From assembly GCF_900106585.1 (NCBI RefSeq), contig NZ_FNWH01000004.1:124001-188000 (forward strand): a stretch of 64,000 bases of DNA, given 5' to 3'. Below are positions 1-64,000 of this stretch, one piece after another. Under the pieces are notes generated by a model that made no database searches, was not told where the DNA came from, and saw nothing but the letters and a program-made list of their open reading frames with translations. Numbering within the stretch: position 1 is the first letter of the stretch; every line of letters starts with the position of its first letter. The DNA is from Acidaminococcus timonensis. GTDB taxonomy: Bacteria > Bacillota > Negativicutes > Acidaminococcales > Acidaminococcaceae. A program made the translations under genes and the position numbers.

Positions 1-456
1 CAGCACACAGGCATGGCTCAGTTTGGCACCCAGGTAGTCATCCCGCAGATCCGTATGGGCATCGAAATGGATGATTTCCAGATCCGGATATTTCTTGAAG
101 ACCGCCCGCACGGCCCCCAATGTCACCAGGTGTTCGCCCCCCAGCATGAAGGGAAGCTTTCCGTCCCGCAAAATGGTGGCCGTCCGCTGCTCGATGTCCT
201 GCAGGGCCATTTCGGAACTGCCGAAGCACAGCTCCAGATCGCCGCTGTCGAAGATGTCGTAGTCTTCCAGATCCTTATCCTGGTAGGGACTGTAGGTCTC
301 CAGCCCGAAGCTTTCATGGCGGATGGCCGAAGACCCGAACCGGGCCCCGGGCCGGAAGCTGGTAGTGGAGTCAAAGGGCGCCCCGAACAGGACGATTTTC
401 GCATCCTCGTAGGGTGCTTCACAGGCCAGGAAGGTCTCCACATTATTTTTCAGCAT
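1..456 (-). CDS. speB: Agmatinase (ureohydrolase), 3' part cut by window edge
   Basis: Hydrolyses agmatine to putrescine and urea in the cytoplasm. The 152 N-terminal residues in the window carry two metal-binding signatures of the arginase/agmatinase family: GGEH at residues 106-109 and DAHTDLR at 132-138, where His and Asp hold the two Mn ions. The ATG at 456 lies 14 nt inside the end of speE, so the two genes are translationally coupled. It is the last gene of speA-speE-speB. With an arginine-type decarboxylase upstream, this supports an arginine-agmatine-putrescine route. The C-terminal half lies beyond the left edge. Formiminoglutamase or another ureohydrolase is possible but less likely in this operon. 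Confidence 0.93.
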   Translation of the reverse strand, partial: MLKNNVETFLACEAPYEDAKIVLFGAPFDSTTSFRPGARFGSSAIRHESFGLETYSPYQDKDLEDYDIFDSGDLELCFGSSEMALQDIEQRTATILRDGKLPFMLGGEHLVTLGAVRAVFKKYPDLEIIHFDAHTDLRDDYLGAKLSHACVL

Positions 457-1309
457 TGTCTTCCACCTCTTTCAGCATCTCCTCCAGGAAGGCCGGCAGC
501 CAGAAGGCGCCCACGTGCAGCCGGGTGGTGTAATACCGGGTATGCATGTTCAGGGCTTCCCAGGCCGGGGCGTCCAGGTCGTTGATGGGGTGGTACTTCT
601 TGCTGGCGAAGCCGAAGGTCCAGTAGCCCGCCGCGTAGGTGGGGATGTGGGCCTGGTACACCTTGCTGATGGGGAACGTGCTGACGATGCGCTGGTGGCT
701 CCGCTGCATGGCGATGGCGTCTTCCTTATAGAAGGGACTGCCCTGCTGGTTCACCATGATGCCGTCTTCCCGCAGTGCGTTGTAGCAGCTGCCGTAGAAT
801 TCCCGGGTGAAGAACCCTTCGGACGGTCCGAAAGGATCCACGGAATCCACGATGATCAGGTCGTAGCTGTTTTCCCGATGGCGGATGAATTTCAGCGCGT
901 TCTCAAAATAGATATGTACCCGGCGGTCGTCCATCCGGCAGGCATTCCCCGGCAGATAGTTCCGGCAGGCTTCCACCACCATGGGATCCATCTCCACCAG
1001 GTCGATTTTCTCCACCCGGTCGTAGCGGGTCAGTTCCCGTACCACGCCGCCGTCCCCGGCGCCGATCACCAGGATGTCCTTGATGCCCTTGTGCACTGCC
1101 ATGGGCACGTGGGTCATCATCTCATCGTAGATGAACTCATCCCGCTCGGTCAGCATCACATTGCCGTCCAGCGTCAGGACCCGGCCGAACTCCGGTGTCT
1201 CAAAGATATCGATCCGCTGGAAATCACTTTGCTTGGAAAACAGATGACGATCCACCCGCAGGCTGTGTTTCACATCCGGCGTATGGAATTCGCTGAACCA
1301 CATTTCCAT
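443..1309 (-). CDS. speE: Spermidine synthase (polyamine aminopropyltransferase)
   Basis: Transfers an aminopropyl group from decarboxylated S-adenosylmethionine to putrescine. The 288-residue protein has the usual family length. It shows the polyamine-site motif YDEMMTHVP (about 61-69), the nucleotide-binding loop GAGDGG (83-88), an acidic residue at the end of the next strand (VEMDPM, about 105-110) and the catalytic DSVDP (about 155-159). The ATG at 1309 follows a GAGGGGGA ribosome-binding site. It is 16 nt downstream of speA and overlaps speB. The final residues are encoded in the overlap. Confidence 0.96.
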   Translation of the reverse strand: MEMWFSEFHTPDVKHSLRVDRHLFSKQSDFQRIDIFETPEFGRVLTLDGNVMLTERDEFIYDEMMTHVPMAVHKGIKDILVIGAGDGGVVRELTRYDRVEKIDLVEMDPMVVEACRNYLPGNACRMDDRRVHIYFENALKFIRHRENSYDLIIVDSVDPFGPSEGFFTREFYGSCYNALREDGIMVNQQGSPFYKEDAIAMQRSHQRIVSTFPISKVYQAHIPTYAAGYWTFGFASKKYHPINDLDAPAWEALNMHTRYYTTRLHVGAFWLPAFLEEMLKEVEDNAEK

Positions 1310-1325
1310 TGGTATTTTCCCCCTC

Positions 1326-2783
1326 TTAGGCTAACACATTCAGATGCTTCAGCTCCGGATCTTCCGAACCGGTCATGCTGCAGCCCTTCTCTTTGGCGTA
1401 CCGGATATGTTCCAGCACGGTCTTCGTAATCTTTTCGCCCGGCGCCAAAAGCGGGATCCCAGGCGGATAACACATGACGAACTCGCTGCACACCCGGCCT
1501 TCGCACTGTTCCAGAGGCAGGCTCACCTTATCGGCGTAGAAGGCCTCCTGCGGGCTGGTGACCACCACCGGTTCCACATATTCCTGGGTCAGCATGCCGG
1601 TGGGATCTTTCTGGTAGCGGCGGCGGATTTCTGCCAGGGCACTGACCAGCCGTTCCAGATCCTGGATCCGGTCCCCCATGGACAGATAGGCCAGGATGTT
1701 GCCGATATCGCCGAATTCGATCTGGATGTCGTAATCATCCCGCAGGATATCATACACTTCGATGCCGGCCAGGCCGATGTCCAGGGTGTGGATGCTCAGC
1801 TTGGTATTGTCGAAATCGAACACGGAATCCCCGTTCATCAGTTCCCGGCCAAAGGCATAGTATCCGCCGATGTTGTTGATTTCCTGCCGGGCGTATTCCG
1901 CCATATCCACCACTTTGTGGAAGATTTCCCGGCCGTGGAGCGCCAGACGTCGCCGGCTGATGTCCAGGCTGCTCATGAGCAGGTAGCTGCCGGAGGTGGT
2001 CTGGGTCAGGTTGATGATCTGGCGCACATAACCTGCATGGACCTTGGGTCCGGTGAGCAGGAAGCTGCTCTGGGTCAGGCTGCCGCCGCTCTTGTGCATG
2101 GAAATGGCGGCCATGTCCGCTCCGGCCGCCATGGCCGATACGGGCAGTCCGCTGCCAAAATAGAAGTGGGTGCCGTGGGCTTCGTCCGCCAGACACAGCA
2201 TGCCGGCCTCATGAGCCATGCGTACGATGGAGCGCAGATCGCTGCAGATGCCGTAGTACGTGGGGTTGTTCACCACCACCGCCACTGCATCCGGATTTTC
2301 CCGGATGGCCCTGGCCACCTGTTCCCGTTTCATGCCCAGGCTGATGCCCAGCCGGGGATCCACATCCGGGTTCACATACACCGGAATGGCACCGCACAGC
2401 ACCAGAGCATTGATCATGCTCTTATGCACGTTCCGGGGCAGGATGATCTTATCTCCCCGCTTGCAGGAAGACAGGATCATGGACTGGACGGCACTGGTGG
2501 TACCTCCCACCATCAAAAAAGCCTGGGAAGCCCCGAACGCATCGGCGGCCAGTTTTTCTGCCTCCCGGATGACGGATACCGGGTGGCACAGGTTGTCCAG
2601 GGGCTTCATGCTGTTCACATCCACTCCCACACATTTTTCCCCCAGGAATTCTGTCAGTTCCGGGTTTCCCCGGCCCCGTTTGTGGCCGGGCACGTCAAAG
2701 GGCACCACCCGCATTTTCCGGAAGCGTTCCAGTGCTTCGTAGATGGGCGCCCGATCCTGTTTCAACCGATATTGCTTTTCCAA
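1326..2783 (-). CDS. speA: Orn/Lys/Arg decarboxylase, probably arginine decarboxylase
   Basis: PLP-dependent fold-I amino acid decarboxylase of the short Bacillus SpeA/YaaO type, 485 residues. Seen: VPGHKRGRGNP near the N-terminus (31-41), DEAHG (200-204) for PLP contact and SMHKSGGS with the Schiff-base lysine at about 231. The C-terminal domain has YPPGIPLLAPGE. A TTG start at 2783 is preferred because GGGGAGGG lies 5 nt upstream. The reading frame stays open upstream to 2831 but has no ribosome-binding site there and would cross a terminator hairpin. The substrate is inferred to be arginine because agmatinase is in the same operon; lysine or ornithine cannot be excluded. Expression is probably controlled through the leader at 2822-3144. 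Confidence 0.88.
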   Translation of the reverse strand: MEKQYRLKQDRAPIYEALERFRKMRVVPFDVPGHKRGRGNPELTEFLGEKCVGVDVNSMKPLDNLCHPVSVIREAEKLAADAFGASQAFLMVGGTTSAVQSMILSSCKRGDKIILPRNVHKSMINALVLCGAIPVYVNPDVDPRLGISLGMKREQVARAIRENPDAVAVVVNNPTYYGICSDLRSIVRMAHEAGMLCLADEAHGTHFYFGSGLPVSAMAAGADMAAISMHKSGGSLTQSSFLLTGPKVHAGYVRQIINLTQTTSGSYLLMSSLDISRRRLALHGREIFHKVVDMAEYARQEINNIGGYYAFGRELMNGDSVFDFDNTKLSIHTLDIGLAGIEVYDILRDDYDIQIEFGDIGNILAYLSMGDRIQDLERLVSALAEIRRRYQKDPTGMLTQEYVEPVVVTSPQEAFYADKVSLPLEQCEGRVCSEFVMCYPPGIPLLAPGEKITKTVLEHIRYAKEKGCSMTGSEDPELKHLNVLA

Positions 2784-2821
2784 GCTGTTTCCCTCCCCAG
2801 TGCTTTTTTCCTTCAGTACAA

Positions 2822-3144
2822 AAAAACGCAAGCTGCCCCTTGCAGCTTGCGTTTTAAGGTCTCATCCGGTATTTCGGTTTGCTTCTTTTGGGAATCCCCG
2901 TTACGAACGACTCTTATTGACCGTTTCACAAGTCTGCGCACAGACGCATTGCGGTTATGAAGTAACCAACTTATAAAAGTTGAACCAGCAGGTTCAATCA
3001 ATAAGGCTGCAAACCAGTTGCCGCCAATTCGGCAGTGGACCCGGCTGTCCGTATGGCCTTGACCGGACAGCTGCCCCGAAAGGGCAGGACCCCTGTCCAG
3101 TGGTCCTGTAATGAATCCGAAAACCCGTAACCGAATTTTCAAAT
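2822..3144 (-). ncRNA. Structured 5' leader or small RNA upstream of speA (class not recognised)
   Basis: About 320 nt lie between a strong promoter and an intrinsic terminator, without a credible ORF. Several hairpins are visible on the minus strand: CTGCCC/GGGCAG nested inside CTGGACAG/CTGTCCGG, TGCCG/CGGCA, TTGAACC/GGTTCAA, AACTT/AAGTT, GGTTA/TAACC and GTCTG/CAGAC. The 5' segment AATTCGGTT (3129-3137) can pair with AACCGAAAT (2871-2879) near the 3' end, closing the whole fold. I see no T-box (TGGNACCGCG), lysine-riboswitch, SRP or RNase P signature. Possible roles are a polyamine- or arginine-sensing attenuator or an independent ncRNA. Confidence 0.6.
2823..2855 (-). terminator. Intrinsic terminator in the speA leader
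   Basis: A perfect 14-bp stem (arms 2823-2836 and 2842-2855) with a 5-nt loop, followed on the minus strand by a run of U. It sits about 40 nt before the speA start codon. It must therefore be either an attenuator for the polyamine operon or the end of a free-standing RNA. Confidence 0.88.
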
Positions 3145-3151
3145 CGTAAAA

Positions 3152-3180
3152 ATTTTAACATACCCCCACCCCGTTGTCAA
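3152..3180 (-). promoter_or_regulatory. Sigma-70 promoter of the speA leader
   Basis: Minus strand: perfect -35 TTGACA (3175-3180), 17-nt spacer, -10 TAAAAT (3152-3157). Transcription should start near 3144. Confidence 0.85.
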
Positions 3181-3247
3181 TTTCATCTTGTCTTCCCCTC
3201 CTCCCCGTGCTACCATGGGAACAGACTTTTCGAAGGGAGCTGTTGGG

Positions 3248-4225
3248 ATGAGGAGAGAGGAATGGGTACGGAGCCAGATACGGAGTCCCTGGCACTGGGG
3301 GAGTCTTTTGGCTCTCTGGGGGCTGGGGTATTACTCCTTAGGCTGGGCGGGCCATGGCCACATGACGGCCGCCATAGTGGGGTGGGTGCTGTTCCTGCTG
3401 GTAGAAACGGCTCCCATGCTCTGGACCATGCTGCTCTTCACCGGAGTGATGATGGCCCTGTCCAGGATTTTTCCCCCCGTGGCCCTGATTTTCATCATCA
3501 TCGGCATCGTGTTCTTCATCCTCCGGATCCGCTACGTGATCCAGAACGCCCAGCTGCTGGCCAGCGGGTTCCTGGTATATATGGTCTACTATGAGCTTTT
3601 TTCCGACCGGATGCGGCTGGGCTGGGAATTGGTGGAAGCCTGCTACAGAGTGGTGACCCTGGGGCATCTCATCCCCATACCCTGGTGGCTGCTGCATTTT
3701 TTGTCCTACCTGGCCCTGCTCCTGGCCGCCGGACTGCCGGTGCTCCTGGTCCATCTGCTTCTCCGGTTTTCCTATCGGAAAGGCTACGAAAGCCGCAGCG
3801 CCCTCACGGTACTGTTCGGCCTGCCTCTGGTGGTGATTTCTTTCCTGCTGCCGTTCCTGAAGATCCTGGGGGCCTTTGAGGGAGCCGCCTTTACCGACGC
3901 CGGCCACACGGTCCACACGGGAGGGGACGGAGTCCACGGCACCGATGGTTTCCACGGCACGGGAGACGGCCATCCGGTCCCGGTCCACCACGTGAACGGC
4001 TATTTCCGATCCTCCCCCGACGGGGGTACCACCTATGTCCATCCCCATGTGGCCACCAATCCGGATGGGATCTTGGAAAACAACCTGTCCTACCACGGAC
4101 CCCATCCCATGTCCGGACCGGAAGGAATCCCCCAGGTCCGATCGGCTGCCGGCCATCCATTCCAAGGGCCAAATGTGGATACAGTGCCAGGAATCGGAAA
4201 AGAGGAAAAGAAAAAGGAGGTGTGA
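3248..4225 (+). CDS. Multi-pass membrane protein with His/Gly-rich C-terminal tail, unknown function
   Basis: Not recognised as a named family. The 325-residue product starts at ATG 3248, 8 nt after AAGGGAG; the longer upstream reading has no ribosome-binding site. Hydrophobic stretches at about 16-33, 40-72, 75-95, 103-118, 142-172 and 183-207 predict six or seven membrane spans. After residue 212 comes a soluble tail rich in His and Gly. It contains GYFRSSPDGGTTYVHPH and NPDGILENN, resembling the short motif GYxRxDGTxVxPHxRTNPDGxxxNN that many bacterial proteins carry near their end. The protein ends in a Lys/Glu-rich stretch. The stop codon overlaps a terminator arm that an IS element has since split. 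The tail may bind metal; that is inference. Confidence 0.8.
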   Translation: MRREEWVRSQIRSPWHWGSLLALWGLGYYSLGWAGHGHMTAAIVGWVLFLLVETAPMLWTMLLFTGVMMALSRIFPPVALIFIIIGIVFFILRIRYVIQNAQLLASGFLVYMVYYELFSDRMRLGWELVEACYRVVTLGHLIPIPWWLLHFLSYLALLLAAGLPVLLVHLLLRFSYRKGYESRSALTVLFGLPLVVISFLLPFLKILGAFEGAAFTDAGHTVHTGGDGVHGTDGFHGTGDGHPVPVHHVNGYFRSSPDGGTTYVHPHVATNPDGILENNLSYHGPHPMSGPEGIPQVRSAAGHPFQGPNVDTVPGIGKEEKKKEV

Positions 4226-4234
4226 AAAAGCATT
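4206..4234 (+). terminator. Left arm of a terminator split by an IS insertion
   Basis: AAAAAGGAGGTGTGAAAAA followed by GCATT. Its partner TTTTTCACACCCCCTTTTT lies beyond the IS at about 5776-5795. Without the element and one copy of the ATT duplication, the two arms form a bidirectional hairpin with a loop of about 4 nt. It would serve the membrane protein gene on the plus strand and the hydrogenase gene on the minus strand. Confidence 0.75.
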
Positions 4235-4296
4235 TGATGTGACCCCAAAAAGTTAGACCTTAGTAACGAGATGGTTTTTACCGTCTCGTTACTTTT

Positions 4297-5142
4297 TTAT
4301 GCTGCCTGCAAGGAAAGCCTGTATTGAACAGGACTTTTCCAGCCCAGTTTTTCCTTGATTCTTTGCTCGTTATAGTATTTGATGTATCGTTCGATAGCGC
4401 CTTTTAATTCTTTGTAGCTGTAGTAGGTCACTCCGTAATATATTTCCTGCTTCAGTAAGCCGAAGAAGTTTTCCATTACAGCGTTATCATGACAGTTGCC
4501 TTTTCGAGACATGCTCTGAAAAATTCGTTCGTTTTTTAGTCTTTTGGTATAGAATTTCATTTGGTATGCCCAGCCCTGATCGGAGTGAAATGTTCTTCGA
4601 TACGGACAATCAGCAGTAATTTTGATTGCTTTGGCTTGAGCTTCCAGTATGCTGTTAGCCGAAGGATATTTGGCTATTCCATAGCTGATGATTTCATTAT
4701 TGAACATGTCCAGGAAAGGATCCAGATAAAGCTTGCGCAGAGTCAAATGTCCCTGTGAATCTGCTTCATAGTATTTGAATTCTGAAGTGTCGGTCGTAAT
4801 CTTCTGGTGAGGGATATTCGTCTCAAAACGACGATGTATCCTATTTGGAGCAATGGTTCCTACCTTACCCTTATAGGAGCTGTATTTACGGCTCTTCCGG
4901 GTAAAAGATGTTACCTGAAGGCTCAGTTTCTGCATGATACGTTGAACTTTCTTCTTGTTCACGCAAATCCCTTGGTTCTTTAGCTCACCGGTCATGCGAC
5001 GGTATCCATAATCTTTATGCTGGCTGCGGATTTCCTGTATTTTCTCCTCTACTTCCTGGTCTGGATTCTCGCGGTCAAACCGTTTCTGCCAGTACATATA
5101 GGTTGCTTTGGGCATTTGCGTATAGGAGAGAATGTCTTTCAA
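4297..5142 (-). CDS. IS3-family transposase OrfB (rve integrase domain)
   Basis: Catalytic half of the transposase, 281 residues as an independent ORF. It contains an HTH_21-like region (YGYRRMTGELKNQG) and an rve domain with the DDE residues in TTDTSEFKYY, HSDQGWAY and AVMENFFGLLK. The stand-alone TTG start overlaps the OrfA stop (TTGA). Reading the OrfB frame further upstream gives RVAKIISSLRGSFKLKDIL, a usual OrfB beginning, so the active enzyme is probably an OrfAB fusion made by -1 frameshifting. A run of five A (5189-5193 on the complement) is a candidate slip site. Confidence 0.93.
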   Translation of the reverse strand: MKDILSYTQMPKATYMYWQKRFDRENPDQEVEEKIQEIRSQHKDYGYRRMTGELKNQGICVNKKKVQRIMQKLSLQVTSFTRKSRKYSSYKGKVGTIAPNRIHRRFETNIPHQKITTDTSEFKYYEADSQGHLTLRKLYLDPFLDMFNNEIISYGIAKYPSANSILEAQAKAIKITADCPYRRTFHSDQGWAYQMKFYTKRLKNERIFQSMSRKGNCHDNAVMENFFGLLKQEIYYGVTYYSYKELKGAIERYIKYYNEQRIKEKLGWKSPVQYRLSLQAA

Positions 5143-5717
5143 CTTGAATGATCCTCGGAGACTGGAGATGATTTTCGCAACTCTCTCATTTTTGCTTCGT
5201 CCTCTAAACGCAGTCTCCTCAGTTCTTTTAAAAAAGCATTCTCTATTCGGAGTTTAAGGTTTTCATTCTCTAACTCCTGGACATGTTCCACACTGATGTT
5301 GACCATCGGTTGTTGAACCTGGGTATCTGTTTTTTTGGGTTTTGATTGGCTCAAAGTCTTTTTCCTACCTTTTTTATGTGACCGTAACGCATCCGGCCCC
5401 GCAATTTTAAATTCATTGACCCATCTGGAAATCAATGACGGATTGTTGATTCCTACACGAATTGCCAATTCCTGATATGAGATTTCATTTGTTAAGTAAG
5501 ACTCTACCACAGAAAGTTTTTCTTTGAAAGAGTATATTTTTTGAGAGCGAGATCTCTTCAGACCATTATCTCCAAATGCCTTGTAAGCAGCAGCCCACTT
5601 TAGCAGCTGGCTGCTACTTGCCATCCCATATTTACGTGAAATAGAAATACACCCTTTGTCACTGTTCAAGTATTCCAGTACTATTTTTTTCTTAAATTCA
5701 TAGCTGTGTCTTGCCAT
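5139..5717 (-). CDS. IS3-family transposase OrfA (DNA-binding helix-turn-helix)
   Basis: 192 residues from ATG 5717. Two repeated helix-turn-helix segments (YEFKKKIVLEYLNSDKG and FKEKLSVVESYLTNEISY) bind the IS ends. A C-terminal leucine-zipper-like coil (VQELENENLKLRIENAFL) mediates oligomerisation. This is the two-HTH OrfA layout of the IS150 group. The frame overlaps OrfB by four nucleotides. An in-frame ATG further upstream (5735) lies inside the terminal repeat and is unlikely to be the start. Confidence 0.9.
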   Translation of the reverse strand: MARHSYEFKKKIVLEYLNSDKGCISISRKYGMASSSQLLKWAAAYKAFGDNGLKRSRSQKIYSFKEKLSVVESYLTNEISYQELAIRVGINNPSLISRWVNEFKIAGPDALRSHKKGRKKTLSQSKPKKTDTQVQQPMVNISVEHVQELENENLKLRIENAFLKELRRLRLEDEAKMRELRKSSPVSEDHSS

Positions 5718-5795
5718 AAAAAAACTAACCCCCAATTGTTAGATTTTTGGTCTAACAATTGGGGGTCAGCTCAATTTTTTCACACCCCCTTTTTG

Positions 5796-7055
5796 TCAAT
5801 CAAATTTCCGGTCGTACAGATCGCTGTTCTGCAGGAATTCTTCCACAGTGGAGAATCCCAGCTTCTTCAGCAGCTCGATGACATAGGGATTTTCCGCCGG
5901 AGTCTTGTAGGTGGCCTGGTCTCCGTAGGCCTGTACGTTCTTCTTGCCTTCCTCCCGGTTCACCAGAGCCTTGGGACCGCCCACGCAGCCACCTTTGCAG
6001 CCCATGCCTTCGAAGAAGTTCCCCTCATGGTTCCCCTTCAGGATGTTGTCGATCATGGCCCGGCATTCAGGCACACTGTCCGCCCGGCGGATCTTCATGG
6101 GCAGGGTCCGGTTGGGGTTCAGCCGTTTCACCGTGGCATCCACGGCAGCAGCCACGCCGCCCGCATAGGCATAACAGATCCCCGCCCTGGAGGCGTGGGG
6201 CACATTTTCTTCCGGCAGGCTCTTCAGATCCAGGTTCGTGGTGCTGAACAGATCCCGCAGTTCCTCGTAGGTGAGCACATAGTCGATGGCCCCCTTCAGA
6301 TCCGGTTCCTTGATTTCCGCCTTCTTGGCCATGCAGGGACCGATGAAGACGGTCCTGGCATTGGGATGGAGGACTTTGACCGTACGTCCTCCTGCAATCA
6401 TGGGCGAAACCGATCCGGGCACATTGGGCATCAGCTGATGGTACAAACGGCGGATCATGGCGATCCACATGGGGCAGCAGCAGCTGGTCAGCTGGAAGTC
6501 CCCTTCCTTATTGACGTTCTTGTTGAATTCCAGGGCTTCCTTCAGGGTCAGGATATCCGCGAACACGGCTACCTCCAGCATCCCGGAAAAGCCCAGCATC
6601 TTCAGGGCGGTCCGCAGCTTGCCGGCTGTGACCTCAGGGCCGAACTGACCGGAAAAAGCCGGTGCCACCAGCGCAAAAATAGGGGTATCCCCTTGCTTCA
6701 GGGCTTCCACCACCGGAATGATGTCCTTTTTGGTCTTCAGGGATTCCAGCTTGCAGGCATCCACACAGGCCTGGCAACCCACGCATTTGTCCGGGTCGAT
6801 CTGGACACCGTCCGCGCTGGGGCGCATGGCATCCCACTGGCATACCTTCACACAATCTGCCTGTTTGTCCTCAGAACAGGTGCAGGGTTTTACCCGCCAC
6901 ACCAGGCTGGTTTCCTCCGGATGGGCCAGGCATTCGATCAGCTTGGGATCCCCTTCCGGTACATCGGTTACGTCCTTGCCGTCCACAGCCCGTTTCAGCA
7001 TTTTGTGGTACAGCTCGTCCATGGTAATGTCATGTTTTTTTTCGTTTTCGCTCAT
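5796..7055 (-). CDS. [FeFe] hydrogenase, group B-like, with ferredoxin-type N-terminus
   Basis: 419 residues. N-terminal Fe-S ligands appear as CTC...CVKVC (58-72) and CVGCQACVDAC (91-101). The H-cluster domain has L1 TSCCCPMW (190-197), L2 GPCMAKKAE (239-247) and L3 EGMGCKGGCVGGPK (349-362). L1 has one more Cys than the TSCCP of bidirectional enzymes, and L3 reads GCKGGC where those have ACPGGC. From memory, both traits fit the group B clade typified by clostridial HydIII. The likely role is ferredoxin-linked H2 turnover in the cytoplasm. The start has GGGGAGG upstream. It stands alone, and its terminator was split by the neighbouring IS. It differs clearly from HydA at 19244. Confidence 0.85.
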   Translation of the reverse strand: MSENEKKHDITMDELYHKMLKRAVDGKDVTDVPEGDPKLIECLAHPEETSLVWRVKPCTCSEDKQADCVKVCQWDAMRPSADGVQIDPDKCVGCQACVDACKLESLKTKKDIIPVVEALKQGDTPIFALVAPAFSGQFGPEVTAGKLRTALKMLGFSGMLEVAVFADILTLKEALEFNKNVNKEGDFQLTSCCCPMWIAMIRRLYHQLMPNVPGSVSPMIAGGRTVKVLHPNARTVFIGPCMAKKAEIKEPDLKGAIDYVLTYEELRDLFSTTNLDLKSLPEENVPHASRAGICYAYAGGVAAAVDATVKRLNPNRTLPMKIRRADSVPECRAMIDNILKGNHEGNFFEGMGCKGGCVGGPKALVNREEGKKNVQAYGDQATYKTPAENPYVIELLKKLGFSTVEEFLQNSDLYDRKFD

Positions 7056-7222
7056 TTTGCCTCCCCTTGAAACAAATCCGTCCGTATCATTGGATTATGG
7101 TTTATGGCTGAGGATCCGTGTTCGGCCGCTGGCCGACCTGGGTCCGGACGCCCCTCATGGGTCGTCCCTACGGAATGCAGCGGATCCTTCAGTGAAATCC
7201 GTCCTGCTTTTCACTTATTATA
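7056..7222. repeat. Intergenic palindromic repeat remnant
   Basis: The gap between the hydrogenase promoter side and the ABC-F gene holds a hairpin TCGGCC/GGCCGA and a segment GGACGCCCCTCATGGGTCGTCC. This resembles GC-rich dispersed intergenic repeats of Firmicutes and the element at 21072-21119. No ORF is supported. Confidence 0.4.
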
Positions 7223-8779
7223 TCACACAATCTTCGTGGACCATCCTTCGATGTTCCATACCTGATCGATCCAGCCTTCGTAGAATTCCGGTTCGTGGGA
7301 CACCAGGAGCAGGGTCCCCTTGTATGCCTGCAGGGCCCGCTGGAGCTCGGCCTTGGCCTCCACGTCCAGATGGTTCGTCGGTTCGTCCAGCACCAGCAGG
7401 TTCACCGGCCGCTGCATGATCTTGCACAGCCGCACCTTGGCCGCTTCCCCGCCGGAAAGGGCGGTCATCTTCGTGGTGATGTGATCATTGGTGAGCCCGC
7501 AGGCTGCCAGCGCTCCTCGCACCTCGGAGTTGCTCATGCCCGGATATTCCTGCCACAGTTCCTCCAGGGCCGTGTTCTGGTTCCCCTTCACGCTTTCCTG
7601 TTCGAAATAGCCCACAGAGACGAATTCGCCCCGTTCCACACTGCCCGCCACCGGTGGGATGAGCCCCAGCAGGGTTTTCAGCAGGGTGGATTTCCCCAGG
7701 CCGTTGGTGCCCCGCAAGGCGATTTTCTGGCCCCGCTCGATCTTCAGGTCCACCTGCTTCGTCAGGGGTACATCATACCCCAGCACCAGGTTGGTCCCGG
7801 TGAGCACGAAGCGGGAAGGGCTCCGGTCCTCCAGGAAGCGGAAATGGGGTTTGGGCTTTTCCGTCCGCTTGGTCAGCAGCTCCATTTTCTCCAGCTTCTT
7901 CATCCGGCTGTTGGCCATGCCCCGGGTGGCCACCCGTGCCTTGTTCCGGGCGATGAAATCCATTTCCTTTTTGATTTCCGCCTGCTGCCGTTCGTAGGCC
8001 GCCTCTTCCTGGCGCCGCTTCGTGGCCGCCATTTCCTGGAACTTCTCGTAGTTGCCCGTGTACCGGGTCAGCTTGAAGTTGTCCACGTGCCAGATCACAT
8101 TGGTCACTGCATTGAGGAACGGCACATCATGGGAAATCAGGATAAAGGCGTTCTCGTACTCCTGCAGATAGCGGGTCAGCCACTGGATGTGTTCCACGTC
8201 CAGGTAGTTTGTGGGTTCATCCAAGAGCAGGATATCCGGATTCTCCAGCAGCAGCTTGGTGAGCAGCACCTTGGTCCGCTGGCCGCCGGACAGCTCATCC
8301 ACCCGGTGTTCCAGACCGATGTCCCTTAGGCCCAGTCCACCAGCCACTTCTTCGATTTTGGAATCCAGGTTGTAGTACTCTGCCGCTTCCAGCCGCTCCT
8401 GGATTTCACCCACCTCAGCCATGAGTCGGTCCATCTCTTCCGGAGAGGCGCTTTCCATTTTATCGTAGTCCGCCAGCATCTCCTGTTCCTGTTCCACCAG
8501 GTCCTGGAAGGCCGTCCGCAGGGTTTCCCGGATGGTCTTTCCCGGTTCCAGGACCGAATGCTGGTCCAGGTACCCTACCTTCGTCCGCCGGGCCCAGGTC
8601 ACCTTTCCCTCGTCGGGGCTCAGCTTGCCGGTGATGATGGCCATGAAGGTGGATTTTCCTTCTCCGTTGGCCCCTACCAGGGCCACATGCTCGCCTTTTT
8701 CCAGGCGGAAGGATACGTCGTCGAAAATCTCCCGTCCCCCGTAACTGTGGGACAGGTGGGCAACATCCAATACGCTCAT
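7223..8779 (-). CDS. ABC-F family ATPase (ribosome-associated type)
   Basis: 518 residues with two ABC ATPase domains and no membrane segment. Walker A motifs are GANGEGKST and GTNGLGKST, signatures LSGGQRTKV and LSGGEAAKV, and Walker B motifs LLLDEPTNYLD and LVLDEPTNHLD. A charged linker rich in Lys/Arg/Glu lies between them (KRRQEEAAYERQQAEIKKE), as in ABC-F proteins that bind the ribosomal E site. The second domain ends the protein without the long C-terminal coiled coil of Uup. An AAAGGAGA site precedes ATG 8779. The role is likely translational (EttA/YkpA-like); resistance-type ABC-F is possible but not indicated. Confidence 0.9.
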   Translation of the reverse strand: MSVLDVAHLSHSYGGREIFDDVSFRLEKGEHVALVGANGEGKSTFMAIITGKLSPDEGKVTWARRTKVGYLDQHSVLEPGKTIRETLRTAFQDLVEQEQEMLADYDKMESASPEEMDRLMAEVGEIQERLEAAEYYNLDSKIEEVAGGLGLRDIGLEHRVDELSGGQRTKVLLTKLLLENPDILLLDEPTNYLDVEHIQWLTRYLQEYENAFILISHDVPFLNAVTNVIWHVDNFKLTRYTGNYEKFQEMAATKRRQEEAAYERQQAEIKKEMDFIARNKARVATRGMANSRMKKLEKMELLTKRTEKPKPHFRFLEDRSPSRFVLTGTNLVLGYDVPLTKQVDLKIERGQKIALRGTNGLGKSTLLKTLLGLIPPVAGSVERGEFVSVGYFEQESVKGNQNTALEELWQEYPGMSNSEVRGALAACGLTNDHITTKMTALSGGEAAKVRLCKIMQRPVNLLVLDEPTNHLDVEAKAELQRALQAYKGTLLLVSHEPEFYEGWIDQVWNIEGWSTKIV

Positions 8780-9061
8780 GCAGTTCTCCTTTGATCAATA
8801 TGCGGAACCCTCTGCCGGTTCCCGTAATCGGTTCAGTATAGCATGGAAAGCCCCGACGGTGCAATAACAGAACCATGTTGGCAGGGCAACGGACAGCGGG
8901 ACCGGAGTATGCTATCATAGAAGTATTTGGGATAGTCCAGGAGTCAGGGAACGGTGTCAAAGGGCTGGGATACAGAGGATTGAGATGCCATTCCGAGACT
9001 CTGCAGGCATCCACCATCCACCATTTACACTGGGTACCTGAAGGTACAAGGGGAGAAAGAC
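8780..9061. other. Intergenic region upstream of asrA
   Basis: 282 bp between the divergent ABC-F and asrA genes. It should hold both promoters. A TATGCT/TATCAT pair near 8910-8920 is a weak -10 candidate, but I cannot fix a convincing -35. No repeat or RNA is recognised. Confidence 0.4.
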
Positions 9062-10084
9062 ATGGGTTATCAATTGAATGAGGAAACCTTCCAGAAGGTT
9101 TTCGACGCGTGGAGCCGTGACTACGACCTCTACGCCCCCAAGCTGTATGCCGGCACCGGCCGGTTCTCGGAAACCGACGTGGTCCGCTACGGCGTGATCA
9201 AGAGCCCGGAGGACATCGTGTGGGACCAGCGGTCCGACTATTCCTGGAAAGAAGCGGTGTTGCCGGTGTGCCAGACCCTGCTGTATTTCACGGAAGACGA
9301 CGTGAACGAAGCCAGGGATCCGGAAAAGGGCAAGATCGTATTCCTGCGCAGCTGCGACCTGGCCGCCGTACAGCGGTTCGACTACATCTTCCTGCAGAAC
9401 GGGCCGGAAGATTCCTATTATAAAGCCCGCCGGGACAAACTGAAATTCGTTCTCATGGGCTGCAATCATTCCTTCGACGGCTGCTTCTGCGTGTCCATGG
9501 GCACCAACCACAGCACGGATTACGACGCCGCTCTGAACAGACGGGATGGCGGCTGGGAACTGGATGTCCCCGATGCCACCCTGGCGAAAGCCCTGGACGA
9601 ACTGACGGCTCCCAAAGGGGATGTAACGCCTGATTACGTGAAAGAGAATGACTTTACTGTTACCGTTCCGGAAAACCTGACCAGTGCTGTCGCCAAGAGC
9701 CACATCTGGGATGAATACGACAAGCGCTGCATCAAATGCGGCCGCTGCACCCTGGTGTGCCCCACCTGCACCTGCTGGTCCATGCAGGATCTGTACTACA
9801 CGGAAAACGGCAAGGCCGGGGAACGGCGCCGGGTGCAGGCTTCCTGCATGATCGACGGCTACACCGATGTGGCCGGCGGCCTGAAGTTCCGCCAGAAAGG
9901 CGGCGAACGGATGCGCTTCAAAGTGCTGCACAAGGTGCTGGACTTCAAGAAGCGGGCCGGCTACCAGATGTGCGTAGGCTGCGGCCGTTGCGACGCCATC
10001 TGCCCGGAATACATTTCGTTCGTCCACTGCATCGAAAAGCTGGCTGACGGCATGGAGGAGGTTTCCGAGAATCATGAAAAATAA
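9062..10084 (+). CDS. asrA: Anaerobic sulfite reductase subunit A (4Fe-4S ferredoxin-like)
   Basis: Electron-transfer subunit of the cytoplasmic AsrABC complex that reduces sulfite to sulfide with NADH. The 340-residue protein has two C-terminal cysteine clusters for [4Fe-4S] centres: CIKCGRCTLVCPTC (about 223-236) and CVGCGRCDAICP (about 304-315). The N-terminal half follows the AsrA/HycB-like pattern with several further conserved Cys. A strong AAGGGGAG site precedes ATG 9062. It overlaps asrB by 11 nt, and the three genes form one operon. Confidence 0.94.
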   Translation: MGYQLNEETFQKVFDAWSRDYDLYAPKLYAGTGRFSETDVVRYGVIKSPEDIVWDQRSDYSWKEAVLPVCQTLLYFTEDDVNEARDPEKGKIVFLRSCDLAAVQRFDYIFLQNGPEDSYYKARRDKLKFVLMGCNHSFDGCFCVSMGTNHSTDYDAALNRRDGGWELDVPDATLAKALDELTAPKGDVTPDYVKENDFTVTVPENLTSAVAKSHIWDEYDKRCIKCGRCTLVCPTCTCWSMQDLYYTENGKAGERRRVQASCMIDGYTDVAGGLKFRQKGGERMRFKVLHKVLDFKKRAGYQMCVGCGRCDAICPEYISFVHCIEKLADGMEEVSENHEK

Positions 10085-10889
10085 TACCTATCTGCCCTTC
10101 AAATCCGAAATCCTGGAAGTCATCAAACACGCGGAACTGGAATATACGTTCCGCATGGCCTACGACCGGGGCAAGGAACATCCTGTGAAACCGGGCCAGT
10201 TCTTTGAGATCTCCATCCCCAAATACGGCGAAGCCCCCATTTCTGTCAGCGGCATCACCGACCATTCCCTGGACTTCACCATCCGTAAAGTGGGCAGCCT
10301 GACCAACGAAATCTTCGAAAACTACGTGGGTGACCACTTCTTCCTGCGGGGGCCCTACGGCAACGGCTTCGACGTGAACCTGTTCAAGGGCAGGGAAATC
10401 GTACTGGTGGCCGGCGGTTCCGGCCTGTCCCCCATCCACGGGGTCATCGACTACTTCGCCGACCATATGGACGAATGTGAACGGCTCACCGTGATTGTGG
10501 GCTTCAAATCCCCGAAGGACATCCTGTTCCGGGACGACCTGAAACGCTGGAAAAAGAGCGGCATGAACCTGATCTACACCGTGGACAAGGCGGACAACGA
10601 CCCGGATTACGACGGCCATGTGGGCCTGGTGACCCAGTACATCCCCGAGATGAACCTGCAGGATCCGGACAACGCCATCGCCGTGGTGGTAGGACCTCCC
10701 ATGATGATCAAGTTCTCCATCAAGACCCTGATCGATATCGGCTTCGACGAAGAGAAAATCTGGCTGTCCGAATCCCGGAAAATGTGCTGCGGCGTGGGCA
10801 AATGCGGCCACTGCCGGATCGGCGAGATCTACGTGTGCCAGGACGGCCCGGTGTTCAAATACACCCAGGTCCGTTCCTTCATTGATTAG
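10074..10889 (+). CDS. asrB: Anaerobic sulfite reductase subunit B (FAD/NAD-binding)
   Basis: 271 residues of the ferredoxin-NADP reductase superfamily, passing electrons from NADH to AsrA/AsrC. It has a flavin-binding barrel with KPGQFFEISIP and RGPYGNGF, then a nucleotide-binding fold with LVAGGSGLSPIHGVI. A C-terminal Cys cluster CCGVGKCGHC with a later YVCQDGPVF binds [2Fe-2S], as in dihydroorotate dehydrogenase electron-transfer subunits. It overlaps asrA and is 9 nt from asrC, where the GGAGG-type site lies. Confidence 0.94.
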   Translation: MKNNTYLPFKSEILEVIKHAELEYTFRMAYDRGKEHPVKPGQFFEISIPKYGEAPISVSGITDHSLDFTIRKVGSLTNEIFENYVGDHFFLRGPYGNGFDVNLFKGREIVLVAGGSGLSPIHGVIDYFADHMDECERLTVIVGFKSPKDILFRDDLKRWKKSGMNLIYTVDKADNDPDYDGHVGLVTQYIPEMNLQDPDNAIAVVVGPPMMIKFSIKTLIDIGFDEEKIWLSESRKMCCGVGKCGHCRIGEIYVCQDGPVFKYTQVRSFID

Positions 10890-10898
10890 GAGGCTGCC

Positions 10899-11876
10899 AT
10901 GCTGGATGTGAATTGTGGAAAACTGAAGAAAAACGCCTACCGGATCACCAAGATCCGGGGCATTACCTCCGCCCGGGTGCGGGTACCCGGCGGCCATCTC
11001 ACCGCAGATGTACTGGGCCAGGTCCAGCACATCGCCGAGACCTACGGCAACGGCCAGGTTCACCTGACCATCCGCCAGGGCTTCGAAATCCTGGGCATCC
11101 CCTACGAAAAGGTACCGGAAGTGAACAAGGCCCTGCAGCCCATCATCGATGAACTGGACATCAACCAGGAAATGCCCGGTACAGGCTTCCCGGCTTCCGG
11201 GACCCGGAACATCATGGCCTGCGTGGGCAACCGGGTGTGCCCCTTCGGCAACTATGACACCACGGCCCTGGCCAAACGCATCGAAAAGGCCATCTTCCCC
11301 AACGACCTGCACGTGAAAGTGGCCCTCACCGGCTGCCCCAACGACTGCTGCAAGGTGCGCATGCACGATTTCGGGATCATCGGCATGACGGAACCCCAGT
11401 TCGACCCCTCCCGCTGCATCAGCTGCGGGGCCTGCGTGAAGAAGTGCAAACAGCTTTCCGTGGAAGCCCTGCACATGGACAAATTCCGGCCCGTGCGGAA
11501 CGTGGAAAAATGCATCGGTTGCGGGGTGTGCGCCCATGCCTGCCCCAACCGGGCCTGGACCCGCAGCAAGCAGCAGTATTTCCGCATCACTCTCCTGGGC
11601 CGCAGCGGCAAGAAGAATCCCCGGATGGGCGTGGACTTCATCAAATGGGCCGACGCGGACAGCGTGGTAAAGATCATTTCCAACGTATATGACTACGCCC
11701 GGAAGTACATCGATCCGGAAGCCCCCGGCGGCAAGGAACACATCGGATATATCGTGGACCGCACCGGGGTGGATACGTTCATGGAATACATCATGCGGGA
11801 CGTGCACCTGCCGGAAAAGGCCGAGGTGTACAAACCGCTGTACTGGAACGGGATCCGGTACTGGGGATTGAAATAG
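10899..11876 (+). CDS. asrC: Anaerobic sulfite reductase subunit C (siroheme catalytic subunit)
   Basis: 325 residues. Catalytic subunit with siroheme and a coupled [4Fe-4S] cluster: the ligand pattern is CVGNRVCPFG followed by TGCPNDCCK. A ferredoxin domain is inserted after it with CISCGACVKKC and CIGCGVCAHACP. The N-terminal part is a nitrite/sulfite reductase ferredoxin-like half-domain (QVHLTIRQGFEILGI). It ends at 11876 within the arm of a hairpin. Together with asrA and asrB it makes sulfide from sulfite as an electron sink or sulfur source. Confidence 0.95.
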   Translation: MLDVNCGKLKKNAYRITKIRGITSARVRVPGGHLTADVLGQVQHIAETYGNGQVHLTIRQGFEILGIPYEKVPEVNKALQPIIDELDINQEMPGTGFPASGTRNIMACVGNRVCPFGNYDTTALAKRIEKAIFPNDLHVKVALTGCPNDCCKVRMHDFGIIGMTEPQFDPSRCISCGACVKKCKQLSVEALHMDKFRPVRNVEKCIGCGVCAHACPNRAWTRSKQQYFRITLLGRSGKKNPRMGVDFIKWADADSVVKIISNVYDYARKYIDPEAPGGKEHIGYIVDRTGVDTFMEYIMRDVHLPEKAEVYKPLYWNGIRYWGLK

Positions 11877-11902
11877 AAGGCAAACCCGCCGCGTTTGCCT
11901 TC
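11876..11902 (+). terminator. Hairpin after asrC
   Basis: Perfect 10-bp stem GAAGGCAAAC/GTTTGCCTTC with a 7-nt loop beginning at the asrC stop codon. No U-tract follows, so termination efficiency is uncertain. Confidence 0.55.
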
Positions 11903-11910
11903 CCAACTGG

Positions 11911-12069
11911 AAAGACGTCAGACCGGCCCTAATGGGCCTCTCAGAAGTCAGACGTCAGCTTGATGGCAATAAGCAGTCGGATACTGCTGCCAGGTCGAAC
12001 AAAGCTGATGTCTAAAGGCCCCCTTGGGGCCGTGTCTGAAAGGCCCTCTCGGGCCGGTCTGACGTCTTT
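11911..12069. repeat. 159-bp nested palindrome (MITE-like or structured RNA)
   Basis: Outer arms AAAGACGTCAGACCGGCCC (11911-11929) and its exact complement (12051-12069) enclose a second pair, GACGTCAGCTT (11951-11961) with AAGCTGATGTC (12002-12012, one mismatch). At the centre is a hairpin GCAGT/ACTGC with GGCA/TGCC (11965-11991). Small GGCCC/GGGCC hairpins interrupt the arms. The right end runs into TTTTTTC, so plus-strand transcription would give a terminator-like structure. No ORF is supported. Confidence 0.7.
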
Positions 12070-12112
12070 TTTCATGCTATAATAAACCATATCCACAGAA
12101 AGGATGATGCCC

Positions 12113-12631
12113 ATGAAATACATGATTGCCTCTGATATCCATGGGTCCGCCTTGTTCACCCGGCAGATGCTGGAACGGTTCCGTGCCGAAGGGGCCGACC
12201 GACTGCTTCTTTTGGGAGACCTGCTGTACCACGGGCCCCGGAACGACCTGCCCGAAGGCTATGCCCCCAAAGAGGTCATCCGGCTGCTGAACAGCGTCAA
12301 GGACCGGATTTTCTGCGTCCGGGGCAACTGCGAAGCCGAGGTGGACCAGATGGTCCTGGAATTCCCCGTGCTGGCCGAATACGCCCTGCTGGAATGGAAC
12401 GGGCACCTGATTTTCGCCACCCACGGCCACCACTACAATACCCAGCACCCGCCCCTGCTCCAGCCTGGGGACATCCTGCTCCACGGCCACACCCACATCC
12501 CGGCCGACGAAACCTGGGGCAACGGCAATCGGTACTGGAATCCGGGCTCCATCTCCCTGCCCAAGGGCGGCAGTGCCAGGAGCTATATGGTGCTGGACGA
12601 TAAAGGCCCCCAGTGGCGGGAACTGAAATGA
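12113..12631 (+). CDS. YfcE/MJ0936-type metallophosphodiesterase
   Basis: 172 residues of the calcineurin-like phosphoesterase family. The metal-ligand motifs are in order: SDIHGS near the N-terminus, LGDLLYHGP, RGNCEAE, THGHHY and GHTHIP. The length matches the small YfcE group that cleaves phosphodiesters such as bis-pNPP in vitro; the natural substrate is unknown. ATG 12113 is chosen because AGAAAGGATG stands 6-8 nt upstream; two earlier in-frame ATGs lie inside that site. A single gene between the palindrome and the receptor gene. Confidence 0.88.
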   Translation: MKYMIASDIHGSALFTRQMLERFRAEGADRLLLLGDLLYHGPRNDLPEGYAPKEVIRLLNSVKDRIFCVRGNCEAEVDQMVLEFPVLAEYALLEWNGHLIFATHGHHYNTQHPPLLQPGDILLHGHTHIPADETWGNGNRYWNPGSISLPKGGSARSYMVLDDKGPQWRELK

Positions 12632-12696
12632 CCTTCCCCGCCCCGGCTATGGTACAATAGCCTTACAAAAATCCCTTGCAAAGGTGGATCCCAATC

Positions 12697-14742
12697 ATGC
12701 TTCCTTCCAAAAAATTGTCTTTCTCCCTTTTTCTGGCCGTAGTGGCCCTGGCCGAGCTCCCCGCCCTTCCTGTCCGGGCACAGGAACCGTACCCGGAGAA
12801 AAGCCATGCCCAGAAAGCGGTGTCCCATCCCCAACAGGCTCCGGCGCTCCTGGGGCAGAAACCCGATAAAGAGCCTGCCTCCATCGACGCCCACAGCGCC
12901 GTATCCCATACAGATCTGATGCCGGTGGCAGCCGGCGTCACCATCATCACCCGGCAGGAAATCGCCGACAACCATTATGATTCGGTGGCCGAAGCCCTGA
13001 ACTATGCCCCGGGGGTCACCGTCACCGGCGGGGTGGTGAACACGTCCCAGCGGATTGTCCGGATCGACGGGGACGAACGGGTGGCCGTGTTCATCGACGG
13101 CCACCGGATGAACCTGGAAAGCGGTCTCACCAACGGCCGGAGCACCTACGACCTGGATATGGCCGTACCTCCCTCTGCCATCGAACGGATCGAAGTGATC
13201 CACGGGATGGCAGACGGGGGCTATCTGAATTATGATACCCCCGGCGGTGCCATCAACATCGTCACCCGGAAGGGCCGGGACCACCAGATCCAGCTGGAGG
13301 GGGCCCGGGGGCCCTATGACGGATGGCGCTGGAACGCCCACCTGGAAGGCAGTTCCGAAGGCTGGAGCTGGCTGGGCACCGGAGGCCGGTCCAACCTGGA
13401 TGCCCTCCACTACCGGAATGCGTCCGGCAGCCGGCACACCATGCCCGATTCCGCCCGGAACCGCCGGGAAATGTTCTACCGGTTCGACCGGCAGTTCACC
13501 GATTCCACTTCCCTCACCCTGTCCTACGCCCATTTCAGCAACAGCCGGGGACTCTGGCTGGGCCGTTCCTACTGGGACAGGCATCAGGAAGAATATGAAG
13601 CGGAAAAGCTGGCCAACAATGTGAACCTGACCTACAACTATAAGGAAGACACCCCTGCCCCGGCCTGGATCTCCTTTTCCCACTACTACAACCAGGCTGA
13701 TTCCTACTATCCGGCAGGCACGGAGGAACAGGACCGGCTTCCCAGCTACAGCCGATGGAAGGCCCATACCAACAGTCTGGACTGGCGGGACGGCTGGAAG
13801 ATGGGCCGGAATCTGACGGTTTCCGCCGGTGCCTCCTGGCAGCACACCTCCCTGGACACGGAACAGAACCTGCTGGATGCCCACAACTTCGCCAAGAATT
13901 ACAACAAGGGCATCAGCAATCTGTCCGCCTTTGTGGCCACCAGGACCCGGTACGACAAGCTGTCCCTCCAGAGTACCTCCCTGTTCAACCACAACACCCG
14001 GTTCGACAACGAGTACGTGTACGGAAACTCCCTGGAATACCGTCCCGATGACCGGCTGACCCTCTACGGGGCCCTCCAGCGGATCTACTCCGTCCCCACC
14101 CTGGATGAGCTGTATTACAACAATTACAATCGGGATTCTGACGGTGCCTGGAAGATCCGGGGCAACCAGCATCTCCAGCCGGAAACGGGCCTCAAGTGGA
14201 ACGGAGGCATCCGGTACCGGCTCAGTGCTCACAGCACCCTGGACGCCAATGCCTTTGTGTCCCACAGCAACAATCCCATTGTCTGGTACAAAGAGGCCGG
14301 AGCCTGGACGCCGAAGAATCTGGAAAGCCAGAACAAATCAGGGTTCCAGCTCACCTGGGAGGACCGGTTCAGTCCCCGGTACGGTCTCACCGCCTCCTAT
14401 GCCTGGACCCGGACCGACACCACCTACGGTGGCGGTATCGATCCCCAGTACACCGATGAAGTGGCTCCCCATGCCGTCAAGGCGGCCCTGACCTACAAGG
14501 ACAGCCGCTGGACCAACAGCCTGCTGTTCCAGGCCGCCTGGGGCCGGGACAAGGGCTGGTATACGGGCAATGCCTTTACCCTGGACGCCAATGTGAACTA
14601 CCGGTTCAACAAGCACTGGAGCACGTACCTGAAGCTCCGGAACCTGCTGGATGAAAGCTATGAAGACGTGGGGTCCCGGACCCTGGGCGACTGCCCGGCC
14701 TACGGCCGCACGGCCCTGGTGGGAGTGATTTGGGAATATTAA
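12697..14742 (+). CDS. TonB-dependent outer-membrane receptor
   Basis: 681 residues. A signal peptide (MLPSKK followed by a hydrophobic stretch to about residue 26, cleavage near VRAQE) is followed by a linker. The plug domain spans about 70-190 (ITRQEIADNHYDSVAEAL, APGVTV, GDERVAVFIDGHRM, IERIEVIHG, GGAINIVTRKG). A beta-barrel of alternating aromatic strands ends in VGVIWEY. This is proof of an outer membrane. The substrate is not evident: siderophore, heme or cobalamin are all possible, and no transporter genes adjoin. ATG 12697 has AAGGTGG 9 nt upstream. An extended -10 (TATGGTACAAT) lies just before. Confidence 0.9.
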   Translation: MLPSKKLSFSLFLAVVALAELPALPVRAQEPYPEKSHAQKAVSHPQQAPALLGQKPDKEPASIDAHSAVSHTDLMPVAAGVTIITRQEIADNHYDSVAEALNYAPGVTVTGGVVNTSQRIVRIDGDERVAVFIDGHRMNLESGLTNGRSTYDLDMAVPPSAIERIEVIHGMADGGYLNYDTPGGAINIVTRKGRDHQIQLEGARGPYDGWRWNAHLEGSSEGWSWLGTGGRSNLDALHYRNASGSRHTMPDSARNRREMFYRFDRQFTDSTSLTLSYAHFSNSRGLWLGRSYWDRHQEEYEAEKLANNVNLTYNYKEDTPAPAWISFSHYYNQADSYYPAGTEEQDRLPSYSRWKAHTNSLDWRDGWKMGRNLTVSAGASWQHTSLDTEQNLLDAHNFAKNYNKGISNLSAFVATRTRYDKLSLQSTSLFNHNTRFDNEYVYGNSLEYRPDDRLTLYGALQRIYSVPTLDELYYNNYNRDSDGAWKIRGNQHLQPETGLKWNGGIRYRLSAHSTLDANAFVSHSNNPIVWYKEAGAWTPKNLESQNKSGFQLTWEDRFSPRYGLTASYAWTRTDTTYGGGIDPQYTDEVAPHAVKAALTYKDSRWTNSLLFQAAWGRDKGWYTGNAFTLDANVNYRFNKHWSTYLKLRNLLDESYEDVGSRTLGDCPAYGRTALVGVIWEY

Positions 14743-14743
14743 A

Positions 14744-14774
14744 AGAGGTGTGTGAAAAATACTTTTCACACACC
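14744..14774 (+). terminator. Terminator of the TonB receptor gene
   Basis: GGTGTGTGAAAA and TTTTCACACACC form an 11-12 bp stem right after the stop codon. The TGTGAA/TTCACA stem type recurs all over this window. Confidence 0.75.
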
Positions 14775-14861
14775 GTCACTAGTCTCTAGTCACTAGCCGA
14801 TGGAAGCCAGCTGACGCTGGCAAAATAAAAGGGCTGTGAATGCTTTTTCACAGCTCTTTCT
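14775..14861. repeat. Heptamer-array cassette, copy 1
   Basis: Three 7-bp units (GTCACTA, GTCTCTA, GTCACTA; 14775-14796), then GCCGATGGAA, a hairpin GCCAGC/GCTGGC (about 14806-14822), AAAATAAA and a terminator stem AGGGCTGTGAAT/TTCACAGCTCTTT (14829-14861). On the minus strand the last stem terminates larA. Confidence 0.8.
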
Positions 14862-14871
14862 TTCTACCTTT

Positions 14872-16179
14872 TTATTTCTGGGGTTCTTCCGCGATCACAC
14901 CGCCGCAGTGGGGCACCACGTTGATGGTGTAATCCGTCTTTCCCTCTGCTGCCAGCTGGGCTTTCGCCTTTTCCCAGGCTTCGGCCACCGTGGCGCAGGG
15001 AATCTGGTTCGTCTTCTTGATGGCCTCGAAGTTCTCCGGCTTCGTCACCAGGTAGATGGTGTACCGGTGGGTCATGCAGAACAGGTTGAAGGCCACGAAG
15101 AACGGAATGGTGAAGTTTTTCCGCAGGTCCTTTTCCATGTCCTGCTCGTTGTCGTACTTGAAGCTGCCCAGGTATTCCGGCGGTTCGTACAGATCGCTGG
15201 CTTCCATGATGGCAATGATGATGCCACCGTGTTTCGTGGTCACATCCGCCGGATCGTAGCATTTGCAGCCCTGGTACAGAGACACATCCTTGGGGTAGCC
15301 ACCGGCACAGGCAAAGGTCACGTCGGCCCGTTCCTTGAAGGAGACCGCCTGGTTAGCGTGGACAATCTTCGTCCCTTCCAGCCAGGCCTTGTAGGGATCC
15401 CCGGCCACCATGTTGCAGATCTTGCCGTCGTTGTTGATGATGGAATGGACCAGGAACGTAGGTTTCACCATATCCATGGCATCCAGCATGTCGTAGTTCA
15501 CCGGATTGTCGTCGATGATCCCGTTCCGGGTCTTGGGGTTGATGCCGGCACCGAACTTGTCGGCCAGGGCATGGCAGTGGTTCTCCTGGATGGTATCCCA
15601 GCCGGCCACCCCCGGAAGGATCAGCTTCCGGCCGCCGCCGTACCCGGCGAACAGATGGGCCGTGATGCCATCGATGATGACGATTTTATCCGCTTCCACT
15701 ACTTTCTTGTTCAGCATGACCTTCGTGCCGTAACGGGTGGTGCCCACGCAAGTCAGTTCATCGTTGTTGCGGCAATGGTGCTGGAACATTTTAATGCGAT
15801 GGGCCACTTCCTCGCCCACCACCCGGATATCTTCCTCCGGAGTCTGTTCCCGGTGGGTGCCCTGGGCGAACAGGATGGTCATATCTTCGTCGAGTACCCC
15901 GGCCCGATTCAGTTCGTTCACCACGTGGATCACGTACTCCGAGGACTTGTTCCAGGTCCGGGTCACGTCGGCGATGACCAGGCAGACCTTGTCCCCCTTG
16001 TGGAACATCTCCTGCATGGGTTTACAGCCGATGGGGTGGCGCAGGGCCTCCAGGGTGGCCTTTTCCACGTCCACGGCCGGGACGTCCTTCCCCTCGATGA
16101 TGCTGCTGATCCGTTCCTCCGGCAGTTCCACGTCCTGGGTGGTCTTACCGAAGTTGAAAGTGAATTTCTTCAGTGCCAT
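14872..16179 (-). CDS. larA: LarA-family nickel-dependent racemase (lactate racemase-like)
   Basis: 435 residues of the DUF2088/LarA family, whose members interconvert D- and L-2-hydroxyacids with a nickel-pincer nucleotide cofactor. Seen: IADVTRTW (about 69-76), the His-rich segment LFAQGTHREQT, MFQHHCRNND, GYGGGRKLILPGVAG and HANQAVSF. No larB, larC or larE cofactor genes are in the window, so the cofactor must come from elsewhere. Substrate may be lactate or another hydroxyacid such as malate or 2-hydroxyglutarate; the family is now known to be broad. A purine-rich AGGAAAGGAAG site precedes ATG 16179. Confidence 0.85.
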   Translation of the reverse strand: MALKKFTFNFGKTTQDVELPEERISSIIEGKDVPAVDVEKATLEALRHPIGCKPMQEMFHKGDKVCLVIADVTRTWNKSSEYVIHVVNELNRAGVLDEDMTILFAQGTHREQTPEEDIRVVGEEVAHRIKMFQHHCRNNDELTCVGTTRYGTKVMLNKKVVEADKIVIIDGITAHLFAGYGGGRKLILPGVAGWDTIQENHCHALADKFGAGINPKTRNGIIDDNPVNYDMLDAMDMVKPTFLVHSIINNDGKICNMVAGDPYKAWLEGTKIVHANQAVSFKERADVTFACAGGYPKDVSLYQGCKCYDPADVTTKHGGIIIAIMEASDLYEPPEYLGSFKYDNEQDMEKDLRKNFTIPFFVAFNLFCMTHRYTIYLVTKPENFEAIKKTNQIPCATVAEAWEKAKAQLAAEGKTDYTINVVPHCGGVIAEEPQK

Positions 16180-16539
16180 GATACCTTACTTCCTTTCCTA
16201 AGAGCTTTGCAGGGGTGCGACGAGTAAACTATTTATACAGAATATTATAACACGGATAAAAAGGGGCTGTGAAGGAAATACTTCACAGCCCCTTTTTGGC
16301 TGCCGGGCGATATACACCGCCCTATGTCTCTAGTCTCTGGTCTCTAGCCGAAGGGAAAAAATTTGCTGAAGCAAATTTTTGAACAGAATTCAATGCCTGC
16401 AGCTCACTATGGCGATGGATCCAAGTTCGCTGCATGCCCCCGGAGACGGTGGCAGCAACAACGTTCGCAATCCCCGCTTCCCTCTCCACTTGATTTGTGC
16501 CTTGCACCCCACCTGATTCCGCGGTATAATAAATATATT
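16180..16539. repeat. Intergenic region with terminator-like stem and heptamer-array copy 2
   Basis: It holds a -10 for larA on the minus strand (TATAAT, 16244-16249) and a stem AAAGGGGCTGTGAAG/CTTCACAGCCCCTTT (about 16261-16296). An array GTCTCTA GTCTCTG GTCTCTA (16326-16347) follows, with GCCGAAGGGAA and a hairpin AAAAATTTGC/GCAAATTTTT (about 16356-16380). The remainder has no ORF that I can support. Confidence 0.7.
16502..16530 (+). promoter_or_regulatory. Promoter of tRNA-Ala(CGC)
   Basis: -35 TTGCAC (16502-16507), 17-nt spacer, perfect -10 TATAAT (16525-16530), ending 9 nt before the tRNA. Confidence 0.8.
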
Positions 16540-16615
16540 GGGGCATTAGCTCAGCTGGGAGAGCGCAAGGTTCGCAATCTTGAGGTCAGGGGTTCGATCC
16601 CCCTATGCTCCACCA
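16540..16615 (+). tRNA. tRNA-Ala, anticodon CGC
   Basis: 76 nt including an encoded CCA. The acceptor stem GGGGCAU pairs with AUGCUCC and contains the G3-U70 pair that marks tRNA-Ala. D arm GCUCAGCUGGGAGAGC, anticodon stem CAAGG/UCUUG around loop UUCGCAA (anticodon CGC), T arm AGGGG UUCGAUC CCCCU. It reads GCG codons. Confidence 0.95.
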
Positions 16616-16626
16616 ATTCCAAACGC

Positions 16627-16665
16627 AAAGTACCCACGCCGGTTTCTTCCGGGTGGGTACTTTTT
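16627..16665 (+). terminator. Terminator after tRNA-Ala(CGC)
   Basis: AAAGTACCCAC and GTGGGTACTTTTT pair around a loop of about 14 nt, followed by T residues. Confidence 0.85.
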
Positions 16666-16676
16666 CATGTGTTCAA

Positions 16677-16733
16677 AACCAGCTTCGCGCTGGCAAAATA
16701 TAGGCGCTGTGAATGATTTTTTCACAGCTCCTG
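16677..16733. repeat. Partial heptamer-cassette copy (hairpin and terminator only); rrf2 terminator
   Basis: Hairpin CCAGC/GCTGG, then AAAATA and the stem GCGCTGTGAATGA/TTTTTTCACAGC, as in the full cassettes but without the 7-bp array. On the minus strand it ends the rrf2 transcript 4 nt after its stop. Confidence 0.7.
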
Positions 16734-16737
16734 TCCC

Positions 16738-17157
16738 TTACATCTTCTCTTTCTGTTTTTCCACCAGATCCGCCAGGGTGGTATTGTCCACGATATTGTC
16801 GATGGCGTCCTGGATTTCTTTCCACAGATCCAGGGTCACACAATGAGCCGCCCGGTCACAGACCACATGGCCCGGTTCCAGACAGGCCACCGGTGCCAGA
16901 GACCCTTCCACAGCCCGCAGGATCTCCCCTGCCGTGTAATCCTTGGGATCCCGTACCAGTTTGTAGCCCCCCTGGGCCCCTCGTGCGCTTTTTACCAGCT
17001 TGGCCCGGGAGAGCTGGGTAATGATCTGTTCCAGATATTTTTCTGAGATTTCCTGTCGTTGTGATACACTTTTAATGGGAACAAAGGATTCGGTCCCGTT
17101 GATGGCCAGATCGATCATCAGCCGCAGCGCGTACCGTCCCTTGGTAGAGATTTTCAT
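16738..17157 (-). CDS. Rrf2-family transcriptional regulator (IscR-like, probably Fe-S sensing)
   Basis: 139 residues. Winged helix-turn-helix with the Rrf2 start MKISTKGRYALRLMIDLA, the recognition region ISEKYLEQIITQLSRAKLVKS and the wing ARGAQGGYKL. Three cysteines at 92, 100 and 106 match the number and region of the IscR ligands, but the first spacing is 7 residues rather than 5. An Fe-S cluster is therefore likely but unproven. The start has AAGGAGGAAACCC upstream. The gene is divergent from the hydrogenase operon and is a natural candidate regulator of it or of Fe-S or cysteine genes. Confidence 0.88.
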   Translation of the reverse strand: MKISTKGRYALRLMIDLAINGTESFVPIKSVSQRQEISEKYLEQIITQLSRAKLVKSARGAQGGYKLVRDPKDYTAGEILRAVEGSLAPVACLEPGHVVCDRAAHCVTLDLWKEIQDAIDNIVDNTTLADLVEKQKEKM

Positions 17158-17191
17158 GGGTTTCCTCCTTGTACAGACTTCATTCCATATC

Positions 17192-17197
17192 ATTGTA
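17192..17197 (-). promoter_or_regulatory. -10 element of the rrf2 promoter
   Basis: TACAAT on the minus strand, 34 nt before the rrf2 start codon. The -35 is poor, which suits a regulated or autoregulated gene. Confidence 0.5.
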
Positions 17198-17225
17198 CTA
17201 TAGCTTATGGAAAAAAGGAAGGGTG

Positions 17226-17249
17226 AATCCCTACTTATTTATAGGAATT
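17226..17249. promoter_or_regulatory. Palindrome between rrf2 and the hydrogenase operon, candidate operator
   Basis: AATCCCTA and TAGGAATT face each other across 8 bp (7 of 8 positions complementary), just upstream of the rrf2 promoter and about 70 bp upstream of the -35 of the divergent operon. The position and size fit an Rrf2-family dimer site. The assignment is inference. Confidence 0.45.
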
Positions 17250-17318
17250 TTATTTTCTTATACGCTGCAGGAGATGCAGGAAAAATTGAAAATTTATCTG
17301 ATTTTTCCGTCCTGTCGA

Positions 17319-17348
17319 TTGACACATTTCCACACTGCACGATAAAAT
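17319..17348 (+). promoter_or_regulatory. Promoter of the NuoF/GltD-hydA operon
   Basis: -35 TTGACA (17319-17324), 18-nt spacer, -10 TAAAAT (17343-17348), about 60 nt before the GTG start. Confidence 0.75.
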
Positions 17349-17414
17349 AGAAACAGTTCTGTTTATTTTTTATATGTTTCTGTGGTTTTGTTTCCATAAG
17401 AGGGGGAGAATGGA

Positions 17415-19250
17415 GTGAGTCGCTTACAAATCGAAACGCCGGGCAGGGCCCAGACGGTCCTGAACGGTCTGTATCAGGATATGCACCGCCGGATCAGTGC
17501 CAGTTCGCCCGGTCTCTGTCCCGTGGATATGGCCCTGAACTTCCTGCGGTTCTGCCACGCCCAGAGCTGCGGCAAATGTGTGCCCTGCCGGGTAGGTCTG
17601 GGCCAGCTGGCCGTGCTCATCGAAAGGGTCCTGGAACGTACTGCCACACTGGAAACCATCGATCTGATCGAAAAAACGGCCCAGGTGATCGCCGATTCCT
17701 CGGACTGTGCCATCGGCTATGAAGCCGCCTACATGGTGTTAAAAGGGGTCCGGGGCTTCCGGGAAGATTACGAGGAGCACATCCTTACCGGGCGCTGCAT
17801 CTGCGGGCTGAGCCATCCGGTTCCCTGTGTATCCGTATGCCCGGCCCATGTGGATGTTCCCGGCTACATCGCCCTGATCCGGGAGGGCCACTACGATGAC
17901 GCCATGGCCCTGATCCGCAAGGACAATCCTTTTCCATCGGCCTGTGCCTATGTCTGCGAGCATCCCTGCGAGCACCACTGCCGCCGGATGATGGTGGACG
18001 CTCCGGTGAACATCTGCGGCCTGAAGCGCTTTGCCGTGGATCATTCCCAACCGGTGAAAGCCCCGGAGCCGGCTCCGTCCACAGGCAGGACTGTGGCAGT
18101 GATCGGGGGCGGCCCTGGCGGACTGACCGCAGCTTACTATCTGGCCCTGATGGGCCATGCTGTCACCGTGTACGAGCAGCGGCCCAAACTGGGCGGCATG
18201 CTGCGCTACGGGATTCCTGACTACCGGCTTCCCCTGGAGGTGCTGGACCGGGACCTGGACTACATCCAGAGCACGGGCATCCAGGTCCATACCAACGTAT
18301 CGGTGGGCAAAGACCTGCCGGTGGCAGAGCTGCAAAAGCAGTATGATGCCGTGTACATCGCCATCGGAGCCCACAGCGACAAACGGCTCCATCTGGAGCA
18401 TGAGGATGCCTCGGGTGTCTACAGCGCCGTGCGGCTGCTGCGGGACATCGGAGAAGGCCACATCCCTGATCTGACGGGAAAACGGGTCTGTGTCATCGGC
18501 GGCGGCAATGTTTCCATGGATGCCACCCGGACGGCCAAACGGCTGGGAGCCGCCTCCGTACAGTGTATCTATCGCCGGCGCCAGGAGGACATGACCGCCC
18601 TGCCGGAAGAAGTGGAAGCAGCCATGGCGGAAGGCTGTGAAATCGTCACCCTGGAGGCCCCTTCCCGCATCGAAGTGGACGAAAAGGGCCATGTGGCCGC
18701 GCTGATCACCCAGCCCCAGCACATCGGTCCCTATGACCACAAGGGCCGGCCCAGTCCTGAAAAGGCGGATCTGCCAGAACGGCGGTTCCCCTGTGACTGT
18801 CTGATCATCGCCATCGGTCAGGCCATCGTTACGGAACCCTTTGAAGCCATCGGTGTCACCATCCACCGGGGGACCATCCAGGCGGATCTGACCAGCAGTG
18901 TACCCGGTCTGGGCAACATTTTCGCCGGCGGGGACGCGGTCTCCGGTCCGGCCACGGTCATCAAGGCCGTAGCGGCCGGCAAGGTGGCCGCGGACAACAT
19001 CGATTCCTTCCTGGGCTTCCACCACCGCATTACCTGCAAAGTGGATATCCCTCCCGCCCATTTCACCAACACGCCCCCCTGTGGCCGGGTGAACCTGAAA
19101 CAGCACTGCACCCCCCATTGTGAAGGGAACTTCGAACTGGTCAGCGAAGGCATGACCCCGGAAGAAGCCCTGCAGGAGGCCAGCCGCTGTCTGCGCTGTG
19201 ACCACTTTGGGTACGGCAGCTTCAAAGGAGGGAGGAACCGGGAATGGTAA
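17415..19250 (+). CDS. NuoF-cluster/GltD-like flavoprotein fusion, partner of HydA
   Basis: 611 residues. The N-terminus is the [4Fe-4S] domain of NuoF without its FMN/NADH part: SCGKCVPCRVG (51-61) plus DSSDCAIG (about 95-101). Next comes the GltD/NfnB-like Fe-S region (PCVSVCPAHVDVPGY, then CAYVCEHPCEHHC), an FAD site AVIGGGPGGLTAA (about 228-240), a nucleotide site CVIGGGNVSMD and the C-terminal IFAGGDAVSGPATVIKA. It should move electrons between NAD(P)H and Fe-S carriers. The GTG start at 17415 follows AGGGGGAG; ATG 17410 stops at once. It overlaps hydA by 7 nt, so the two probably form a complex. Confidence 0.87.
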   Translation: MSRLQIETPGRAQTVLNGLYQDMHRRISASSPGLCPVDMALNFLRFCHAQSCGKCVPCRVGLGQLAVLIERVLERTATLETIDLIEKTAQVIADSSDCAIGYEAAYMVLKGVRGFREDYEEHILTGRCICGLSHPVPCVSVCPAHVDVPGYIALIREGHYDDAMALIRKDNPFPSACAYVCEHPCEHHCRRMMVDAPVNICGLKRFAVDHSQPVKAPEPAPSTGRTVAVIGGGPGGLTAAYYLALMGHAVTVYEQRPKLGGMLRYGIPDYRLPLEVLDRDLDYIQSTGIQVHTNVSVGKDLPVAELQKQYDAVYIAIGAHSDKRLHLEHEDASGVYSAVRLLRDIGEGHIPDLTGKRVCVIGGGNVSMDATRTAKRLGAASVQCIYRRRQEDMTALPEEVEAAMAEGCEIVTLEAPSRIEVDEKGHVAALITQPQHIGPYDHKGRPSPEKADLPERRFPCDCLIIAIGQAIVTEPFEAIGVTIHRGTIQADLTSSVPGLGNIFAGGDAVSGPATVIKAVAAGKVAADNIDSFLGFHHRITCKVDIPPAHFTNTPPCGRVNLKQHCTPHCEGNFELVSEGMTPEEALQEASRCLRCDHFGYGSFKGGRNREW

Positions 19251-20974
19251 CCTGCACCATCGACAACCAGAAAATCCAGGTGCCGGAAGGCACCACCATC
19301 ATGGAAGCCGCCCGCCAGGCCCACATTGTGATTCCCCACCTGTGCTATCTGAAAGGGCTGAACGAAATCGCCGCCTGCCGGGTGTGCTGTGTGGAAGTGG
19401 AAGGCGAACATGCCATGGTCACCGCCTGCAACAGCCCTGTCCAGGAGGGCATGGTGGTCCACACCAATTCACCCCGGGCACGGCAGACCCGCAAGACCAA
19501 TGTGGAACTGATCCTGTCCCAGCATGACTGCCGGTGCGCCACCTGTGTGCGCAGCGGAAACTGCCGACTGCAGGACCTTGCCAACGGCCTGGGCATCCAC
19601 GACAACCCCTACCAGGAGCAGCTGCCCAAAGGCCTGCGCCGGGCCTGGACCACCACATTCCCCCTGTTCCATGATTACAACAAATGCATCAAGTGCATGC
19701 GCTGCATCCAGGTATGCAACAAGATCCAGGACATGAACGTCTGGGATGTGGCCGGCACCGGCAGCCGCACCACCATCGATGTATCCAACAACCGGGTCAT
19801 CAAGGATTCGGACTGCACCCTGTGCGGCCAGTGCATCATCCATTGCCCGGTGGCCGGCCTGCGGGAGCGGGACGATACGGACAAACTCTATGAAGCCCTG
19901 GCAGATCCGGACAAAGTGACCATCGTACAGGTCGCCCCGGCAGTCCGGACAGCCTGGGGCGAATCTTTCGGCGTTCCCCGGGAGGAAGCCACCATTGGCA
20001 AACTGGCGGCGGCCCTGCGCCGGCTGGGTTTCGACCATGTATACGACACCACGTTTGGCGCGGATCTGACCATTATGGAAGAAGCCAGCGAATTCCTGGA
20101 ACGGTTCAACAGGGGCGAGACCCGGGACTATCCCATGTTCACCAGCTGCTGCCCGGGCTGGGTGCGGTTCCTGAAGGGCCAGTATCCAGAGCTGACCGGG
20201 CACCTGTCCACCTCCAAATCTCCCCAGCAGATGTTCGGGGCCATGGCCAAGACGTGGCTGGCCCAAAAGCTGGACGTTCCCCCGGAAAAACTGTACTGCG
20301 TATCCATTATGCCCTGTCTGGCCAAGAAGGCCGAATGTGCCCTGCCCACCATGCGCACGGTCCATGGACCCGATGTGGACCTGGCACTCACCACCCGGGA
20401 GCTGGTACGGATGCTGCGGGCCGACCGGCTGGACCCCGCCCTGCTGCCGGAAGAACCTCTGGATGACCCTATGGGGACCTTTACCGGCGCCGGAACCATC
20501 TTCGGCACCACCGGCGGCGTCATGGAAGCAGCCCTGCGTACGGCCTACGCCCAGCTCACCGGCCACAATCCGGATCCGGACCTGTTCAGGGATATCCGCA
20601 CCGGCCCGGCCCTGCGTCAGGCCACATACACCATTGCCGGCAGGACCATCCGCTGTGCCGTGGTCAGTGGTCTTGCCAACACCCGGAAGCTGATGCAGGC
20701 CCTGAAAAAGAAGCATGTGCACTATGACTTCGTGGAAGTCATGGCCTGTCCGGGAGGCTGTGCCGGCGGAGGCGGCCAGCCCATCCCCCGGCAGGACGAG
20801 GAATTCCAGGAGGTGCGGGGAGCGCAGCTCCACCAGCTGGACAAACACAACAAGCTGCGGTATTCCCACGAAAATCCCCAGATCCAGCGGCTGTACAAGG
20901 AGTTCCTGGGCAAACCCTTAAGCGAAAAGGCAGAAGAATTGCTCCACACCGATCATTTTGCGTGGAAGATGTAA
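19244..20974 (+). CDS. hydA: [FeFe] hydrogenase, full-length HydA with four accessory cluster sites
   Basis: 576 residues, the modular clostridial type. There is a [2Fe-2S] domain (C34, C45, C48, C62) and a His-ligated cluster HDCRCATCVRSGNC (94-107). Two [4Fe-4S] motifs follow: CIKCMRCIQVC (148-158) and CTLCGQCIIHCP (191-202). The H-cluster motifs are TSCCPGW (300-306), MPCLAKKAE (356-364) and MACPGGCAGGGGQP near residue 500. It makes or uses H2 in the cytoplasm. Its partner is a GltD-like flavoprotein rather than the HydB/HydC of bifurcating enzymes, fitting the GltD-associated group A hydrogenases (A2, from memory). Maturases HydE/F/G are not in the window. Confidence 0.95.
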   Translation: MVTCTIDNQKIQVPEGTTIMEAARQAHIVIPHLCYLKGLNEIAACRVCCVEVEGEHAMVTACNSPVQEGMVVHTNSPRARQTRKTNVELILSQHDCRCATCVRSGNCRLQDLANGLGIHDNPYQEQLPKGLRRAWTTTFPLFHDYNKCIKCMRCIQVCNKIQDMNVWDVAGTGSRTTIDVSNNRVIKDSDCTLCGQCIIHCPVAGLRERDDTDKLYEALADPDKVTIVQVAPAVRTAWGESFGVPREEATIGKLAAALRRLGFDHVYDTTFGADLTIMEEASEFLERFNRGETRDYPMFTSCCPGWVRFLKGQYPELTGHLSTSKSPQQMFGAMAKTWLAQKLDVPPEKLYCVSIMPCLAKKAECALPTMRTVHGPDVDLALTTRELVRMLRADRLDPALLPEEPLDDPMGTFTGAGTIFGTTGGVMEAALRTAYAQLTGHNPDPDLFRDIRTGPALRQATYTIAGRTIRCAVVSGLANTRKLMQALKKKHVHYDFVEVMACPGGCAGGGGQPIPRQDEEFQEVRGAQLHQLDKHNKLRYSHENPQIQRLYKEFLGKPLSEKAEELLHTDHFAWKM

Positions 20975-21005
20975 AAAAAGGTGTCGCTCGATGCGACACC
21001 TTTTT
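20975..21005 (+). terminator. Terminator of the hydA operon
   Basis: AAAAAAGGTGTCGC and GCGACACCTTTTTT form a strong stem with a short loop and T-tract directly after the stop codon. Confidence 0.92.
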
Positions 21006-21006
21006 T

Positions 21007-21119
21007 AGTGGCTAGTGGTTAGTGATTAGATGGATCAGCAATCAGTCAGAAGTTCGATTTGCAATCCGTAGGGGCGCACCAAGATTTTTGCCGAAGGCAA
21101 AATATCGCCCGGTGCGCCC
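21007..21119. repeat. Degenerate reverse heptamer array plus GC-rich palindrome
   Basis: AGTGGCT AGTGGTT AGTGATT (21007-21027) is a worn copy of the 7-bp array in reverse orientation. It is followed by GGGCGCACC (21072-21080) and GGTGCGCCC (21111-21119) enclosing TTTTGCC/GGCAAAA. This palindrome resembles dispersed intergenic repeats of Firmicutes. No gene is seen. Confidence 0.55.
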
Positions 21120-21143
21120 ATCCCTGGCCTGTAGCCATAGGCT

Positions 21144-22352
21144 CTATGCCCCTAACAAACTCCCGACCACCATCCCGATGTACGTCCCGATTACGTAGCC
21201 GAAGGTCCCTACCAGCATGGAAGGCCCCACCAGCTGCACCCATCCCTGGGAAATGGCCATGCCGGCCGCTGTGGTGGGTCCGCCGATGTTGGCGTTGGAC
21301 GCCAGCACGATATCTTCCAGGTTGAAGTGGAACAGCTTGCCTCCCAGGAAACAGAAGGCCATGTTCACCACCACCATGATGAAGCAGAACACGAACAACA
21401 GCGGTGCGTTGTGCAGGATTTCCGGAATGGAAGCCGGTACTCCGATGGCAAAGAAGAACATATAGATGAAGTACGTTCCGATTTCCTGGGCGCCGGACAT
21501 CCTGGACGCCTCTTTTTCAAAGAACGTGGCAAACAGCATGGAAAACAGGGTGATCCATACATACTGGCTGCTGAAGAAGGTGTTGCCCATCTTCGCAAAG
21601 CCTCCGTCCGCGGGGATTACTGCTCCCAGGAATGCCCCCAGGTTCCGGCTCAGGGTGACCACCACCACCGCGTACATCAGGTTCATGGCAATGTCCTTCA
21701 GGGAAATGTCCTTCCGGCTCCAGTAAGCCGCTGCCAGGGTCTCTGCATCCCCTTTGCCCAGCTGTTCCACCCGGTCGATGTGGGGATGGGTATAGTGCGT
21801 GCGGAAGAAAGCACTGCCCACGCATTTCAGCAGCACCAGGAAGTACACGGCCATATTCAGGTTATCTGCCACCACTGTGGCGGACACCAGGGTGCCGCTG
21901 GTCTTGAAGGCATCGGACAGGGCCACGAAGTTCACGCCACCTCCGATGTAGGAGCCGGTCATCATGGCTGCCACCTTGGCCAGTCCGGGAATGCGGCTCC
22001 CCAGGATTTCATAGCCCAGTACGGCACCGCACAGGGTGCCCACGGCCCCGATCAGAAAGATGAACAGCATCCGTCCCGTCTGCTGCCAGATCCGGGCCAT
22101 ATTGGCCTGGAGCAGCAGCAGGGGAATGGCCACCGGCACCGCATACCCCCAGATGATGTCATCGAAAAGAGGCGCATGGCTGGGGATCACCCCCAGATTC
22201 ACCAGCAGCACTGCCGCAAGCAGGCAGATGACCGCCCCCGAAATCCGGGAGGCCCAGGCATATTTCTGTTCCAGCCAGATGGCCCCTGCAATGGTCACAC
22301 AGGTAATGCTCAACAACAGCCAGGTGTTTCCCGGCCCAATCAGCGATGTCAT
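21144..22352 (-). CDS. DUF819-family integral membrane protein
   Basis: 402 residues, almost entirely hydrophobic, with about ten or more predicted membrane spans. Segments typical of the DUF819 (YjcL-like) family include LGYEILGSRIPGLAKVAAMMTGSYIGGGVNFVAL and, near the end, LASNANIGGPTTAAGMA. The two symmetric Gly/Asn-rich loops resemble substrate loops of carboxylate transporters, so a transport function is plausible, but no member is well characterised to my knowledge. ATG 22352 is preferred because GGGGGA lies 8 nt upstream; the frame is open to 22418. Confidence 0.75.
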   Translation of the reverse strand: MTSLIGPGNTWLLLSITCVTIAGAIWLEQKYAWASRISGAVICLLAAVLLVNLGVIPSHAPLFDDIIWGYAVPVAIPLLLLQANMARIWQQTGRMLFIFLIGAVGTLCGAVLGYEILGSRIPGLAKVAAMMTGSYIGGGVNFVALSDAFKTSGTLVSATVVADNLNMAVYFLVLLKCVGSAFFRTHYTHPHIDRVEQLGKGDAETLAAAYWSRKDISLKDIAMNLMYAVVVVTLSRNLGAFLGAVIPADGGFAKMGNTFFSSQYVWITLFSMLFATFFEKEASRMSGAQEIGTYFIYMFFFAIGVPASIPEILHNAPLLFVFCFIMVVVNMAFCFLGGKLFHFNLEDIVLASNANIGGPTTAAGMAISQGWVQLVGPSMLVGTFGYVIGTYIGMVVGSLLGA

Positions 22353-22442
22353 AAAACAATCCCCCATCCTCATTTTGTCAAAATAAAGCATACCTTTTAG
22401 TATACTTCTCTGTGACAAAAATGGAAAGGGGGAAATCTCTCA

Positions 22443-24980
22443 TCAGATATATCTTCCTGTAATGCTTTCCGGACAGTTCCGGATGGCCTCCCGGGTTCCC
22501 TGGGCCACGATCCGGCCACCGGCCTGCCCACCGCCGGGCCCCAGATCGATCAGGTAATCAGCATTGCGGATCACATCCAGGTCGTGCTCGATGACCACCA
22601 CGGTAGCCCCGAAATCGATCAGCCCCTGGAACACCTGCAGCAGGGTCTCCACATCCCGGGGATGGAGCCCGATGGTGGGTTCGTCGAACACGAACACTGA
22701 ATCCTTCTGGCCCTTGCCCATTTCGCTGGCCAGTTTCAGCCGCTGGGCTTCCCCGCCGGAAAGGCCGGGCGTTTCCTCACCCAGGGTCAGATATCCCAGT
22801 CCCAGGTCATGGAGCACCTGCAGTCGTTTCTGTACCAGGGAAAGACCGCCACAGGCTGCCAGCACCTGGTCCACGCTCAGATTCATCAGTTCCGGAAGGC
22901 TGTATGCCTTTCCGTCCCCGGCCTTCCGTAAAAGTCCGTACGCTTCCCGTCCATAGCGGGACCCGTGGCAGTCCGGGCAGGGAATATCCACATCGGGCAG
23001 GAACTGCACGTCCAGGGTGATCTGGCCGGTGCCGTCACAGGTGGGACAGCGCAGCTTTCCCGTATTGTAGGAAAAGTCTCCGGCCCTGTACCCTTTCTCC
23101 CGGGAAAGGGCCAGACGGGCATAGGCCTTGCGCAGTTCCGCATGGACACCTGCATAGGTGGCCACGGTAGAGCGTACATTGATGCCGATGGGAGTCGCGT
23201 CGATGAGTTTCACCTGACGGATGCCCTCTGCCTGGATGGACTTTACATGAGCAGGCAGCGGCGCGCCCTGGATATGGGCGGTCAGGGCCGGGATCAGGCT
23301 CTCCAGGACCATGGTGGTCTTGCCGGATCCGGATACCCCGGTCACCACTGTCATACGTCCCTGGGGGATCCGCACATCCAGAGGCTGCACCGTATGGATC
23401 CGGTCCGTAACCAGATGGAGGGTGCCCCGGTCGAACAGCTCCTTTTCCGGGATCACCGGCCGCAGCCGCCGGCATTCCCGCTGCCGAACCGTCCTGGAAG
23501 CCCTTTCCAGGCGCTGCTCTTCCGCCAGATAGGGACCGATCAGCGAATGGGGCGTATGCTCCAGTTCCTGGACCGTCCCCTGGGCGATCACCTGCCCTCC
23601 GCCGGCTCCGGCCTCCGGCCCCATTTCCACCAGATGATCGGCATGGAGCAGCACCTGGGTGTCATGATCCACCAGCACCACAGAATTGCCGTCAGCGATC
23701 AGATCATCCATGACCCCGGTCAGCCCCTTCAGGTTATAGGGATGGAGACCAATGGATGGCTCATCCAGGACATAGAGTACCCCTGTGGTCCGGTTCCGTA
23801 CGGCCCTGGCCAGCTGCACCCGCTGCCGCTCCCCGGTGGAAAGGGTGGCAGCCGCCCGATCCGGGGAAAGATACCCCAGTCCCAGGTCAAGCAGCCGTTT
23901 CGCCGTATCCAGGAAGGCTTCACAGATACTCCCGGCCATGGGAACCATGGCTTCCGGCAGGGTGGAAGGCACCCCCTTCACCCATTCCACCAGATCAGCC
24001 AGGGGCATGGCCGATGCCTGGTCCAGGCCAATGCCCCGCAGCCGAGGTGCCCGGGTGGCTTCACTCATACGGGTGCCATGGCAGTCAGGACATTCTCCTT
24101 CTTTCAGGTATTTGTCCACCCGTTTCATGCCTTTTTCATCCTTCACCTTGGCCAGCGCATTCTTCACCGTATTCACGGCACTGTAATAGGTGAAATCCAG
24201 TTCTCCCATCTGATGGGATTTTTCGTTCATATAGTGGATATGCTTTTTCACCATGGGGCCGTGGAGGACAATGTCCTTTTCCTGATCCGTCAGGTCCTTG
24301 TAGGGTACATTAGTGCGCACGCCCATCTCCCGGCATACATCCTTCATCAGGGACCACATGAGGGTGCCCCACACCGCCACGGCCCCCTCATCGATGGACA
24401 GATTTTCATCGGTGATCAGGGTGGATTCGTCCACGGTACGGATAACCCCCGTACCTCCACAGGTGGGACAGGCTCCCCGGGAATTGAACGCCAGATCCTC
24501 CGCCCCCGGTCCGTAAAATTTGGCCCCGCATACGGGACAGGTGATTTCCTGCATAGCCGCCACGGCCAGGGAAGGAGGGCAGTAGTGGCCGTTGGGACAG
24601 CGGTGGCTGGCCAGACGGGAGAACATCAGACGCAGGGAGTTGGACAGCTCTGACAGCGTCCCGAAGGTAGAACGGATGCCCGGTACACCGGGACGCTGCC
24701 GCAGGGCCAGGGCCGCCGGCACATACCGGACCTCCTCCACCTCCGCCCGTTCTGCCTGGGTCATCCGCCGGCGGGTATAGGTGGAAAGAGACTCCAGATA
24801 CCGCCGGGACCCCTCCCCATAAAGGATTCCCAATGCCAGTGATGATTTACCGGAACCGGAAACACCGGCAATGCCCACGATTTGATGCAACGGGATATCC
24901 ACGTCGATGTTTTTCAGATTGTGGACCCTGGCGCCCCGGACCTCGATGCAGCGGGGCAGTTTCGTATTGTGTGCGTCCAT
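22443..24980 (-). CDS. UvrA-like ABC ATPase lacking the UvrB-binding domain (UvrA2 type)
   Basis: 845 residues, about 100 fewer than UvrA. Two ABC halves: Walker A GVSGSGKSS (about 39-47) and GVSGSGKTT, signatures LSTGERQRVQLA and LSGGEAQRLKLA, Walker B YVLDEPSIGLHP and FVFDEPTIGLHP. Zinc-finger cysteine pairs are kept (CPVCG, CPTCGG, CPDCHG, CPTCDG). After RCPNGHYC the sequence passes almost directly to CPVCGAKF, skipping the region of about 115 residues that binds UvrB in true UvrA. It therefore probably does not load UvrB. Known UvrA2-like proteins act in damage tolerance or drug resistance. It stands alone. Confidence 0.88.
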   Translation of the reverse strand: MDAHNTKLPRCIEVRGARVHNLKNIDVDIPLHQIVGIAGVSGSGKSSLALGILYGEGSRRYLESLSTYTRRRMTQAERAEVEEVRYVPAALALRQRPGVPGIRSTFGTLSELSNSLRLMFSRLASHRCPNGHYCPPSLAVAAMQEITCPVCGAKFYGPGAEDLAFNSRGACPTCGGTGVIRTVDESTLITDENLSIDEGAVAVWGTLMWSLMKDVCREMGVRTNVPYKDLTDQEKDIVLHGPMVKKHIHYMNEKSHQMGELDFTYYSAVNTVKNALAKVKDEKGMKRVDKYLKEGECPDCHGTRMSEATRAPRLRGIGLDQASAMPLADLVEWVKGVPSTLPEAMVPMAGSICEAFLDTAKRLLDLGLGYLSPDRAAATLSTGERQRVQLARAVRNRTTGVLYVLDEPSIGLHPYNLKGLTGVMDDLIADGNSVVLVDHDTQVLLHADHLVEMGPEAGAGGGQVIAQGTVQELEHTPHSLIGPYLAEEQRLERASRTVRQRECRRLRPVIPEKELFDRGTLHLVTDRIHTVQPLDVRIPQGRMTVVTGVSGSGKTTMVLESLIPALTAHIQGAPLPAHVKSIQAEGIRQVKLIDATPIGINVRSTVATYAGVHAELRKAYARLALSREKGYRAGDFSYNTGKLRCPTCDGTGQITLDVQFLPDVDIPCPDCHGSRYGREAYGLLRKAGDGKAYSLPELMNLSVDQVLAACGGLSLVQKRLQVLHDLGLGYLTLGEETPGLSGGEAQRLKLASEMGKGQKDSVFVFDEPTIGLHPRDVETLLQVFQGLIDFGATVVVIEHDLDVIRNADYLIDLGPGGGQAGGRIVAQGTREAIRNCPESITGRYI

Positions 24981-25166
24981 TTATTTTTCCCTCCATGATT
25001 GGCTGAATAAAAAAGACCGCCCCATGCGGTGCTTTATCCATATAGTATACCATAAGCACATCCCTGGCTTACAGCCGAAAACAGGGCACGCAGGAAAGGA
25101 ATCCAAATTTTTTAAAAAACCCATTGACAAATCCCCTGATTCCATTGTATACTAAGGAAGTCGTTT
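24981..25166. promoter_or_regulatory. Divergent promoter region: uvrA-like gene and tRNA-Ala(GGC)
   Basis: Plus strand: TTGACA (25124-25129), 18-nt spacer, TATACT (25148-25153), 13 nt before the tRNA. The remainder serves the minus-strand UvrA-like gene; its promoter is not clear. Confidence 0.75.
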
Positions 25167-25242
<76 letters not shown>

Positions 25243-25253
25243 AATGAAATGTA

Positions 25254-25287
25254 CAGCCCATGCGGTCGAAAGACTGCATGGGCTTTT
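25254..25287 (+). terminator. Terminator after tRNA-Ala(GGC)
   Basis: AGCCCATGC and GCATGGGCTTTTT pair, followed by a T-run. Confidence 0.88.
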
Positions 25288-25320
25288 TGTTTGCTTCCTT
25301 CTGCTTATGACATATGACAA

Positions 25321-25359
25321 AACCCGGTTGCTGATGCACAATGCATCAGCAACCGGGTT
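25321..25359 (-). terminator. Terminator of the nadD-cvfB gene run
   Basis: Perfect 18-bp stem (25321-25338 with 25342-25359) and a 3-nt loop, just past the cvfB stop codon, with T-rich sequence on both sides. It probably works in both directions. Confidence 0.85.
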
Positions 25360-25363
25360 TCTT

Positions 25364-26257
25364 TTATTTCTTCAAACTGGTCCAGCCGTCCTTCTGGACG
25401 ATCTTTCCTTCTTTCATCAGCCGCCCCAGGGCCCGCTTGAACGCAGCTTTGGAGATGCCAAAAGCATCTTTGATGATTTCCGGGGGCGTGGCATCGCTGT
25501 AGGGCATGGTGCCCTGGCGTTTTTCCAGGAGGGCCAGGATCCGCTCACTGTCCGTCACCATGGCCTTTTCCTTCACTTCCCGCAGGCTCATGTCCACCCG
25601 CCCGTCTTCCCGGACAAAGGTGACCCGGCCGGTGACCTTCTGACCGAAATCCAGGCGCCCGCCGGGCACTTCGCTGCGGTGGATGAAGGCCAGATACCGC
25701 TGGGTAGTCAGCAGGAAGAACCCTTCCGGCAGGATGTTGTACACCGTGCCCGTAAGTTCGTCCCCCACCTTCACGTCCTTCGCCGGTACGGAAGCCCGCA
25801 CCATATCGTCCTCTACCCGCATGGTCACAGCCTGGCGGCCGCTTTTATCCCGGTACAGCTTCACCCAGACCAGCTGATCGGGAGAAACGTGGCCCCGCAT
25901 TTCGCTGTAGGGCAGGAACACGCCCCGTTCGGCTCCGATATCCACGAAACCGCCCTGCCGGGTCACCGACAGCACCTTTACATACCCCAGCTGCCCTTCC
26001 CGCATTTTGGGCAGCTTCATGCTGGCCGTCATCCGTCCCTTGGCATCCAGGTACAGGTACACCTTTACCCTGTCCCCCACTTTCACCGGATGGGTCTGCT
26101 GATGCTGGTGGAGCAGGATATCGTCGGAGGTATTGCCCGTACCGGCGTCCAGGAATGCCCCGGCTTCGCCCAGCCGGGCCACGGTCATGTCACACACATC
26201 CCCCACCCGGTAGCGTCCCACCGTCTTGACCGTTACCGGTCCATGCTCTTTCCTCAT
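25364..26257 (-). CDS. cvfB: CvfB-family S1-domain RNA-binding protein
   Basis: 297 residues. Tandem S1-like OB domains (VGDRVKVYLYLDAKGRMTAS, GYVKVLSVTRQGGFVDIGAERGVFLPYSEM, GDELTGTVYNILPEGFFLL) are followed by a C-terminal winged helix (ILALLEKRQGTMPYSDATPPEIIKDAFGISKAAFKRALGRL, split here only by description). In Staphylococcus CvfB binds RNA and affects virulence genes; its general role is post-transcriptional. The ATG overlaps the rsfS stop as ATGA, with GGAG 8 nt upstream, so the pair is coupled. Confidence 0.88.
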   Translation of the reverse strand: MRKEHGPVTVKTVGRYRVGDVCDMTVARLGEAGAFLDAGTGNTSDDILLHQHQQTHPVKVGDRVKVYLYLDAKGRMTASMKLPKMREGQLGYVKVLSVTRQGGFVDIGAERGVFLPYSEMRGHVSPDQLVWVKLYRDKSGRQAVTMRVEDDMVRASVPAKDVKVGDELTGTVYNILPEGFFLLTTQRYLAFIHRSEVPGGRLDFGQKVTGRVTFVREDGRVDMSLREVKEKAMVTDSERILALLEKRQGTMPYSDATPPEIIKDAFGISKAAFKRALGRLMKEGKIVQKDGWTSLKK

Positions 26258-26607
26258 GCTTCCGGCTCCGTGTAAGCTTCGCTGGGAGCGTCCGCCCACA
26301 GCTGTTCCAGATTGTAGAAATTCCGCTGGGATTCCTGGAACACATGGGCTACGCAGTCACCGTAGTCCAGCAGCACCCAGTTGCCTTCGCTGTACCCTTC
26401 CTTATGGGCGGGCAGCTTGCCTTCCTGGGCCAGCTTGTCTTCAATGCCGTCGGCGATGGCCCGCACCTGGGTGGTGCTGGGAGCCGAACAGATCATGAAA
26501 TAATCCGTCACGGAAGACAGTCCTTCCATGTTCAGCAGCAGGATATCCCGTGCTTTCTTGTCCGCAGCCGCAGCTGCAATCTTGTTGGCCAGTTCTTTAC
26601 CCGTCAT
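26254..26607 (-). CDS. rsfS: Ribosomal silencing factor RsfS
   Basis: 117 residues. Binds L14 (uL14) and blocks 30S-50S joining under starvation. The family pattern is clear: DILLLNMEGLSSVTDYFMICS, AIADGIEDKL and NWVLLDYGDCVAHVF. The start MTGKELA follows AAAGGAAAA. It sits in the usual place next to nadD/yqeK and a LytR-type gene. Confidence 0.94.
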   Translation of the reverse strand: MTGKELANKIAAAAADKKARDILLLNMEGLSSVTDYFMICSAPSTTQVRAIADGIEDKLAQEGKLPAHKEGYSEGNWVLLDYGDCVAHVFQESQRNFYNLEQLWADAPSEAYTEPEA

Positions 26608-26623
26608 TTCACTTTTCCTTTCG

Positions 26624-27601
26624 TCAGATACTGGGAATCCTTTTATGAGGGATCTTGAGCTCGTCCAGGGTCGCAGCAATCTTGGAGGGGGTGGTCACCC
26701 AGTAACTGACCCCGCCGATGTCTCCGAAATCGCCCTTCAGGCTGGCGCTTTTCACGCCGCCGTCTCCAAAGAGCCGCAGGCAGTTGGCCGCCTTCACCAT
26801 CTGGATGAAGTCCATATCCGTTTTCACATATTCAGTGGCCGTTCCGATGATCATGGGCAGTTTCACCATGTTGGTCACCGTAAAGGCCTGTTTGGCCAGG
26901 GCCTTCATGAATTTCTGCTGCCGTTTCACCCGGCCGATATCGCCCATTTCGTCATGCCGGAACCGGACGTATTCTCCGGCCTTTTCTCCATTCAGGTGCT
27001 GTTTTCCCTTTTTCAGATGGATTTTCAAATCTGCATAGGGATCCTCGTAGTCCATATCCTGTTCCACGTCCAGGTCCACACCGCCCAGCATATCCACCAC
27101 CTTGATGAAGCCTTTCCAATCCACCTGCATGTAGTGGTTGATGGGCACCTGCAGCAGATTGCTGACGGTTTTCCGGGCCAGAGGAACGCCCCCATACGCA
27201 TAGGCCGCATTGATCTTGTCGTGGCCCCGGCGGCCGGGGATGGTCACCCGGGTATCCCGGGGCAGGCTCAGCACAGAGACCTGGTCATTCTGGGGATCGA
27301 AGCTTACCAGCAGCATGGCATCGGTCCGCTTGGGCGCATCGGTGCCAAAATCTTCACTGTCCCCGTCGTCGGTTCCCAGAAGCAGTACATTGATCCGCCG
27401 GGAAAACCCTTCGGTGGTCAGGCTGTTCTCTTTCGTATCTGCTACCTGGGCCCGGGGCCGGAAGAACCGGTTATAGATCCGCATACCGGCGGCGAAGCAG
27501 CTGCCCATCAAAAGGCAGATCAGCACCAGGGAAAAGAACAGCCGTCCCTTTCGCAGCCGTTTCTTGTAGCGCCGTCCCCCTGTCTTCTTTGGTTCAGTCA
27601 T
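26624..27601 (-). CDS. LytR-CpsA-Psr (LCP) family cell-wall glycopolymer ligase
   Basis: 325 residues. A short basic cytoplasmic N-terminus, one membrane anchor (about residues 20-43) and an extracytoplasmic LCP domain: NVLLLGTDDGD, DAMLLVSFDP, LSLPRDTRV and RVKRQQKFMKAL. Such enzymes transfer lipid-linked polymers to peptidoglycan or related acceptors. In an outer-membraned Negativicute the transferred polymer is unknown. It lies between yqeK and rsfS, 18 nt from the former. Confidence 0.9.
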   Translation of the reverse strand: MTEPKKTGGRRYKKRLRKGRLFFSLVLICLLMGSCFAAGMRIYNRFFRPRAQVADTKENSLTTEGFSRRINVLLLGTDDGDSEDFGTDAPKRTDAMLLVSFDPQNDQVSVLSLPRDTRVTIPGRRGHDKINAAYAYGGVPLARKTVSNLLQVPINHYMQVDWKGFIKVVDMLGGVDLDVEQDMDYEDPYADLKIHLKKGKQHLNGEKAGEYVRFRHDEMGDIGRVKRQQKFMKALAKQAFTVTNMVKLPMIIGTATEYVKTDMDFIQMVKAANCLRLFGDGGVKSASLKGDFGDIGGVSYWVTTPSKIAATLDELKIPHKRIPSI

Positions 27602-27619
27602 TGTTTGCGTACGCTCCTG

Positions 27620-28198
27620 TTATTGTTGGTTGGCTTTCTGTTCCATGATCAGTTCGTTGTATCCGGCCAGGCAGTCGGGATGGATCAGCTGCCCCTGGTC
27701 CAGCAGATAGGCCATGGTATGGGCGTAGGCTTTCAGCATGCCGAATTCCAGGCCCTGGCGCACCTGCTGCCGCAGGGTATCCACCCCTTCAAAGTCCCGG
27801 TGGGGTTCGATCAGATCGGCCAGGTAGATCACCATGGCAAGAGGGCTCATATGGGCGGCCCCGGTGGTATGGTACCGGATACTGGACAGGATGTCCGGGT
27901 CAGTGACACCGAATTCATGCTCGGCATAGTAGGCGCCCAGTTTGGCATGGATCAGGATGGGCTGGGCTTTTTCCACCGGGTCCAGCTGGATGCCCAGTTC
28001 CGCCGCCTTGGCGATAAAATCCTTTTTGGGGATCTGCCGCCCGCTGTCGTGGAGCATGCCTGCGATGGCCGCCTTCTTTTCATCCACGCCGTACAGCTTC
28101 GCCAGCTCCACAGCGGTCTGGCTCACTGCCACCGTATGGTGGAAGCGTTTGGCCGGCAATTCTTTTTCCAGCCGGGCCTGCATTTCCTCAAGTTCCAT
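27620..28198 (-). CDS. yqeK: YqeK-type HD-domain hydrolase (symmetrical Ap4A hydrolase)
   Basis: 192 residues of the HD superfamily. Motifs: RFHHTVAVSQTAVELA, the HD pair in AGMLHDSGR, HAKLGAYYA, IRYHTTG and VIYLADLIEPHRDF. YqeK proteins split diadenosine tetraphosphate and sit with nadD in most Firmicutes. ATG 28198 has AGGAGG 7 nt upstream; the ATG two codons earlier is too close to it. Confidence 0.92.
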   Translation of the reverse strand: MELEEMQARLEKELPAKRFHHTVAVSQTAVELAKLYGVDEKKAAIAGMLHDSGRQIPKKDFIAKAAELGIQLDPVEKAQPILIHAKLGAYYAEHEFGVTDPDILSSIRYHTTGAAHMSPLAMVIYLADLIEPHRDFEGVDTLRQQVRQGLEFGMLKAYAHTMAYLLDQGQLIHPDCLAGYNELIMEQKANQQ

Positions 28199-28223
28199 GA
28201 TCATGCCTCCTATCAAAGAAAAA

Positions 28224-28261
28224 AACAGAGAGCCCCTACTTGCGGTAGAGGTCTCTCTGTT
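28224..28261 (-). terminator. Terminator overlapping the end of nadD
   Basis: AACAGAGAG and CTCTCTGTT stem with inner CCTCTAC/GTAGGGG pairing, and seven T on the minus strand. It would reduce read-through from nadD into yqeK, which is unusual for these usually co-transcribed genes. Confidence 0.75.
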
Positions 28262-28847
28262 CGATGTATTCCGCTACTGCCTTGGGTACCAGGTTCGCAA
28301 TCGATTCGCCCCGGCGGACCTTCTTCCGGATTTCCGTGGAAGAAAGGTCCAGCTCCGGTGTATCCACCCAGCACAACCGGGTGAGTCCCTGCCGGGCCAG
28401 CCTGGCACTGACCGCTTCTTTCTGCGGAGCAAACCCGGGCCGGGCCGCTGCCGCAAACGTGGCGTACTCCATGGCTTCCCGGATATTGTGCCAGGTGGGA
28501 AGCTGTTCCGCCGAATCGGCGCCGATCAAAAAGTACAGATCGTACAGCCGGTGCCAGCGCCGGTACAGCTGGCGCAGGGTATCGCTGGTGTAGGAGACCC
28601 CGCCCCGCCGCAGTTCCATATCGGAAACGGTGTACAGAGGGTTGTCCTCCGTCGCCAGCAGCGTCATGGCCAGCCGGTCCGCCGAAGGGGAGCAGTGCCA
28701 GCCCCGTTTGTGGGGAGGGATATAATCCGGAATGAACAGCACCCGGTCCAGGTGCAGCTGCTCCTGCATGGCCCGGGCGATCATCAAATGCCCGTTGTGG
28801 ATGGGATCGAAGGTCCCGCCCAGGATGCCCAGCCGCTGACGGCCCAT
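28236..28847 (-). CDS. nadD: Nicotinate-nucleotide adenylyltransferase
   Basis: 203 residues. Makes deamido-NAD from nicotinate mononucleotide and ATP. Nucleotidyltransferase motifs: GILGGTFDPIHNGHL near the N-terminus (HxGH type), FIPDYIPPHKR and the C-terminal ELDLSSTEIRKKVRRGE (ISST-like). ATG 28847 is preferred over GTG 28856 because AAAGGAG would otherwise touch the start. Confidence 0.95.
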   Translation of the reverse strand: MGRQRLGILGGTFDPIHNGHLMIARAMQEQLHLDRVLFIPDYIPPHKRGWHCSPSADRLAMTLLATEDNPLYTVSDMELRRGGVSYTSDTLRQLYRRWHRLYDLYFLIGADSAEQLPTWHNIREAMEYATFAAAARPGFAPQKEAVSARLARQGLTRLCWVDTPELDLSSTEIRKKVRRGESIANLVPKAVAEYIEQRDLYRK

Positions 28848-28931
28848 GGTTTCCACGCTCCTTTATCAGGGTGATACCCGTGTATTATAACAGGGAAAAG
28901 AAACGAAAACAAGGTTGATCCCGTGACAATT

Positions 28932-29705
28932 TTATGGACAAACAATGCGTTTACGTCCCTTGAAATAAACCAGCTCCAGACCGGCCGCTTCGGCAATCTT
29001 CTGCCCCACGGCGAAGTCCCGGCCCACATGCTCTTTGTAGTGGGCGTCGCTGCCCAAGGTGGCATACTTTCCACCCAGTTCGTGGAACCGCTTGTACAGC
29101 TCCACCAGAGGCGGCACCACCGCCGGATTCCCCAGCCGTCTCGTGTTGATCTCGATGGCCTTGTCCTGATCGATCAGCAGCTGGAACACCCTGTCCCACA
29201 GCTCCGGATGGTCGCTGTAGTACAGATTGGGGTCCTCATAGGGCATGTACCGGCAGATGTAATCGATGTGCCCGTAAGAGTCGAAATCCGGCTCCATCTC
29301 CAGGCACCGGACAGAATCCTCCAGATACCGGCGCACGGCCTCGTCCTTGGAGAGGCCCTTGTAGGTATCCGGTTCATACATGTCCAGCCCGTCGAAGCAG
29401 TGCATGGACCCCACCACTTCATCGAAGGGATACTGCTTCACCATGGCCTTGTCTTCGGCAATGGCTTTGGGCTGCAGCCCCACCTCGATGCCCAGCAGCA
29501 CCGTAGCGCTGCGCAAGGGAGTATTGTGTTTGAAATAATCGGCGATGTCGAACAGGAAGCTTTCCGGGTAGGAGGGATAATACCGGTCCCAATGTTCTGT
29601 CAGGATGATCCCCAGGCCCAGGTTGTGGGCCGCCTCCGCCGCTTCCCCGATGGTCTGCTCCGCATCGCAGGAATAATCTGCATGGGTATGGGTATCGAAC
29701 AGCAT
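28932..29705 (-). CDS. PHP-domain phosphoesterase (histidinol-phosphatase-like)
   Basis: 257 residues. Metal-binding PHP motifs: DTHTHADYSCD at the N-terminus, ILTEHWD, GIEVGL, GSMHCFDG, GHIDYICRY, EINT and GSDAHYKEHVG. The layout matches HisK/HisJ-type histidinol phosphatases, but the gene is not with his genes, so the substrate may be another phosphoester. It is separated from ychF by 33 nt and may be co-transcribed. Confidence 0.82.
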   Translation of the reverse strand: MLFDTHTHADYSCDAEQTIGEAAEAAHNLGLGIILTEHWDRYYPSYPESFLFDIADYFKHNTPLRSATVLLGIEVGLQPKAIAEDKAMVKQYPFDEVVGSMHCFDGLDMYEPDTYKGLSKDEAVRRYLEDSVRCLEMEPDFDSYGHIDYICRYMPYEDPNLYYSDHPELWDRVFQLLIDQDKAIEINTRRLGNPAVVPPLVELYKRFHELGGKYATLGSDAHYKEHVGRDFAVGQKIAEAAGLELVYFKGRKRIVCP

Positions 29706-29738
29706 GGCATGCCCTTCTTTCTCTTGAAAATCCTCCGC

Positions 29739-30848
29739 TTACACGTTGAAGCGGAATTCCACTACATCCCCGTCCTGCATGATGTAGTCCTTGCCTTCCA
29801 GGCGTACCAGGCCTTTTTCCTTGGCAGCTTGTTTGGACCCGCATTTCACCAGGTCGTCGTAGGAAACGATCTCGGCCCGGATGAAACCTTTTTCAAAGTC
29901 CGTATGGATCTTGCCGGCAGCCTTGGGCGCCGTGGAACCGGCCACGATGGTCCAGGCCCGGGATTCCATTTCCCCGGCGGTCAGGAACGTCTGCAGGCCC
30001 AGCAGTTTGAACCCGGCTTTGATCAGCCGGTCCAGGCCGGCTTCCGTCAGCCCTTCCATTTCCAGGTATTCCTTGGCTTCGTCCTTGGGCAGCTGGGCGA
30101 TTTCTTCTTCCACCTTGGCGGAGATCACGATCACCTGGGCGTTTTCCTTGGCGGCGTAATCTTCCAGGGCCTTCACGTATTTGTTGCCGGACCAGTCGGC
30201 GGCTTCTTCTTCCGCCACGTTGGCCACGTACAGGATGGGCTTGCTGGTGAGGAGATCCAGTTCCTTCAGGTTCTCCTTGTCGTCGTCCGTCAGTTCCAGC
30301 CGGCGCACGGGGATGCCTTCGCTCAGGTTGTCGGAGATCTTCTGGAGCAGGGCAGCCTTGGCTGCTGCCTTCTTGTCCCCGGCTTTGATCAGCTTCTGGG
30401 CCTTGGTCAGCTGTTTTTCCACGCTTTCCAGGTCGGCCAGGCACAGTTCCGTGTTGATGATCTCCACGTCACGGACCGGGTCGATGGAGCCTTCCACGTG
30501 GGTGATATTGCCGTCTTCAAAACAGCGTACCACTTCCGCGATGGCATCGGTCTGCCGGATGTGGCTCAGGAATTTGTTTCCCAGGCCTTCCCCCTTGCTG
30601 GCTCCCTTTACCAGACCGGCGATGTCCACGAATTTCATCCCGGCGGGGACAATCTTTTTGGAATGGAACATTTTGGCCAGTACGTCCAGACGGGGATCGG
30701 GAACGTCGACCACACCCACATTGGGCTCTATGGTACAGAAAGGATAGTTGGCCGCTTCGGCCCCTGCCTTGGTGATGGCGTTGAACAGGGTGCTTTTGCC
30801 TACGTTGGGCAGGCCTACGATACCCATTTCCAGATTGGTTGAACTCAT
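29739..30848 (-). CDS. ychF: YchF-type P-loop ATPase (OLA1 family)
   Basis: 369 residues. Obg-related but adenosine-preferring. GLPNVGKST, NYPFCTIEPN, DIAGLVKGASKGEGLGN and a coiled-coil insertion are followed by the G4-region YVANVAEEE, which lacks the usual NKxD guanine motif as in YchF. A C-terminal TGS domain ends DGDVVEFRFNV. ATG 30848 has GAAGGAGAG upstream; TATAAT sits further upstream. It binds ribosomes and responds to oxidative stress. Confidence 0.94.
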   Translation of the reverse strand: MSSTNLEMGIVGLPNVGKSTLFNAITKAGAEAANYPFCTIEPNVGVVDVPDPRLDVLAKMFHSKKIVPAGMKFVDIAGLVKGASKGEGLGNKFLSHIRQTDAIAEVVRCFEDGNITHVEGSIDPVRDVEIINTELCLADLESVEKQLTKAQKLIKAGDKKAAAKAALLQKISDNLSEGIPVRRLELTDDDKENLKELDLLTSKPILYVANVAEEEAADWSGNKYVKALEDYAAKENAQVIVISAKVEEEIAQLPKDEAKEYLEMEGLTEAGLDRLIKAGFKLLGLQTFLTAGEMESRAWTIVAGSTAPKAAGKIHTDFEKGFIRAEIVSYDDLVKCGSKQAAKEKGLVRLEGKDYIMQDGDVVEFRFNV

Positions 30849-30953
30849 GATGATCTCTCCTTCGTGCAAACTAACTTTTATTATATCATATTTCCCCAGA
30901 GGACGCACTGTATCCCACGTTTCACCCCGTCCCCTTTCGGCACTGCTCTCTTT

Positions 30954-32006
30954 TTACTGGATCTTGACCGGGTGGAAGCGGAATTTCTTTCCGCCGGTCA
31001 GATACTGCAGCAAAAACTGTTCAGCGGCCGGGATCCGGCCCAGCACATCCACCCGTTTGTCCGCCGGCAGTTCCGTCTTGCAGATTTCCAGTTCTCCGGC
31101 GTAGCGTCCATACCGGCCATTATCCAGCGTCACATCTCCCGGATGGCAGCGCCGGAAGGGGATTTCAGGGATATCCACCCCTTTCCACAGAGCCCGGCTG
31201 TTGACCGTGCGGATCACCTCTTCCGCCTCCTCCGGCCGGGTCTCATACACATGGGTGGCCAGGATGTCATGGCAGGGCCGCCACTGGAACACTTCCAGGG
31301 TCAGTTCCAGCACCCCTTCCTCCAGCCGGCACAGTGCCTCTACCTCTTCCGAGCTGGGGCCGTCGTCACCGATGTAGAGGGTGTCTGCACCCAGGGCGGC
31401 CAGCTGCCGGGCCCCGATGGAGACACTGCGGTGCCGGTCCTGCTCCAGGGTGGGCAGCCCTTCGTGCAGGGGTCCCCGTTTCCCGGCCTGGCTGGCCACA
31501 AAAGCGCCAGAAGGGATCCCGTACCGGCGCAGCAGGGCATTCTGTTTCAAAAAGTAAGGCACGGAAATCCCCGTATGGGGATGGGGATAAAAATTGTGGA
31601 GGGCTTCCACCCGGCCAAAATCCACCTGGGCCTGCTGCAGGGCTTCCAATTGGCTTTCCGTCACTGCCGAGGCATTCAGCACCAGGGTCCGGTCCGGATA
31701 ATCACGCTGCAACTCCGCCACCCTGTCCGGAGTAAAGCCATCATCCAGCCGCAGACAGGGCAGGTTGTCCGGTACCGGTTTGCCGGGTACCAGGTCTCCC
31801 ACCGCAGCAAGCCCCAGGGCCCTGGCCCGGGCCAGGAGAGGTGCCACCTGGCATTCAAACGCAGCCGGATCCGTCTCCGGGATGTGGAAGGAAAGGAACA
31901 GCCGGTCCACCCCCAGCCCGGCGGCCTCCTCCAGCCGCTGCAGCATCTCCTCCAGGCTCATGCCCAGCCCCGGATACAAAGAAATCCCTTTGTGTACTGT
32001 CATCAT
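30954..32006 (-). CDS. mupG: 6-phospho-N-acetylmuramidase MupG (DUF871)
   Basis: 350 residues of the DUF871 family. The N-terminal TIM barrel starts GISLYPGLGMSLEEM, followed by LFLSFHIPE, DDGF and NFYPHPHTGIS. The C-terminal cyclophilin-like domain contains RCHPGDVTLDNGRYGRYAGELEI. MupG cleaves the disaccharide MurNAc-6P-GlcNAc after PTS uptake, which fits the murP and murQ genes upstream on the same strand. An IS3-family element now separates it from them, so it may need its own promoter. GGAGG precedes two consecutive ATGs. Confidence 0.87.
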   Translation of the reverse strand: MMTVHKGISLYPGLGMSLEEMLQRLEEAAGLGVDRLFLSFHIPETDPAAFECQVAPLLARARALGLAAVGDLVPGKPVPDNLPCLRLDDGFTPDRVAELQRDYPDRTLVLNASAVTESQLEALQQAQVDFGRVEALHNFYPHPHTGISVPYFLKQNALLRRYGIPSGAFVASQAGKRGPLHEGLPTLEQDRHRSVSIGARQLAALGADTLYIGDDGPSSEEVEALCRLEEGVLELTLEVFQWRPCHDILATHVYETRPEEAEEVIRTVNSRALWKGVDIPEIPFRRCHPGDVTLDNGRYGRYAGELEICKTELPADKRVDVLGRIPAAEQFLLQYLTGGKKFRFHPVKIQ

Positions 32007-32027
32007 TCAACCTCCTCATCAAAGGCA

Positions 32028-32086
32028 GTCACTAGTCACTGGTCACTAGTCACTAGCCGTTGGAAGGAAATCGCACTGCGATTTCC
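32028..32086. repeat. Heptamer array, copy with GGAAATCGC hairpin
   Basis: Four 7-bp units (GTCACTA GTCACTG GTCACTA GTCACTA; 32028-32055), tail GCCGTTGGAA, then a perfect hairpin GGAAATCGC/GCGATTTCC (32066-32086). It lies just upstream of mupG and next to the left end of the IS. Confidence 0.8.
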
Positions 32087-32275
32087 AATATACAAAAATG
32101 GATTATACTGTACCCATAAGTGTGGACACTTTTTAAGAGTAGCACCTGCCCACAAAATTGGACAGGCTACAATTTGAATCCTTTAAAATTGACGTGCTCA
32201 TTTTGGACCCAACCTATTGAACACAATCATATGTATGTGGTATCCTCAAATCCAATAAAGCCAAGGAGAATCCAC

Positions 32276-32680
32276 ATGAGCAGAAAACTTTTTACTGAGG
32301 AGCAGATTGCAGCGTTGCGCCAGAACCCTTATGTGTATAGCGTAAGCCGCTCTACCCTGGTCCTGAGGAAGTCCTTTAAAGAAATCTTTTACACCGAATA
32401 TATGGAAGGAGTCTATCCCAAAGACATCTTCAAAAAATACGGCTTTGACCCTGCTGTGCTGGGCGAAAGACGCATTGGCGGTGCTCTCCAGCATATCAAA
32501 GAGGAATATGCCAAATATGGCTGTTTCTATGAAGGCAGGAGACCCGCCGACAGGTCTGACACCGCCGCCAAGGTCAAGCATGAAGATGACATTAAGGCCC
32601 TCAGACATGAAGTTGAATACTTGCGGCAGGAAGTGGAATATTTAAAAAAAATTTCCGCGATCAAGAACACAAAAAGGTAG
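32276..32680 (+). CDS. IS3-type transposase OrfA (HTH protein)
   Basis: 134 residues. The N-terminal helix-turn-helix (LRQNPYVYSVSRSTLVLRKSF) with YPKDIFKKYGFDPAVLGERR, ending in a coiled coil (EVEYLRQEVEYLKKIS). AAGGAG precedes the ATG. Near its end, at 32641-32647, is the slippery heptamer T TTA AAA in the zero frame, followed by more A. A -1 shift there continues as FKKNFRDQEHKKVDSLL into OrfB without a stop. Confidence 0.85.
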   Translation: MSRKLFTEEQIAALRQNPYVYSVSRSTLVLRKSFKEIFYTEYMEGVYPKDIFKKYGFDPAVLGERRIGGALQHIKEEYAKYGCFYEGRRPADRSDTAAKVKHEDDIKALRHEVEYLRQEVEYLKKISAIKNTKR

Positions 32681-32691
32681 ATTCTCTGCTC

Positions 32692-33690
32692 ATGAACGAT
32701 TCCTCTTGTGTGTTCGAAATCATAGAAAAGACGGTAAGTACCAGCGAGAACAGACTTTCCATCAGCAGTTTATGCAAGATGGCAGGCGTGTCCCGAAGCG
32801 GTTATTATGCCTGGGTGAAGGCGGAAGCATTTCGGCAGGCCCAGGAAGAACAGGACCGCAAGGACTTTGAACTGATCCTTGCCGCTTACAAAAGACGAGG
32901 GTACAAGAAGGGCGCCCGCAGCATCTATATGGAGCTGCTCCACATGGATCCGCCCGTCATTATGAATGTGAAGAAAATCCGTCGTCTGATGAAAAAGTTC
33001 CACCTGCTTTGCCCCATCAGGAAGGCGAATCCCTATCGGCAGCTGGTGAAAGCCCTGAAGACCAATACGGTGGCCGATAACTTGCTGCAGCGCCAGTTTG
33101 AGGACTATGGCCCTCGCATGGTACTGCTGACAGATATTACGTACCTTCCTTACAATGGGATCTTTGCTTATCTTTCTACCATATTGGATGCCTATACCAA
33201 GCAGATTCTGGCGTATGTCCTCAGCAATTCTTTGGAGATGGATTTCGTGGTAGAAACGGTGAACAACCTGATTCGAGATCACGGCGTCTCACTGCATGCT
33301 GAAACCATCGTGCATTCTGACCAGGGTTGCCATTATACGAGTCACAGCTTCATTGATATCCTCCATGACAAGGATCTCAGACAATCCATGTCACGGCGGG
33401 GGAATTGCTGGGACAATGCGCCGCAGGAAAGCTTCTTCGGCCGTATGAAAGACCATGTGAAAAAGAAAATTGCAGCAGCAGTGAGCTTTGGGGAGGTGAA
33501 GGCCATCGTAGATGATTACATGGATTATTACAACAACGATCGCTACCAGTGGGAACTGGCGAAACTGTCGCCAAACGAGTTCTACCAATTTGTAACAACA
33601 GGGGTTTATCCGCTCGATATTCCCAAGATGCCCGAGGTTCCTACATTGAAGCGGAGAGCCTGTGAGCTGGGGAACCAGCTCACCTCATAA
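32692..33690 (+). CDS. IS3-family transposase OrfB (rve integrase)
   Basis: 332 residues. HTH_21 segment (YKKGARSIYMELL, MNVKKIRRLMKKFHL) and an rve core with DDE residues in LLTDITYLPYNG, IVHSDQGCHY and NAPQESFFGRMKDH, plus DYMDYYNNDRYQW. A stand-alone ATG exists 11 nt after OrfA, but the open frame extends back through the slippery site, so the working form is probably a fusion. The C-terminal stretch after the rve core is longer than in most IS3 OrfB. Confidence 0.93.
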   Translation: MNDSSCVFEIIEKTVSTSENRLSISSLCKMAGVSRSGYYAWVKAEAFRQAQEEQDRKDFELILAAYKRRGYKKGARSIYMELLHMDPPVIMNVKKIRRLMKKFHLLCPIRKANPYRQLVKALKTNTVADNLLQRQFEDYGPRMVLLTDITYLPYNGIFAYLSTILDAYTKQILAYVLSNSLEMDFVVETVNNLIRDHGVSLHAETIVHSDQGCHYTSHSFIDILHDKDLRQSMSRRGNCWDNAPQESFFGRMKDHVKKKIAAAVSFGEVKAIVDDYMDYYNNDRYQWELAKLSPNEFYQFVTTGVYPLDIPKMPEVPTLKRRACELGNQLTS

Positions 33691-33882
33691 AATGGCAAAA
33701 GCAGCCATTTTATGAGTAAGGAGCCAGTACATGAGATTTGGATGGTTAGGGGCCTTCTGATAGACAATTACCAGACGTCCATTTTAAAGGTACCAAGATT
33801 GTTGAACTGTCTAAAACAAGGGGTCCTACTTTTATAAACTGTCCTTGACAAGGGGTACGGTTTAGATTCTGCTCTGCACTCT

Positions 33883-35289
33883 TCACTCTTTACTCTGCAC
33901 TGGATCAGTAAACCCCAGCACCCAGGTGGCCACGAACCCCCCTGCATAGGAAATGGCCAGACCGGCCAGGTATGCCGTTACCTGGGTAGTGCTGGGCGCC
34001 AGGGGCAGACCGGAAATCCCCAGGGCTCCGGCGCCCACCTGACAGGCTGCCTGTACCGCGCCCCCCAGGGCCCCGCCGATACAGGCCCCGATGAAGGGCC
34101 GTCCCAGAGGCAGGGTCACCCCGTAGATCAGCGGCTCTCCCACACCCATGAGCCCTACGGGCAGGGCGGAAGCCACCACCCGTTTCACATCCGGGTCCTT
34201 CGTCTTCAGGTACACCGCCGCAGCGGCACCCACCTGTCCGCCTCCGGCCATGGCCAGGATGGGCAGCAGAATGGTATAGCCGTACTGGGCGATCAGCTGG
34301 GCATGGATGGGGGTCAGTCCCTGATGGACTCCCAGCATGACCAGAGGCAGGAACGTGCCACCCAGGAGGAACCCGGTGAGAGCCCCGCCCCGGGCCACCG
34401 CCTCCGTGGCTGCAAAGCCGATGCCTTCAGCGATGAAACCGCCCAGGGGCTGGAACACATATAAAGTTGCAAATGCCATGATGCCCAGCACCAAAAACGG
34501 CGTCAAAAACAAATCCAGGGCCTCGGGCACCCGCTGATGCAGTTTCTTTTCCAGCTGGGCTCCCAGGGCCGCCACGATCAGCACGGCCACCACACCGCCC
34601 CGGCCCGGAGTCAGAGCCTGTCCGTTCAATACGATGCCGGAAAGACCCGGATGGCTGATCAGCGCCCCCAGGGCCCCGCCCAGTACCGGCGACCCGCCGA
34701 ATTCTCTGGCCGCGTTCCAGCCCACGAACAGGTCCATGCCCCAGAACACCGTATTGCCGGCCAGGCCCAGGATCTGAAAGGCCACGTTCTGGGCCAGCGC
34801 CGGATCCAGACGCCGGACGATGTTCAAGATTCCCGTCAAAAGGCCACAGCCGATGAAACCGGGGATCAGGGGCACGAAGATGCTGCTGATCCGTTTCAAA
34901 AACAGTTTGGCCGGCGTGGCATTCTTCGCCCGGATGGCCTCATGGAGGGCCTTGCCATCCCCCACTTCTCCCTGGGGAAAGCTGGATTTCCCCGGCTGCT
35001 CCGTGGCTTTCTTTTCCGGAGCCGGCGTCATCGCTTCCTCCGGTGCAGCCAGCAGGGCGTTGAATGCGTCCGTCACCTGGGCAGCCTTCCCCGGCCCCAG
35101 GATGATCTGCAGTTCCGGTCCGGACTGGTTCACCCCCATGACCCCGGGCAGCTTCTTCAGGGACTCCCGGTCCACATCCTGATGCTCCAGGACCAGCCGC
35201 AGCCGGGTCATGCAGTGGGTGGCCTGACGTACATTGGTCCCGGGCCCCACCACCTGCAGGATCTGACGGGCCAGTTCCTTATTTTCCAT
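33883..35289 (-). CDS. murP: PTS EIIBC component, probably N-acetylmuramic acid-specific
   Basis: 468 residues. The N-terminal EIIB domain has the phosphocysteine in ATHCMTRLRL (C26); after an Ala/Pro-rich linker (about 85-130) the EIIC domain has about ten membrane spans, with GVHQGLTPIHAQ and GVGEPLIYGVTLP. No EIIA domain is present, as in MurP of E. coli. It overlaps the end of murQ by 11 nt. The last codons lie in a 7-bp-period sequence (AGAGTGA-like units, 33871-33900) that recalls the intergenic arrays. Confidence 0.87.
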   Translation of the reverse strand: MENKELARQILQVVGPGTNVRQATHCMTRLRLVLEHQDVDRESLKKLPGVMGVNQSGPELQIILGPGKAAQVTDAFNALLAAPEEAMTPAPEKKATEQPGKSSFPQGEVGDGKALHEAIRAKNATPAKLFLKRISSIFVPLIPGFIGCGLLTGILNIVRRLDPALAQNVAFQILGLAGNTVFWGMDLFVGWNAAREFGGSPVLGGALGALISHPGLSGIVLNGQALTPGRGGVVAVLIVAALGAQLEKKLHQRVPEALDLFLTPFLVLGIMAFATLYVFQPLGGFIAEGIGFAATEAVARGGALTGFLLGGTFLPLVMLGVHQGLTPIHAQLIAQYGYTILLPILAMAGGGQVGAAAAVYLKTKDPDVKRVVASALPVGLMGVGEPLIYGVTLPLGRPFIGACIGGALGGAVQAACQVGAGALGISGLPLAPSTTQVTAYLAGLAISYAGGFVATWVLGFTDPVQSKE

Positions 35290-36115
35290 GGATGGCCTCC
35301 CATTCCTCCACAGCCTTCCGGGCACTGCCCCGGTTCCGGGCCAGGCTCAGCCGTGCTTCCTCCCGGCTGCAGCCCGTAACGGTGCACACAATGGAAAGGG
35401 CCCTTTCCAGCAGTTTCTCGTTGGTGGCCCGCACATCGATCATCAGGTTGCCCCGTACCTTGCCCAGGCGGACCATGGCTCCGGTGGTGATCATGTTCAG
35501 CACCATCTTCGTAGCCGTCCCGGCTTTCATACGGGTGGACCCGGTGATCACTTCCGGCCCGGGCAATACGGTGAGACACAGGTCGGCGATTTTTGCCATG
35601 GCGCTCCGGGCGCTGCAGCACAATCCCAGCACAGCGCAGCCCCGTTCCTTGGCTTCCTTCATACCGCCCAGGACATAGGGCGTACGGCCGGAGGCGCTGA
35701 TCCCCATGACCACATCATCAGGCGTCAGCTCCTTGGCCCAGATGTCGTTACGACCCTGTTCCTCGCTGTCCTCGGCCCCTTCCCTGGCCCGGAAGATGGC
35801 TTCATAGCCCCCGGCAATCAGTCCCTGGATCTGCTCCGGATCCGTACTGTAGGTGGGCGGACATTCCACCGCGTCCAAAATGCCCAGCCGTCCGGAGGTT
35901 CCGCTGCCCATGTAGAACAACCGGCCTCCCTTTTTCAGCCGGTCAGCCACCAGATCCACGGCCAGTGCAATGGCGGGCAGGATCTTCTGCACCGCATCGG
36001 CCACCTTGTGATCCTCCCGGTTGATGATTTCCACCAGTTCCTGGGTGGATACCTTATCAATGGCTACAGATGCCGGGTTCCGCTGTTCTGTAGATAATTT
36101 GTTCAAATCGATCAT
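35279..36115 (-). CDS. murQ: N-acetylmuramic acid 6-phosphate etherase
   Basis: 278 residues. Removes the lactyl ether from MurNAc-6P to give GlcNAc-6P and D-lactate. SIS-domain motifs: FYMGSGTSGRLGILDAVECPPT, GGYEAIFRAREGAEDSEEQG, MGISASGRTPY and GSTRMKAGTATK. ATG 36115 has AGGAGG 7 nt upstream; the frame is open further up but lacks a site. Product GlcNAc-6P is handled by the divergent nagA. Confidence 0.96.
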   Translation of the reverse strand: MIDLNKLSTEQRNPASVAIDKVSTQELVEIINREDHKVADAVQKILPAIALAVDLVADRLKKGGRLFYMGSGTSGRLGILDAVECPPTYSTDPEQIQGLIAGGYEAIFRAREGAEDSEEQGRNDIWAKELTPDDVVMGISASGRTPYVLGGMKEAKERGCAVLGLCCSARSAMAKIADLCLTVLPGPEVITGSTRMKAGTATKMVLNMITTGAMVRLGKVRGNLMIDVRATNEKLLERALSIVCTVTGCSREEARLSLARNRGSARKAVEEWEAIHGK

Positions 36116-36141
36116 GAAAAAACCTCCTGGTTCGGTTGTGC

Positions 36142-36147
36142 TATAAT
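36142..36147 (+). promoter_or_regulatory. -10 element in the nagA/murQ divergent promoter
   Basis: TATAAT on the plus strand, 35 nt before the nagA ATG; the complement contains TATTAT that could serve murQ. The promoters overlap back to back, allowing joint control. No RpiR-type (MurR) gene is nearby. Confidence 0.6.
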
Positions 36148-36182
36148 AAAGATAATTCTGTACCGTGAGAAGGAGAACAAGT

Positions 36183-37310
36183 ATGAAAGCCATCATCAAC
36201 GGCAGATTTATTTTACCACAAGAAATCATTGAGGGACAGGCACTGACCTTCGACAAGATGCTGGAGGGCTTCTCAGACCCGGACCAGCTGCCTGCCCATA
36301 CCCAGATCATCGATGCCGGAGGGGCCTACGTGGCTCCCGGGTTCCTGAACCTCCACATCCACGGCTGCGGAGGCTGCGATGCCATGGACGGCACCCGGGA
36401 GGCCCTCGCCACCATGAGCCGGCTCCAGGCCTCCACCGGGGTCACAGGCTTCCTGCCCACCACCATGACCTGCAGCGAGGAAGCCATCGGAAAAGCCCTC
36501 TCGGCCATCCGGGAGGCCCGGGGCCATGAACCGGGAGCGGATATCCTGGGCGCCAACCTGGAAGGTCCTTTCATCAGTGAAACATACAAGGGAGCCCAGA
36601 AAGCCTGTCACATCCGGAAAGCCCGCTGGGACTTCATCGAGCCCTATGCGGATATCCTGAAGATCCTGACCCTGGCGCCGGAGACCCTGACGGACATGGA
36701 ATTCATCCCCCGCTGCTGCAGCCACAGGATCATCGTCTCCCTGGGCCACAGCGATGCCACCTTCGAGGAGGCCTCCCGGGCCATTGCGGCCGGGGCCAGC
36801 CACATCACCCACCTGTACAACGCCATGAGCCCCCTGCACCATCGCCGGCCCGGACTGGTGGGGGCAGCCCTCACCCAGCCGGTGACCTGCGAACTCATCG
36901 CCGACGGCATCCACATCCACCCGGCCGCTCTTTGTCTGGCGGTCCGTGCCAAAGGGCTGGACAGGATCGTGCTCATCACCGATTCCATGCGGGCCTGTCT
37001 GCTGGGCGAAGGAGAAAGCGAGCTGGGCGGCCAGAAGGTGTTCGTAAAGGATGGCCGGGCCACCCTGGCAGATGGCACCCTGGCCGGCAGCATCCTGACC
37101 ATGGAAAAGGCTGTGCAGAACATCTGGAGATTCGCCCACCTGACCCTGCCCCAGGCGGTACAGCTGGCTACCCTGAACCCGGCCCGGGAGCTGGGCCTCA
37201 CGGACCGGGGCACCCTGGAACCAGGCAAGCGGGCCGATTTCACCATGTTCGACGACGATTTCCATATCTTACAGACCTACAAAAAAGGAACCTGTATCTT
37301 TCAGAAATGA
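36183..37310 (+). CDS. nagA: N-acetylglucosamine-6-phosphate deacetylase
   Basis: 375 residues of the amidohydrolase fold. Motifs: APGFLNLHIHGCGGCDAMDG, GANLEGPF (metal Glu), SLGHSDATFEEA, HITHLYNAMSPLHHR, ADGIHIHP and LITDSMRA (catalytic Asp). It yields glucosamine-6P, completing MurNAc and chitobiose-type recycling with murQ/murP/mupG. AAGGAG is 7 nt upstream of ATG 36183. Confidence 0.95.
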   Translation: MKAIINGRFILPQEIIEGQALTFDKMLEGFSDPDQLPAHTQIIDAGGAYVAPGFLNLHIHGCGGCDAMDGTREALATMSRLQASTGVTGFLPTTMTCSEEAIGKALSAIREARGHEPGADILGANLEGPFISETYKGAQKACHIRKARWDFIEPYADILKILTLAPETLTDMEFIPRCCSHRIIVSLGHSDATFEEASRAIAAGASHITHLYNAMSPLHHRRPGLVGAALTQPVTCELIADGIHIHPAALCLAVRAKGLDRIVLITDSMRACLLGEGESELGGQKVFVKDGRATLADGTLAGSILTMEKAVQNIWRFAHLTLPQAVQLATLNPARELGLTDRGTLEPGKRADFTMFDDDFHILQTYKKGTCIFQK

Positions 37311-37326
37311 AAGATACAGGTTCTTT
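37289..37326. terminator. Bidirectional terminator between nagA and the decarboxylase gene
   Basis: AACCTGTATCTTTC and GAAAGATACAGGTT pair over the nagA stop codon, with T-runs on both strands. It serves the converging genes. Confidence 0.88.
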
Positions 37327-37337
37327 TTGTTTCTCTT

Positions 37338-38507
37338 TTATCCAGCCATGCTCAGGGCATCCAGGCCCAGTTCTTCCCGTACTTCTTCCCAGATCACCGT
37401 TCTGGCTTTCCGGAAACCGTTGAAGGTAGTGGCAGAAGCGGAAGTGTAGGCACCGCACACGGGCACCAGCAGCACATCCCCCACTTCCAGGGGTTCCGTC
37501 ATCTTCCCCCGGAACATAATGTCCAGGGAGTCGCAGCTGGGACCGGCAAAGGTGGCCGGAATCTTTCGGCCCTCCTTGAAACTGATCAGCTTGAAATCCC
37601 ACTGGTCGAAAATCACACCGGAAAAAGTGCCATAAATACCGTCATCCAGGAAATACCAGGTCTGGCCATTCCGTTCATTTTCGCCGATGACCCGGGTGAT
37701 CAGGTTCACAGCCGTTCCGCACATATACCGGCCCGGTTCCGCCCAGATCTCCAGGTCGCTGAAATCTTCCCGCAGCCGGGCAGCCACCTGGTCCAGCAGC
37801 GCCGTCAGATTATAATGGACGCCGGTTTCCGGAATGGGGAACCCGCCGCCGATGTCCAGCACCCGCATGGTAAGCCCTGCCTTCCGGGCTTCCTCCATCA
37901 GTTCCTTGGTAATGTCCATGGCGTGGAAGTAGGGATCCGCTGCCACCGTCTGGCTGCCTACATGGAAAGCGACGCCTGCTACATCCAGGCCGGCTTCCTT
38001 CGCCTTCAGCATCAGTTCCAGGGCACGTTCCCGGGGGCAGCCGAATTTCTTGTTCAGGTCCACATGGGCCTGGGCATTGTCGATGCGCAGCCGCAGCAGC
38101 ACCGTGGCGCCAGGGCAGTGTTCAGCGATCTTTTTGATTTCACTTTCGCTGTCATAGGTCATCCGGTACACACCGGCATCCCGGCAGGCAGCAAAGCCCG
38201 CATCCAGTTTGATGGGGTTGGCGTAGATCATCCGGTCACCGGATACCCCCAGCTGGCTCAGGGTACGGATTTCCCCGTCGCTGGCCACATCGAAGCAGGC
38301 TCCTTTATTGATGAGCAGATCCAGGATGTGCAGATCCGGATTTGCTTTCATTGCATAATGGATTTTCAGTTGCGGGATGTGTTCCCGCAGGATATCATAG
38401 TTTTTCTCAACCTGCTCCAGAGAAAGCACCAAAAGAGGTGTGCCATACCGTTCAGCCAGGCTGGTGACAGCTTCTTGAGTCAATTGGAAAAAACTTTGTT
38501 CGTTCAT
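37338..38507 (-). CDS. ldc: Fold-III PLP lysine/ornithine decarboxylase
   Basis: 389 residues of the eukaryotic-ODC/DapDC-like fold. Schiff-base lysine in HYAMKANPD (K54), then FDVASDGEI, FHVGSQT, DIGGGFP, EPGRY and the active-site cysteine region GPSCDSLD. The ornithine/lysine type is favoured over diaminopimelate decarboxylase by length and GPSCDSLD. In Selenomonas the related enzyme decarboxylates both lysine and ornithine and supplies cadaverine for peptidoglycan; a similar role is inferred. ATG 38507 follows GGGGGATGG. It has a strong promoter with an inverted repeat over the -10. Confidence 0.88.
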   Translation of the reverse strand: MNEQSFFQLTQEAVTSLAERYGTPLLVLSLEQVEKNYDILREHIPQLKIHYAMKANPDLHILDLLINKGACFDVASDGEIRTLSQLGVSGDRMIYANPIKLDAGFAACRDAGVYRMTYDSESEIKKIAEHCPGATVLLRLRIDNAQAHVDLNKKFGCPRERALELMLKAKEAGLDVAGVAFHVGSQTVAADPYFHAMDITKELMEEARKAGLTMRVLDIGGGFPIPETGVHYNLTALLDQVAARLREDFSDLEIWAEPGRYMCGTAVNLITRVIGENERNGQTWYFLDDGIYGTFSGVIFDQWDFKLISFKEGRKIPATFAGPSCDSLDIMFRGKMTEPLEVGDVLLVPVCGAYTSASATTFNGFRKARTVIWEEVREELGLDALSMAG

Positions 38508-38575
38508 TATCCATCCCCCTTTGGACCTTCCGGGCCCGTTGTTTCCGTGACGGCCTTTCCGGTCTTCCCTAAATT

Positions 38576-38594
38576 CGTAGTTCATTATACTACG
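38576..38594. promoter_or_regulatory. Inverted repeat covering the -10, candidate operator
   Basis: CGTAGT and ACTACG, perfect 6-bp arms 7 bp apart, lie across the TATAAT of the decarboxylase promoter. A repressor bound here would block transcription. Confidence 0.5.
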
Positions 38595-38611
38595 GATTGG
38601 GGAAAGTGCAA
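38584..38611 (-). promoter_or_regulatory. Promoter of the decarboxylase gene
   Basis: Minus strand: -35 TTGCAC (38606-38611), 16-nt spacer, perfect -10 TATAAT (38584-38589). Confidence 0.8.
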
Positions 38612-38789
38612 GAGGAAAAACGAGGAAAAAAGAGGAGATTTGAGGAGTTCGAAGGAGTTTCAAGAAAAATATTCACAGATATGGTTTTAATCTGGAATCC
38701 GCTACTTTTTTCCCCATTGCCCGATTTTCCCCGATTGAGGGCGTATGAGTCCGTATGAGCCCGATATGTCCAGATACTAAAAAATGAAA
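38612..38789. other. Intergenic stretch without recognised gene
   Basis: Purine-rich runs (GAGGAAAAA-like) and short direct repeats (CCCGATTTTC/CCCGATTGAG; GTATGAGTCC/GTATGAGCCC). I see no ORF, RNA or promoter I can support. Confidence 0.4.
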
Positions 38790-38813
38790 CACCCGCCCAG
38801 AAAGGCGGGTGTC
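38790..38813 (-). terminator. Terminator of serS
   Basis: ACACCCGCC/GGCGGGTGT, 9-bp stem with a 6-nt loop, followed by A/T-rich sequence on the minus strand. Confidence 0.8.
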
Positions 38814-38850
38814 GCATAATTATTCAATTGTAGCGAATAATAGAACTTTC

Positions 38851-40167
<1,317 letters not shown>

Positions 40168-40188
40168 TCATTATAGCACAAATGGCCC

Positions 40189-40968
40189 TTACAACTCCAT
40201 ATCTTCTTTTTTGGCCAGGGTTGCAAAAACCTTGTCCATATCGTCGGTGATGGCCAGGGTCTGTGCCTTCAGGTGCACCCCCAGGGGATCCCGGTTCAGG
40301 ATCACCAGATACCGGCCATGGAAATAGTTGATGAAGGAGGCCGCCGGATACACGGTCAGACTGGTACCGGCAATGATCATCAGATCCGCTTTGGAAATGG
40401 CCCCCACGGCCTTTTCCACCGCCTCGTCGGGCAGCATTTCCTCGTACAGGGTGATGTCGGGGCGGATCACGCCGCCACAGCTGCAGTGAGGCACCGGTTC
40501 CTTCGATTCGAAGATGTAGTCGGGTGGATACACCTTGCCGCAGCTCATGCAGTAGTTCCGCAGGGCGCTGCCGTGGATCTCGTACACTTTTTGGCTGCCC
40601 GCCTTCTGGTGCAGCCCGTCGATGTTCTGGGTCACGATGCCCAGGAACTTCTCCGGTTCCCGTTTTTCCAGGGCCGCCAGGTATTTATGGGCATTGTTGG
40701 GCTGAATCTTCCGGGTATCCATCTTCTGCCGATGGAATTCAAAATACACCTTCGGTTCATTGACCAGGCAACTGTGGCTCAGCAGATATTCCGGCCTGTA
40801 CTGTTCGAACTGCACATCGTGCTGGTTGTAAAGTCCGTCCTTGCTGCGGAAATCCGGGATGCCACTGGCTGTGGAAACCCCGGCTCCGCCGAAGAAAACA
40901 ATGCTCCTGGCATCCCGGATCCAGCGGTCCAGGGTGTCGATATCCTGTTTGAATTCTTTTTCATCCAT
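40189..40968 (-). CDS. cobB: Sir2-family NAD-dependent protein deacylase
   Basis: 259 residues. NAD-binding GAGVSTASGIPDFRS, TQNIDGLHQKAG, the general-base His in EIHGS, a zinc ribbon with CMSCG and CSCGG, VRP-type IRPDITLYEE, then AGTSLTVYPA and ILNRD. It removes acetyl or other acyl groups from lysines. The usual Class U/III distinguishing residues (Tyr/Arg of desuccinylases) are not obvious, so a deacetylase is more likely. AAGGAG precedes the start. Confidence 0.93.
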   Translation of the reverse strand: MDEKEFKQDIDTLDRWIRDARSIVFFGGAGVSTASGIPDFRSKDGLYNQHDVQFEQYRPEYLLSHSCLVNEPKVYFEFHRQKMDTRKIQPNNAHKYLAALEKREPEKFLGIVTQNIDGLHQKAGSQKVYEIHGSALRNYCMSCGKVYPPDYIFESKEPVPHCSCGGVIRPDITLYEEMLPDEAVEKAVGAISKADLMIIAGTSLTVYPAASFINYFHGRYLVILNRDPLGVHLKAQTLAITDDMDKVFATLAKKEDMEL

Positions 40969-40998
40969 GTAAATCAGCTCCTTCTTCCCCGCCTGTTT

Positions 40999-42177
40999 TT
41001 ATCGGGAAGGCAGGGCCGTTCCCTGATCGTCCTTCTTTCCAGAGCCATCGGAAGTCCACCGCAGGCTGTCCACGCTATGGTCGATCACATCCTGCTGGTC
41101 CTTTTCCCCCAGCTGCATATAGTCCAGGGAAAGGAACATGCCATCCTGCAGGAAGACATAGCCCAGGCTTTTGCCCCCGGGGGTCACTTCCTCCTCTACG
41201 ATGCAGGGCCGGCCGGCCTTTCTGGCAAAATAGGTCACATTTTTCTTCAGCCGCAGCCCGGGATGGGTTTTCTCCCACTGAGCCTGCCGGTTCGCGTTCA
41301 TGAGCCGGCTCAGATTCTCCTGATCCTGGGCACACAGGCCGTCCAGGCTGTCGGGCAGGAACGCATACTCCATGGTATCCTGGAGGGGTCTGTAGATCAC
41401 CCCGGTGATCAGCTGGTTGTCCAGGTGCAGCCGGTTCAGCTGGTGAGGGTCCCCCGGATCGGTGGCTTTCTGGATATCCACACTTCCATAGGGAATTTCG
41501 TAGGACACCCCGCTGTGGGGTACCTCCACCCGCTCGTAAGCAGTGGGGATCTTCAGGCTTTCCAGGCTGTTCTGGAAGGATCGTTCCAGGGCAGGATCCA
41601 TCTCTTTTTCCGGGGCCAGCAAGGTGAAGGAGTACAGGTTCTTCCGGTCAGCAAAAAAATACCGGTCGGACAGTTTCCCGTCCTCCATCTGCCGGATGTG
41701 GATGCCATCCCGTCCGGCAAAAGTGCCCAGCCTGCTGTCCTCCACCGCAAGGCCCTTGGCCCTGGCTTCCTCCTGGTACGTCCGATAGGTAATGTCCAGC
41801 ATGACCTTTTCCGACTGGAAGGGTTTGGCCTGGGTCTGGCCGTCCGTCTTCATCATGGCGCCGTTGGCCATGTACACCAGCACCGCATCTCCCTTCGTGG
41901 CCCGGATTAGGATGTCCTGATGGTCCTGGCCCCTGCCGTAGACTCCCTGCAGCGTAAAACCCTCCGGCAGGGTGAACGTAACTCCGTTGCGGGGATCCGT
42001 ACAGGTGGCAGGTTTGTCAGGCGGGACACCGTAGCGGCTCAGTACCAGGGCCCGCAGGTCCTTTTCCGGGCTCAGGGCTGACCCCAGTTCCATCTGGGGC
42101 GCCGCCCCGGCCCAGATGGGCAGACACAGCAGCCAGCCCAGAAGCAGCACCAGTCCCTTTGGTAAACAAGATTTCAT
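40999..42177 (-). CDS. Secreted protein of unknown function
   Basis: 392 residues with a clear signal peptide (MKSCLPKGLVLLLGWLLCLP, cleavage near AGAA-PQ). The mature part holds two similar halves, one beginning CTDPRNGVTFTLPEGFTLQGV and one VPHSGVSYEIPYGSVDI. Each is followed by predicted beta strands, suggesting a duplicated fold for the periplasm. No known domain is recognised. ATG 42177 is chosen for GAGGAG 7 nt upstream. It may be co-transcribed with the sirtuin gene 30 nt downstream. Confidence 0.75.
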   Translation of the reverse strand: MKSCLPKGLVLLLGWLLCLPIWAGAAPQMELGSALSPEKDLRALVLSRYGVPPDKPATCTDPRNGVTFTLPEGFTLQGVYGRGQDHQDILIRATKGDAVLVYMANGAMMKTDGQTQAKPFQSEKVMLDITYRTYQEEARAKGLAVEDSRLGTFAGRDGIHIRQMEDGKLSDRYFFADRKNLYSFTLLAPEKEMDPALERSFQNSLESLKIPTAYERVEVPHSGVSYEIPYGSVDIQKATDPGDPHQLNRLHLDNQLITGVIYRPLQDTMEYAFLPDSLDGLCAQDQENLSRLMNANRQAQWEKTHPGLRLKKNVTYFARKAGRPCIVEEEVTPGGKSLGYVFLQDGMFLSLDYMQLGEKDQQDVIDHSVDSLRWTSDGSGKKDDQGTALPSR

Positions 42178-42248
42178 GGCATATCTCCTCAAGGGGCAGG
42201 GCCCCGTTTTCGTAAAGTCAATTCCTCCTTATTATACAACAAAAAAAA

Positions 42249-42314
42249 GGGTGTGAATACTTCACACCCCCGCTAAGCGGGCCTGCGGCCCTGTCACTAG
42301 TCACTAGTCACTAG
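42249..42314. repeat. Stem plus heptamer array, copy 5 (start)
   Basis: Hairpin GGGTGTGAA/TTCACACCC (42249-42269), then three identical units GTCACTA (42293-42313) and tail GTCGAAGGAA. A hairpin GCCAGC/GCTGGC (42323-42337), AAAATAAA and a terminator stem follow. Confidence 0.8.
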
Positions 42315-42344
42315 TCGAAGGAAGCCAGCTGTGCTGGCAAAAAT

Positions 42345-42379
42345 AAAAAAGGACTGTGATTGAGATTCACAGCCCTTTT
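42345..42379 (-). terminator. Terminator of the GlcD-type gene
   Basis: AAAAAGGACTGTGA/TCACAGCCCTTTT stem; on the minus strand it directly follows the stop codon at 42387. It forms the last module of the repeat cassette. Confidence 0.8.
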
Positions 42380-42386
42380 AATTTAC

Positions 42387-43826
42387 TTACGCGATGAAAT
42401 CGCCGTTGATATCCACCAGTTTGCCCGGGTTCATGATGTTGTTGGGATCCAGGGCCCGTTTGATGGCTTTGATCATCTTCACTTCGCCTGCCGGCGTGCA
42501 GCGGGCGAATTCTTCCAGCTTCTTGTAGCCAATACCGTGTTCGCCGCTCATCTTGCCGCCCAGGGCATAGACGCGGGGGAACAGATCCGCATGGAAGGCC
42601 TTGATGGTCTTGAACCAGTCTTCCGGACTCATGCCATATTTATTCAAAGGCAGCACATGGATGTTGCCATCGCCGATGTGGGCCACGGTTACGGTGTACA
42701 GGTTGTATTTCTTTTCCAGTTCGGGAATCTGGGCGGTCATTTCCGCAATCTTGTCCAGAGGCACCACGAAATCTTCCGTCTGGAACATCTTGTCGATATC
42801 CCGAGCTGCTTCAGCAAACTGTTTCCGCAGGACCCAGATCCGTTCGTCCGCCTCGAATTCGTCGATGGAGCCGTTGGCTTCTGCCAGATCGCACAGCTTC
42901 TCCATTTTCCGGTCGGATTCATCCTGGTCGAAGCTTTCCACGGTTACGATCACGTAGCAGCAGCCTTCCTCCACATGGGGGAATTCCATGTGCTGGTTCA
43001 ATTTGTTCAGGTATTTCACCGTCATGTCGATGGCGGAGTTGCCCATATATTCGATGGAGGTGGGGTCGATGCCGGCCTTCAGGATCTTGTTGGGCAGGGC
43101 AAAGGCTTCTTTATCGGTCTTGAAGACGCAGACCATGTTGAACGCGTAGGGAGGCAGCGGACGCAGTTTCACGGTGACTTCCGTGATGATGCCCAAGGTG
43201 CCTTCGCTGCCGGCGAATAACTGTTCCAGGCACAGGCCGGTGGAGCATTTCTTCAGCCGGGCGCCCACGTCCACGATGTCACCGGTGGGAGTGACCACCT
43301 TCAGGGCGTAGATCTGATCACGGGTGGTACCGTACCGTACAGCCCGGTTGCCGCCGGCGTTGTTGGCCACGTTGCCGCCGATCTGGCAGGATTCGGCACT
43401 GGAAGGATCCCCGGCGTACATGACGCCGGCCTTCCTGGCTTCAGCCTGCAGCTGGCCGGTAAATACGCCGGTCTGGCACACGGCGTAGAAATTGTCCGCA
43501 TCCAGTTTTAGGATCTTGTTCATGCGCTGCAGTTCCACCACCATGCCGTGATAGATGGGGATGGCGCCACAGGCCACACCGGTACCGGCGCTGCGGGGAG
43601 TGATGGGAACCATGTATTTGTTGGCCAGTTTCACGATGGCGGCTACTTCTTCCGTGGTACCCGGGAATACCACCACTTCCGGTTTTTTGAAGAAGTGAGG
43701 GTTCCCCTCTTCATCTGTCTGATATTGTTCCAGATATTCCTCATCCGTCTTCACATAATGGTCGCCCACCACTTTTTTTAATTCTTCCACCAGTTCCGGA
43801 GTGACCGGATTGTACGTATGTTCCAT
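42387..43826 (-). CDS. glcD: FAD-linked 2-hydroxyacid dehydrogenase (GlcD / D-lactate dehydrogenase type)
   Basis: 479 residues. FAD_binding_4 domain with PRSAGTGVACGAIPIYHG and QIGGNVANNAGGNRAVRYGTTRD, and the FAD-oxidase C-terminal domain ending SGEHGIGYKKLEEF and LDPNNIMNPGKL. It oxidises D-lactate, glycolate or 2-hydroxyglutarate to the oxoacid, passing electrons to a flavoprotein or Fe-S partner; no etf genes adjoin. ATG 43826 follows AAGGAAAG. The promoter carries a TTGTATAC site, suggesting control by a GntR-type hydroxyacid sensor. It could re-oxidise D-lactate released by MurQ or LarA. Confidence 0.87.
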   Translation of the reverse strand: MEHTYNPVTPELVEELKKVVGDHYVKTDEEYLEQYQTDEEGNPHFFKKPEVVVFPGTTEEVAAIVKLANKYMVPITPRSAGTGVACGAIPIYHGMVVELQRMNKILKLDADNFYAVCQTGVFTGQLQAEARKAGVMYAGDPSSAESCQIGGNVANNAGGNRAVRYGTTRDQIYALKVVTPTGDIVDVGARLKKCSTGLCLEQLFAGSEGTLGIITEVTVKLRPLPPYAFNMVCVFKTDKEAFALPNKILKAGIDPTSIEYMGNSAIDMTVKYLNKLNQHMEFPHVEEGCCYVIVTVESFDQDESDRKMEKLCDLAEANGSIDEFEADERIWVLRKQFAEAARDIDKMFQTEDFVVPLDKIAEMTAQIPELEKKYNLYTVTVAHIGDGNIHVLPLNKYGMSPEDWFKTIKAFHADLFPRVYALGGKMSGEHGIGYKKLEEFARCTPAGEVKMIKAIKRALDPNNIMNPGKLVDINGDFIA

Positions 43827-43902
43827 TGATTCTTTCCTTCTCTCTGTGATTTTGTAACGTTTTTTCGCGTCCGTCTTTCTACCATTGAGGTTGATGTGTC
43901 CT

Positions 43903-43930
43903 AGTATACCATATCTTGTATACATGTAAA
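43903..43930 (-). promoter_or_regulatory. Promoter of the GlcD-type gene
   Basis: Minus strand: -35 TTTACA (43925-43930), 16-nt spacer, -10 TATACT (43903-43908). Confidence 0.75.
43915..43926. promoter_or_regulatory. TTGTATAC site in the promoter spacer, candidate GntR operator
   Basis: CTTGTATACATG lies between -35 and -10 and touches the -35. Further copies TTATACAAG (44013-44021) and TTTGTATACAG (44059-44069) lie upstream. The TNGTNNNACNA form is used by FadR/LldR-type regulators. The regulator gene is not in the window. Confidence 0.5.
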
Positions 43931-44087
43931 GGGCTTTTTTCTTTTATTTTATACATTTTATCGTTTTCCTTTGCATACTTCATGCAATTTCTCAAGAAAA
44001 CTGTAATGTTTTTTATACAAGATCCTGAAAATCATGTATATTTTGCATCCGAATTATTTTTGTATACAGTTCTGGAAAAAGCAAAAA
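43931..44087. other. AT-rich intergenic stretch between glcD promoter and cstA terminator
   Basis: Strikingly T-rich compared with the surroundings, with the two extra TTGTATAC-like sites. No ORF is supported. Confidence 0.5.
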
Positions 44088-44118
44088 AAGACCCGGGAGC
44101 AAAGCTCCCGGGCCTTTT
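44088..44118 (-). terminator. Terminator of cstA
   Basis: GACCCGGGAGC/GCTCCCGGGCC stem with T-runs on both sides. Confidence 0.9.
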
Positions 44119-44146
44119 TGAAGGGAAATGGATTTTTTACAAGGAA

Positions 44147-45586
44147 TCAACCTTGGACAGGTTTGTCGGCAATATCCAGTTCGCCACGGTCAACTTTCTT
44201 GGCCCGTTTCCAGAACAGGCAGAAGGCAACGATGGCGAAAATGATGCCAGCGGGGTAAGCAACGGACGTGCTCAGTTGCAGCCCTTCTTTAGCAACCAGG
44301 ATGTAGGTGCAGGATACTGCGCTCATGAAGGTTGCAGGAATGATGGCGATCCAGGCATTGCCCTTGTTAGCATACAGGTACATGGCACCGGACCACAGCA
44401 CCAGCATAGCCAGGGTCTGGTTCGTCCAGGAGAAGTATCTCCACAGGATGGTTACATCCACCTGGGTCAGGATACCGCCAACGGCGATGATGGGCACAGC
44501 CAGTTTCAGACGGGAAACCAGGGTGTGCTGATCAATCTTGAACCAGTCAACCACGGTGTACCGGGCAGAACGGAAGGCCGTATCTGCGGAGGATACAGGG
44601 CAGGCGATAACACCGACCATAGCGATGACAGTACCCAGATAGCCCATCAGGCCGGAGCAGATATCATACACAACGCCGCCGGCGCCATGGTATTTCACGA
44701 ATGCATCGGCCAGGCCGGAAGTATTTCCATAGAAGGAAACACCAGCAGCAGCCCAGATCAGAGCAATGATGCCTTCGCAGACCATAGCTCCGTAGAAGAT
44801 CTTGTGGCAGTCCCGTTCACTCTTGATGCACCGAGCCATGATAGGAGACTGGGTGGAATGGAACCCGGAAATGGCACCGCAGGCCACGGTGATGAACATG
44901 ATCGGCCAGATCGGGGTGCCTTTCGGATGCATGTTGGTCAGAGCGATTTCAGGGATATGATACCCTTCGAAAAACAGACCGCAGGCAACACCGATAGCCA
45001 TGAAGATCAGGCAGAAGCCGAAGAACGGATACAGTTTCCCGATCAGCTTATCAACCGGCAGGAATGTAGCACAGAAATAATAGAGCAGCAGGATAACCAG
45101 CCAGAAGTTGTAGCTCAGCGGGGTGATCTTGGTCAGCAGGCCGGCAGGGCCAGTGGTGAAGGCAACGCCTACCAGGATCAGCAGGACAACGGAGAAGCCA
45201 CGCATGATGTGACGCATGGTCGGCCCCAGGTATTTGCCGCACAGTTCGGAAATGGATGCCCCATCATTCCGTTCGGACAGTACGCCGGAAATGAAGTCAT
45301 GGACACCGCCTGCAAACACAGTACCGAACGTGATCCACAGGAATACGGCAGGACCCCACATAGCACCAGCCAGAGCACCGAAGATAGGACCCAGGCCGGC
45401 GATGTTCAGCAGCTGAATCAGGAAAACTCTCCAGTTTTCCATAGGTACGTAGTCAACACCATCTTCCAGACGATAGGCAGGAGTCTTTCTGTCATCGATA
45501 GGAGGACGGAAGCAGCTTTCTACGTATCCGCCATAAATGAAATAACCAGCAATTAAGATAGCAAGACACACAAAGAAGCTAATCAT
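44147..45586 (-). CDS. cstA: CstA-family transporter (pyruvate/peptide)
   Basis: 479 residues with about 13 predicted membrane spans. The CstA signature TPAYRLEDGVDYVPM sits after the first span, and ISGVLSERNDGASISELCGKYLG follows. CstA-family proteins take up pyruvate (BtsT, CstA) or peptides. At 479 residues it is the short form, shorter than the roughly 700 of E. coli CstA. It has an ordinary GC-rich composition apart from the flanks. Monocistronic, ending in a strong terminator. Confidence 0.9.
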   Translation of the reverse strand: MISFFVCLAILIAGYFIYGGYVESCFRPPIDDRKTPAYRLEDGVDYVPMENWRVFLIQLLNIAGLGPIFGALAGAMWGPAVFLWITFGTVFAGGVHDFISGVLSERNDGASISELCGKYLGPTMRHIMRGFSVVLLILVGVAFTTGPAGLLTKITPLSYNFWLVILLLYYFCATFLPVDKLIGKLYPFFGFCLIFMAIGVACGLFFEGYHIPEIALTNMHPKGTPIWPIMFITVACGAISGFHSTQSPIMARCIKSERDCHKIFYGAMVCEGIIALIWAAAGVSFYGNTSGLADAFVKYHGAGGVVYDICSGLMGYLGTVIAMVGVIACPVSSADTAFRSARYTVVDWFKIDQHTLVSRLKLAVPIIAVGGILTQVDVTILWRYFSWTNQTLAMLVLWSGAMYLYANKGNAWIAIIPATFMSAVSCTYILVAKEGLQLSTSVAYPAGIIFAIVAFCLFWKRAKKVDRGELDIADKPVQG

Positions 45587-45712
45587 TGAATAAACCCCCT
45601 TCTGCGAATCCCTTCCATTCGCAATTTTACTGTCGCGTTTATTATAATCCTTTCGTCACAAAAAATCTACAACAATTGTGGGACTTCTGTGTATATTTAC
45701 TATTATTCGTAA

Positions 45713-45748
45713 AATAAGAGAGAGGGTGTTACCACCCTCTCTCTTATT
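45713..45748 (-). terminator. Terminator of the unknown-function operon
   Basis: AATAAGAGAGAGGGTG/CACCCTCTCTCTTATT, perfect 16-bp stem with a 4-nt loop, 40 nt after the last stop codon of the operon. Confidence 0.9.
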
Positions 45749-45787
45749 GTAAACACATGTATCTTCTTATATGGACATTTTCTGTTT

Positions 45788-47026
45788 CTACTTTTTCAGG
45801 CCCCATTTGCTGTATACATGCAGTCCATCCGCTTCCGGAACCAGTCCAGTCAGTTTGACCAGATCGAACAGATTATACCCCTTCACCTTCAGCTGTGCCA
45901 CCTTGCTCTTGGCCACCACTTCCGTAAAGTCCACCGTCAGGCTCTTGTCATTGAAGGTACAGATCAGGTCGTCCCGGTTCACCACCGTCATATTGAAGAT
46001 GGCATTCACCAGGCTCATGATGATCCGGGTCCCCAGCAGCCGTACCAGCAGTTCGCCCAGTTTGTTGTCAGCAATGGCGAAATCGTGGATGCGGAACCGG
46101 GCATAGGAAGCCGTGTTGTTCAGGGCCAGTGCCTCGATTTCCACATCGGCAGTCAGGCTGCCGTATTTTTCGTGTTCCACGGTCACCTGCAGCTGGTGGT
46201 CGCCCTTGTACTGGCAGTCACGGAACTTGAATTCGCTGTCCTTCATGGCTTCGCCCAGGCCCCTGGCCAGGTCGGTGTAAGGCACCACCAGTTCACCCCG
46301 GCGCAGCTGTTCCCAGTTCTGGGCACTGATCCACCGGCTGGCAGCTTCCCGGAACGGGGCCACCAGGAGATTCAGGTCTTCCACATAGGTACCCATGTTT
46401 TCAGCCACTTCACCCAGTTTCACAGCGGCTTCATCGGCCCGGTCCTTCAGTTTGTCGAACAGAGGACGGGCCTTGTCGGCCACTTTCTTCCGTTCATCCC
46501 CCAGGGGCATGTTCTTCCGTTTGTCCTGGGTGAATTCCCGGAATCTGGCCATGCCTTCCTTCCGGGCCTGTTCATACAGGGTCCTGAACTGGCTCAGATC
46601 GTCGGGGCGGCCGGCATCCAGCCAGGCGTTGGCCGCCTTGCCCACAGCATAGGTGATGCCCACAGCCATGGGGACCTGCAGCGGCGGGAACGGAATCATG
46701 GTGAATACGGTCTGACCCACGAAGGAGGCCCCCAAAGAGCCTACCAGCCCGGCGATGGCGCCGGTTTCCAGTTCCACACCCCGCAGATCGCACAGCCGGG
46801 TGATCATGTACACTTCGTTGGCCATCAGGGCCAGGCTCCCCAGGAAGGGGGTCATGACGATCACACTGGCACGGGCTGCGCCCCAGCGGATGATCTGTTC
46901 CGATTCATGGGCGATATCCACCGTTTCCAGTTCTTCGTCCGGTGCTTCGTCCATGGGGCGGGCTTCTGCTTCCACAGCATCGTCCTCTTGTTCCATTTTA
47001 TCCCGTTTATCCATTTCTTCTGTCAT
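45788..47026 (-). CDS. DUF697-like membrane protein, unknown function
   Basis: 412 residues. An acidic N-terminus (MTEEMDKRDK, then many Glu/Asp to about 42) precedes a hydrophobic helical-hairpin region at about 50-130. This contains IPFPPLQVPMAVGITYAVGKAANAW, which resembles the DUF697 pattern (IPFADxxxLxxxQ; TyalGkaa). The remaining 280 residues are soluble, with an amphipathic Lys/Arg-rich helix and a beta-rich tail. AGGAGG is 8 nt before ATG 47026. It is 116 nt from the gene upstream, so it may be the last member of the 47-51 kb operon. Confidence 0.7.
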   Translation of the reverse strand: MTEEMDKRDKMEQEDDAVEAEARPMDEAPDEELETVDIAHESEQIIRWGAARASVIVMTPFLGSLALMANEVYMITRLCDLRGVELETGAIAGLVGSLGASFVGQTVFTMIPFPPLQVPMAVGITYAVGKAANAWLDAGRPDDLSQFRTLYEQARKEGMARFREFTQDKRKNMPLGDERKKVADKARPLFDKLKDRADEAAVKLGEVAENMGTYVEDLNLLVAPFREAASRWISAQNWEQLRRGELVVPYTDLARGLGEAMKDSEFKFRDCQYKGDHQLQVTVEHEKYGSLTADVEIEALALNNTASYARFRIHDFAIADNKLGELLVRLLGTRIIMSLVNAIFNMTVVNRDDLICTFNDKSLTVDFTEVVAKSKVAQLKVKGYNLFDLVKLTGLVPEADGLHVYSKWGLKK

Positions 47027-47142
47027 ATGAATCCCTCCTAACAGGTAGCTTGGCGAATCTCGCCTGTTTCCTACAGTATAGCATATTTGCCCCACCCCGT
47101 CAGTCACCCGGAGCAAGGTACTCCAAAAGGTTCACAATCCCA

Positions 47143-47622
47143 TCAGTCAGGGATCACGGCCACATGGCCGTCGGGATAGACCCCCCGGCAGCAGTCCGTG
47201 TACACCTCCACGAAGGCATAGCCCCCGTAGAGTGCCAGGCTGCGTCCCTTGGCAAGTCCCTCCGGAAGGGCTTCTCCCCTGTGGTAGTGCTGGAGGATGT
47301 CCTCCTTCCAGTCCAGGGTGTGTACATCATAGGTATCGTCGATATGGCATGGGGCCAGGATGCCCAGGAAGCTGCCCAGGCACTGGACTGCCGGGAATTC
47401 CTTCCGGATCCGGGCCACCACCCTGGCCGCAAATTCCGGGTCCAGCCTGGCGTCTCCGGCATCCAGTTTTCCCAGGGCGTCCATATAGGCCGGTGTCCGG
47501 TTCTGCCGCAGCAGCCGGGCGCCTTCCCCCGTCAGGGTCCCGGTCTGCTGCCGGGATCCTGTGGCGTTTGTCTGCAGGGTGCTCCCCGCCAGGGTCTGCC
47601 GTTTCTGTCTGCTCAGGAACAT
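47143..47622 (-). CDS. Small protein of the AAA+ operon, unknown function
   Basis: 159 residues. The N-terminal third is Thr/Gln/Arg-rich and probably disordered. The rest has helices (YMDALGKLDAGDARLDPEFAARVVARIRKEF, in two parts) and a compact end with GRSLALYGGYAFVEVYTDCCRGVYPDG. Two adjacent Cys near the C-terminus are notable. Its start lies 4 nt beyond the end of the AAA+ gene, so it is co-translated. No family recognised. Confidence 0.65.
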   Translation of the reverse strand: MFLSRQKRQTLAGSTLQTNATGSRQQTGTLTGEGARLLRQNRTPAYMDALGKLDAGDARLDPEFAARVVARIRKEFPAVQCLGSFLGILAPCHIDDTYDVHTLDWKEDILQHYHRGEALPEGLAKGRSLALYGGYAFVEVYTDCCRGVYPDGHVAVIPD

Positions 47623-47625
47623 GGG

Positions 47626-49248
47626 TCACTCCTCCTTTTTCCGGACCAGCACCCGCCGCACCAGATTGCCGGTGTGGGTGGGCAGTTTCTCTTCGCCGAT
47701 GGGGCGGCCGGAAGCAGGGACCGCCCGTTCTTTGCCCCAGTTCCGGATGGAATTGATTTTTTCCGGGCTGGTCTGGGAAAGCGGAACCACATTCTGGAAG
47801 GAGGACAGGATTTCCCCCCTGGTCAATTCATGCTCCGGTTCCGCCACCTTCCGATAGGCCAGCTCCCGCACGGCACTTTCCAGATCCGCACCGGTGAAGC
47901 CGTCCGTCAGGGCCACCAGCTGCCCGGCAAAATCCTCGTTGGAATGGATATCCACCTGCAGGTACCGCTGGAAGTACAGGTGCAGGATGTCCTCCCGTTC
48001 CTCTTCCGTAGGAAGGTCCACGAAGAACAGTTCGTCGAACCGGCCCCGGCGCAGCAGTTCCGAAGGCAGCATGGACACATCATTGGCCGTGGCCACCACG
48101 AACACCGCCTTGCGGCATTCCTGCAGCCAGAACAGGAACTGGCCCACCATCCGGGTGGACACACCCCCATCGTTATTGCTGCCGGCCCCGGACAGGCCCT
48201 TTTCGATTTCGTCGATCCACAGGATGCAGGGGGACACGTTCTCGGCTGTGGTCAACGCATCCCGCAGCTGCCGTTCCGACTGGCCCACATAGCTGCCCTG
48301 CACCGTGGCAAAATCCAGCCGGTAGAGAGGCAGTTCCCAGTTGGCCGCAATGGCCTTGGCAGACAGAGATTTGCCACAGCCCGGCACCCCCACCAGCAGG
48401 ATGCCCCGGGGCGGCTGCAAGTGCAGTTTCCGCATGAGCTCCTTCTTTTCCGGTTTCAGCAGCGCCTTCTTCTCATCCAGCCAGGCCTGGAGTCCCTTCA
48501 GACCGCCCACTTTCTTCATGGTGGGGTCCACCGCGATCTTTTCCAGACCGGAGATATTGGAAAACAGGCGGTTCTTGGCGTTGCGCACCTCGGCCATGTC
48601 CGCCTTGGTGACGGATCCTTTGGCCAGGAGCGCCGACAGCACGTTCTCCGCTTCGATCTTCGTAACGCCGGCCAGGGTGGCAGCGGCTTCCCGCATATCC
48701 CCCTCGTCCCACTGGATGTCCACCGCATCCCGGTTACCCTCCAGCTGGTCGTGGATCACCTGGTACATCTCTTCTTCGTCAGGCATGTCCAGGGTGACGA
48801 TGAGACCGTGACGCTGCAGGTTGTTCCACACCGGCCGGTGGCAGAGTACCACCAGGGTACTGTACTTTTCTGTGGCCAGGCTCACCAGGTCCAGCATCCG
48901 CTGGGCTTCACTGTTATCGTCGCTGATGTCCGGGATTTCCGTCAAGATCAGAGTCTGATCCCGCCGGTCTTCTTTCTGGAGCTTCGTAATGAAGAAATCC
49001 CCGGCTCCCAGGGTGGATTTGGCCCCTTCGTCCACAGTCTGTCCCGTACACAGGGCATACACCCCCTTGCTCAGGGTATGGGCGTAAAACGTATCCCTGC
49101 CCAGCCACTGCTCCTGGTCCAGTTCTTCCGCGATTTCCTTCAGCAGGGCCAGGGCCCGGGGCACCTCGATGGTCTGGAGCACGATGAAGGGGATCCGGGC
49201 GATCAGGTACCGGCGCAGCAGCTGTTTGGCTTCTTGTCTATTGCTCAT
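47626..49248 (-). CDS. AAA+ ATPase, Ycf46-like
   Basis: 540 residues. The N-terminal half is an inactive-looking P-loop-like domain (FIVLQTIEVPRAL, QTLILTEIPDIS) as in Ycf46/COG0464 proteins. The C-terminal half is an active AAA module: GVPGCGKS (287-294), WIDEIEKGL Walker B (about 344), GGVSTRMVGQFLFWLQE pore-adjacent segment, sensor ATANDV and the arginine-finger region LLRRGRFDELF. Such ATPases are soluble unfoldases or remodelling factors. The start overlaps the 152-residue gene by 11 nt. Operon neighbours include two membrane proteins, so a membrane-linked role is inferred. Confidence 0.85.
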   Translation of the reverse strand: MSNRQEAKQLLRRYLIARIPFIVLQTIEVPRALALLKEIAEELDQEQWLGRDTFYAHTLSKGVYALCTGQTVDEGAKSTLGAGDFFITKLQKEDRRDQTLILTEIPDISDDNSEAQRMLDLVSLATEKYSTLVVLCHRPVWNNLQRHGLIVTLDMPDEEEMYQVIHDQLEGNRDAVDIQWDEGDMREAAATLAGVTKIEAENVLSALLAKGSVTKADMAEVRNAKNRLFSNISGLEKIAVDPTMKKVGGLKGLQAWLDEKKALLKPEKKELMRKLHLQPPRGILLVGVPGCGKSLSAKAIAANWELPLYRLDFATVQGSYVGQSERQLRDALTTAENVSPCILWIDEIEKGLSGAGSNNDGGVSTRMVGQFLFWLQECRKAVFVVATANDVSMLPSELLRRGRFDELFFVDLPTEEEREDILHLYFQRYLQVDIHSNEDFAGQLVALTDGFTGADLESAVRELAYRKVAEPEHELTRGEILSSFQNVVPLSQTSPEKINSIRNWGKERAVPASGRPIGEEKLPTHTGNLVRRVLVRKKEE

Positions 49249-49696
49249 GGTTTGCCTCCAATCGATTCACCGGGTAGAGCTGCAGCAGATGGCGCAGCTG
49301 ACCCGTGGGATCCTGCAGCGCCGACTTTTCCAGACTCTGCTGCAGACGGTCAGCGCCCCGCTGGATTTCCCCGGGAAATTCCCTGCGCAGATTTTCCGGC
49401 AGGGCAGGCAGGGTCACGGCCTGTTTCAGGAAGGCCAGCCCCTGCTGCAGGTGCTTCAAGCCACTTTCCACCTGATCCGGGTTCTGGAAGCCTCCCTGTT
49501 CCTGGAACTGCTTGACCAGCCGGGCGTACCGCTTGTCCATGGCATCCTTCAGCCGGACCGTGAACCGTTCCAGCACCTCCTGGAAAAGCGGAAGCCTGCC
49601 GGCCTTTAGGGCGGCCACCACTTCCCCGTCCTGTTCCCCCCGGCCGAATTTCTCCAGTACCGGGATCCATTCTGCATAAATCGTCGGTGGTTTCAT
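49238..49696 (-). CDS. Helical protein of the AAA+ operon, unknown function
   Basis: 152 residues, predicted almost wholly helical (LKAGRLPLFQEVLERF, LKDAMDKRYARLVKQF, GLKHLQQGLAFLKQAV). It may be an adaptor of the AAA+ ATPase encoded next, whose start it overlaps. Its own ATG overlaps the stop of the 49-residue gene as ATGA. No family recognised. Confidence 0.68.
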   Translation of the reverse strand: MKPPTIYAEWIPVLEKFGRGEQDGEVVAALKAGRLPLFQEVLERFTVRLKDAMDKRYARLVKQFQEQGGFQNPDQVESGLKHLQQGLAFLKQAVTLPALPENLRREFPGEIQRGADRLQQSLEKSALQDPTGQLRHLLQLYPVNRLEANHEQ

Positions 49697-49842
49697 GCGT
49701 CAGCCCCCTTCCGTACAGGAGCATGGGGCGGCACCAGATCCCAGGAAGGGAAATCGTGATGCAGATCGTTTCCCTTTGTATTGGATTGTGCCGCAGCTGG
49801 TTTGCCCTGGGCAAAGGGATTCTGTTCTTTTTCAGTTTCCAT
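49693..49842 (-). CDS. 49-residue small protein of the AAA+ operon
   Basis: A short ORF, 49 codons plus TGA, starting METEKEQNPF and ending VRKGADA. It has GGGAGG 6 nt before ATG and its stop overlaps the next ATG (ATGA). It lies 11 nt after the membrane-protein gene. The tight packing, ribosome-binding site and frame make it a real gene. It is polar and probably unstructured, with NPFAQGKPAAAQ and WDLVPPHAPV. Function unknown. Confidence 0.7.
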   Translation of the reverse strand: METEKEQNPFAQGKPAAAQSNTKGNDLHHDFPSWDLVPPHAPVRKGADA

Positions 49843-49853
49843 AGGTACCTCCC

Positions 49854-51404
49854 TCAGCGATAGATCCGGCGGGGCCGGTTGAGCACAGCGTCAGATGCCA
49901 GCTGGTCCAGTTTCTCCCGCAGGGTATCTCCTTCCCTGGTGTACTGCCGGTAGTGGTCCCGAAAGTCCGCCACTTCCGCACAGGAACTGCGGATGAGTCC
50001 CTCCACCGCATCCCAGGTCTCTTTCCGTTCCTTCCGGAACTGAGCCGCCGGACCCTGTTTCCGGATATACTGCCAAAGGGCCAGCAGCAGCAAAAAGCCC
50101 ACGAACAGCCACACACCCTGCCGGCCCAAAGCCAGGAGCCGCTGGAGGGTCATGCCGATGCCCATGGTGATGCCCACAGAAAGGAGACAGCCCAGCCATT
50201 TGCCCACAGCCAGGCCCAGGAAGCCCATGAGGAAGACAATCCCCAGGCCCAAAGAATCCAGCAGCGCAGGGCCCTTCCAGAACAGCAGGCCCCCTGCCAG
50301 GGCCAGGGGGACCAGCAGCCGCAGGGCACTCCGGTGCCAGTCCACCTGCTGCTGCAACCCGGCGAGGAGCCCATCCATATCAGCCCTGGCATCGGCCACC
50401 AGCCGCTCCTCCTCCAGCCCGTCGGCAATGGAACAGGTGAAGCGATGATTCTGGCGTCGAAAGGTATAGTCGAAGTGGAAGGGTATGGTCTCCGGAACCT
50501 GCCGGGCCGTTTCCCCCTGGACCTGGTCGAAGGCCTGAAGCAGCCACTCCCGGCTGCTGGCCACCAGATATCGCTGCAGCCGTGGTGACAGCTGCCGGCT
50601 GTTGTCGTTTTCCACGGTGGTAAGCCAAAACGTGAGGAAATCGCTGTAGGTGCTCTGCCAGACAGCTCCTCCAAAGCCCAGGCACTCATCCCACAGAAAC
50701 CTTTCCAGCAGCTTTTCCCCGGTGGAAGCCGGAGCTTCGGCCAACGGTTCTCCATGGGTATGGCGCTCCACGAACTGTTCCACCGGTCGGGCGAGCAGTG
50801 CTCCCCGGAGCAGGGCCGCAGCCGTGGTACCATTCATCCCCGTCAGATACTGATACTGGTCGATTTCGGGCACCTGCACCCCGTCCCGGAACTTCCGGAA
50901 CTGCTGCCGCCAGTGTTCCCGCTGCCGGGTTTCCCCTTCTTCGTCGAAAGCCAGGGTCTTCTTCCACTCTTCCGTGGTCCTGTTCAGACGGTCCAGGCAG
51001 TCAGTGGGCAACGCCCCCTGCATCCCCAGCTCCAGCACATAGAGGAAAGTCCCAGGCACCCGGGTGGCCGCCAGCGGACGCAGACAGGCATCCAGCCACT
51101 GGCGCTGCATGGCAGGCCGCTGCTGCCAGCTCCCTGCCAGCAGAAAGAACAGGGCTGTTTTCTCCCGATCCAGGGAAAGAGCCCTGGCCAGTGCCCGCCG
51201 GGCCTCCTCCGGTTTGTCGCAAAACCAGAATACCAGAGCCGCCATGCTGTAACTCATCCAGTCTTCCGAAGCCCGGACGATCCATTCCCGAGCCCGGGCA
51301 AGCCACATTTCGTCCGGCACCAGCCCCTGGGTCAGGTTCCGCAGCACCCCGATGTAATATTTCCCCACTTTTTCACCCCGGCAGGCCGGGTTCCCCTCAC
51401 GCAT
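49854..51404 (-). CDS. Membrane protein with helical-repeat N-terminus, first gene of the AAA+ operon
   Basis: 516 residues. The first 140 are helical and TPR-like (YSMAALVFWFCDKPEEARRALARAL as two helices). A middle soluble domain follows. Four hydrophobic segments lie at about 350-440 (LLVPLALAGGLLFW, LGIVFLMGFLGLAVG, CLLSVGITMGIGMTL, VWLFVGFLLLLALWQYI), then a basic cytoplasmic tail. No family recognised. The ATG at 51404 has AGGAG only 3 nt away, and a GTG at residue 13 (VGKYY) is an alternative start. Confidence 0.72.
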   Translation of the reverse strand: MREGNPACRGEKVGKYYIGVLRNLTQGLVPDEMWLARAREWIVRASEDWMSYSMAALVFWFCDKPEEARRALARALSLDREKTALFFLLAGSWQQRPAMQRQWLDACLRPLAATRVPGTFLYVLELGMQGALPTDCLDRLNRTTEEWKKTLAFDEEGETRQREHWRQQFRKFRDGVQVPEIDQYQYLTGMNGTTAAALLRGALLARPVEQFVERHTHGEPLAEAPASTGEKLLERFLWDECLGFGGAVWQSTYSDFLTFWLTTVENDNSRQLSPRLQRYLVASSREWLLQAFDQVQGETARQVPETIPFHFDYTFRRQNHRFTCSIADGLEEERLVADARADMDGLLAGLQQQVDWHRSALRLLVPLALAGGLLFWKGPALLDSLGLGIVFLMGFLGLAVGKWLGCLLSVGITMGIGMTLQRLLALGRQGVWLFVGFLLLLALWQYIRKQGPAAQFRKERKETWDAVEGLIRSSCAEVADFRDHYRQYTREGDTLREKLDQLASDAVLNRPRRIYR

Positions 51405-51440
51405 GCACTCCTACGCTCCCTTCCCTTCGTCACTTTTTCC

Positions 51441-51469
51441 ATTGTACAACAAATGGGGGCACCACACAA
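51441..51469 (-). promoter_or_regulatory. Promoter of the AAA+ operon
   Basis: Minus strand: -35 TTGTGT (51464-51469), 17-nt spacer, -10 TACAAT (51441-51446), about 37 nt before the first start codon. Confidence 0.65.
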
Positions 51470-51521
51470 TGCGTGATACCCCTGCGTAACGGGCCTGCCG
51501 GCCCTGTATTTGTTAAAACTG

Positions 51522-51633
51522 TGTCCCCCTGAAAGGGGGAAAGGACCCGCTTGCGGGTAGGGGGTCTCACATCGGGTGTGCGACCCCTCCACCAGCCATT
51601 CGGCTGGTCCCCCTCCCCTTTCAGGGGAGGACA
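51522..51633. repeat. 112-bp palindromic repeat (MITE-like)
   Basis: Terminal inverted arms TGTCCCCCTGAAAGGGG (from 51522) and CCCCTTTCAGGGGAGGACA (to 51633) with internal hairpins ACCCGC/GCGGGT (51545-51558) and ACCAGCC/GGCTGGT (51591-51608). From memory this type of sequence is widespread between genes in gut Firmicutes. No ORF. Confidence 0.75.
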
Positions 51634-51649
51634 AATAGTAGGTTACAGC

Positions 51650-51946
51650 CTATTTCTTCAACGCCACCGCCTCGCCCTCCTTGACCTTGACGGGCACCAC
51701 CAGTTTCTGACCGGGCTGGATGGACCGCTTCAGATCCAGCCGGTTGGCTTTGGCGATCCGGTCGATGACCTCCCGCACATCTTCGCCGGGATGGGTGTAC
51801 CGGCTGGCAATACCCCACAGGCTGTCACCCCGGTTCACCACCACTTTTTCTGTATGATAACTGGTGGGCGCCGCTTCCATCTGCAGCACGCCGTAACTGG
51901 AAATCCCCATCAATGCAACCAGAAGTACCAGCAACAATTTTTTCAT
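51650..51946 (-). CDS. yneA: YneA-like LysM protein, SOS cell-division inhibitor candidate
   Basis: 98 residues. N-terminal membrane anchor or signal (MKKLLLVLLVALMGISSYG) and one LysM domain (VVVNRGDSLWGIASRYTHPG ... LDLKRSIQPGQKLVVPV). The size and layout match Bacillus YneA, which halts division during the SOS response. Two LexA boxes in the promoter strengthen this. In Bacillus yneA is divergent from lexA; here a two-component system lies on that side and lexA is not in the window. GGAGGG is 7 nt upstream of ATG 51946. Confidence 0.75.
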   Translation of the reverse strand: MKKLLLVLLVALMGISSYGVLQMEAAPTSYHTEKVVVNRGDSLWGIASRYTHPGEDVREVIDRIAKANRLDLKRSIQPGQKLVVPVKVKEGEAVALKK

Positions 51947-51965
51947 GATTTTTCCCTCCATCATT

Positions 51966-51979
51966 CGAACTTTTGTTCG
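51966..51979. promoter_or_regulatory. LexA box 1 (perfect Gram-positive SOS box)
   Basis: CGAACTTTTGTTCG matches the Bacillus LexA consensus CGAACN4GTTCG exactly. It lies just downstream of the transcription start of the LysM gene. Confidence 0.9.
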
Positions 51980-51987
51980 TTATGGAT

Positions 51988-52016
51988 ATGATATCACATT
52001 GTGTTCGCCTTTACAA
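51988..52016 (-). promoter_or_regulatory. Promoter of the yneA-like gene
   Basis: Minus strand: -35 TTGTAA (52011-52016), 17-nt spacer holding a CGAAC half site, -10 TATCAT (51988-51993). Start near 51981. Confidence 0.75.
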
Positions 52017-52025
52017 GAAGTTTTG

Positions 52026-52039
52026 CGAAATTTTGTTCG
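52026..52039. promoter_or_regulatory. LexA box 2 (one mismatch)
   Basis: CGAAATTTTGTTCG, one mismatch to the consensus, 60 bp from box 1 and upstream of the -35. The pair brackets the promoter. Confidence 0.75.
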
Positions 52040-52162
52040 TTATCTTTGGCAGATTGCTATAACCGTTCTCTCCCTATCCGAAAGATTGAATGTAGAGTAT
52101 AATAAAAGGTAATATAACTTTGCCTTTTATCCCATTGGCTCTGTCAAAGGAGGATTTTTTGT

Positions 52163-52840
52163 ATGTCCCTGGTATACTGTGTGGAAGATGATGAAAACAT
52201 CCGGGAACTGGTACGCTATGCCCTGTGCAGCCAGAAGTTCCAGGCGGAAGCCTTTCCCGACGGTCCTTCCTTCTGGAAGGCCATGGAGGAAAAAAAGCCC
52301 GACCTGGTGCTGCTGGACATCATGCTGCCCGGAGAAAGCGGCCTGGATATCCTGAAGAAACTCCGCGGCCAGCCGGCCACTGCCGGCCTGCCCATCATCA
52401 TGCTCACGGCCCGCACCAGTGAATATGACGTGGTCACCGGTCTGGACGCCGGTGCCGACGACTATATCTCCAAACCTTTCGGCATTATGGAGCTCCTGAG
52501 CCGGGTCAAAGCCGTCCTGCGCCGGGGCGGCCTGCAAAAGCCCCAGAGCCAGGACCTGCTGGTCTGTGGTGACATCACCATGGACCTGAAGAAACACCAG
52601 GTGACGACAAGTGGCAAACCCTGCGTGCTCACCGTAAAGGAATTCGACCTGCTCCACTACCTGATGGCCAACATGGGCATCGTGCTCAGCCGGGACCAGA
52701 TCATGGAAGCGGTATGGGACTTTTCCTACGCCGGTGAAAGCCGCACCATCGACATGCACATCCGGAGCCTTCGCCAGAAGCTGGGCCCCGCCGGCAAGGT
52801 CATCCAGACCGTCCGGGGCGTAGGGTACCGGATCCAGTAG
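52163..52840 (+). CDS. OmpR/PhoB-family response regulator
   Basis: 225 residues. Receiver domain with acidic pocket VEDDE (8-12), phospho-acceptor D52 in LLDIMLP, T/S switch LTART and K105 in SKPFG. A C-terminal winged helix (LTVKEFDLLHYLMANMG, SRTIDMHIRSLRQKLG, VRGVGYRI) binds DNA. It precedes its kinase by 10 nt. By similarity to PhoP/PhoR pairs it may sense phosphate or envelope signals, but no pst or pho genes are near. Confidence 0.93.
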   Translation: MSLVYCVEDDENIRELVRYALCSQKFQAEAFPDGPSFWKAMEEKKPDLVLLDIMLPGESGLDILKKLRGQPATAGLPIIMLTARTSEYDVVTGLDAGADDYISKPFGIMELLSRVKAVLRRGGLQKPQSQDLLVCGDITMDLKKHQVTTSGKPCVLTVKEFDLLHYLMANMGIVLSRDQIMEAVWDFSYAGESRTIDMHIRSLRQKLGPAGKVIQTVRGVGYRIQ

Positions 52841-52850
52841 GAGGATTCCT

Positions 52851-54587
52851 ATGAAGAAGCGGATTTATCTCCATCTGTTCCTGGTGGGGCTGGTGTGCAT
52901 CCTGGTCACTGCCCTGGTGTGCGCCTTTGCCTCCTGGCAGACCACCAAGCGCCAGACCCTGTACGACCTGCAGCAGATGGCCCAGATCATGGCGGTGGAC
53001 ATGGATCACCACGACGACCCCTATCGCCTGCTCCGCCAGGCCGCCCAATCGGCTCCGGAGCTGCGGTTCACCTGGATTGACCGGAACGGACGTGTCCTGT
53101 ACGATTCCTACGAACCGGCAGAAAACCTGCCCAACCACAAGGACCGGCCGGAAGTGGCCGCAGCCATCGGAGAAGGCCAGGGCAGCGACGCCCGCAGTTC
53201 CAATACCCTGCGGGAAGTGACCCTGTACGCAGCCCAGAAGCTGGAGAACGGGACCATCCTCCGGGTGGCCCGCACCCAGACAGAACTGTTCCGGCCGCTG
53301 GAACAGCTGCTGCCCTGGTGGATCATTTCCCTGCTGCTGCTCATCCTCGTCTGCCAGTTCACGGTGCGCCGGCTGACCCAGGGCCTGCTTGATCCCCTGG
53401 AACAGGCTACCCGGTACCTGTCCCAGATCGGCCAGGGGGACACCACGGAAGAAGAGAAACAGCTGTTCCACACCTCCTATCCGGAACTGCTGCCCTTCCT
53501 GGCCACCATCGATCGGCAGGGCAAGCAGCTGGGCAAGAGCCTCCACGACCTGGAACAGGAACGGAACACCATGAAACGGATCACCGACAGCCTGAAAGAG
53601 GGAGTCATCCTGCTGGATGACCAGATGCGGATCCAGTGGATCAACGCCTGGGGCCTGCAGCTGCTGCAGAATGATGAAAGCCTCTCTCCCTTCCGCCAAA
53701 AGCTGCTGGGCAAGTTCCTGATGCCTCTGCTCCCCGAAAGTTCCCGGCTTTCCACTGAGCAGACCCGGGAGAACAAGACCCGGATCTGGAACATGAAGCT
53801 GCGCAAGCGACAGTACCAGCTGACCCTGCGGCCCCTGGATCCGCCCCAGGAACGGTCCACCCGGATCCTGATCATCATGGACATCACGGAGGCCCGGGAG
53901 CGGGAACAGCTCCGCCGGGATTTCACGGCCAACGTGACCCACGAGCTGAAGACGCCGCTCACCTCCATCAGTGGATTCGCCGAACTGATGGCAGCAGGTA
54001 TGTACCAGAAGAAGGAAGACATCGCCCACTTCGGCCAGCTGATCCGTCAGGAGGCCAGGCGCCTGCTGGAAATGATCAACAGCATCATCTTCCTGTCCCG
54101 GATCGAGGAGGTCCCGGCCGATTCCCTCCAGGAGGCGGTACCCCTGGGCGGGCTGATCCGGTCGGTGGTGGAATTCATGGACCCCTTCTGCAAGGAAAGG
54201 AAAGTGACCATCCACTGCCGTCTGACCGAGACCAAAGTCCGGGGCAGCAGCAGCATGCTTCGGGAAATGGCCATGAACCTGATCGACAACGGGGTGAAAT
54301 ACAACCGGCCCGGCGGCCATGTGTATGTGGACATGTGGCGGGATGCCGACCAGCATCAGGTGGTGCTGACGGTACGGGATACCGGCGTGGGCATCCCCGA
54401 GGATGTACAGGAACGGGTGTTCGAGCGTTTCTTCCGGGTGGATGAGAGCCGGGACAAGAAAAGCGGTGGCAGCGGTCTGGGGCTCAGCATCGTGAAGCAC
54501 ATCGTGGAACAGCATCGGGGCACCATTGAAATGACCAGCCGGGTGAACGAGGGGACCACGTTCGTGATCCGGCTGCCGGAAGCATAA
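52851..54587 (+). CDS. PhoR-like membrane histidine kinase
   Basis: 578 residues. Two membrane spans (about 7-30 and 155-175) flank an extracytoplasmic sensor with FTWIDRNGRVLYDSY. Then a HAMP-like linker, a PAS-like region (DSLKEGVILLDDQMRIQWIN), the phospho-acceptor H364 in THELKTPL and the ATPase: N box MNLIDNGVKYN, G1 DTGVGIPE, F box FERFFRVD and G2 GGSGLGLSI. The whole organisation matches PhoR of Firmicutes. Confidence 0.93.
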   Translation: MKKRIYLHLFLVGLVCILVTALVCAFASWQTTKRQTLYDLQQMAQIMAVDMDHHDDPYRLLRQAAQSAPELRFTWIDRNGRVLYDSYEPAENLPNHKDRPEVAAAIGEGQGSDARSSNTLREVTLYAAQKLENGTILRVARTQTELFRPLEQLLPWWIISLLLLILVCQFTVRRLTQGLLDPLEQATRYLSQIGQGDTTEEEKQLFHTSYPELLPFLATIDRQGKQLGKSLHDLEQERNTMKRITDSLKEGVILLDDQMRIQWINAWGLQLLQNDESLSPFRQKLLGKFLMPLLPESSRLSTEQTRENKTRIWNMKLRKRQYQLTLRPLDPPQERSTRILIIMDITEAREREQLRRDFTANVTHELKTPLTSISGFAELMAAGMYQKKEDIAHFGQLIRQEARRLLEMINSIIFLSRIEEVPADSLQEAVPLGGLIRSVVEFMDPFCKERKVTIHCRLTETKVRGSSSMLREMAMNLIDNGVKYNRPGGHVYVDMWRDADQHQVVLTVRDTGVGIPEDVQERVFERFFRVDESRDKKSGGSGLGLSIVKHIVEQHRGTIEMTSRVNEGTTFVIRLPEA

Positions 54588-54624
54588 AAAATAAGGGAGC
54601 GGTTGTACGCTCCCTTATTTTTTG
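54588..54624 (+). terminator. Terminator of the two-component operon
   Basis: AAATAAGGGAGCG/CGCTCCCTTATTT stem followed by TTTT. Confidence 0.92.
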
Positions 54625-54783
54625 TCACTAGTCTCTAGTCACTAGTCAGCAGCCGATGGAAGCCAGCTGATGCTGGCGAAATAAAGGCGCTGTGGATGAT
54701 TTTTTCACAGCGCCTTTTGTCACTAGTCTCTAGTCACTAGTCAGCAGCCAATGGTTAAAATTTGCCATCGGCAAATTTTTTAG
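54624..54783. repeat. Tandem pair of heptamer cassettes (copies 6a and 6b)
   Basis: Arrays 54624-54652 and 54719-54747 are identical over 29 bp (GTCACTA GTCTCTA GTCACTA GTCAGCAG). The first is followed by GCCGATGGAAG, hairpin GCCAGC/GCTGGC and terminator stem GGCGCTGTG/CACAGCGCC (54686-54717); the second by GCCAATGG and an AT hairpin AAAATTTGCC/GGCAAATTTT (about 54757-54783). The last hairpin may end luxS on the minus strand. Confidence 0.85.
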
Positions 54784-54787
54784 AATA

Positions 54788-55267
54788 TCATTCCACGATC
54801 TTCCGCTCATAGGGATCGCTGCTGATCCCTTTGGCCAGGATTTCCTTGGCCCATTCCTGGGCGCAGAACAGAGAATGATCCTTGTAGTTGCCACATTCCT
54901 TCTTCTTCGTCCCCGGCACCTGCTCCCAGGTGGTCTTGGTCACCAGTTCCAGGGCTTCCTTCAGGGCCCGGGCCACTTCCTCGGCGGAATGGGTCCCCCA
55001 GCACAGCAGATGGAATCCGGTGCGGCAGCCGAAGGGGGAGCAATCCAGGTACCCTTTGATCCGGGGGCGCAGATACAGGGCCAGCAAATGTTCCAGGGTA
55101 TGCATGCCGGCCGTGGGGATTTCCTGCACATTGGGCTGGGCCAGGCGGATATCATAATTGGACACGATGTCCCCGTGTTCCCCGGTTTCCTGAGAGATCA
55201 GCCGCACATAGGGAGCTTTCACTTTCGTATGATCCAGCGTAAAACTTTCAATGATGACTTTTTCCAT
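54788..55267 (-). CDS. luxS: S-ribosylhomocysteine lyase (autoinducer-2 synthase)
   Basis: 159 residues. Splits S-ribosylhomocysteine to homocysteine and the AI-2 precursor DPD. Metal ligands H56 and H60 in MHTLEHL, catalytic Cys in FGCRTGFHL (C81) and the third metal ligand C125 in [11 protein letters not shown] 55267 lies after AGGAGG. The 5' leader carries a hairpin and a heptamer array (55290-55357). Confidence 0.96.
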
Positions 55268-55289
55268 GCGTCCATTCCTCCTACTATAA

Positions 55290-55357
55290 GTCTCTAGTCT
55301 CGAGTCACTAGTCTCTAGCCAATGGAAAGGACCCGTCCTTGACGGACGGATCCTTTT
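55290..55357. repeat. Heptamer array in the luxS leader plus hairpin (copy 7)
   Basis: Units GTCTCTA GTCTCGA GTCACTA GTCTCTA (55290-55317), tail GCCAATGGAAAGG, then an inverted pair AAAGGA(C)CCGTCC/GGACGG(A)TCCTTT. A -10 TATACT for luxS lies just upstream on the minus strand, so the array should be transcribed as leader RNA. Confidence 0.75.
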
Positions 55358-55408
55358 GATGCTGTAAAACCAGTATAACACGAAGTCATTTGTTTGTGTG
55401 ATAAAACC

Positions 55409-55518
55409 AAAGGAGCTATGAAAAATTTCACAGCTCCTTTTATTTGCCAGCGGCAGCTGGCCTCCATCAGCTAGTGACTAGTGACCAGTGACTGGCTGTG
55501 AAAGCAAGTTTCACAGCC
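55409..55518. repeat. Reverse-oriented heptamer cassette (copy 8) with two terminator stems
   Basis: Stem AAAGGAGCTATGAAA/TTTCACAGCTCCTTT (55409-55442), hairpin GCCAGC/GCTGGC (55446-55461), GCCTCCATCAG, then array CTAGTGA CTAGTGA CCAGTGA (55471-55491), which is the complement of the standard unit. Stem GGCTGTGAAA/TTTCACAGCC (about 55494-55519) ends the DUF190 gene. The order is exactly that of the forward copies, read backwards. Confidence 0.8.
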
Positions 55519-55914
55519 CTACACTTCTTCGGCCGGATTGTCCCGGCTGGCAATCCGTTTTTTGTATTCTTCCCTCACGAAGTTGGTTTCCAGCATCTGG
55601 ATGTCCTCCACCGTTGCCACCCCGTGACGCAGGTTCTCCTCCAGGAACGGGTACAGCAGTTCCACCTGTTCCTTCTTGTCGATGATGGTGATGATCACCG
55701 GCAGATTGATGGCTTCCGATACACTGATGAACAGACGCCGTTCCTTGCCCCGTACCCGGCTCCCATACCCCTGGGTTCCCCGCAGCATGGTGCAGCCGGC
55801 AATCTTATACTTGCCGCATAGATCGAAGATTGCCTTGTAAAACGGTTTGTCCTTGTAGAAGAAGTCCTCCCCTACATAGATGGTCAGTTTGGTCAAGCTT
55901 AAGAATTCAGCCAT
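55519..55914 (-). CDS. DUF190 (PII-like) protein
   Basis: 131 residues. The fold resembles PII signalling proteins: KLTIYVGEDFFYKDKPFYKAI, AGCTMLRGTQGYGSR, LPVIITIIDKKEQVELLYPFLE. In other genomes DUF190 genes often neighbour fluoride channels (crcB) or other transporters; none is here. GGGAGGG precedes ATG 55914. Ligand unknown. Confidence 0.87.
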   Translation of the reverse strand: MAEFLSLTKLTIYVGEDFFYKDKPFYKAIFDLCGKYKIAGCTMLRGTQGYGSRVRGKERRLFISVSEAINLPVIITIIDKKEQVELLYPFLEENLRHGVATVEDIQMLETNFVREEYKKRIASRDNPAEEV

Positions 55915-56005
55915 TTGCTGTCCCTCCCGTCAGGTGAAAATTTTCAATTTCTTCACTATTATTGTAACATAAATTCATCTTTTGCGTAATAGAGAGAAAA
56001 AATGA

Positions 56006-56782
56006 TCAGTTCTCCAGCTCCGCCTCTTTCTGCCGCTGCAGCCGTTTCCGCTTGCGGTAGTAGGCGTTCCCCACGCCACCCAGCACCAGGATCACCATGA
56101 GCCAGCCGGCGGCTTTCACCGGATTCAGATACGTTACGGTGGCATCCATGGGCGTCTTTTCCCCAAGGGGCAGTTTCCAGGTCAATATCTTCCGGTCATC
56201 GCTGATGCTGGTGGCGTTGGTATCATCCACCGCAGTAGGCAGCACCAGGGTGAACTGCAGATCGAACTGCTTCATCACGTTCCGCAGCAGGGCCTGGGCG
56301 TCCTTGTCCTTCAGTTCTCCCTTAGGCTCCATATTGATGCCCGTATGGACGCTGATGGTGTCGAACAGCAGCCCTCCATCCAGCCGCACCACCGGATCCC
56401 GCTTCTCTTTGGACACTTGCGGGTCCCGGGTCTTCTGCCCGGGTTTTCCCTGATCGGCGGCGGCCTGGGCGGCCTGCTGCCAGGTGCGGATGTCGAAGGT
56501 CTTCAGCACCTTGGAATCCCTGATATCCTTCAGCTGGTTATAATGCTTCCGGGCCACAAATCCTTCATACTGGCCCTTTTTGGTGTCTTCGATGGCGTAC
56601 CCATCTTCTTTGAAATCCTTTGAGAAAGCGTCCACTGTGGGTTTCAGCACGGGAGCTGAAACCAGTTCACAGGTCAGATCCGCGGCACCCAGTCGGGTGA
56701 TTTCCAGGGTGATGTGCCCCCTGGCACAGCCGCTGAGCAGCGTGGTCAGGACCAGGCACAGAAGGAGTACAAATTTTTTCAT
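56006..56782 (-). CDS. Lipoprotein with C-terminal membrane anchor, unknown function
   Basis: 258 residues. Lipoprotein signal with lipobox LLSGC (Cys about 19), a Lys/Gln-rich soluble region and, near the end, a membrane helix (AAGWLMVILVLGGVGNAYY) followed by a basic tail RKRKRLQRQK. The double anchor, lipid at one end and helix at the other, is unusual. It begins within the end of the acyl-CoA ligase gene (ATGA overlap). From memory, similar small lipoproteins in Firmicutes are called DUF3153; I am not sure of this assignment. Confidence 0.68.
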   Translation of the reverse strand: MKKFVLLLCLVLTTLLSGCARGHITLEITRLGAADLTCELVSAPVLKPTVDAFSKDFKEDGYAIEDTKKGQYEGFVARKHYNQLKDIRDSKVLKTFDIRTWQQAAQAAADQGKPGQKTRDPQVSKEKRDPVVRLDGGLLFDTISVHTGINMEPKGELKDKDAQALLRNVMKQFDLQFTLVLPTAVDDTNATSISDDRKILTWKLPLGEKTPMDATVTYLNPVKAAGWLMVILVLGGVGNAYYRKRKRLQRQKEAELEN

Positions 56783-58275
56783 AAAGCCCTCCCGGCAGTT
56801 TTGTCTTTTTCCAATATCTTCAGGGTCTGTTTCCGCAATTCATTTTTCAGCAGCTTGCCCAGATGGTTCCGGGGCAGCCTGTCTGTCTGGAAGTATTTCT
56901 TCGGCACCTTGAAGGCGGCAATCTGTTTCAGCAGGGTCCTGCGCAGCGCCCGGAAATCCAGGTCAGCTCCCTGCCGCGGCACCACCCAGGCAGCCACGGC
57001 CTGACCCCGCAGGGGATCCGGAACGCCGATGACCGCAGCTTCTTCCACACCCGGGTATTCCTGGATGGCTTCCTCCACCTCCCTGGGATAGATGTTCTCC
57101 CCGCTGGAAATGATCATATCCTTCAGCCGATCCACCAGGAACAGGTACCCGTCCTCATCGAAGTACCCCACATCCTCTGTGTGGAACCAGCCGCCCCGAA
57201 AGGCTTCCTTCGTGGCTTCCGGCAGGTTCAGGTACCCCAGCATCACATTGGAGCCCCGGACCCCGATCTCACCCTTTTCCCCAGGTGGCAATACCTTTCC
57301 CTCCGGGTCCAGGATGGCGACTTCCACCCCCCGGATGGGCAGGCCGATGGATCCGAACCGGGTGTGCCCCGGCTGGTTGAAGCTCACCACCGGCGAGGTT
57401 TCAGACAGGCCATAGCCGTCCAGCAGCGGCCGATGGCACCAGGCGGTGAACCGTTGGCCCAGGTTCTCGCCCAAACTGGCTCCGCCGCTGATAAAGAGCC
57501 GTACGCTTTCCAGTTCCCCCAGGTCGGCGCCGTCCACCAGAAGCTCCATCACCGCCGGAACCCCCACGAACACGGTGACTTTTTGGGCCTGGACCAGCCG
57601 CAGGGCCGCTTTGAAGTTGTAGGTGGTCTGGATGATGATGGGACTTCCCAGGAGCAGAGAGCTGGTGACACATACGGTCCAGCCGTAGCAGTGGTACATG
57701 GGCAGCAGGCACAGCACCCGGTCCTCACACCGCTGTCCCACGGCCTCCACATAGGCCCGGGCATTGGTGATCAGGTTCCGGTGGCTGAGCATGGCCCCTT
57801 TGGGCCGGCCGGTGGTACCGGAGGTATAGATGATGGTGCAGTTGTCCGTCTCCTTCCGCGCTCCCTGCTGCAGAGGCTGATCCACCGGGGCATCCAGGTC
57901 CTCATACAGGAACTGCTGCACCCCGGAGAGTCCCTGCTCCGCCAGGGCTTCCGTCAGATCCAGGGGCTCCCGGGTGAGCAGAAAGCGGATCCCTGCGTCC
58001 TTCAGGATGTAGGTCACTTCCCGGGGCGCCAGTTGGAAGTTCAGAGGGACGATGACGCCTCCAGCCCGGATTACTGCCAGATAGGCAGCGACGAACCCAC
58101 TGCAGTTACGGCTGAGCAGCCCCACCCGCTCTCCGGGCATAAGGCCCCGTGCCTGGAGGAATCGGGCCCAGTGGTCCACCCGTGCTTCCAGTTCCCCATA
58201 GGTCACCGGCCCTTGGGCATCCACCAGAGCCAGCTGCTCCGGTGCCTTCCCCTTGATCAACTCATCATAAAACAT
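56779..58275 (-). CDS. AMP-binding acyl-CoA ligase
   Basis: 498 residues of the ANL superfamily. The P-loop YTSGTTGRPKGAM, DGYGLSETSPV, GWFHTEDVGYFDEDGYL, DRLKDMIISSGENIYP and the C-terminal lysine region LPRNHLGKLLKNEL are all present. It activates a fatty or other carboxylic acid to its CoA thioester; chain length cannot be read from the sequence. It is divergent from a FlK-like thioesterase gene 74 bp away. Confidence 0.9.
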   Translation of the reverse strand: MFYDELIKGKAPEQLALVDAQGPVTYGELEARVDHWARFLQARGLMPGERVGLLSRNCSGFVAAYLAVIRAGGVIVPLNFQLAPREVTYILKDAGIRFLLTREPLDLTEALAEQGLSGVQQFLYEDLDAPVDQPLQQGARKETDNCTIIYTSGTTGRPKGAMLSHRNLITNARAYVEAVGQRCEDRVLCLLPMYHCYGWTVCVTSSLLLGSPIIIQTTYNFKAALRLVQAQKVTVFVGVPAVMELLVDGADLGELESVRLFISGGASLGENLGQRFTAWCHRPLLDGYGLSETSPVVSFNQPGHTRFGSIGLPIRGVEVAILDPEGKVLPPGEKGEIGVRGSNVMLGYLNLPEATKEAFRGGWFHTEDVGYFDEDGYLFLVDRLKDMIISSGENIYPREVEEAIQEYPGVEEAAVIGVPDPLRGQAVAAWVVPRQGADLDFRALRRTLLKQIAAFKVPKKYFQTDRLPRNHLGKLLKNELRKQTLKILEKDKTAGRAL

Positions 58276-58349
58276 GCTGCCTCCTTGCCTTTCCAGACGA
58301 AAACGAGTAAGATGGAATTGATAAAATCCTATAGAAAGAAGTGGATCTC

Positions 58350-58745
58350 ATGAAAGAATTTCGTATCGGCGCCGTGGGCGAAGCCACGGAAACTGTACTC
58401 CATACCAACACGGCTGCAGCCATGGGAAGCGGCTCCCTGGATGTATATGCCACCCCGGCCATGCTGGCCCTGATGGAAAAAGCGGCCTGCAACATCGTGA
58501 ATCCCTGCCTGGATGATGAAACCACCAGCGTGGGCATCGGCGTGAACCTGTCCCACGATGCGGCCACTGCCGTAGGCAAGACCGTTACCGCCAAAGCCGT
58601 CCTGGTGGGCGTGGATGGCCGGAAGCTGACCTTCAAGATCACCGTTTCCGACAACTACGGCACCATCGGCCAGGCCACCCATGAACGGTTCCTGGTGAAC
58701 AAAGCCAAGTTCCTGGGCAAGCTGGCCGCCAAGGACAAAAAATAA
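58350..58745 (+). CDS. FlK-like hotdog thioesterase
   Basis: 131 residues of the hotdog fold. The sequence TPAMLALMEKAACN and TTSVGIGVNLSHDAATAVGKTV with HERFLV at the end match fluoroacetyl-CoA thioesterase-like proteins. Catalytic-type Thr/Glu/His residues are in the usual places, but fluoroacetyl-CoA is not implied; small acyl-CoAs are more likely. ATG 58350 is chosen by homology; a GTG lies three codons upstream. Confidence 0.85.
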   Translation: MKEFRIGAVGEATETVLHTNTAAAMGSGSLDVYATPAMLALMEKAACNIVNPCLDDETTSVGIGVNLSHDAATAVGKTVTAKAVLVGVDGRKLTFKITVSDNYGTIGQATHERFLVNKAKFLGKLAAKDKK

Positions 58746-58750
58746 CAGCC

Positions 58751-59569
58751 TCAGAAGCTGCGGGTAAGGGTCTCCATGACCATGAGATTGCTCACCACGC
58801 CTACACCGCCGGGAACAGGGGTATAGGCCGAAGCTTTCGCCTGTTTGGCCGCTTCGGGCACATCTCCCACCAGTTTCCCCTCTACAGAGTTGATTCCCAC
58901 ATCGATCACCACAGCGCCTTCTTTGATCATGTCTTCTGTGATCAGTCCGGGTTTTCCCACAGCGCTGATGATCACATCTGCCTGCCGGGTAATGGCAGGC
59001 AGATTTTTTGTGCGTGAACGGCAGACGGTCACCGTGGCATACCGTCCCATGAGCATCAGGGTGAGGGGCCGCCCCACCACTTCTCCGTACCCTACCATGG
59101 CTACGTTGCTGCCTTCCAGGGGAACGTCGTAGTGGTCCAGGATGGCCATGCAGGCCCGGGGCGTACAGGGTCCCCAGGGGGTGATTCCCAGGTACAGCCG
59201 GCCGCTGTTCATGGGATGCACACAGTCCATGTCCTTTTCCGGGTCCAGCTGCTGGATCAGGTCCAGCTTGCTGATGTGCCGGGGCAGGGGCATCAGAGGC
59301 AGGATACCGGTGATGGCCGGATCTTCGCTCAATTCCCGCAGCCGGATTTCCGCCTCTTCCTGGGTGGTTGCCTCCGGCAGTTCCACATCCCGGGTCTTCA
59401 CCCCCAGGCTGGCTGCCGTCTTCAGAAGGCTTCGTTTGTACACCTTCGCCGCCGGATTGTCCCCCACCAGAAAGGTGGCCAGGGTCAGGTCCCGGCCAGC
59501 AAATTTCTCCTTCAGCTGCTGGCGGATGGCATCTGCCACCGGTTTGCCATAAAGAATCGTCTGTTCCAT
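58751..59569 (-). CDS. folD: Bifunctional methylenetetrahydrofolate dehydrogenase/cyclohydrolase
   Basis: 272 residues. Interconverts 5,10-methylene-, methenyl- and 10-formyl-THF. Motifs: AAKVYKRSLLKTAASLG with the catalytic Lys/Tyr region, GILPLMPLPRHI (where QLPLP is usual: MPLP here), DGCHP-like DCVHPMN, YGEVVGRPLTLML and PVPGGVGVVS. The family usually has GRSxxVGxP; here YGEVVGRP. GGAAGG precedes ATG 59569. Confidence 0.93.
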   Translation of the reverse strand: MEQTILYGKPVADAIRQQLKEKFAGRDLTLATFLVGDNPAAKVYKRSLLKTAASLGVKTRDVELPEATTQEEAEIRLRELSEDPAITGILPLMPLPRHISKLDLIQQLDPEKDMDCVHPMNSGRLYLGITPWGPCTPRACMAILDHYDVPLEGSNVAMVGYGEVVGRPLTLMLMGRYATVTVCRSRTKNLPAITRQADVIISAVGKPGLITEDMIKEGAVVIDVGINSVEGKLVGDVPEAAKQAKASAYTPVPGGVGVVSNLMVMETLTRSF

Positions 59570-59590
59570 GCTGCTTTCCTTCCTCCGCCT

Positions 59591-61684
59591 TTAGCGGAAA
59601 TACACTGTGACGGTATCGCCTTCATGCAGCACCGTTCCCGGTGCCGGGCTCTGTTTCCAGCTGGTACCGCTGCCCACGGGGATCAGCTGCAGGCCGGCGC
59701 CACCCAGGGCCGCAGCCACGTTCCGGATGGAATGGCCCGCCAGATTGGGCAGTTTCACTGCACCGTTGCCGTCCGCCTCCAGGGCTGCCAGAGGTGCGGC
59801 TTCCCGGGCTGTCTTGGCCAGCAGGGATTCCACCGTAGGCAGACCCTCCCAGCTGCTGGGCTCGATGCCTTCCGCCACCAGGATCTGCTGCAGGGTATCC
59901 CGGAAAATCGGTGCGGACACCTGGGACCCGTAGAAGGCCCCCTTGGGGGAATCCAGCATGATGATCATGGCGTATTTCGGCGCATCGCTGGGCACAAATC
60001 CCACAAACGAGGCGATATACACCCCGGGGATATACCCGCCCTTGGGGGAGAGCTTTTCAGCGGTGCCGGTCTTGCCGGCAATCTTGTAGCCCTTGATCTG
60101 GGCCGTCTTGCCACCGCCCTCGGAAACCACCTTTTCCATCATGGTGCGCATTTCCTCAGCCACTTCGGGGGTGATCACCTGCTGGTCCACCTGGGTCCTG
60201 TTTTCTTTCACCACATTGCCATCCGGGTCGGTGACCTTGGCCACGATGTACGGCCGCACCAGTTTGCCCCCGTTGGCGATGGCACTGATGGCCCGGATCA
60301 TCTGCAGGGGAGTCACGGCGATGCCCTGTCCGATACCCATGGTGGCCACATCGGACGGCACCATATCCTTGGGATCGTACAGGATGCCCTCTTCTTCCCC
60401 GGGCACATCCGTGCCGGTCTTGCTGCCGAAGCCGAACTGCCTGGCGTATGCAGTCTCCCGTTCGCCTCCCAGCTTCAACCCCAGGGCAGCCATACCGGTG
60501 TTCAGGGAGAATTTGATCACGTCCGTATAGGTCACATGGCCCATCCCCTTGCCGTCCCAGTTGCGGATCCGCCGTCCCCCCACATCGATGGATCCCTGGT
60601 CATCAAAAGGCGTGGTGGGGGTGATGATCCCTTCCATCAGGGCGGCGGAACCCATGATGGGCTTGAATACGGACCCGGGTTCGTAGACGATGCTCACGCC
60701 CCGGTTCAGAAATGCCCCCTGAGGTGCCTGGGAAAAATGGTTGGGATCGAAGGTGGGCCGGCTGGCCATGCCCAGGATCTCTCCGGTGTTGGGGTCCATG
60801 AGGATGGCTGCCGCACTGGCCGCATGGGTCTTGGCGATGGCATCGTCCAGGCTCTTTTCCAGGATGAACTGCATCCGGGCGTCCAGGGTCAGCTGCACCG
60901 TATCCATCCGCCGGGCCTGGACCTGGTTCATGGCACTCTGGCCCACCAGATGACCCTTGGCATCAAAGAAGCTGCGTTTCTTCTGATCCTGGCCCCGCAG
61001 GTACTCGTCCATGGCAGCCTCGATGCCTTCCAGTCCCTTGCCGTCATCTCCCACGAAGCCCAGCACCTGAGCCGCCAGTTTGTCTTTCGTATAATAGCGT
61101 TTGCTTTCTTCCTGGAAATGGAAGCCACTGAGTTTCTGGTCCTTCAATACCTTTTCCACTTCATCAGCCACATGGGGATCCAGCTGCCGTTTTACCCAGG
61201 CGAACCGCCGGTCCGGCTCAGTGAATCTCTCATACAGCGCATCGGCCTTCATGTCCAGGATGGGGGCCAGCTGATCGGCAGCCACCCGTTTCGGGTCCCG
61301 GCTGGGCATCTGGCCCAGGGGCCACCGTTCCGGATCGTCCACCAGTTCCTGGGGATCCACATACAGGGATTTGCTGATGATGCTCACGGCCAGTTCCTCC
61401 CCGTTCCGGTCCACAATGCTGCCCCGGGGGGAGATCTCCGTATGTTCACCCATGATCTGGGCATTGGCGGCCTCACTGTAATAGCCGCCCCGGACAATCT
61501 GCTTCCAGAACAGCATGACCACTACGATACCCGCTACGGCGGCCACCAGTTTGCCGATGACGATGGCTCGGCCCTTGCCCTGGAGCAGCAGATCCTGATG
61601 GACGGGGTCCAGCTTCAGCACCCGGGGATCGGCTGCCGTCATGTTCTTCTTGTTCTTTTTTTTCAGGAACCAGGGCATTTTCAC
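59591..61684 (-). CDS. ftsI: Class B penicillin-binding protein with PASTA domain (FtsI/SpoVD-like)
   Basis: 697 residues. Short cytoplasmic Lys-rich N-terminus, one membrane anchor (about 45-63), dimerisation domain with SPRGSIVDRNGEELA, then the transpeptidase: SVFK (in YEPGSVFKPIMG), SLN (in FSLNTGMAALG) and KTGTAEK. One C-terminal PASTA domain (VKLPNLAGHSIRNVAAAL ... LHEGDTVTVYF). The GTG start at 61684 overlaps the ftsW stop as GTGA with AGGAGG 8 nt upstream. It crosslinks septal peptidoglycan with its partner FtsW. Confidence 0.92.
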   Translation of the reverse strand: MKMPWFLKKKNKKNMTAADPRVLKLDPVHQDLLLQGKGRAIVIGKLVAAVAGIVVVMLFWKQIVRGGYYSEAANAQIMGEHTEISPRGSIVDRNGEELAVSIISKSLYVDPQELVDDPERWPLGQMPSRDPKRVAADQLAPILDMKADALYERFTEPDRRFAWVKRQLDPHVADEVEKVLKDQKLSGFHFQEESKRYYTKDKLAAQVLGFVGDDGKGLEGIEAAMDEYLRGQDQKKRSFFDAKGHLVGQSAMNQVQARRMDTVQLTLDARMQFILEKSLDDAIAKTHAASAAAILMDPNTGEILGMASRPTFDPNHFSQAPQGAFLNRGVSIVYEPGSVFKPIMGSAALMEGIITPTTPFDDQGSIDVGGRRIRNWDGKGMGHVTYTDVIKFSLNTGMAALGLKLGGERETAYARQFGFGSKTGTDVPGEEEGILYDPKDMVPSDVATMGIGQGIAVTPLQMIRAISAIANGGKLVRPYIVAKVTDPDGNVVKENRTQVDQQVITPEVAEEMRTMMEKVVSEGGGKTAQIKGYKIAGKTGTAEKLSPKGGYIPGVYIASFVGFVPSDAPKYAMIIMLDSPKGAFYGSQVSAPIFRDTLQQILVAEGIEPSSWEGLPTVESLLAKTAREAAPLAALEADGNGAVKLPNLAGHSIRNVAAALGGAGLQLIPVGSGTSWKQSPAPGTVLHEGDTVTVYFR

Positions 61685-62880
61685 GGCCGCCACCTCCTGG
61701 CTGCAGGCACTCCGGGACGGGATGCCGCCGGTTTCTCTGCCGGTATCTCCCTGGAACGCCGATGTTTTTTGTGCTCGTCCTTATAGACGGACAGCACCAG
61801 ACCGATGGCCCCCATTGTCATGATCAGAGACGTACCCCCGTAACTGATGAAGGACAGGGGTACCCCGATGATGGGCAGCACCCCGCAGACCATGGCCATG
61901 TTGGCGAAGGCCTGGCCCACCACCAGGAAGTTCACACCGCTGACCAGCAGGAAGCCTTTCCGGTCCTGGGTCCGCTGTCCGATGTGGTACAGCACCACAC
62001 CCAGGAGCAGGAACACCAGGATCAGGAAGACTGCTCCCAAAAAGCCCCATTCCTGGCAGTAGTTGGCGAAGGCAAAATCCGTATGGGCTTCCGGCAGGTA
62101 GAAGAACTTTCCCGTACCCATGCCGAAAGGCTCGCCGAAGAACCGGCCGCTGCCAATGGCGTTAAAAGACTGGATGGCCTGATAGCCCTTGCCCTGGGGA
62201 TCCTGTTCCGGATGGAGCCAGAACAGGATCCGGTTCAGCCGGTAGGGGGCCTGGATGACAGCCGCAGCCGCACCCACGAACGCAACCCCCAGCAGGCTCC
62301 AGAATTCCTTCATGGGCAGACCGGCCAGGATGTACAGGATGATCATCAGCGTCATGATGATGGCTGCCGTACCCATATCGGGCTGGATCAGGACCAGGAA
62401 CGACAGAAAGGCCGTTTCCCAGAAGGCCATGCCCGTATCCCGGCGGAGCAGGTGGGGCCGTTTCCCCTGTTCCATGAGCTGCCCCAGGTAATGGGACCCC
62501 AGCAGGATCACCGCCAGCTTCACGAATTCGGAGGGCTGAAAGGAAATGGGTCCCAGGATGACCCAGCGCTGGGCCCCCTTGGTGGCCCGGCCGAAGATGT
62601 CCACGGCGATCAGGGTACCGGTGAGCAGCACGCAGAAGATCTGATCATACTTGAACAGCCAGTGATAATCCACCTTCTTTTCGATGCCGAACATGACAAG
62701 GAGTCCGACCAGGCTGAAAATGCCATAGCGAAGGAGATAATGGTAGCCGTTGCCGAACATGTCGGCCGCCGCCACATAACTGGCACTGAACACGTTCACC
62801 GCCCCCAGCACCAGCAGGAAGAACACCAGGCTCAGCAGCGCATCCCTGGCGTTGTCCCAGAACATGATCCGTTTTCCCAT
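61681..62880 (-). CDS. ftsW: FtsW/RodA-type SEDS peptidoglycan polymerase
   Basis: 399 residues, ten membrane spans. SEDS motifs: GRATKGAQRWVILGPISFQPSEFVKL, LIQPDMGTA, FGMGTGKFFYLPEAHTDFAFA and GVPLSFISYGGTSLI. The partner class B PBP directly downstream argues for FtsW rather than RodA. The C-terminal tail is basic. It is 15 nt downstream of trmB, an unusual neighbour, and may be read from its promoter. Confidence 0.92.
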   Translation of the reverse strand: MGKRIMFWDNARDALLSLVFFLLVLGAVNVFSASYVAAADMFGNGYHYLLRYGIFSLVGLLVMFGIEKKVDYHWLFKYDQIFCVLLTGTLIAVDIFGRATKGAQRWVILGPISFQPSEFVKLAVILLGSHYLGQLMEQGKRPHLLRRDTGMAFWETAFLSFLVLIQPDMGTAAIIMTLMIILYILAGLPMKEFWSLLGVAFVGAAAAVIQAPYRLNRILFWLHPEQDPQGKGYQAIQSFNAIGSGRFFGEPFGMGTGKFFYLPEAHTDFAFANYCQEWGFLGAVFLILVFLLLGVVLYHIGQRTQDRKGFLLVSGVNFLVVGQAFANMAMVCGVLPIIGVPLSFISYGGTSLIMTMGAIGLVLSVYKDEHKKHRRSREIPAEKPAASRPGVPAARRWRP

Positions 62881-62895
62881 AACTTGCCTCGGTCC

Positions 62896-63537
62896 CTAGA
62901 ACTGCACTTCGCAGAAATTGATGTTCTTGCCCCGGGCGCTGAACTTCTGCTCGTATTCCGTCTGGGCCTCATTCAGGATGTCCGTGTGGTGGAGGTCCGT
63001 AGTCAGGGCCAGGATCTTCAGGCCGAACTCCTTGAATTCCTCCACGGAGAATGCAAACAGGTCATCATTATCGGTCTTGAAGCGTAAATGTCCACCCGGT
63101 TTCAGGATTTTTTTATACTCTGCCAGGAAGGTCCGGTAGGTCAGCCGCCGTTTGGCATGCCGGGCCTTGGGCCAGGGATCGCTGAAATTCAAGAAAATCT
63201 GATCCACTTCCCCGGGTTCGAACCACTCCAGCAGATGGGCCGCATCGGCGTGGATGATCCGGGCATTGGGAATTTCGGCCTCTCGCAGCTTCTTCACGGC
63301 GTAATAGCACACTTCCCGCTGGGTCTCCATGCCCAGATAGCCGATTTCAGGATGGAGCTGGCTCATGGCAGCCAGGAACTGGCCTTTGCCGCAGCCGATT
63401 TCCAGATGCACCGGCCGGCCCCCCAGCACCTGATCCGACCAGTGCCCCCTATACTGCTCCAGGTCGTCCTCCAGCAGTTCCTTTCCCCGATAGTCTTCCA
63501 GTGCCTGGGGGATCCAGGGTTTCTTTCGTAAACGCAT
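62896..63537 (-). CDS. trmB: tRNA (guanine-N7)-methyltransferase
   Basis: 213 residues. Rossmann methyltransferase with the SAM loop LEIGCGKGQFL (about 47-57), YLGMETQR, the signature INFSDPWPKARHAKRRL-type segment (seen as LNFSDPWPKARHAKRRL) and the C-terminal TEYEQKFSARGKNI. It methylates G46 in tRNA variable loops. Confidence 0.95.
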   Translation of the reverse strand: MRLRKKPWIPQALEDYRGKELLEDDLEQYRGHWSDQVLGGRPVHLEIGCGKGQFLAAMSQLHPEIGYLGMETQREVCYYAVKKLREAEIPNARIIHADAAHLLEWFEPGEVDQIFLNFSDPWPKARHAKRRLTYRTFLAEYKKILKPGGHLRFKTDNDDLFAFSVEEFKEFGLKILALTTDLHHTDILNEAQTEYEQKFSARGKNINFCEVQF

Positions 63538-63563
63538 ATTGGTTCTCCTATTTTCACAGATGG

Positions 63564-63594
63564 GGCTGTCGCAAGGCGACAGCCCCTTTATGGT
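63564..63594 (-). terminator. Terminator of the sigma-54-type activator gene
   Basis: GGGGCTGTCGC/GCGACAGCCCC, perfect 11-bp stem with a 3-nt loop, T-rich on both sides. Confidence 0.85.
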
Positions 63595-63609
63595 TTCCTG
63601 TTCTATGAC

Positions 63610-64000
63610 TCATTCGTCTTTCTTTGCTTTTTTCGCCCTGGCACCCTTCTTTTCCGGCCCCAGGTTGAATTTCTTCAGGTATCTGTACAGAGTCACCCGG
63701 CTCACATCCAGCATGATGGCCAGTTTGCTGATATTGCCCCCGGCCTGTTTCCAGGCGGCCACGAAGGCGTCCTTGTCATGCTTCCAGGATTTCTCGATCC
63801 GGTGTTCTCCCGGCAGTTTGATATGGCTGGCTTCGATGACGCTGCCGGATGTATGGAAGAAGGCCTGCTCGATGACGCCCTGCAGCTGTTTGATGTTGCC
63901 AGGCCACTGGCAGCTGTTCAGCATGTGCAGGGCTTCCGGCGACAGGGTCTTGCCGGGCATGTTGTGCCGGGCGGCCATTTCCGTCAGGATGTGGTTGGCG
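63610..64000 (-). CDS. Sigma-54-type activator, C-terminal part (cut by window edge)
   Basis: About 130 residues are visible. The end of an AAA+ domain (ANHILTEMAARHN, LSPEALHMLNSCQWPGNIKQLQGVIEQAF, where WPGN(I)xxL is typical of sigma-54 interaction domains) is followed by a Fis-type helix-turn-helix (NISKLAIMLDVSRVTLYRYLKKF) and a Lys-rich tail. The sensor domain and Walker motifs lie beyond the right edge, so the signal is unknown. Confidence 0.85.
   Translation of the reverse strand, partial: ANHILTEMAARHNMPGKTLSPEALHMLNSCQWPGNIKQLQGVIEQAFFHTSGSVIEASHIKLPGEHRIEKSWKHDKDAFVAAWKQAGGNISKLAIMLDVSRVTLYRYLKKFNLGPEKKGARAKKAKKDE

Follow-up and report, generated by a model that had tools for sequence, protein, structure and literature searches.

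We describe here an RNA leader in front of a polyamine operon of Acidaminococcus timonensis, found within a 64,000-nucleotide stretch of contig NZ_FNWH01000004.1 (hereafter the window). Comparison with related sequences suggests that the leader probably attenuates transcription in cis, most likely as a riboswitch that binds spermidine or a closely related polyamine and would switch the operon off. A metabolite-controlled attenuator had been proposed in the original prediction; the attenuator part is borne out by terminators, a covarying antiterminator, covarying core helices, and downstream genes that all belong to polyamine metabolism, and metabolite control is the best inference. When polyamine is plentiful, ligand binding would stabilize a conserved core, and the stabilized core (helix P5) would withdraw the ACUUGUGA strand from an antiterminator, which would let the terminator fold and end transcription. 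In the absence of ligand, the antiterminator would prevail and the speA-speE-speB-CASDH-nspC genes would be transcribed. The OFF direction is proposed because of topology, as the ACUUGUGA strand sits either in the conserved fold or in the antiterminator, and spermidine is proposed because of the genes controlled. Many polyamines bind RNA nonspecifically, which makes the ligand assignment uncertain.

In the source genome, speA and speE lead the operon; an agmatinase-like speB comes next, then a carboxynorspermidine synthase-like gene (CASDH) and an nspC-like decarboxylase gene, and pst genes follow. The speB-like, carboxynorspermidine synthase-like, and nspC-like genes lie outside the window and were named from their sequence. 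The transcription unit within the window has the following parts.

3152 to 3180, minus strand: leader promoter TTGACA-N17(TG)-TAAAAT, matching 11 of 12 consensus positions.
About 3145, minus strand: predicted transcription start, placed from the promoter.
2820 to 3145, minus strand: whole leader RNA if terminated, about 326 nt, with ends placed from the promoter and terminator.
2820 to 2855, minus strand: intrinsic terminator, a perfect 14-bp stem (2855 to 2823) and U run, −22.0 kcal/mol.
2791 to 2797, minus strand: ribosome site GGGAGGG before speA, read from the sequence.
1326 to 2783, minus strand: speA, encoding an Orn/Lys/Arg decarboxylase of the speA/ldcC type (PF01276, by family search), the first gene of the operon.
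443 to 1309, minus strand: speE, encoding spermidine synthase (TIGR00417, by family search).

The consensus promoter and the perfect terminator that had been predicted are both present, the former with a 17-nt spacer and a TG-extended −10 element, the latter some 40 nt ahead of TTG (2783), the probable start codon of speA. The promoter is the sole promoter-like site in the interval from 2000 to 4000, where 0.7 would be expected from shuffled sequences. It is abutted by the upstream region of a divergent gene (3249 to 4225, plus strand) for a glycine/histidine-rich predicted membrane protein with no Pfam match. Farther on, adjacent open reading frames of 198 and 281 amino acids (4297 to 5735, minus strand) resemble orfA and orfB of an IS3-type insertion sequence.

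The original prediction had recognized no known riboswitch or T-box signature in the leader; cmscan, however, matched positions 3106 to 3029 (minus strand) to Rfam family RF02440 (SpF59_sRNA, or ldcC RNA) with 61 bits against a gathering cutoff of 37.2. The match covers the complete model, positions 1 to 54, and an Orn/Lys/Arg decarboxylase gene follows 40 nt downstream of the terminator. No common RNA such as 6S was matched in the leader, nor was T-box or the SAM or lysine riboswitch (gathering score for all; E up to 1 for SAM and lysine). Weak Rfam matches in the leader to RAGATH-10 (18.9 bits) and mir-259 (17.4 bits) fell far under the cutoff and were rejected. Searches with RF02440 hit 15 of 61 relatives and, across the phylum, 18 of 398 genomes. 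Conservation in relatives extends well past the 54 Rfam positions, to a core of about 210 nt with the consensus GACC..GUnAAGGCCAUACGGACAGCCGGGUC.A.UGCCGA, followed by UUAUUGAUUGAG..CUCAAAUUUUAUAAGUUGGUUA..AACC and ACUUGUGAAACGGUCAAUAAGAGUAGUAAAAGUA..UUUGCUAUAUAGACUCU. A 210-position covariance model, R1, was built from a 41-sequence alignment (A1) that excludes the window; the window nevertheless reaches 129 bits with it (E = 1.8e-31). R1 finds 25 of the 398 phylum genomes, seven of which are missed by RF02440. Five of the seven R1-only loci have a visible same-strand downstream speA or speD gene; two reverse-strand loci (L166 and L170) stood outside the neighbor-gene assignment. The window leader thus resembles RF02440 in passing its cutoff, in sharing the GGCCAUACGGACAGCCGGGUC..UGCCGA block, and in standing before a speA/ldcC-type gene. 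Rfam, however, describes 54 positions typed as an sRNA, whereas the class here has the longer core, further helices, and a covarying antiterminator and terminator. RF02440 is known and only partly described, and we make no claim that the extended structure and the attenuator idea are unpublished. Weinberg et al. 2017 reportedly included an 'ldcC motif' among 224 candidates, and to our knowledge the mechanism of the family has not been worked out.

The comparison set comprised more than 100 relatives, with 117 stretches found by a DNA pattern alone and further loci from Rfam searches. In all 132 real loci with an assignable downstream gene, that gene comes from one of four polyamine families that are not homologous to each other, named from cluster representatives: speA/ldcC-type (56 loci), speD (TIGR03331; 35), carboxynorspermidine synthase-like (25; NF043000 is the best model, with a score under its cutoff), and potA-like (16). 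The sole other downstream assignment, a pattern match in Actinomyces oris (L115), lies inside a coding sequence and was set aside as a chance match. All four families have spermidine in common as product or cargo; judged by the genes, it would be what two biosynthetic routes, the supply of precursors, and uptake share. The same core occurs across Clostridia, Bacilli, and Negativicutes, in a spirochaete bin, and in a synergistete bin. By bin label, the last two members (L083 and L116, the latter from a Synergistaceae bin) fall outside the Firmicutes. The DNA pattern had no match in viral contigs, and two near-complete congeners of the window species (G002 and G004) had no match to RF02440 or R1.

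The leader itself is divided as follows.

3114 to 3144, minus strand: 5′ hairpin P0, UUUGAAAA / UUUUCGGA, drawn by eye.
3029 to 3106, minus strand: domain A, the RF02440 match, identified by that match and by covariation in relatives; it contains P2 (GGACC/GGGUC), P2a, the P2b hairpin GGC-CAUACGGACA-GCC, and the conserved UGCCGA.
3005 to 3025, minus strand: P3 hairpin GGCGGC/GCAGCC, with double changes in relatives at six of six pairs.
2914 to 3004, minus strand: P4 domain, enclosing P4a, P5, P5a, and P5b, from covariation analysis and folding of the window; the P4 strands are UUAUUGAUU (3004 to 2996) and GGUCAAUAA (2922 to 2914).
2968 to 2978, minus strand: 5′ strand of P5, UUUUAUAAGUU, whose core-fold partner is 2934 to 2924.
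2927 to 2937, minus strand: switch strand GCAGACUUGUG, which belongs to P5/P5b in one fold and pairs with 2851 to 2842 as the antiterminator in the other.
2856 to 2913, minus strand: 3′ segment that in a sub-clade replaces the pseudoknot core of the class, AGUAGUAAAAGU..UUUGCUAUAUAGACUC; R1 leaves it unaligned in loci L008 to L010.
2842 to 2851, minus strand: 5′ arm of the terminator, CGCAAGCUGC, the alternative partner of the switch strand.

The RNA from 3145 to 2823 folds at −126.6 kcal/mol, compared with −97.6 ± 5.7 for shuffled sequences (z = −5.1; 0 of 100 as good). At least six local hairpins had been predicted, and seven or more appear in this fold. P2a in the window is long and carries an inserted hairpin. 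By eye, the P0 hairpin is kept in relatives while its sequence differs (UUGGAAAG/CUUUCCAA, CAUGAA/UUCAUG). A long-range closing pair between 3129 to 3137 and 2871 to 2879, also predicted, holds up as complementarity, with seven contiguous pairs possible, but not as a conserved helix: the minimum-energy fold forms a local 5′ hairpin instead, and by eye only four to six pairs are left in sister loci L008, L009, and L010, with no compensating change.

Ten predicted helices of the class are supported by covariation or conservation. Aligning all sequences in one step gave 1007 columns with too many gaps, and a filtered set and then A1, which holds 41 diverse sequences, took its place. In A1 the helices are paired in 93.5% of cells versus 33 to 46% when slid, a percentage that leans toward the drawn helices because they were drawn by eye from the same sequences. 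Covariation counts and permutation tests are better evidence. Both sides change in 23 of 55 pairs versus 12.4 in shuffles (0 of 500 as high), and the covariation score is 0.204 versus 0.097, so the core helices do covary among homologues, as the original prediction had suggested checking. Compensatory changes lie mostly in P2, P2a, P2b, P3, P4a, and P5a; P4, P5, and P6 are nearly invariant in A1, and covariation therefore hardly tests them. For P1 (GCAGAUAAU/AUUAUUUGC and variants), RNAalifold alone preferred a local 3′ hairpin. P1 was retained because its strands match within loci beyond permutation, with 5.16 pairs within a locus versus 3.52 permuted (SD 0.15; 0 of 5000). P6 (GAGU/ACUC) appears as the compensatory GAGC/GCUC in two lineages; it crosses P1 and would therefore be a pseudoknot.

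Of 144 loci, 124 have a terminator ahead of the gene, and some of the misses are contig ends. A 25-nt stretch spanning ACUUGUGA pairs with the 5′ terminator arm of its own locus at a mean of −15.0 kcal/mol versus −12.3 permuted (SD 0.23; 0 of 2000), and the best partner segment in the whole leader includes the ACUUGUGA strand in 83 of 109 loci. Across 65 non-redundant loci the values are −14.2 with the own arm and −11.1 kcal/mol permuted (SD 0.29; 0 of 5000), and for the variable bases beside the invariant heptamer alone they are −9.7 versus −6.4 kcal/mol (SD 0.34; 0 of 5000). The signal persists when speA loci or speD loci are taken separately (0 of 2000 each) and for the six potA loci (10 of 2000). 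The carboxynorspermidine synthase loci gave no signal (744 of 2000), probably owing to their close relatedness. Each strand pairs more favorably with the terminator arm of its own locus than with those of other loci, which supports the antiterminator well. In the window, switch strand 2937 to 2927 and arm 2851 to 2842 form 10 bp with one bulged A at −14.7 kcal/mol, next to −15.3 for the P5 domain and −22.0 for the terminator; on these modeled energies the choice between P5 and the antiterminator would be nearly balanced before the terminator is complete. Energy folding of partial window transcripts never let the antiterminator beat P5, even with the 5′ terminator arm alone out. The mutually exclusive pairing of P5, antiterminator, and terminator is present and covaries between loci.

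The window copy is not of the canonical form seen in the same-genus leaders L002 and L005. Together with L008, L009, and L010 it keeps domain A, P3 to P5, the switch strand, and a matching terminator arm. The P1 helix and the 3′ pseudoknot core AGUAGUAAAAGU..UUGCUAUAUAGACUC, found in most class members but not all, are absent from the window leader, and the pattern is absent from its own genome. In L008 to L010, R1 aligns model positions 13 to 183 only; the place of L010 matches the Acidaminococcus massiliensis record L036. At 2856 to 2913 (minus strand), and at the same place in L008, L009, and L010, there is a nearly invariant shared 3′ segment, AGUCGUUCGUAACGGGG..AAACCGAAAUACCGGAUGAGACCUU. 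The window copy may behave differently because P1 and P6 of the 3′ core are missing, and it and its three sister species may have an altered switch or a ligand pocket elsewhere. The reverse loss occurs in L171 (1501 to 1718) and L173 (1501 to 1597; R1 match of 97 nt only), which lie upstream of speD, keep P1 and the AGUAGUAAAAGU..UUGCUAUAUAGACUC core, lack domain A with its Rfam block, and are missed by the RF02440 model. Neither domain A nor the 3′ core is universal, since each is lost in some members. Short leaders in four Lachnospiraceae bins (L038, L046, L143, and L149) keep domain A without the P4/P5 hairpins or the 3′ core; by eye, their terminator arms are still complementary to a diverged switch strand.

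The truncated R1 alignment, and a new 3′ segment common to the species of the sub-clade, could also mean that the window copy is decayed or rewired, its sensing core lost and its terminator constitutive and partial or answering another signal. We consider this unlikely though plausible: domain A, P3, P4, P5, the switch strand, and the terminator arm are intact and strongly conserved between species, and some Lachnospiraceae members without the 3′ core keep, by eye, terminator arms that match the switch strand.

It is unlikely that the same attenuator senses another signal, such as the substrates arginine or lysine, SAM or decarboxylated SAM, putrescine, or agmatine. The commonest downstream gene is indeed an arginine/lysine/ornithine-type decarboxylase gene, and speD uses SAM; the potA and carboxynorspermidine synthase loci, however, misfit arginine, lysine, or SAM sensing, and the Rfam searches for SAM and lysine riboswitches were negative as given above. 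Putrescine or agmatine is possible as the ligand. Reading of the attenuator by an RNA-binding protein or other trans factor, rather than by a small molecule, is distinctly improbable. The highly conserved single-stranded CAUACGGACA and AGUAAAAGU could be protein sites, but the same core extends from Clostridia, Bacilli, and Negativicutes to the spirochaete and synergistete bins, and no partner gene co-travels among the first downstream genes.

The original prediction had also allowed for a separate noncoding RNA, which matches the way the family was catalogued in Streptococcus. The pneumococcal transcript F59 (SN20, srn235, Spd_sr49) is catalogued as an sRNA (PMC3395615, PMC2887815, PMC12323649) and was described as a transcript of 318 to 327 nt upstream of SP0916 (PMC2887815, PMC12323649). 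The family name points to F59 as the transcript on which RF02440 was founded. Its length is close to the 326 nt predicted here and, compared by length and gene position, fits a terminated leader; SP0916 is a lysine decarboxylase gene. A trans-acting small RNA, as the name SpF59_sRNA implies, would agree with a promoter and terminator that enclose the leader and with the discovery of the pneumococcal homologue as an sRNA (PMC3395615). We hold it to be very improbable, given that a polyamine gene always follows the RNA immediately and in the same orientation, and that a covarying antiterminator makes sense in cis only; the RNA released at the terminator could nevertheless have a role in trans. 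Because of a shared sequence motif, SN20 had earlier been proposed as an FMN switch (PMC2887815), an idea that the gene context and structure here argue against. Ribosome-mediated attenuation through a leader peptide is hardly credible, as a Shine-Dalgarno-plus-ORF arrangement occurs in 38 of 109 leaders versus 56 expected by shuffling (no enrichment) and not in the window leader, and the distances from one invariant block to the next vary without regard to multiples of 3.

The spermidine attenuator proposed here has a functional parallel in outline. The SAM-I-variant spermidine riboswitch is found in ldcC, speE, speB, and speD leaders and acts as an antiterminator/terminator OFF switch (Salvail et al. 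2023; PMC10853860). It is alike in gene context and, if our inference is right, in OFF logic, but has the four-stem SAM-I fold, whereas the leader here is larger and of another architecture, with no SAM-family match (gathering score or E up to 1). The speF, odc1, and potE motifs are likewise RNA elements before polyamine genes (PMC11477304, PMC8632094), but their sequences differ from this leader, and speF has no Rfam match in the window. The odc1 motif is described as acting with a uORF, and the window leader has none.

For the family as a whole, the sequence comparison makes it an even call whether these leaders form a widespread second class of spermidine/polyamine riboswitch, structurally unrelated to the SAM-I variant and modular, in which domain A and the 3′ core can each be lost and a terminator arm copying the P5/P5b strand would set up strand-exchange competition. 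RF02440 has been catalogued as a small RNA; in light of the comparison it becomes a candidate switch in cis that is open to testing, with a named core and antiterminator strand and few candidate ligands. If spermidine is sensed, polyamine synthesis and uptake in many Firmicutes (25 of 398 sampled species genomes) would be governed by an RNA with no relation to the one spermidine riboswitch validated so far, and natural variants in which one domain is missing would reveal the role of each part.
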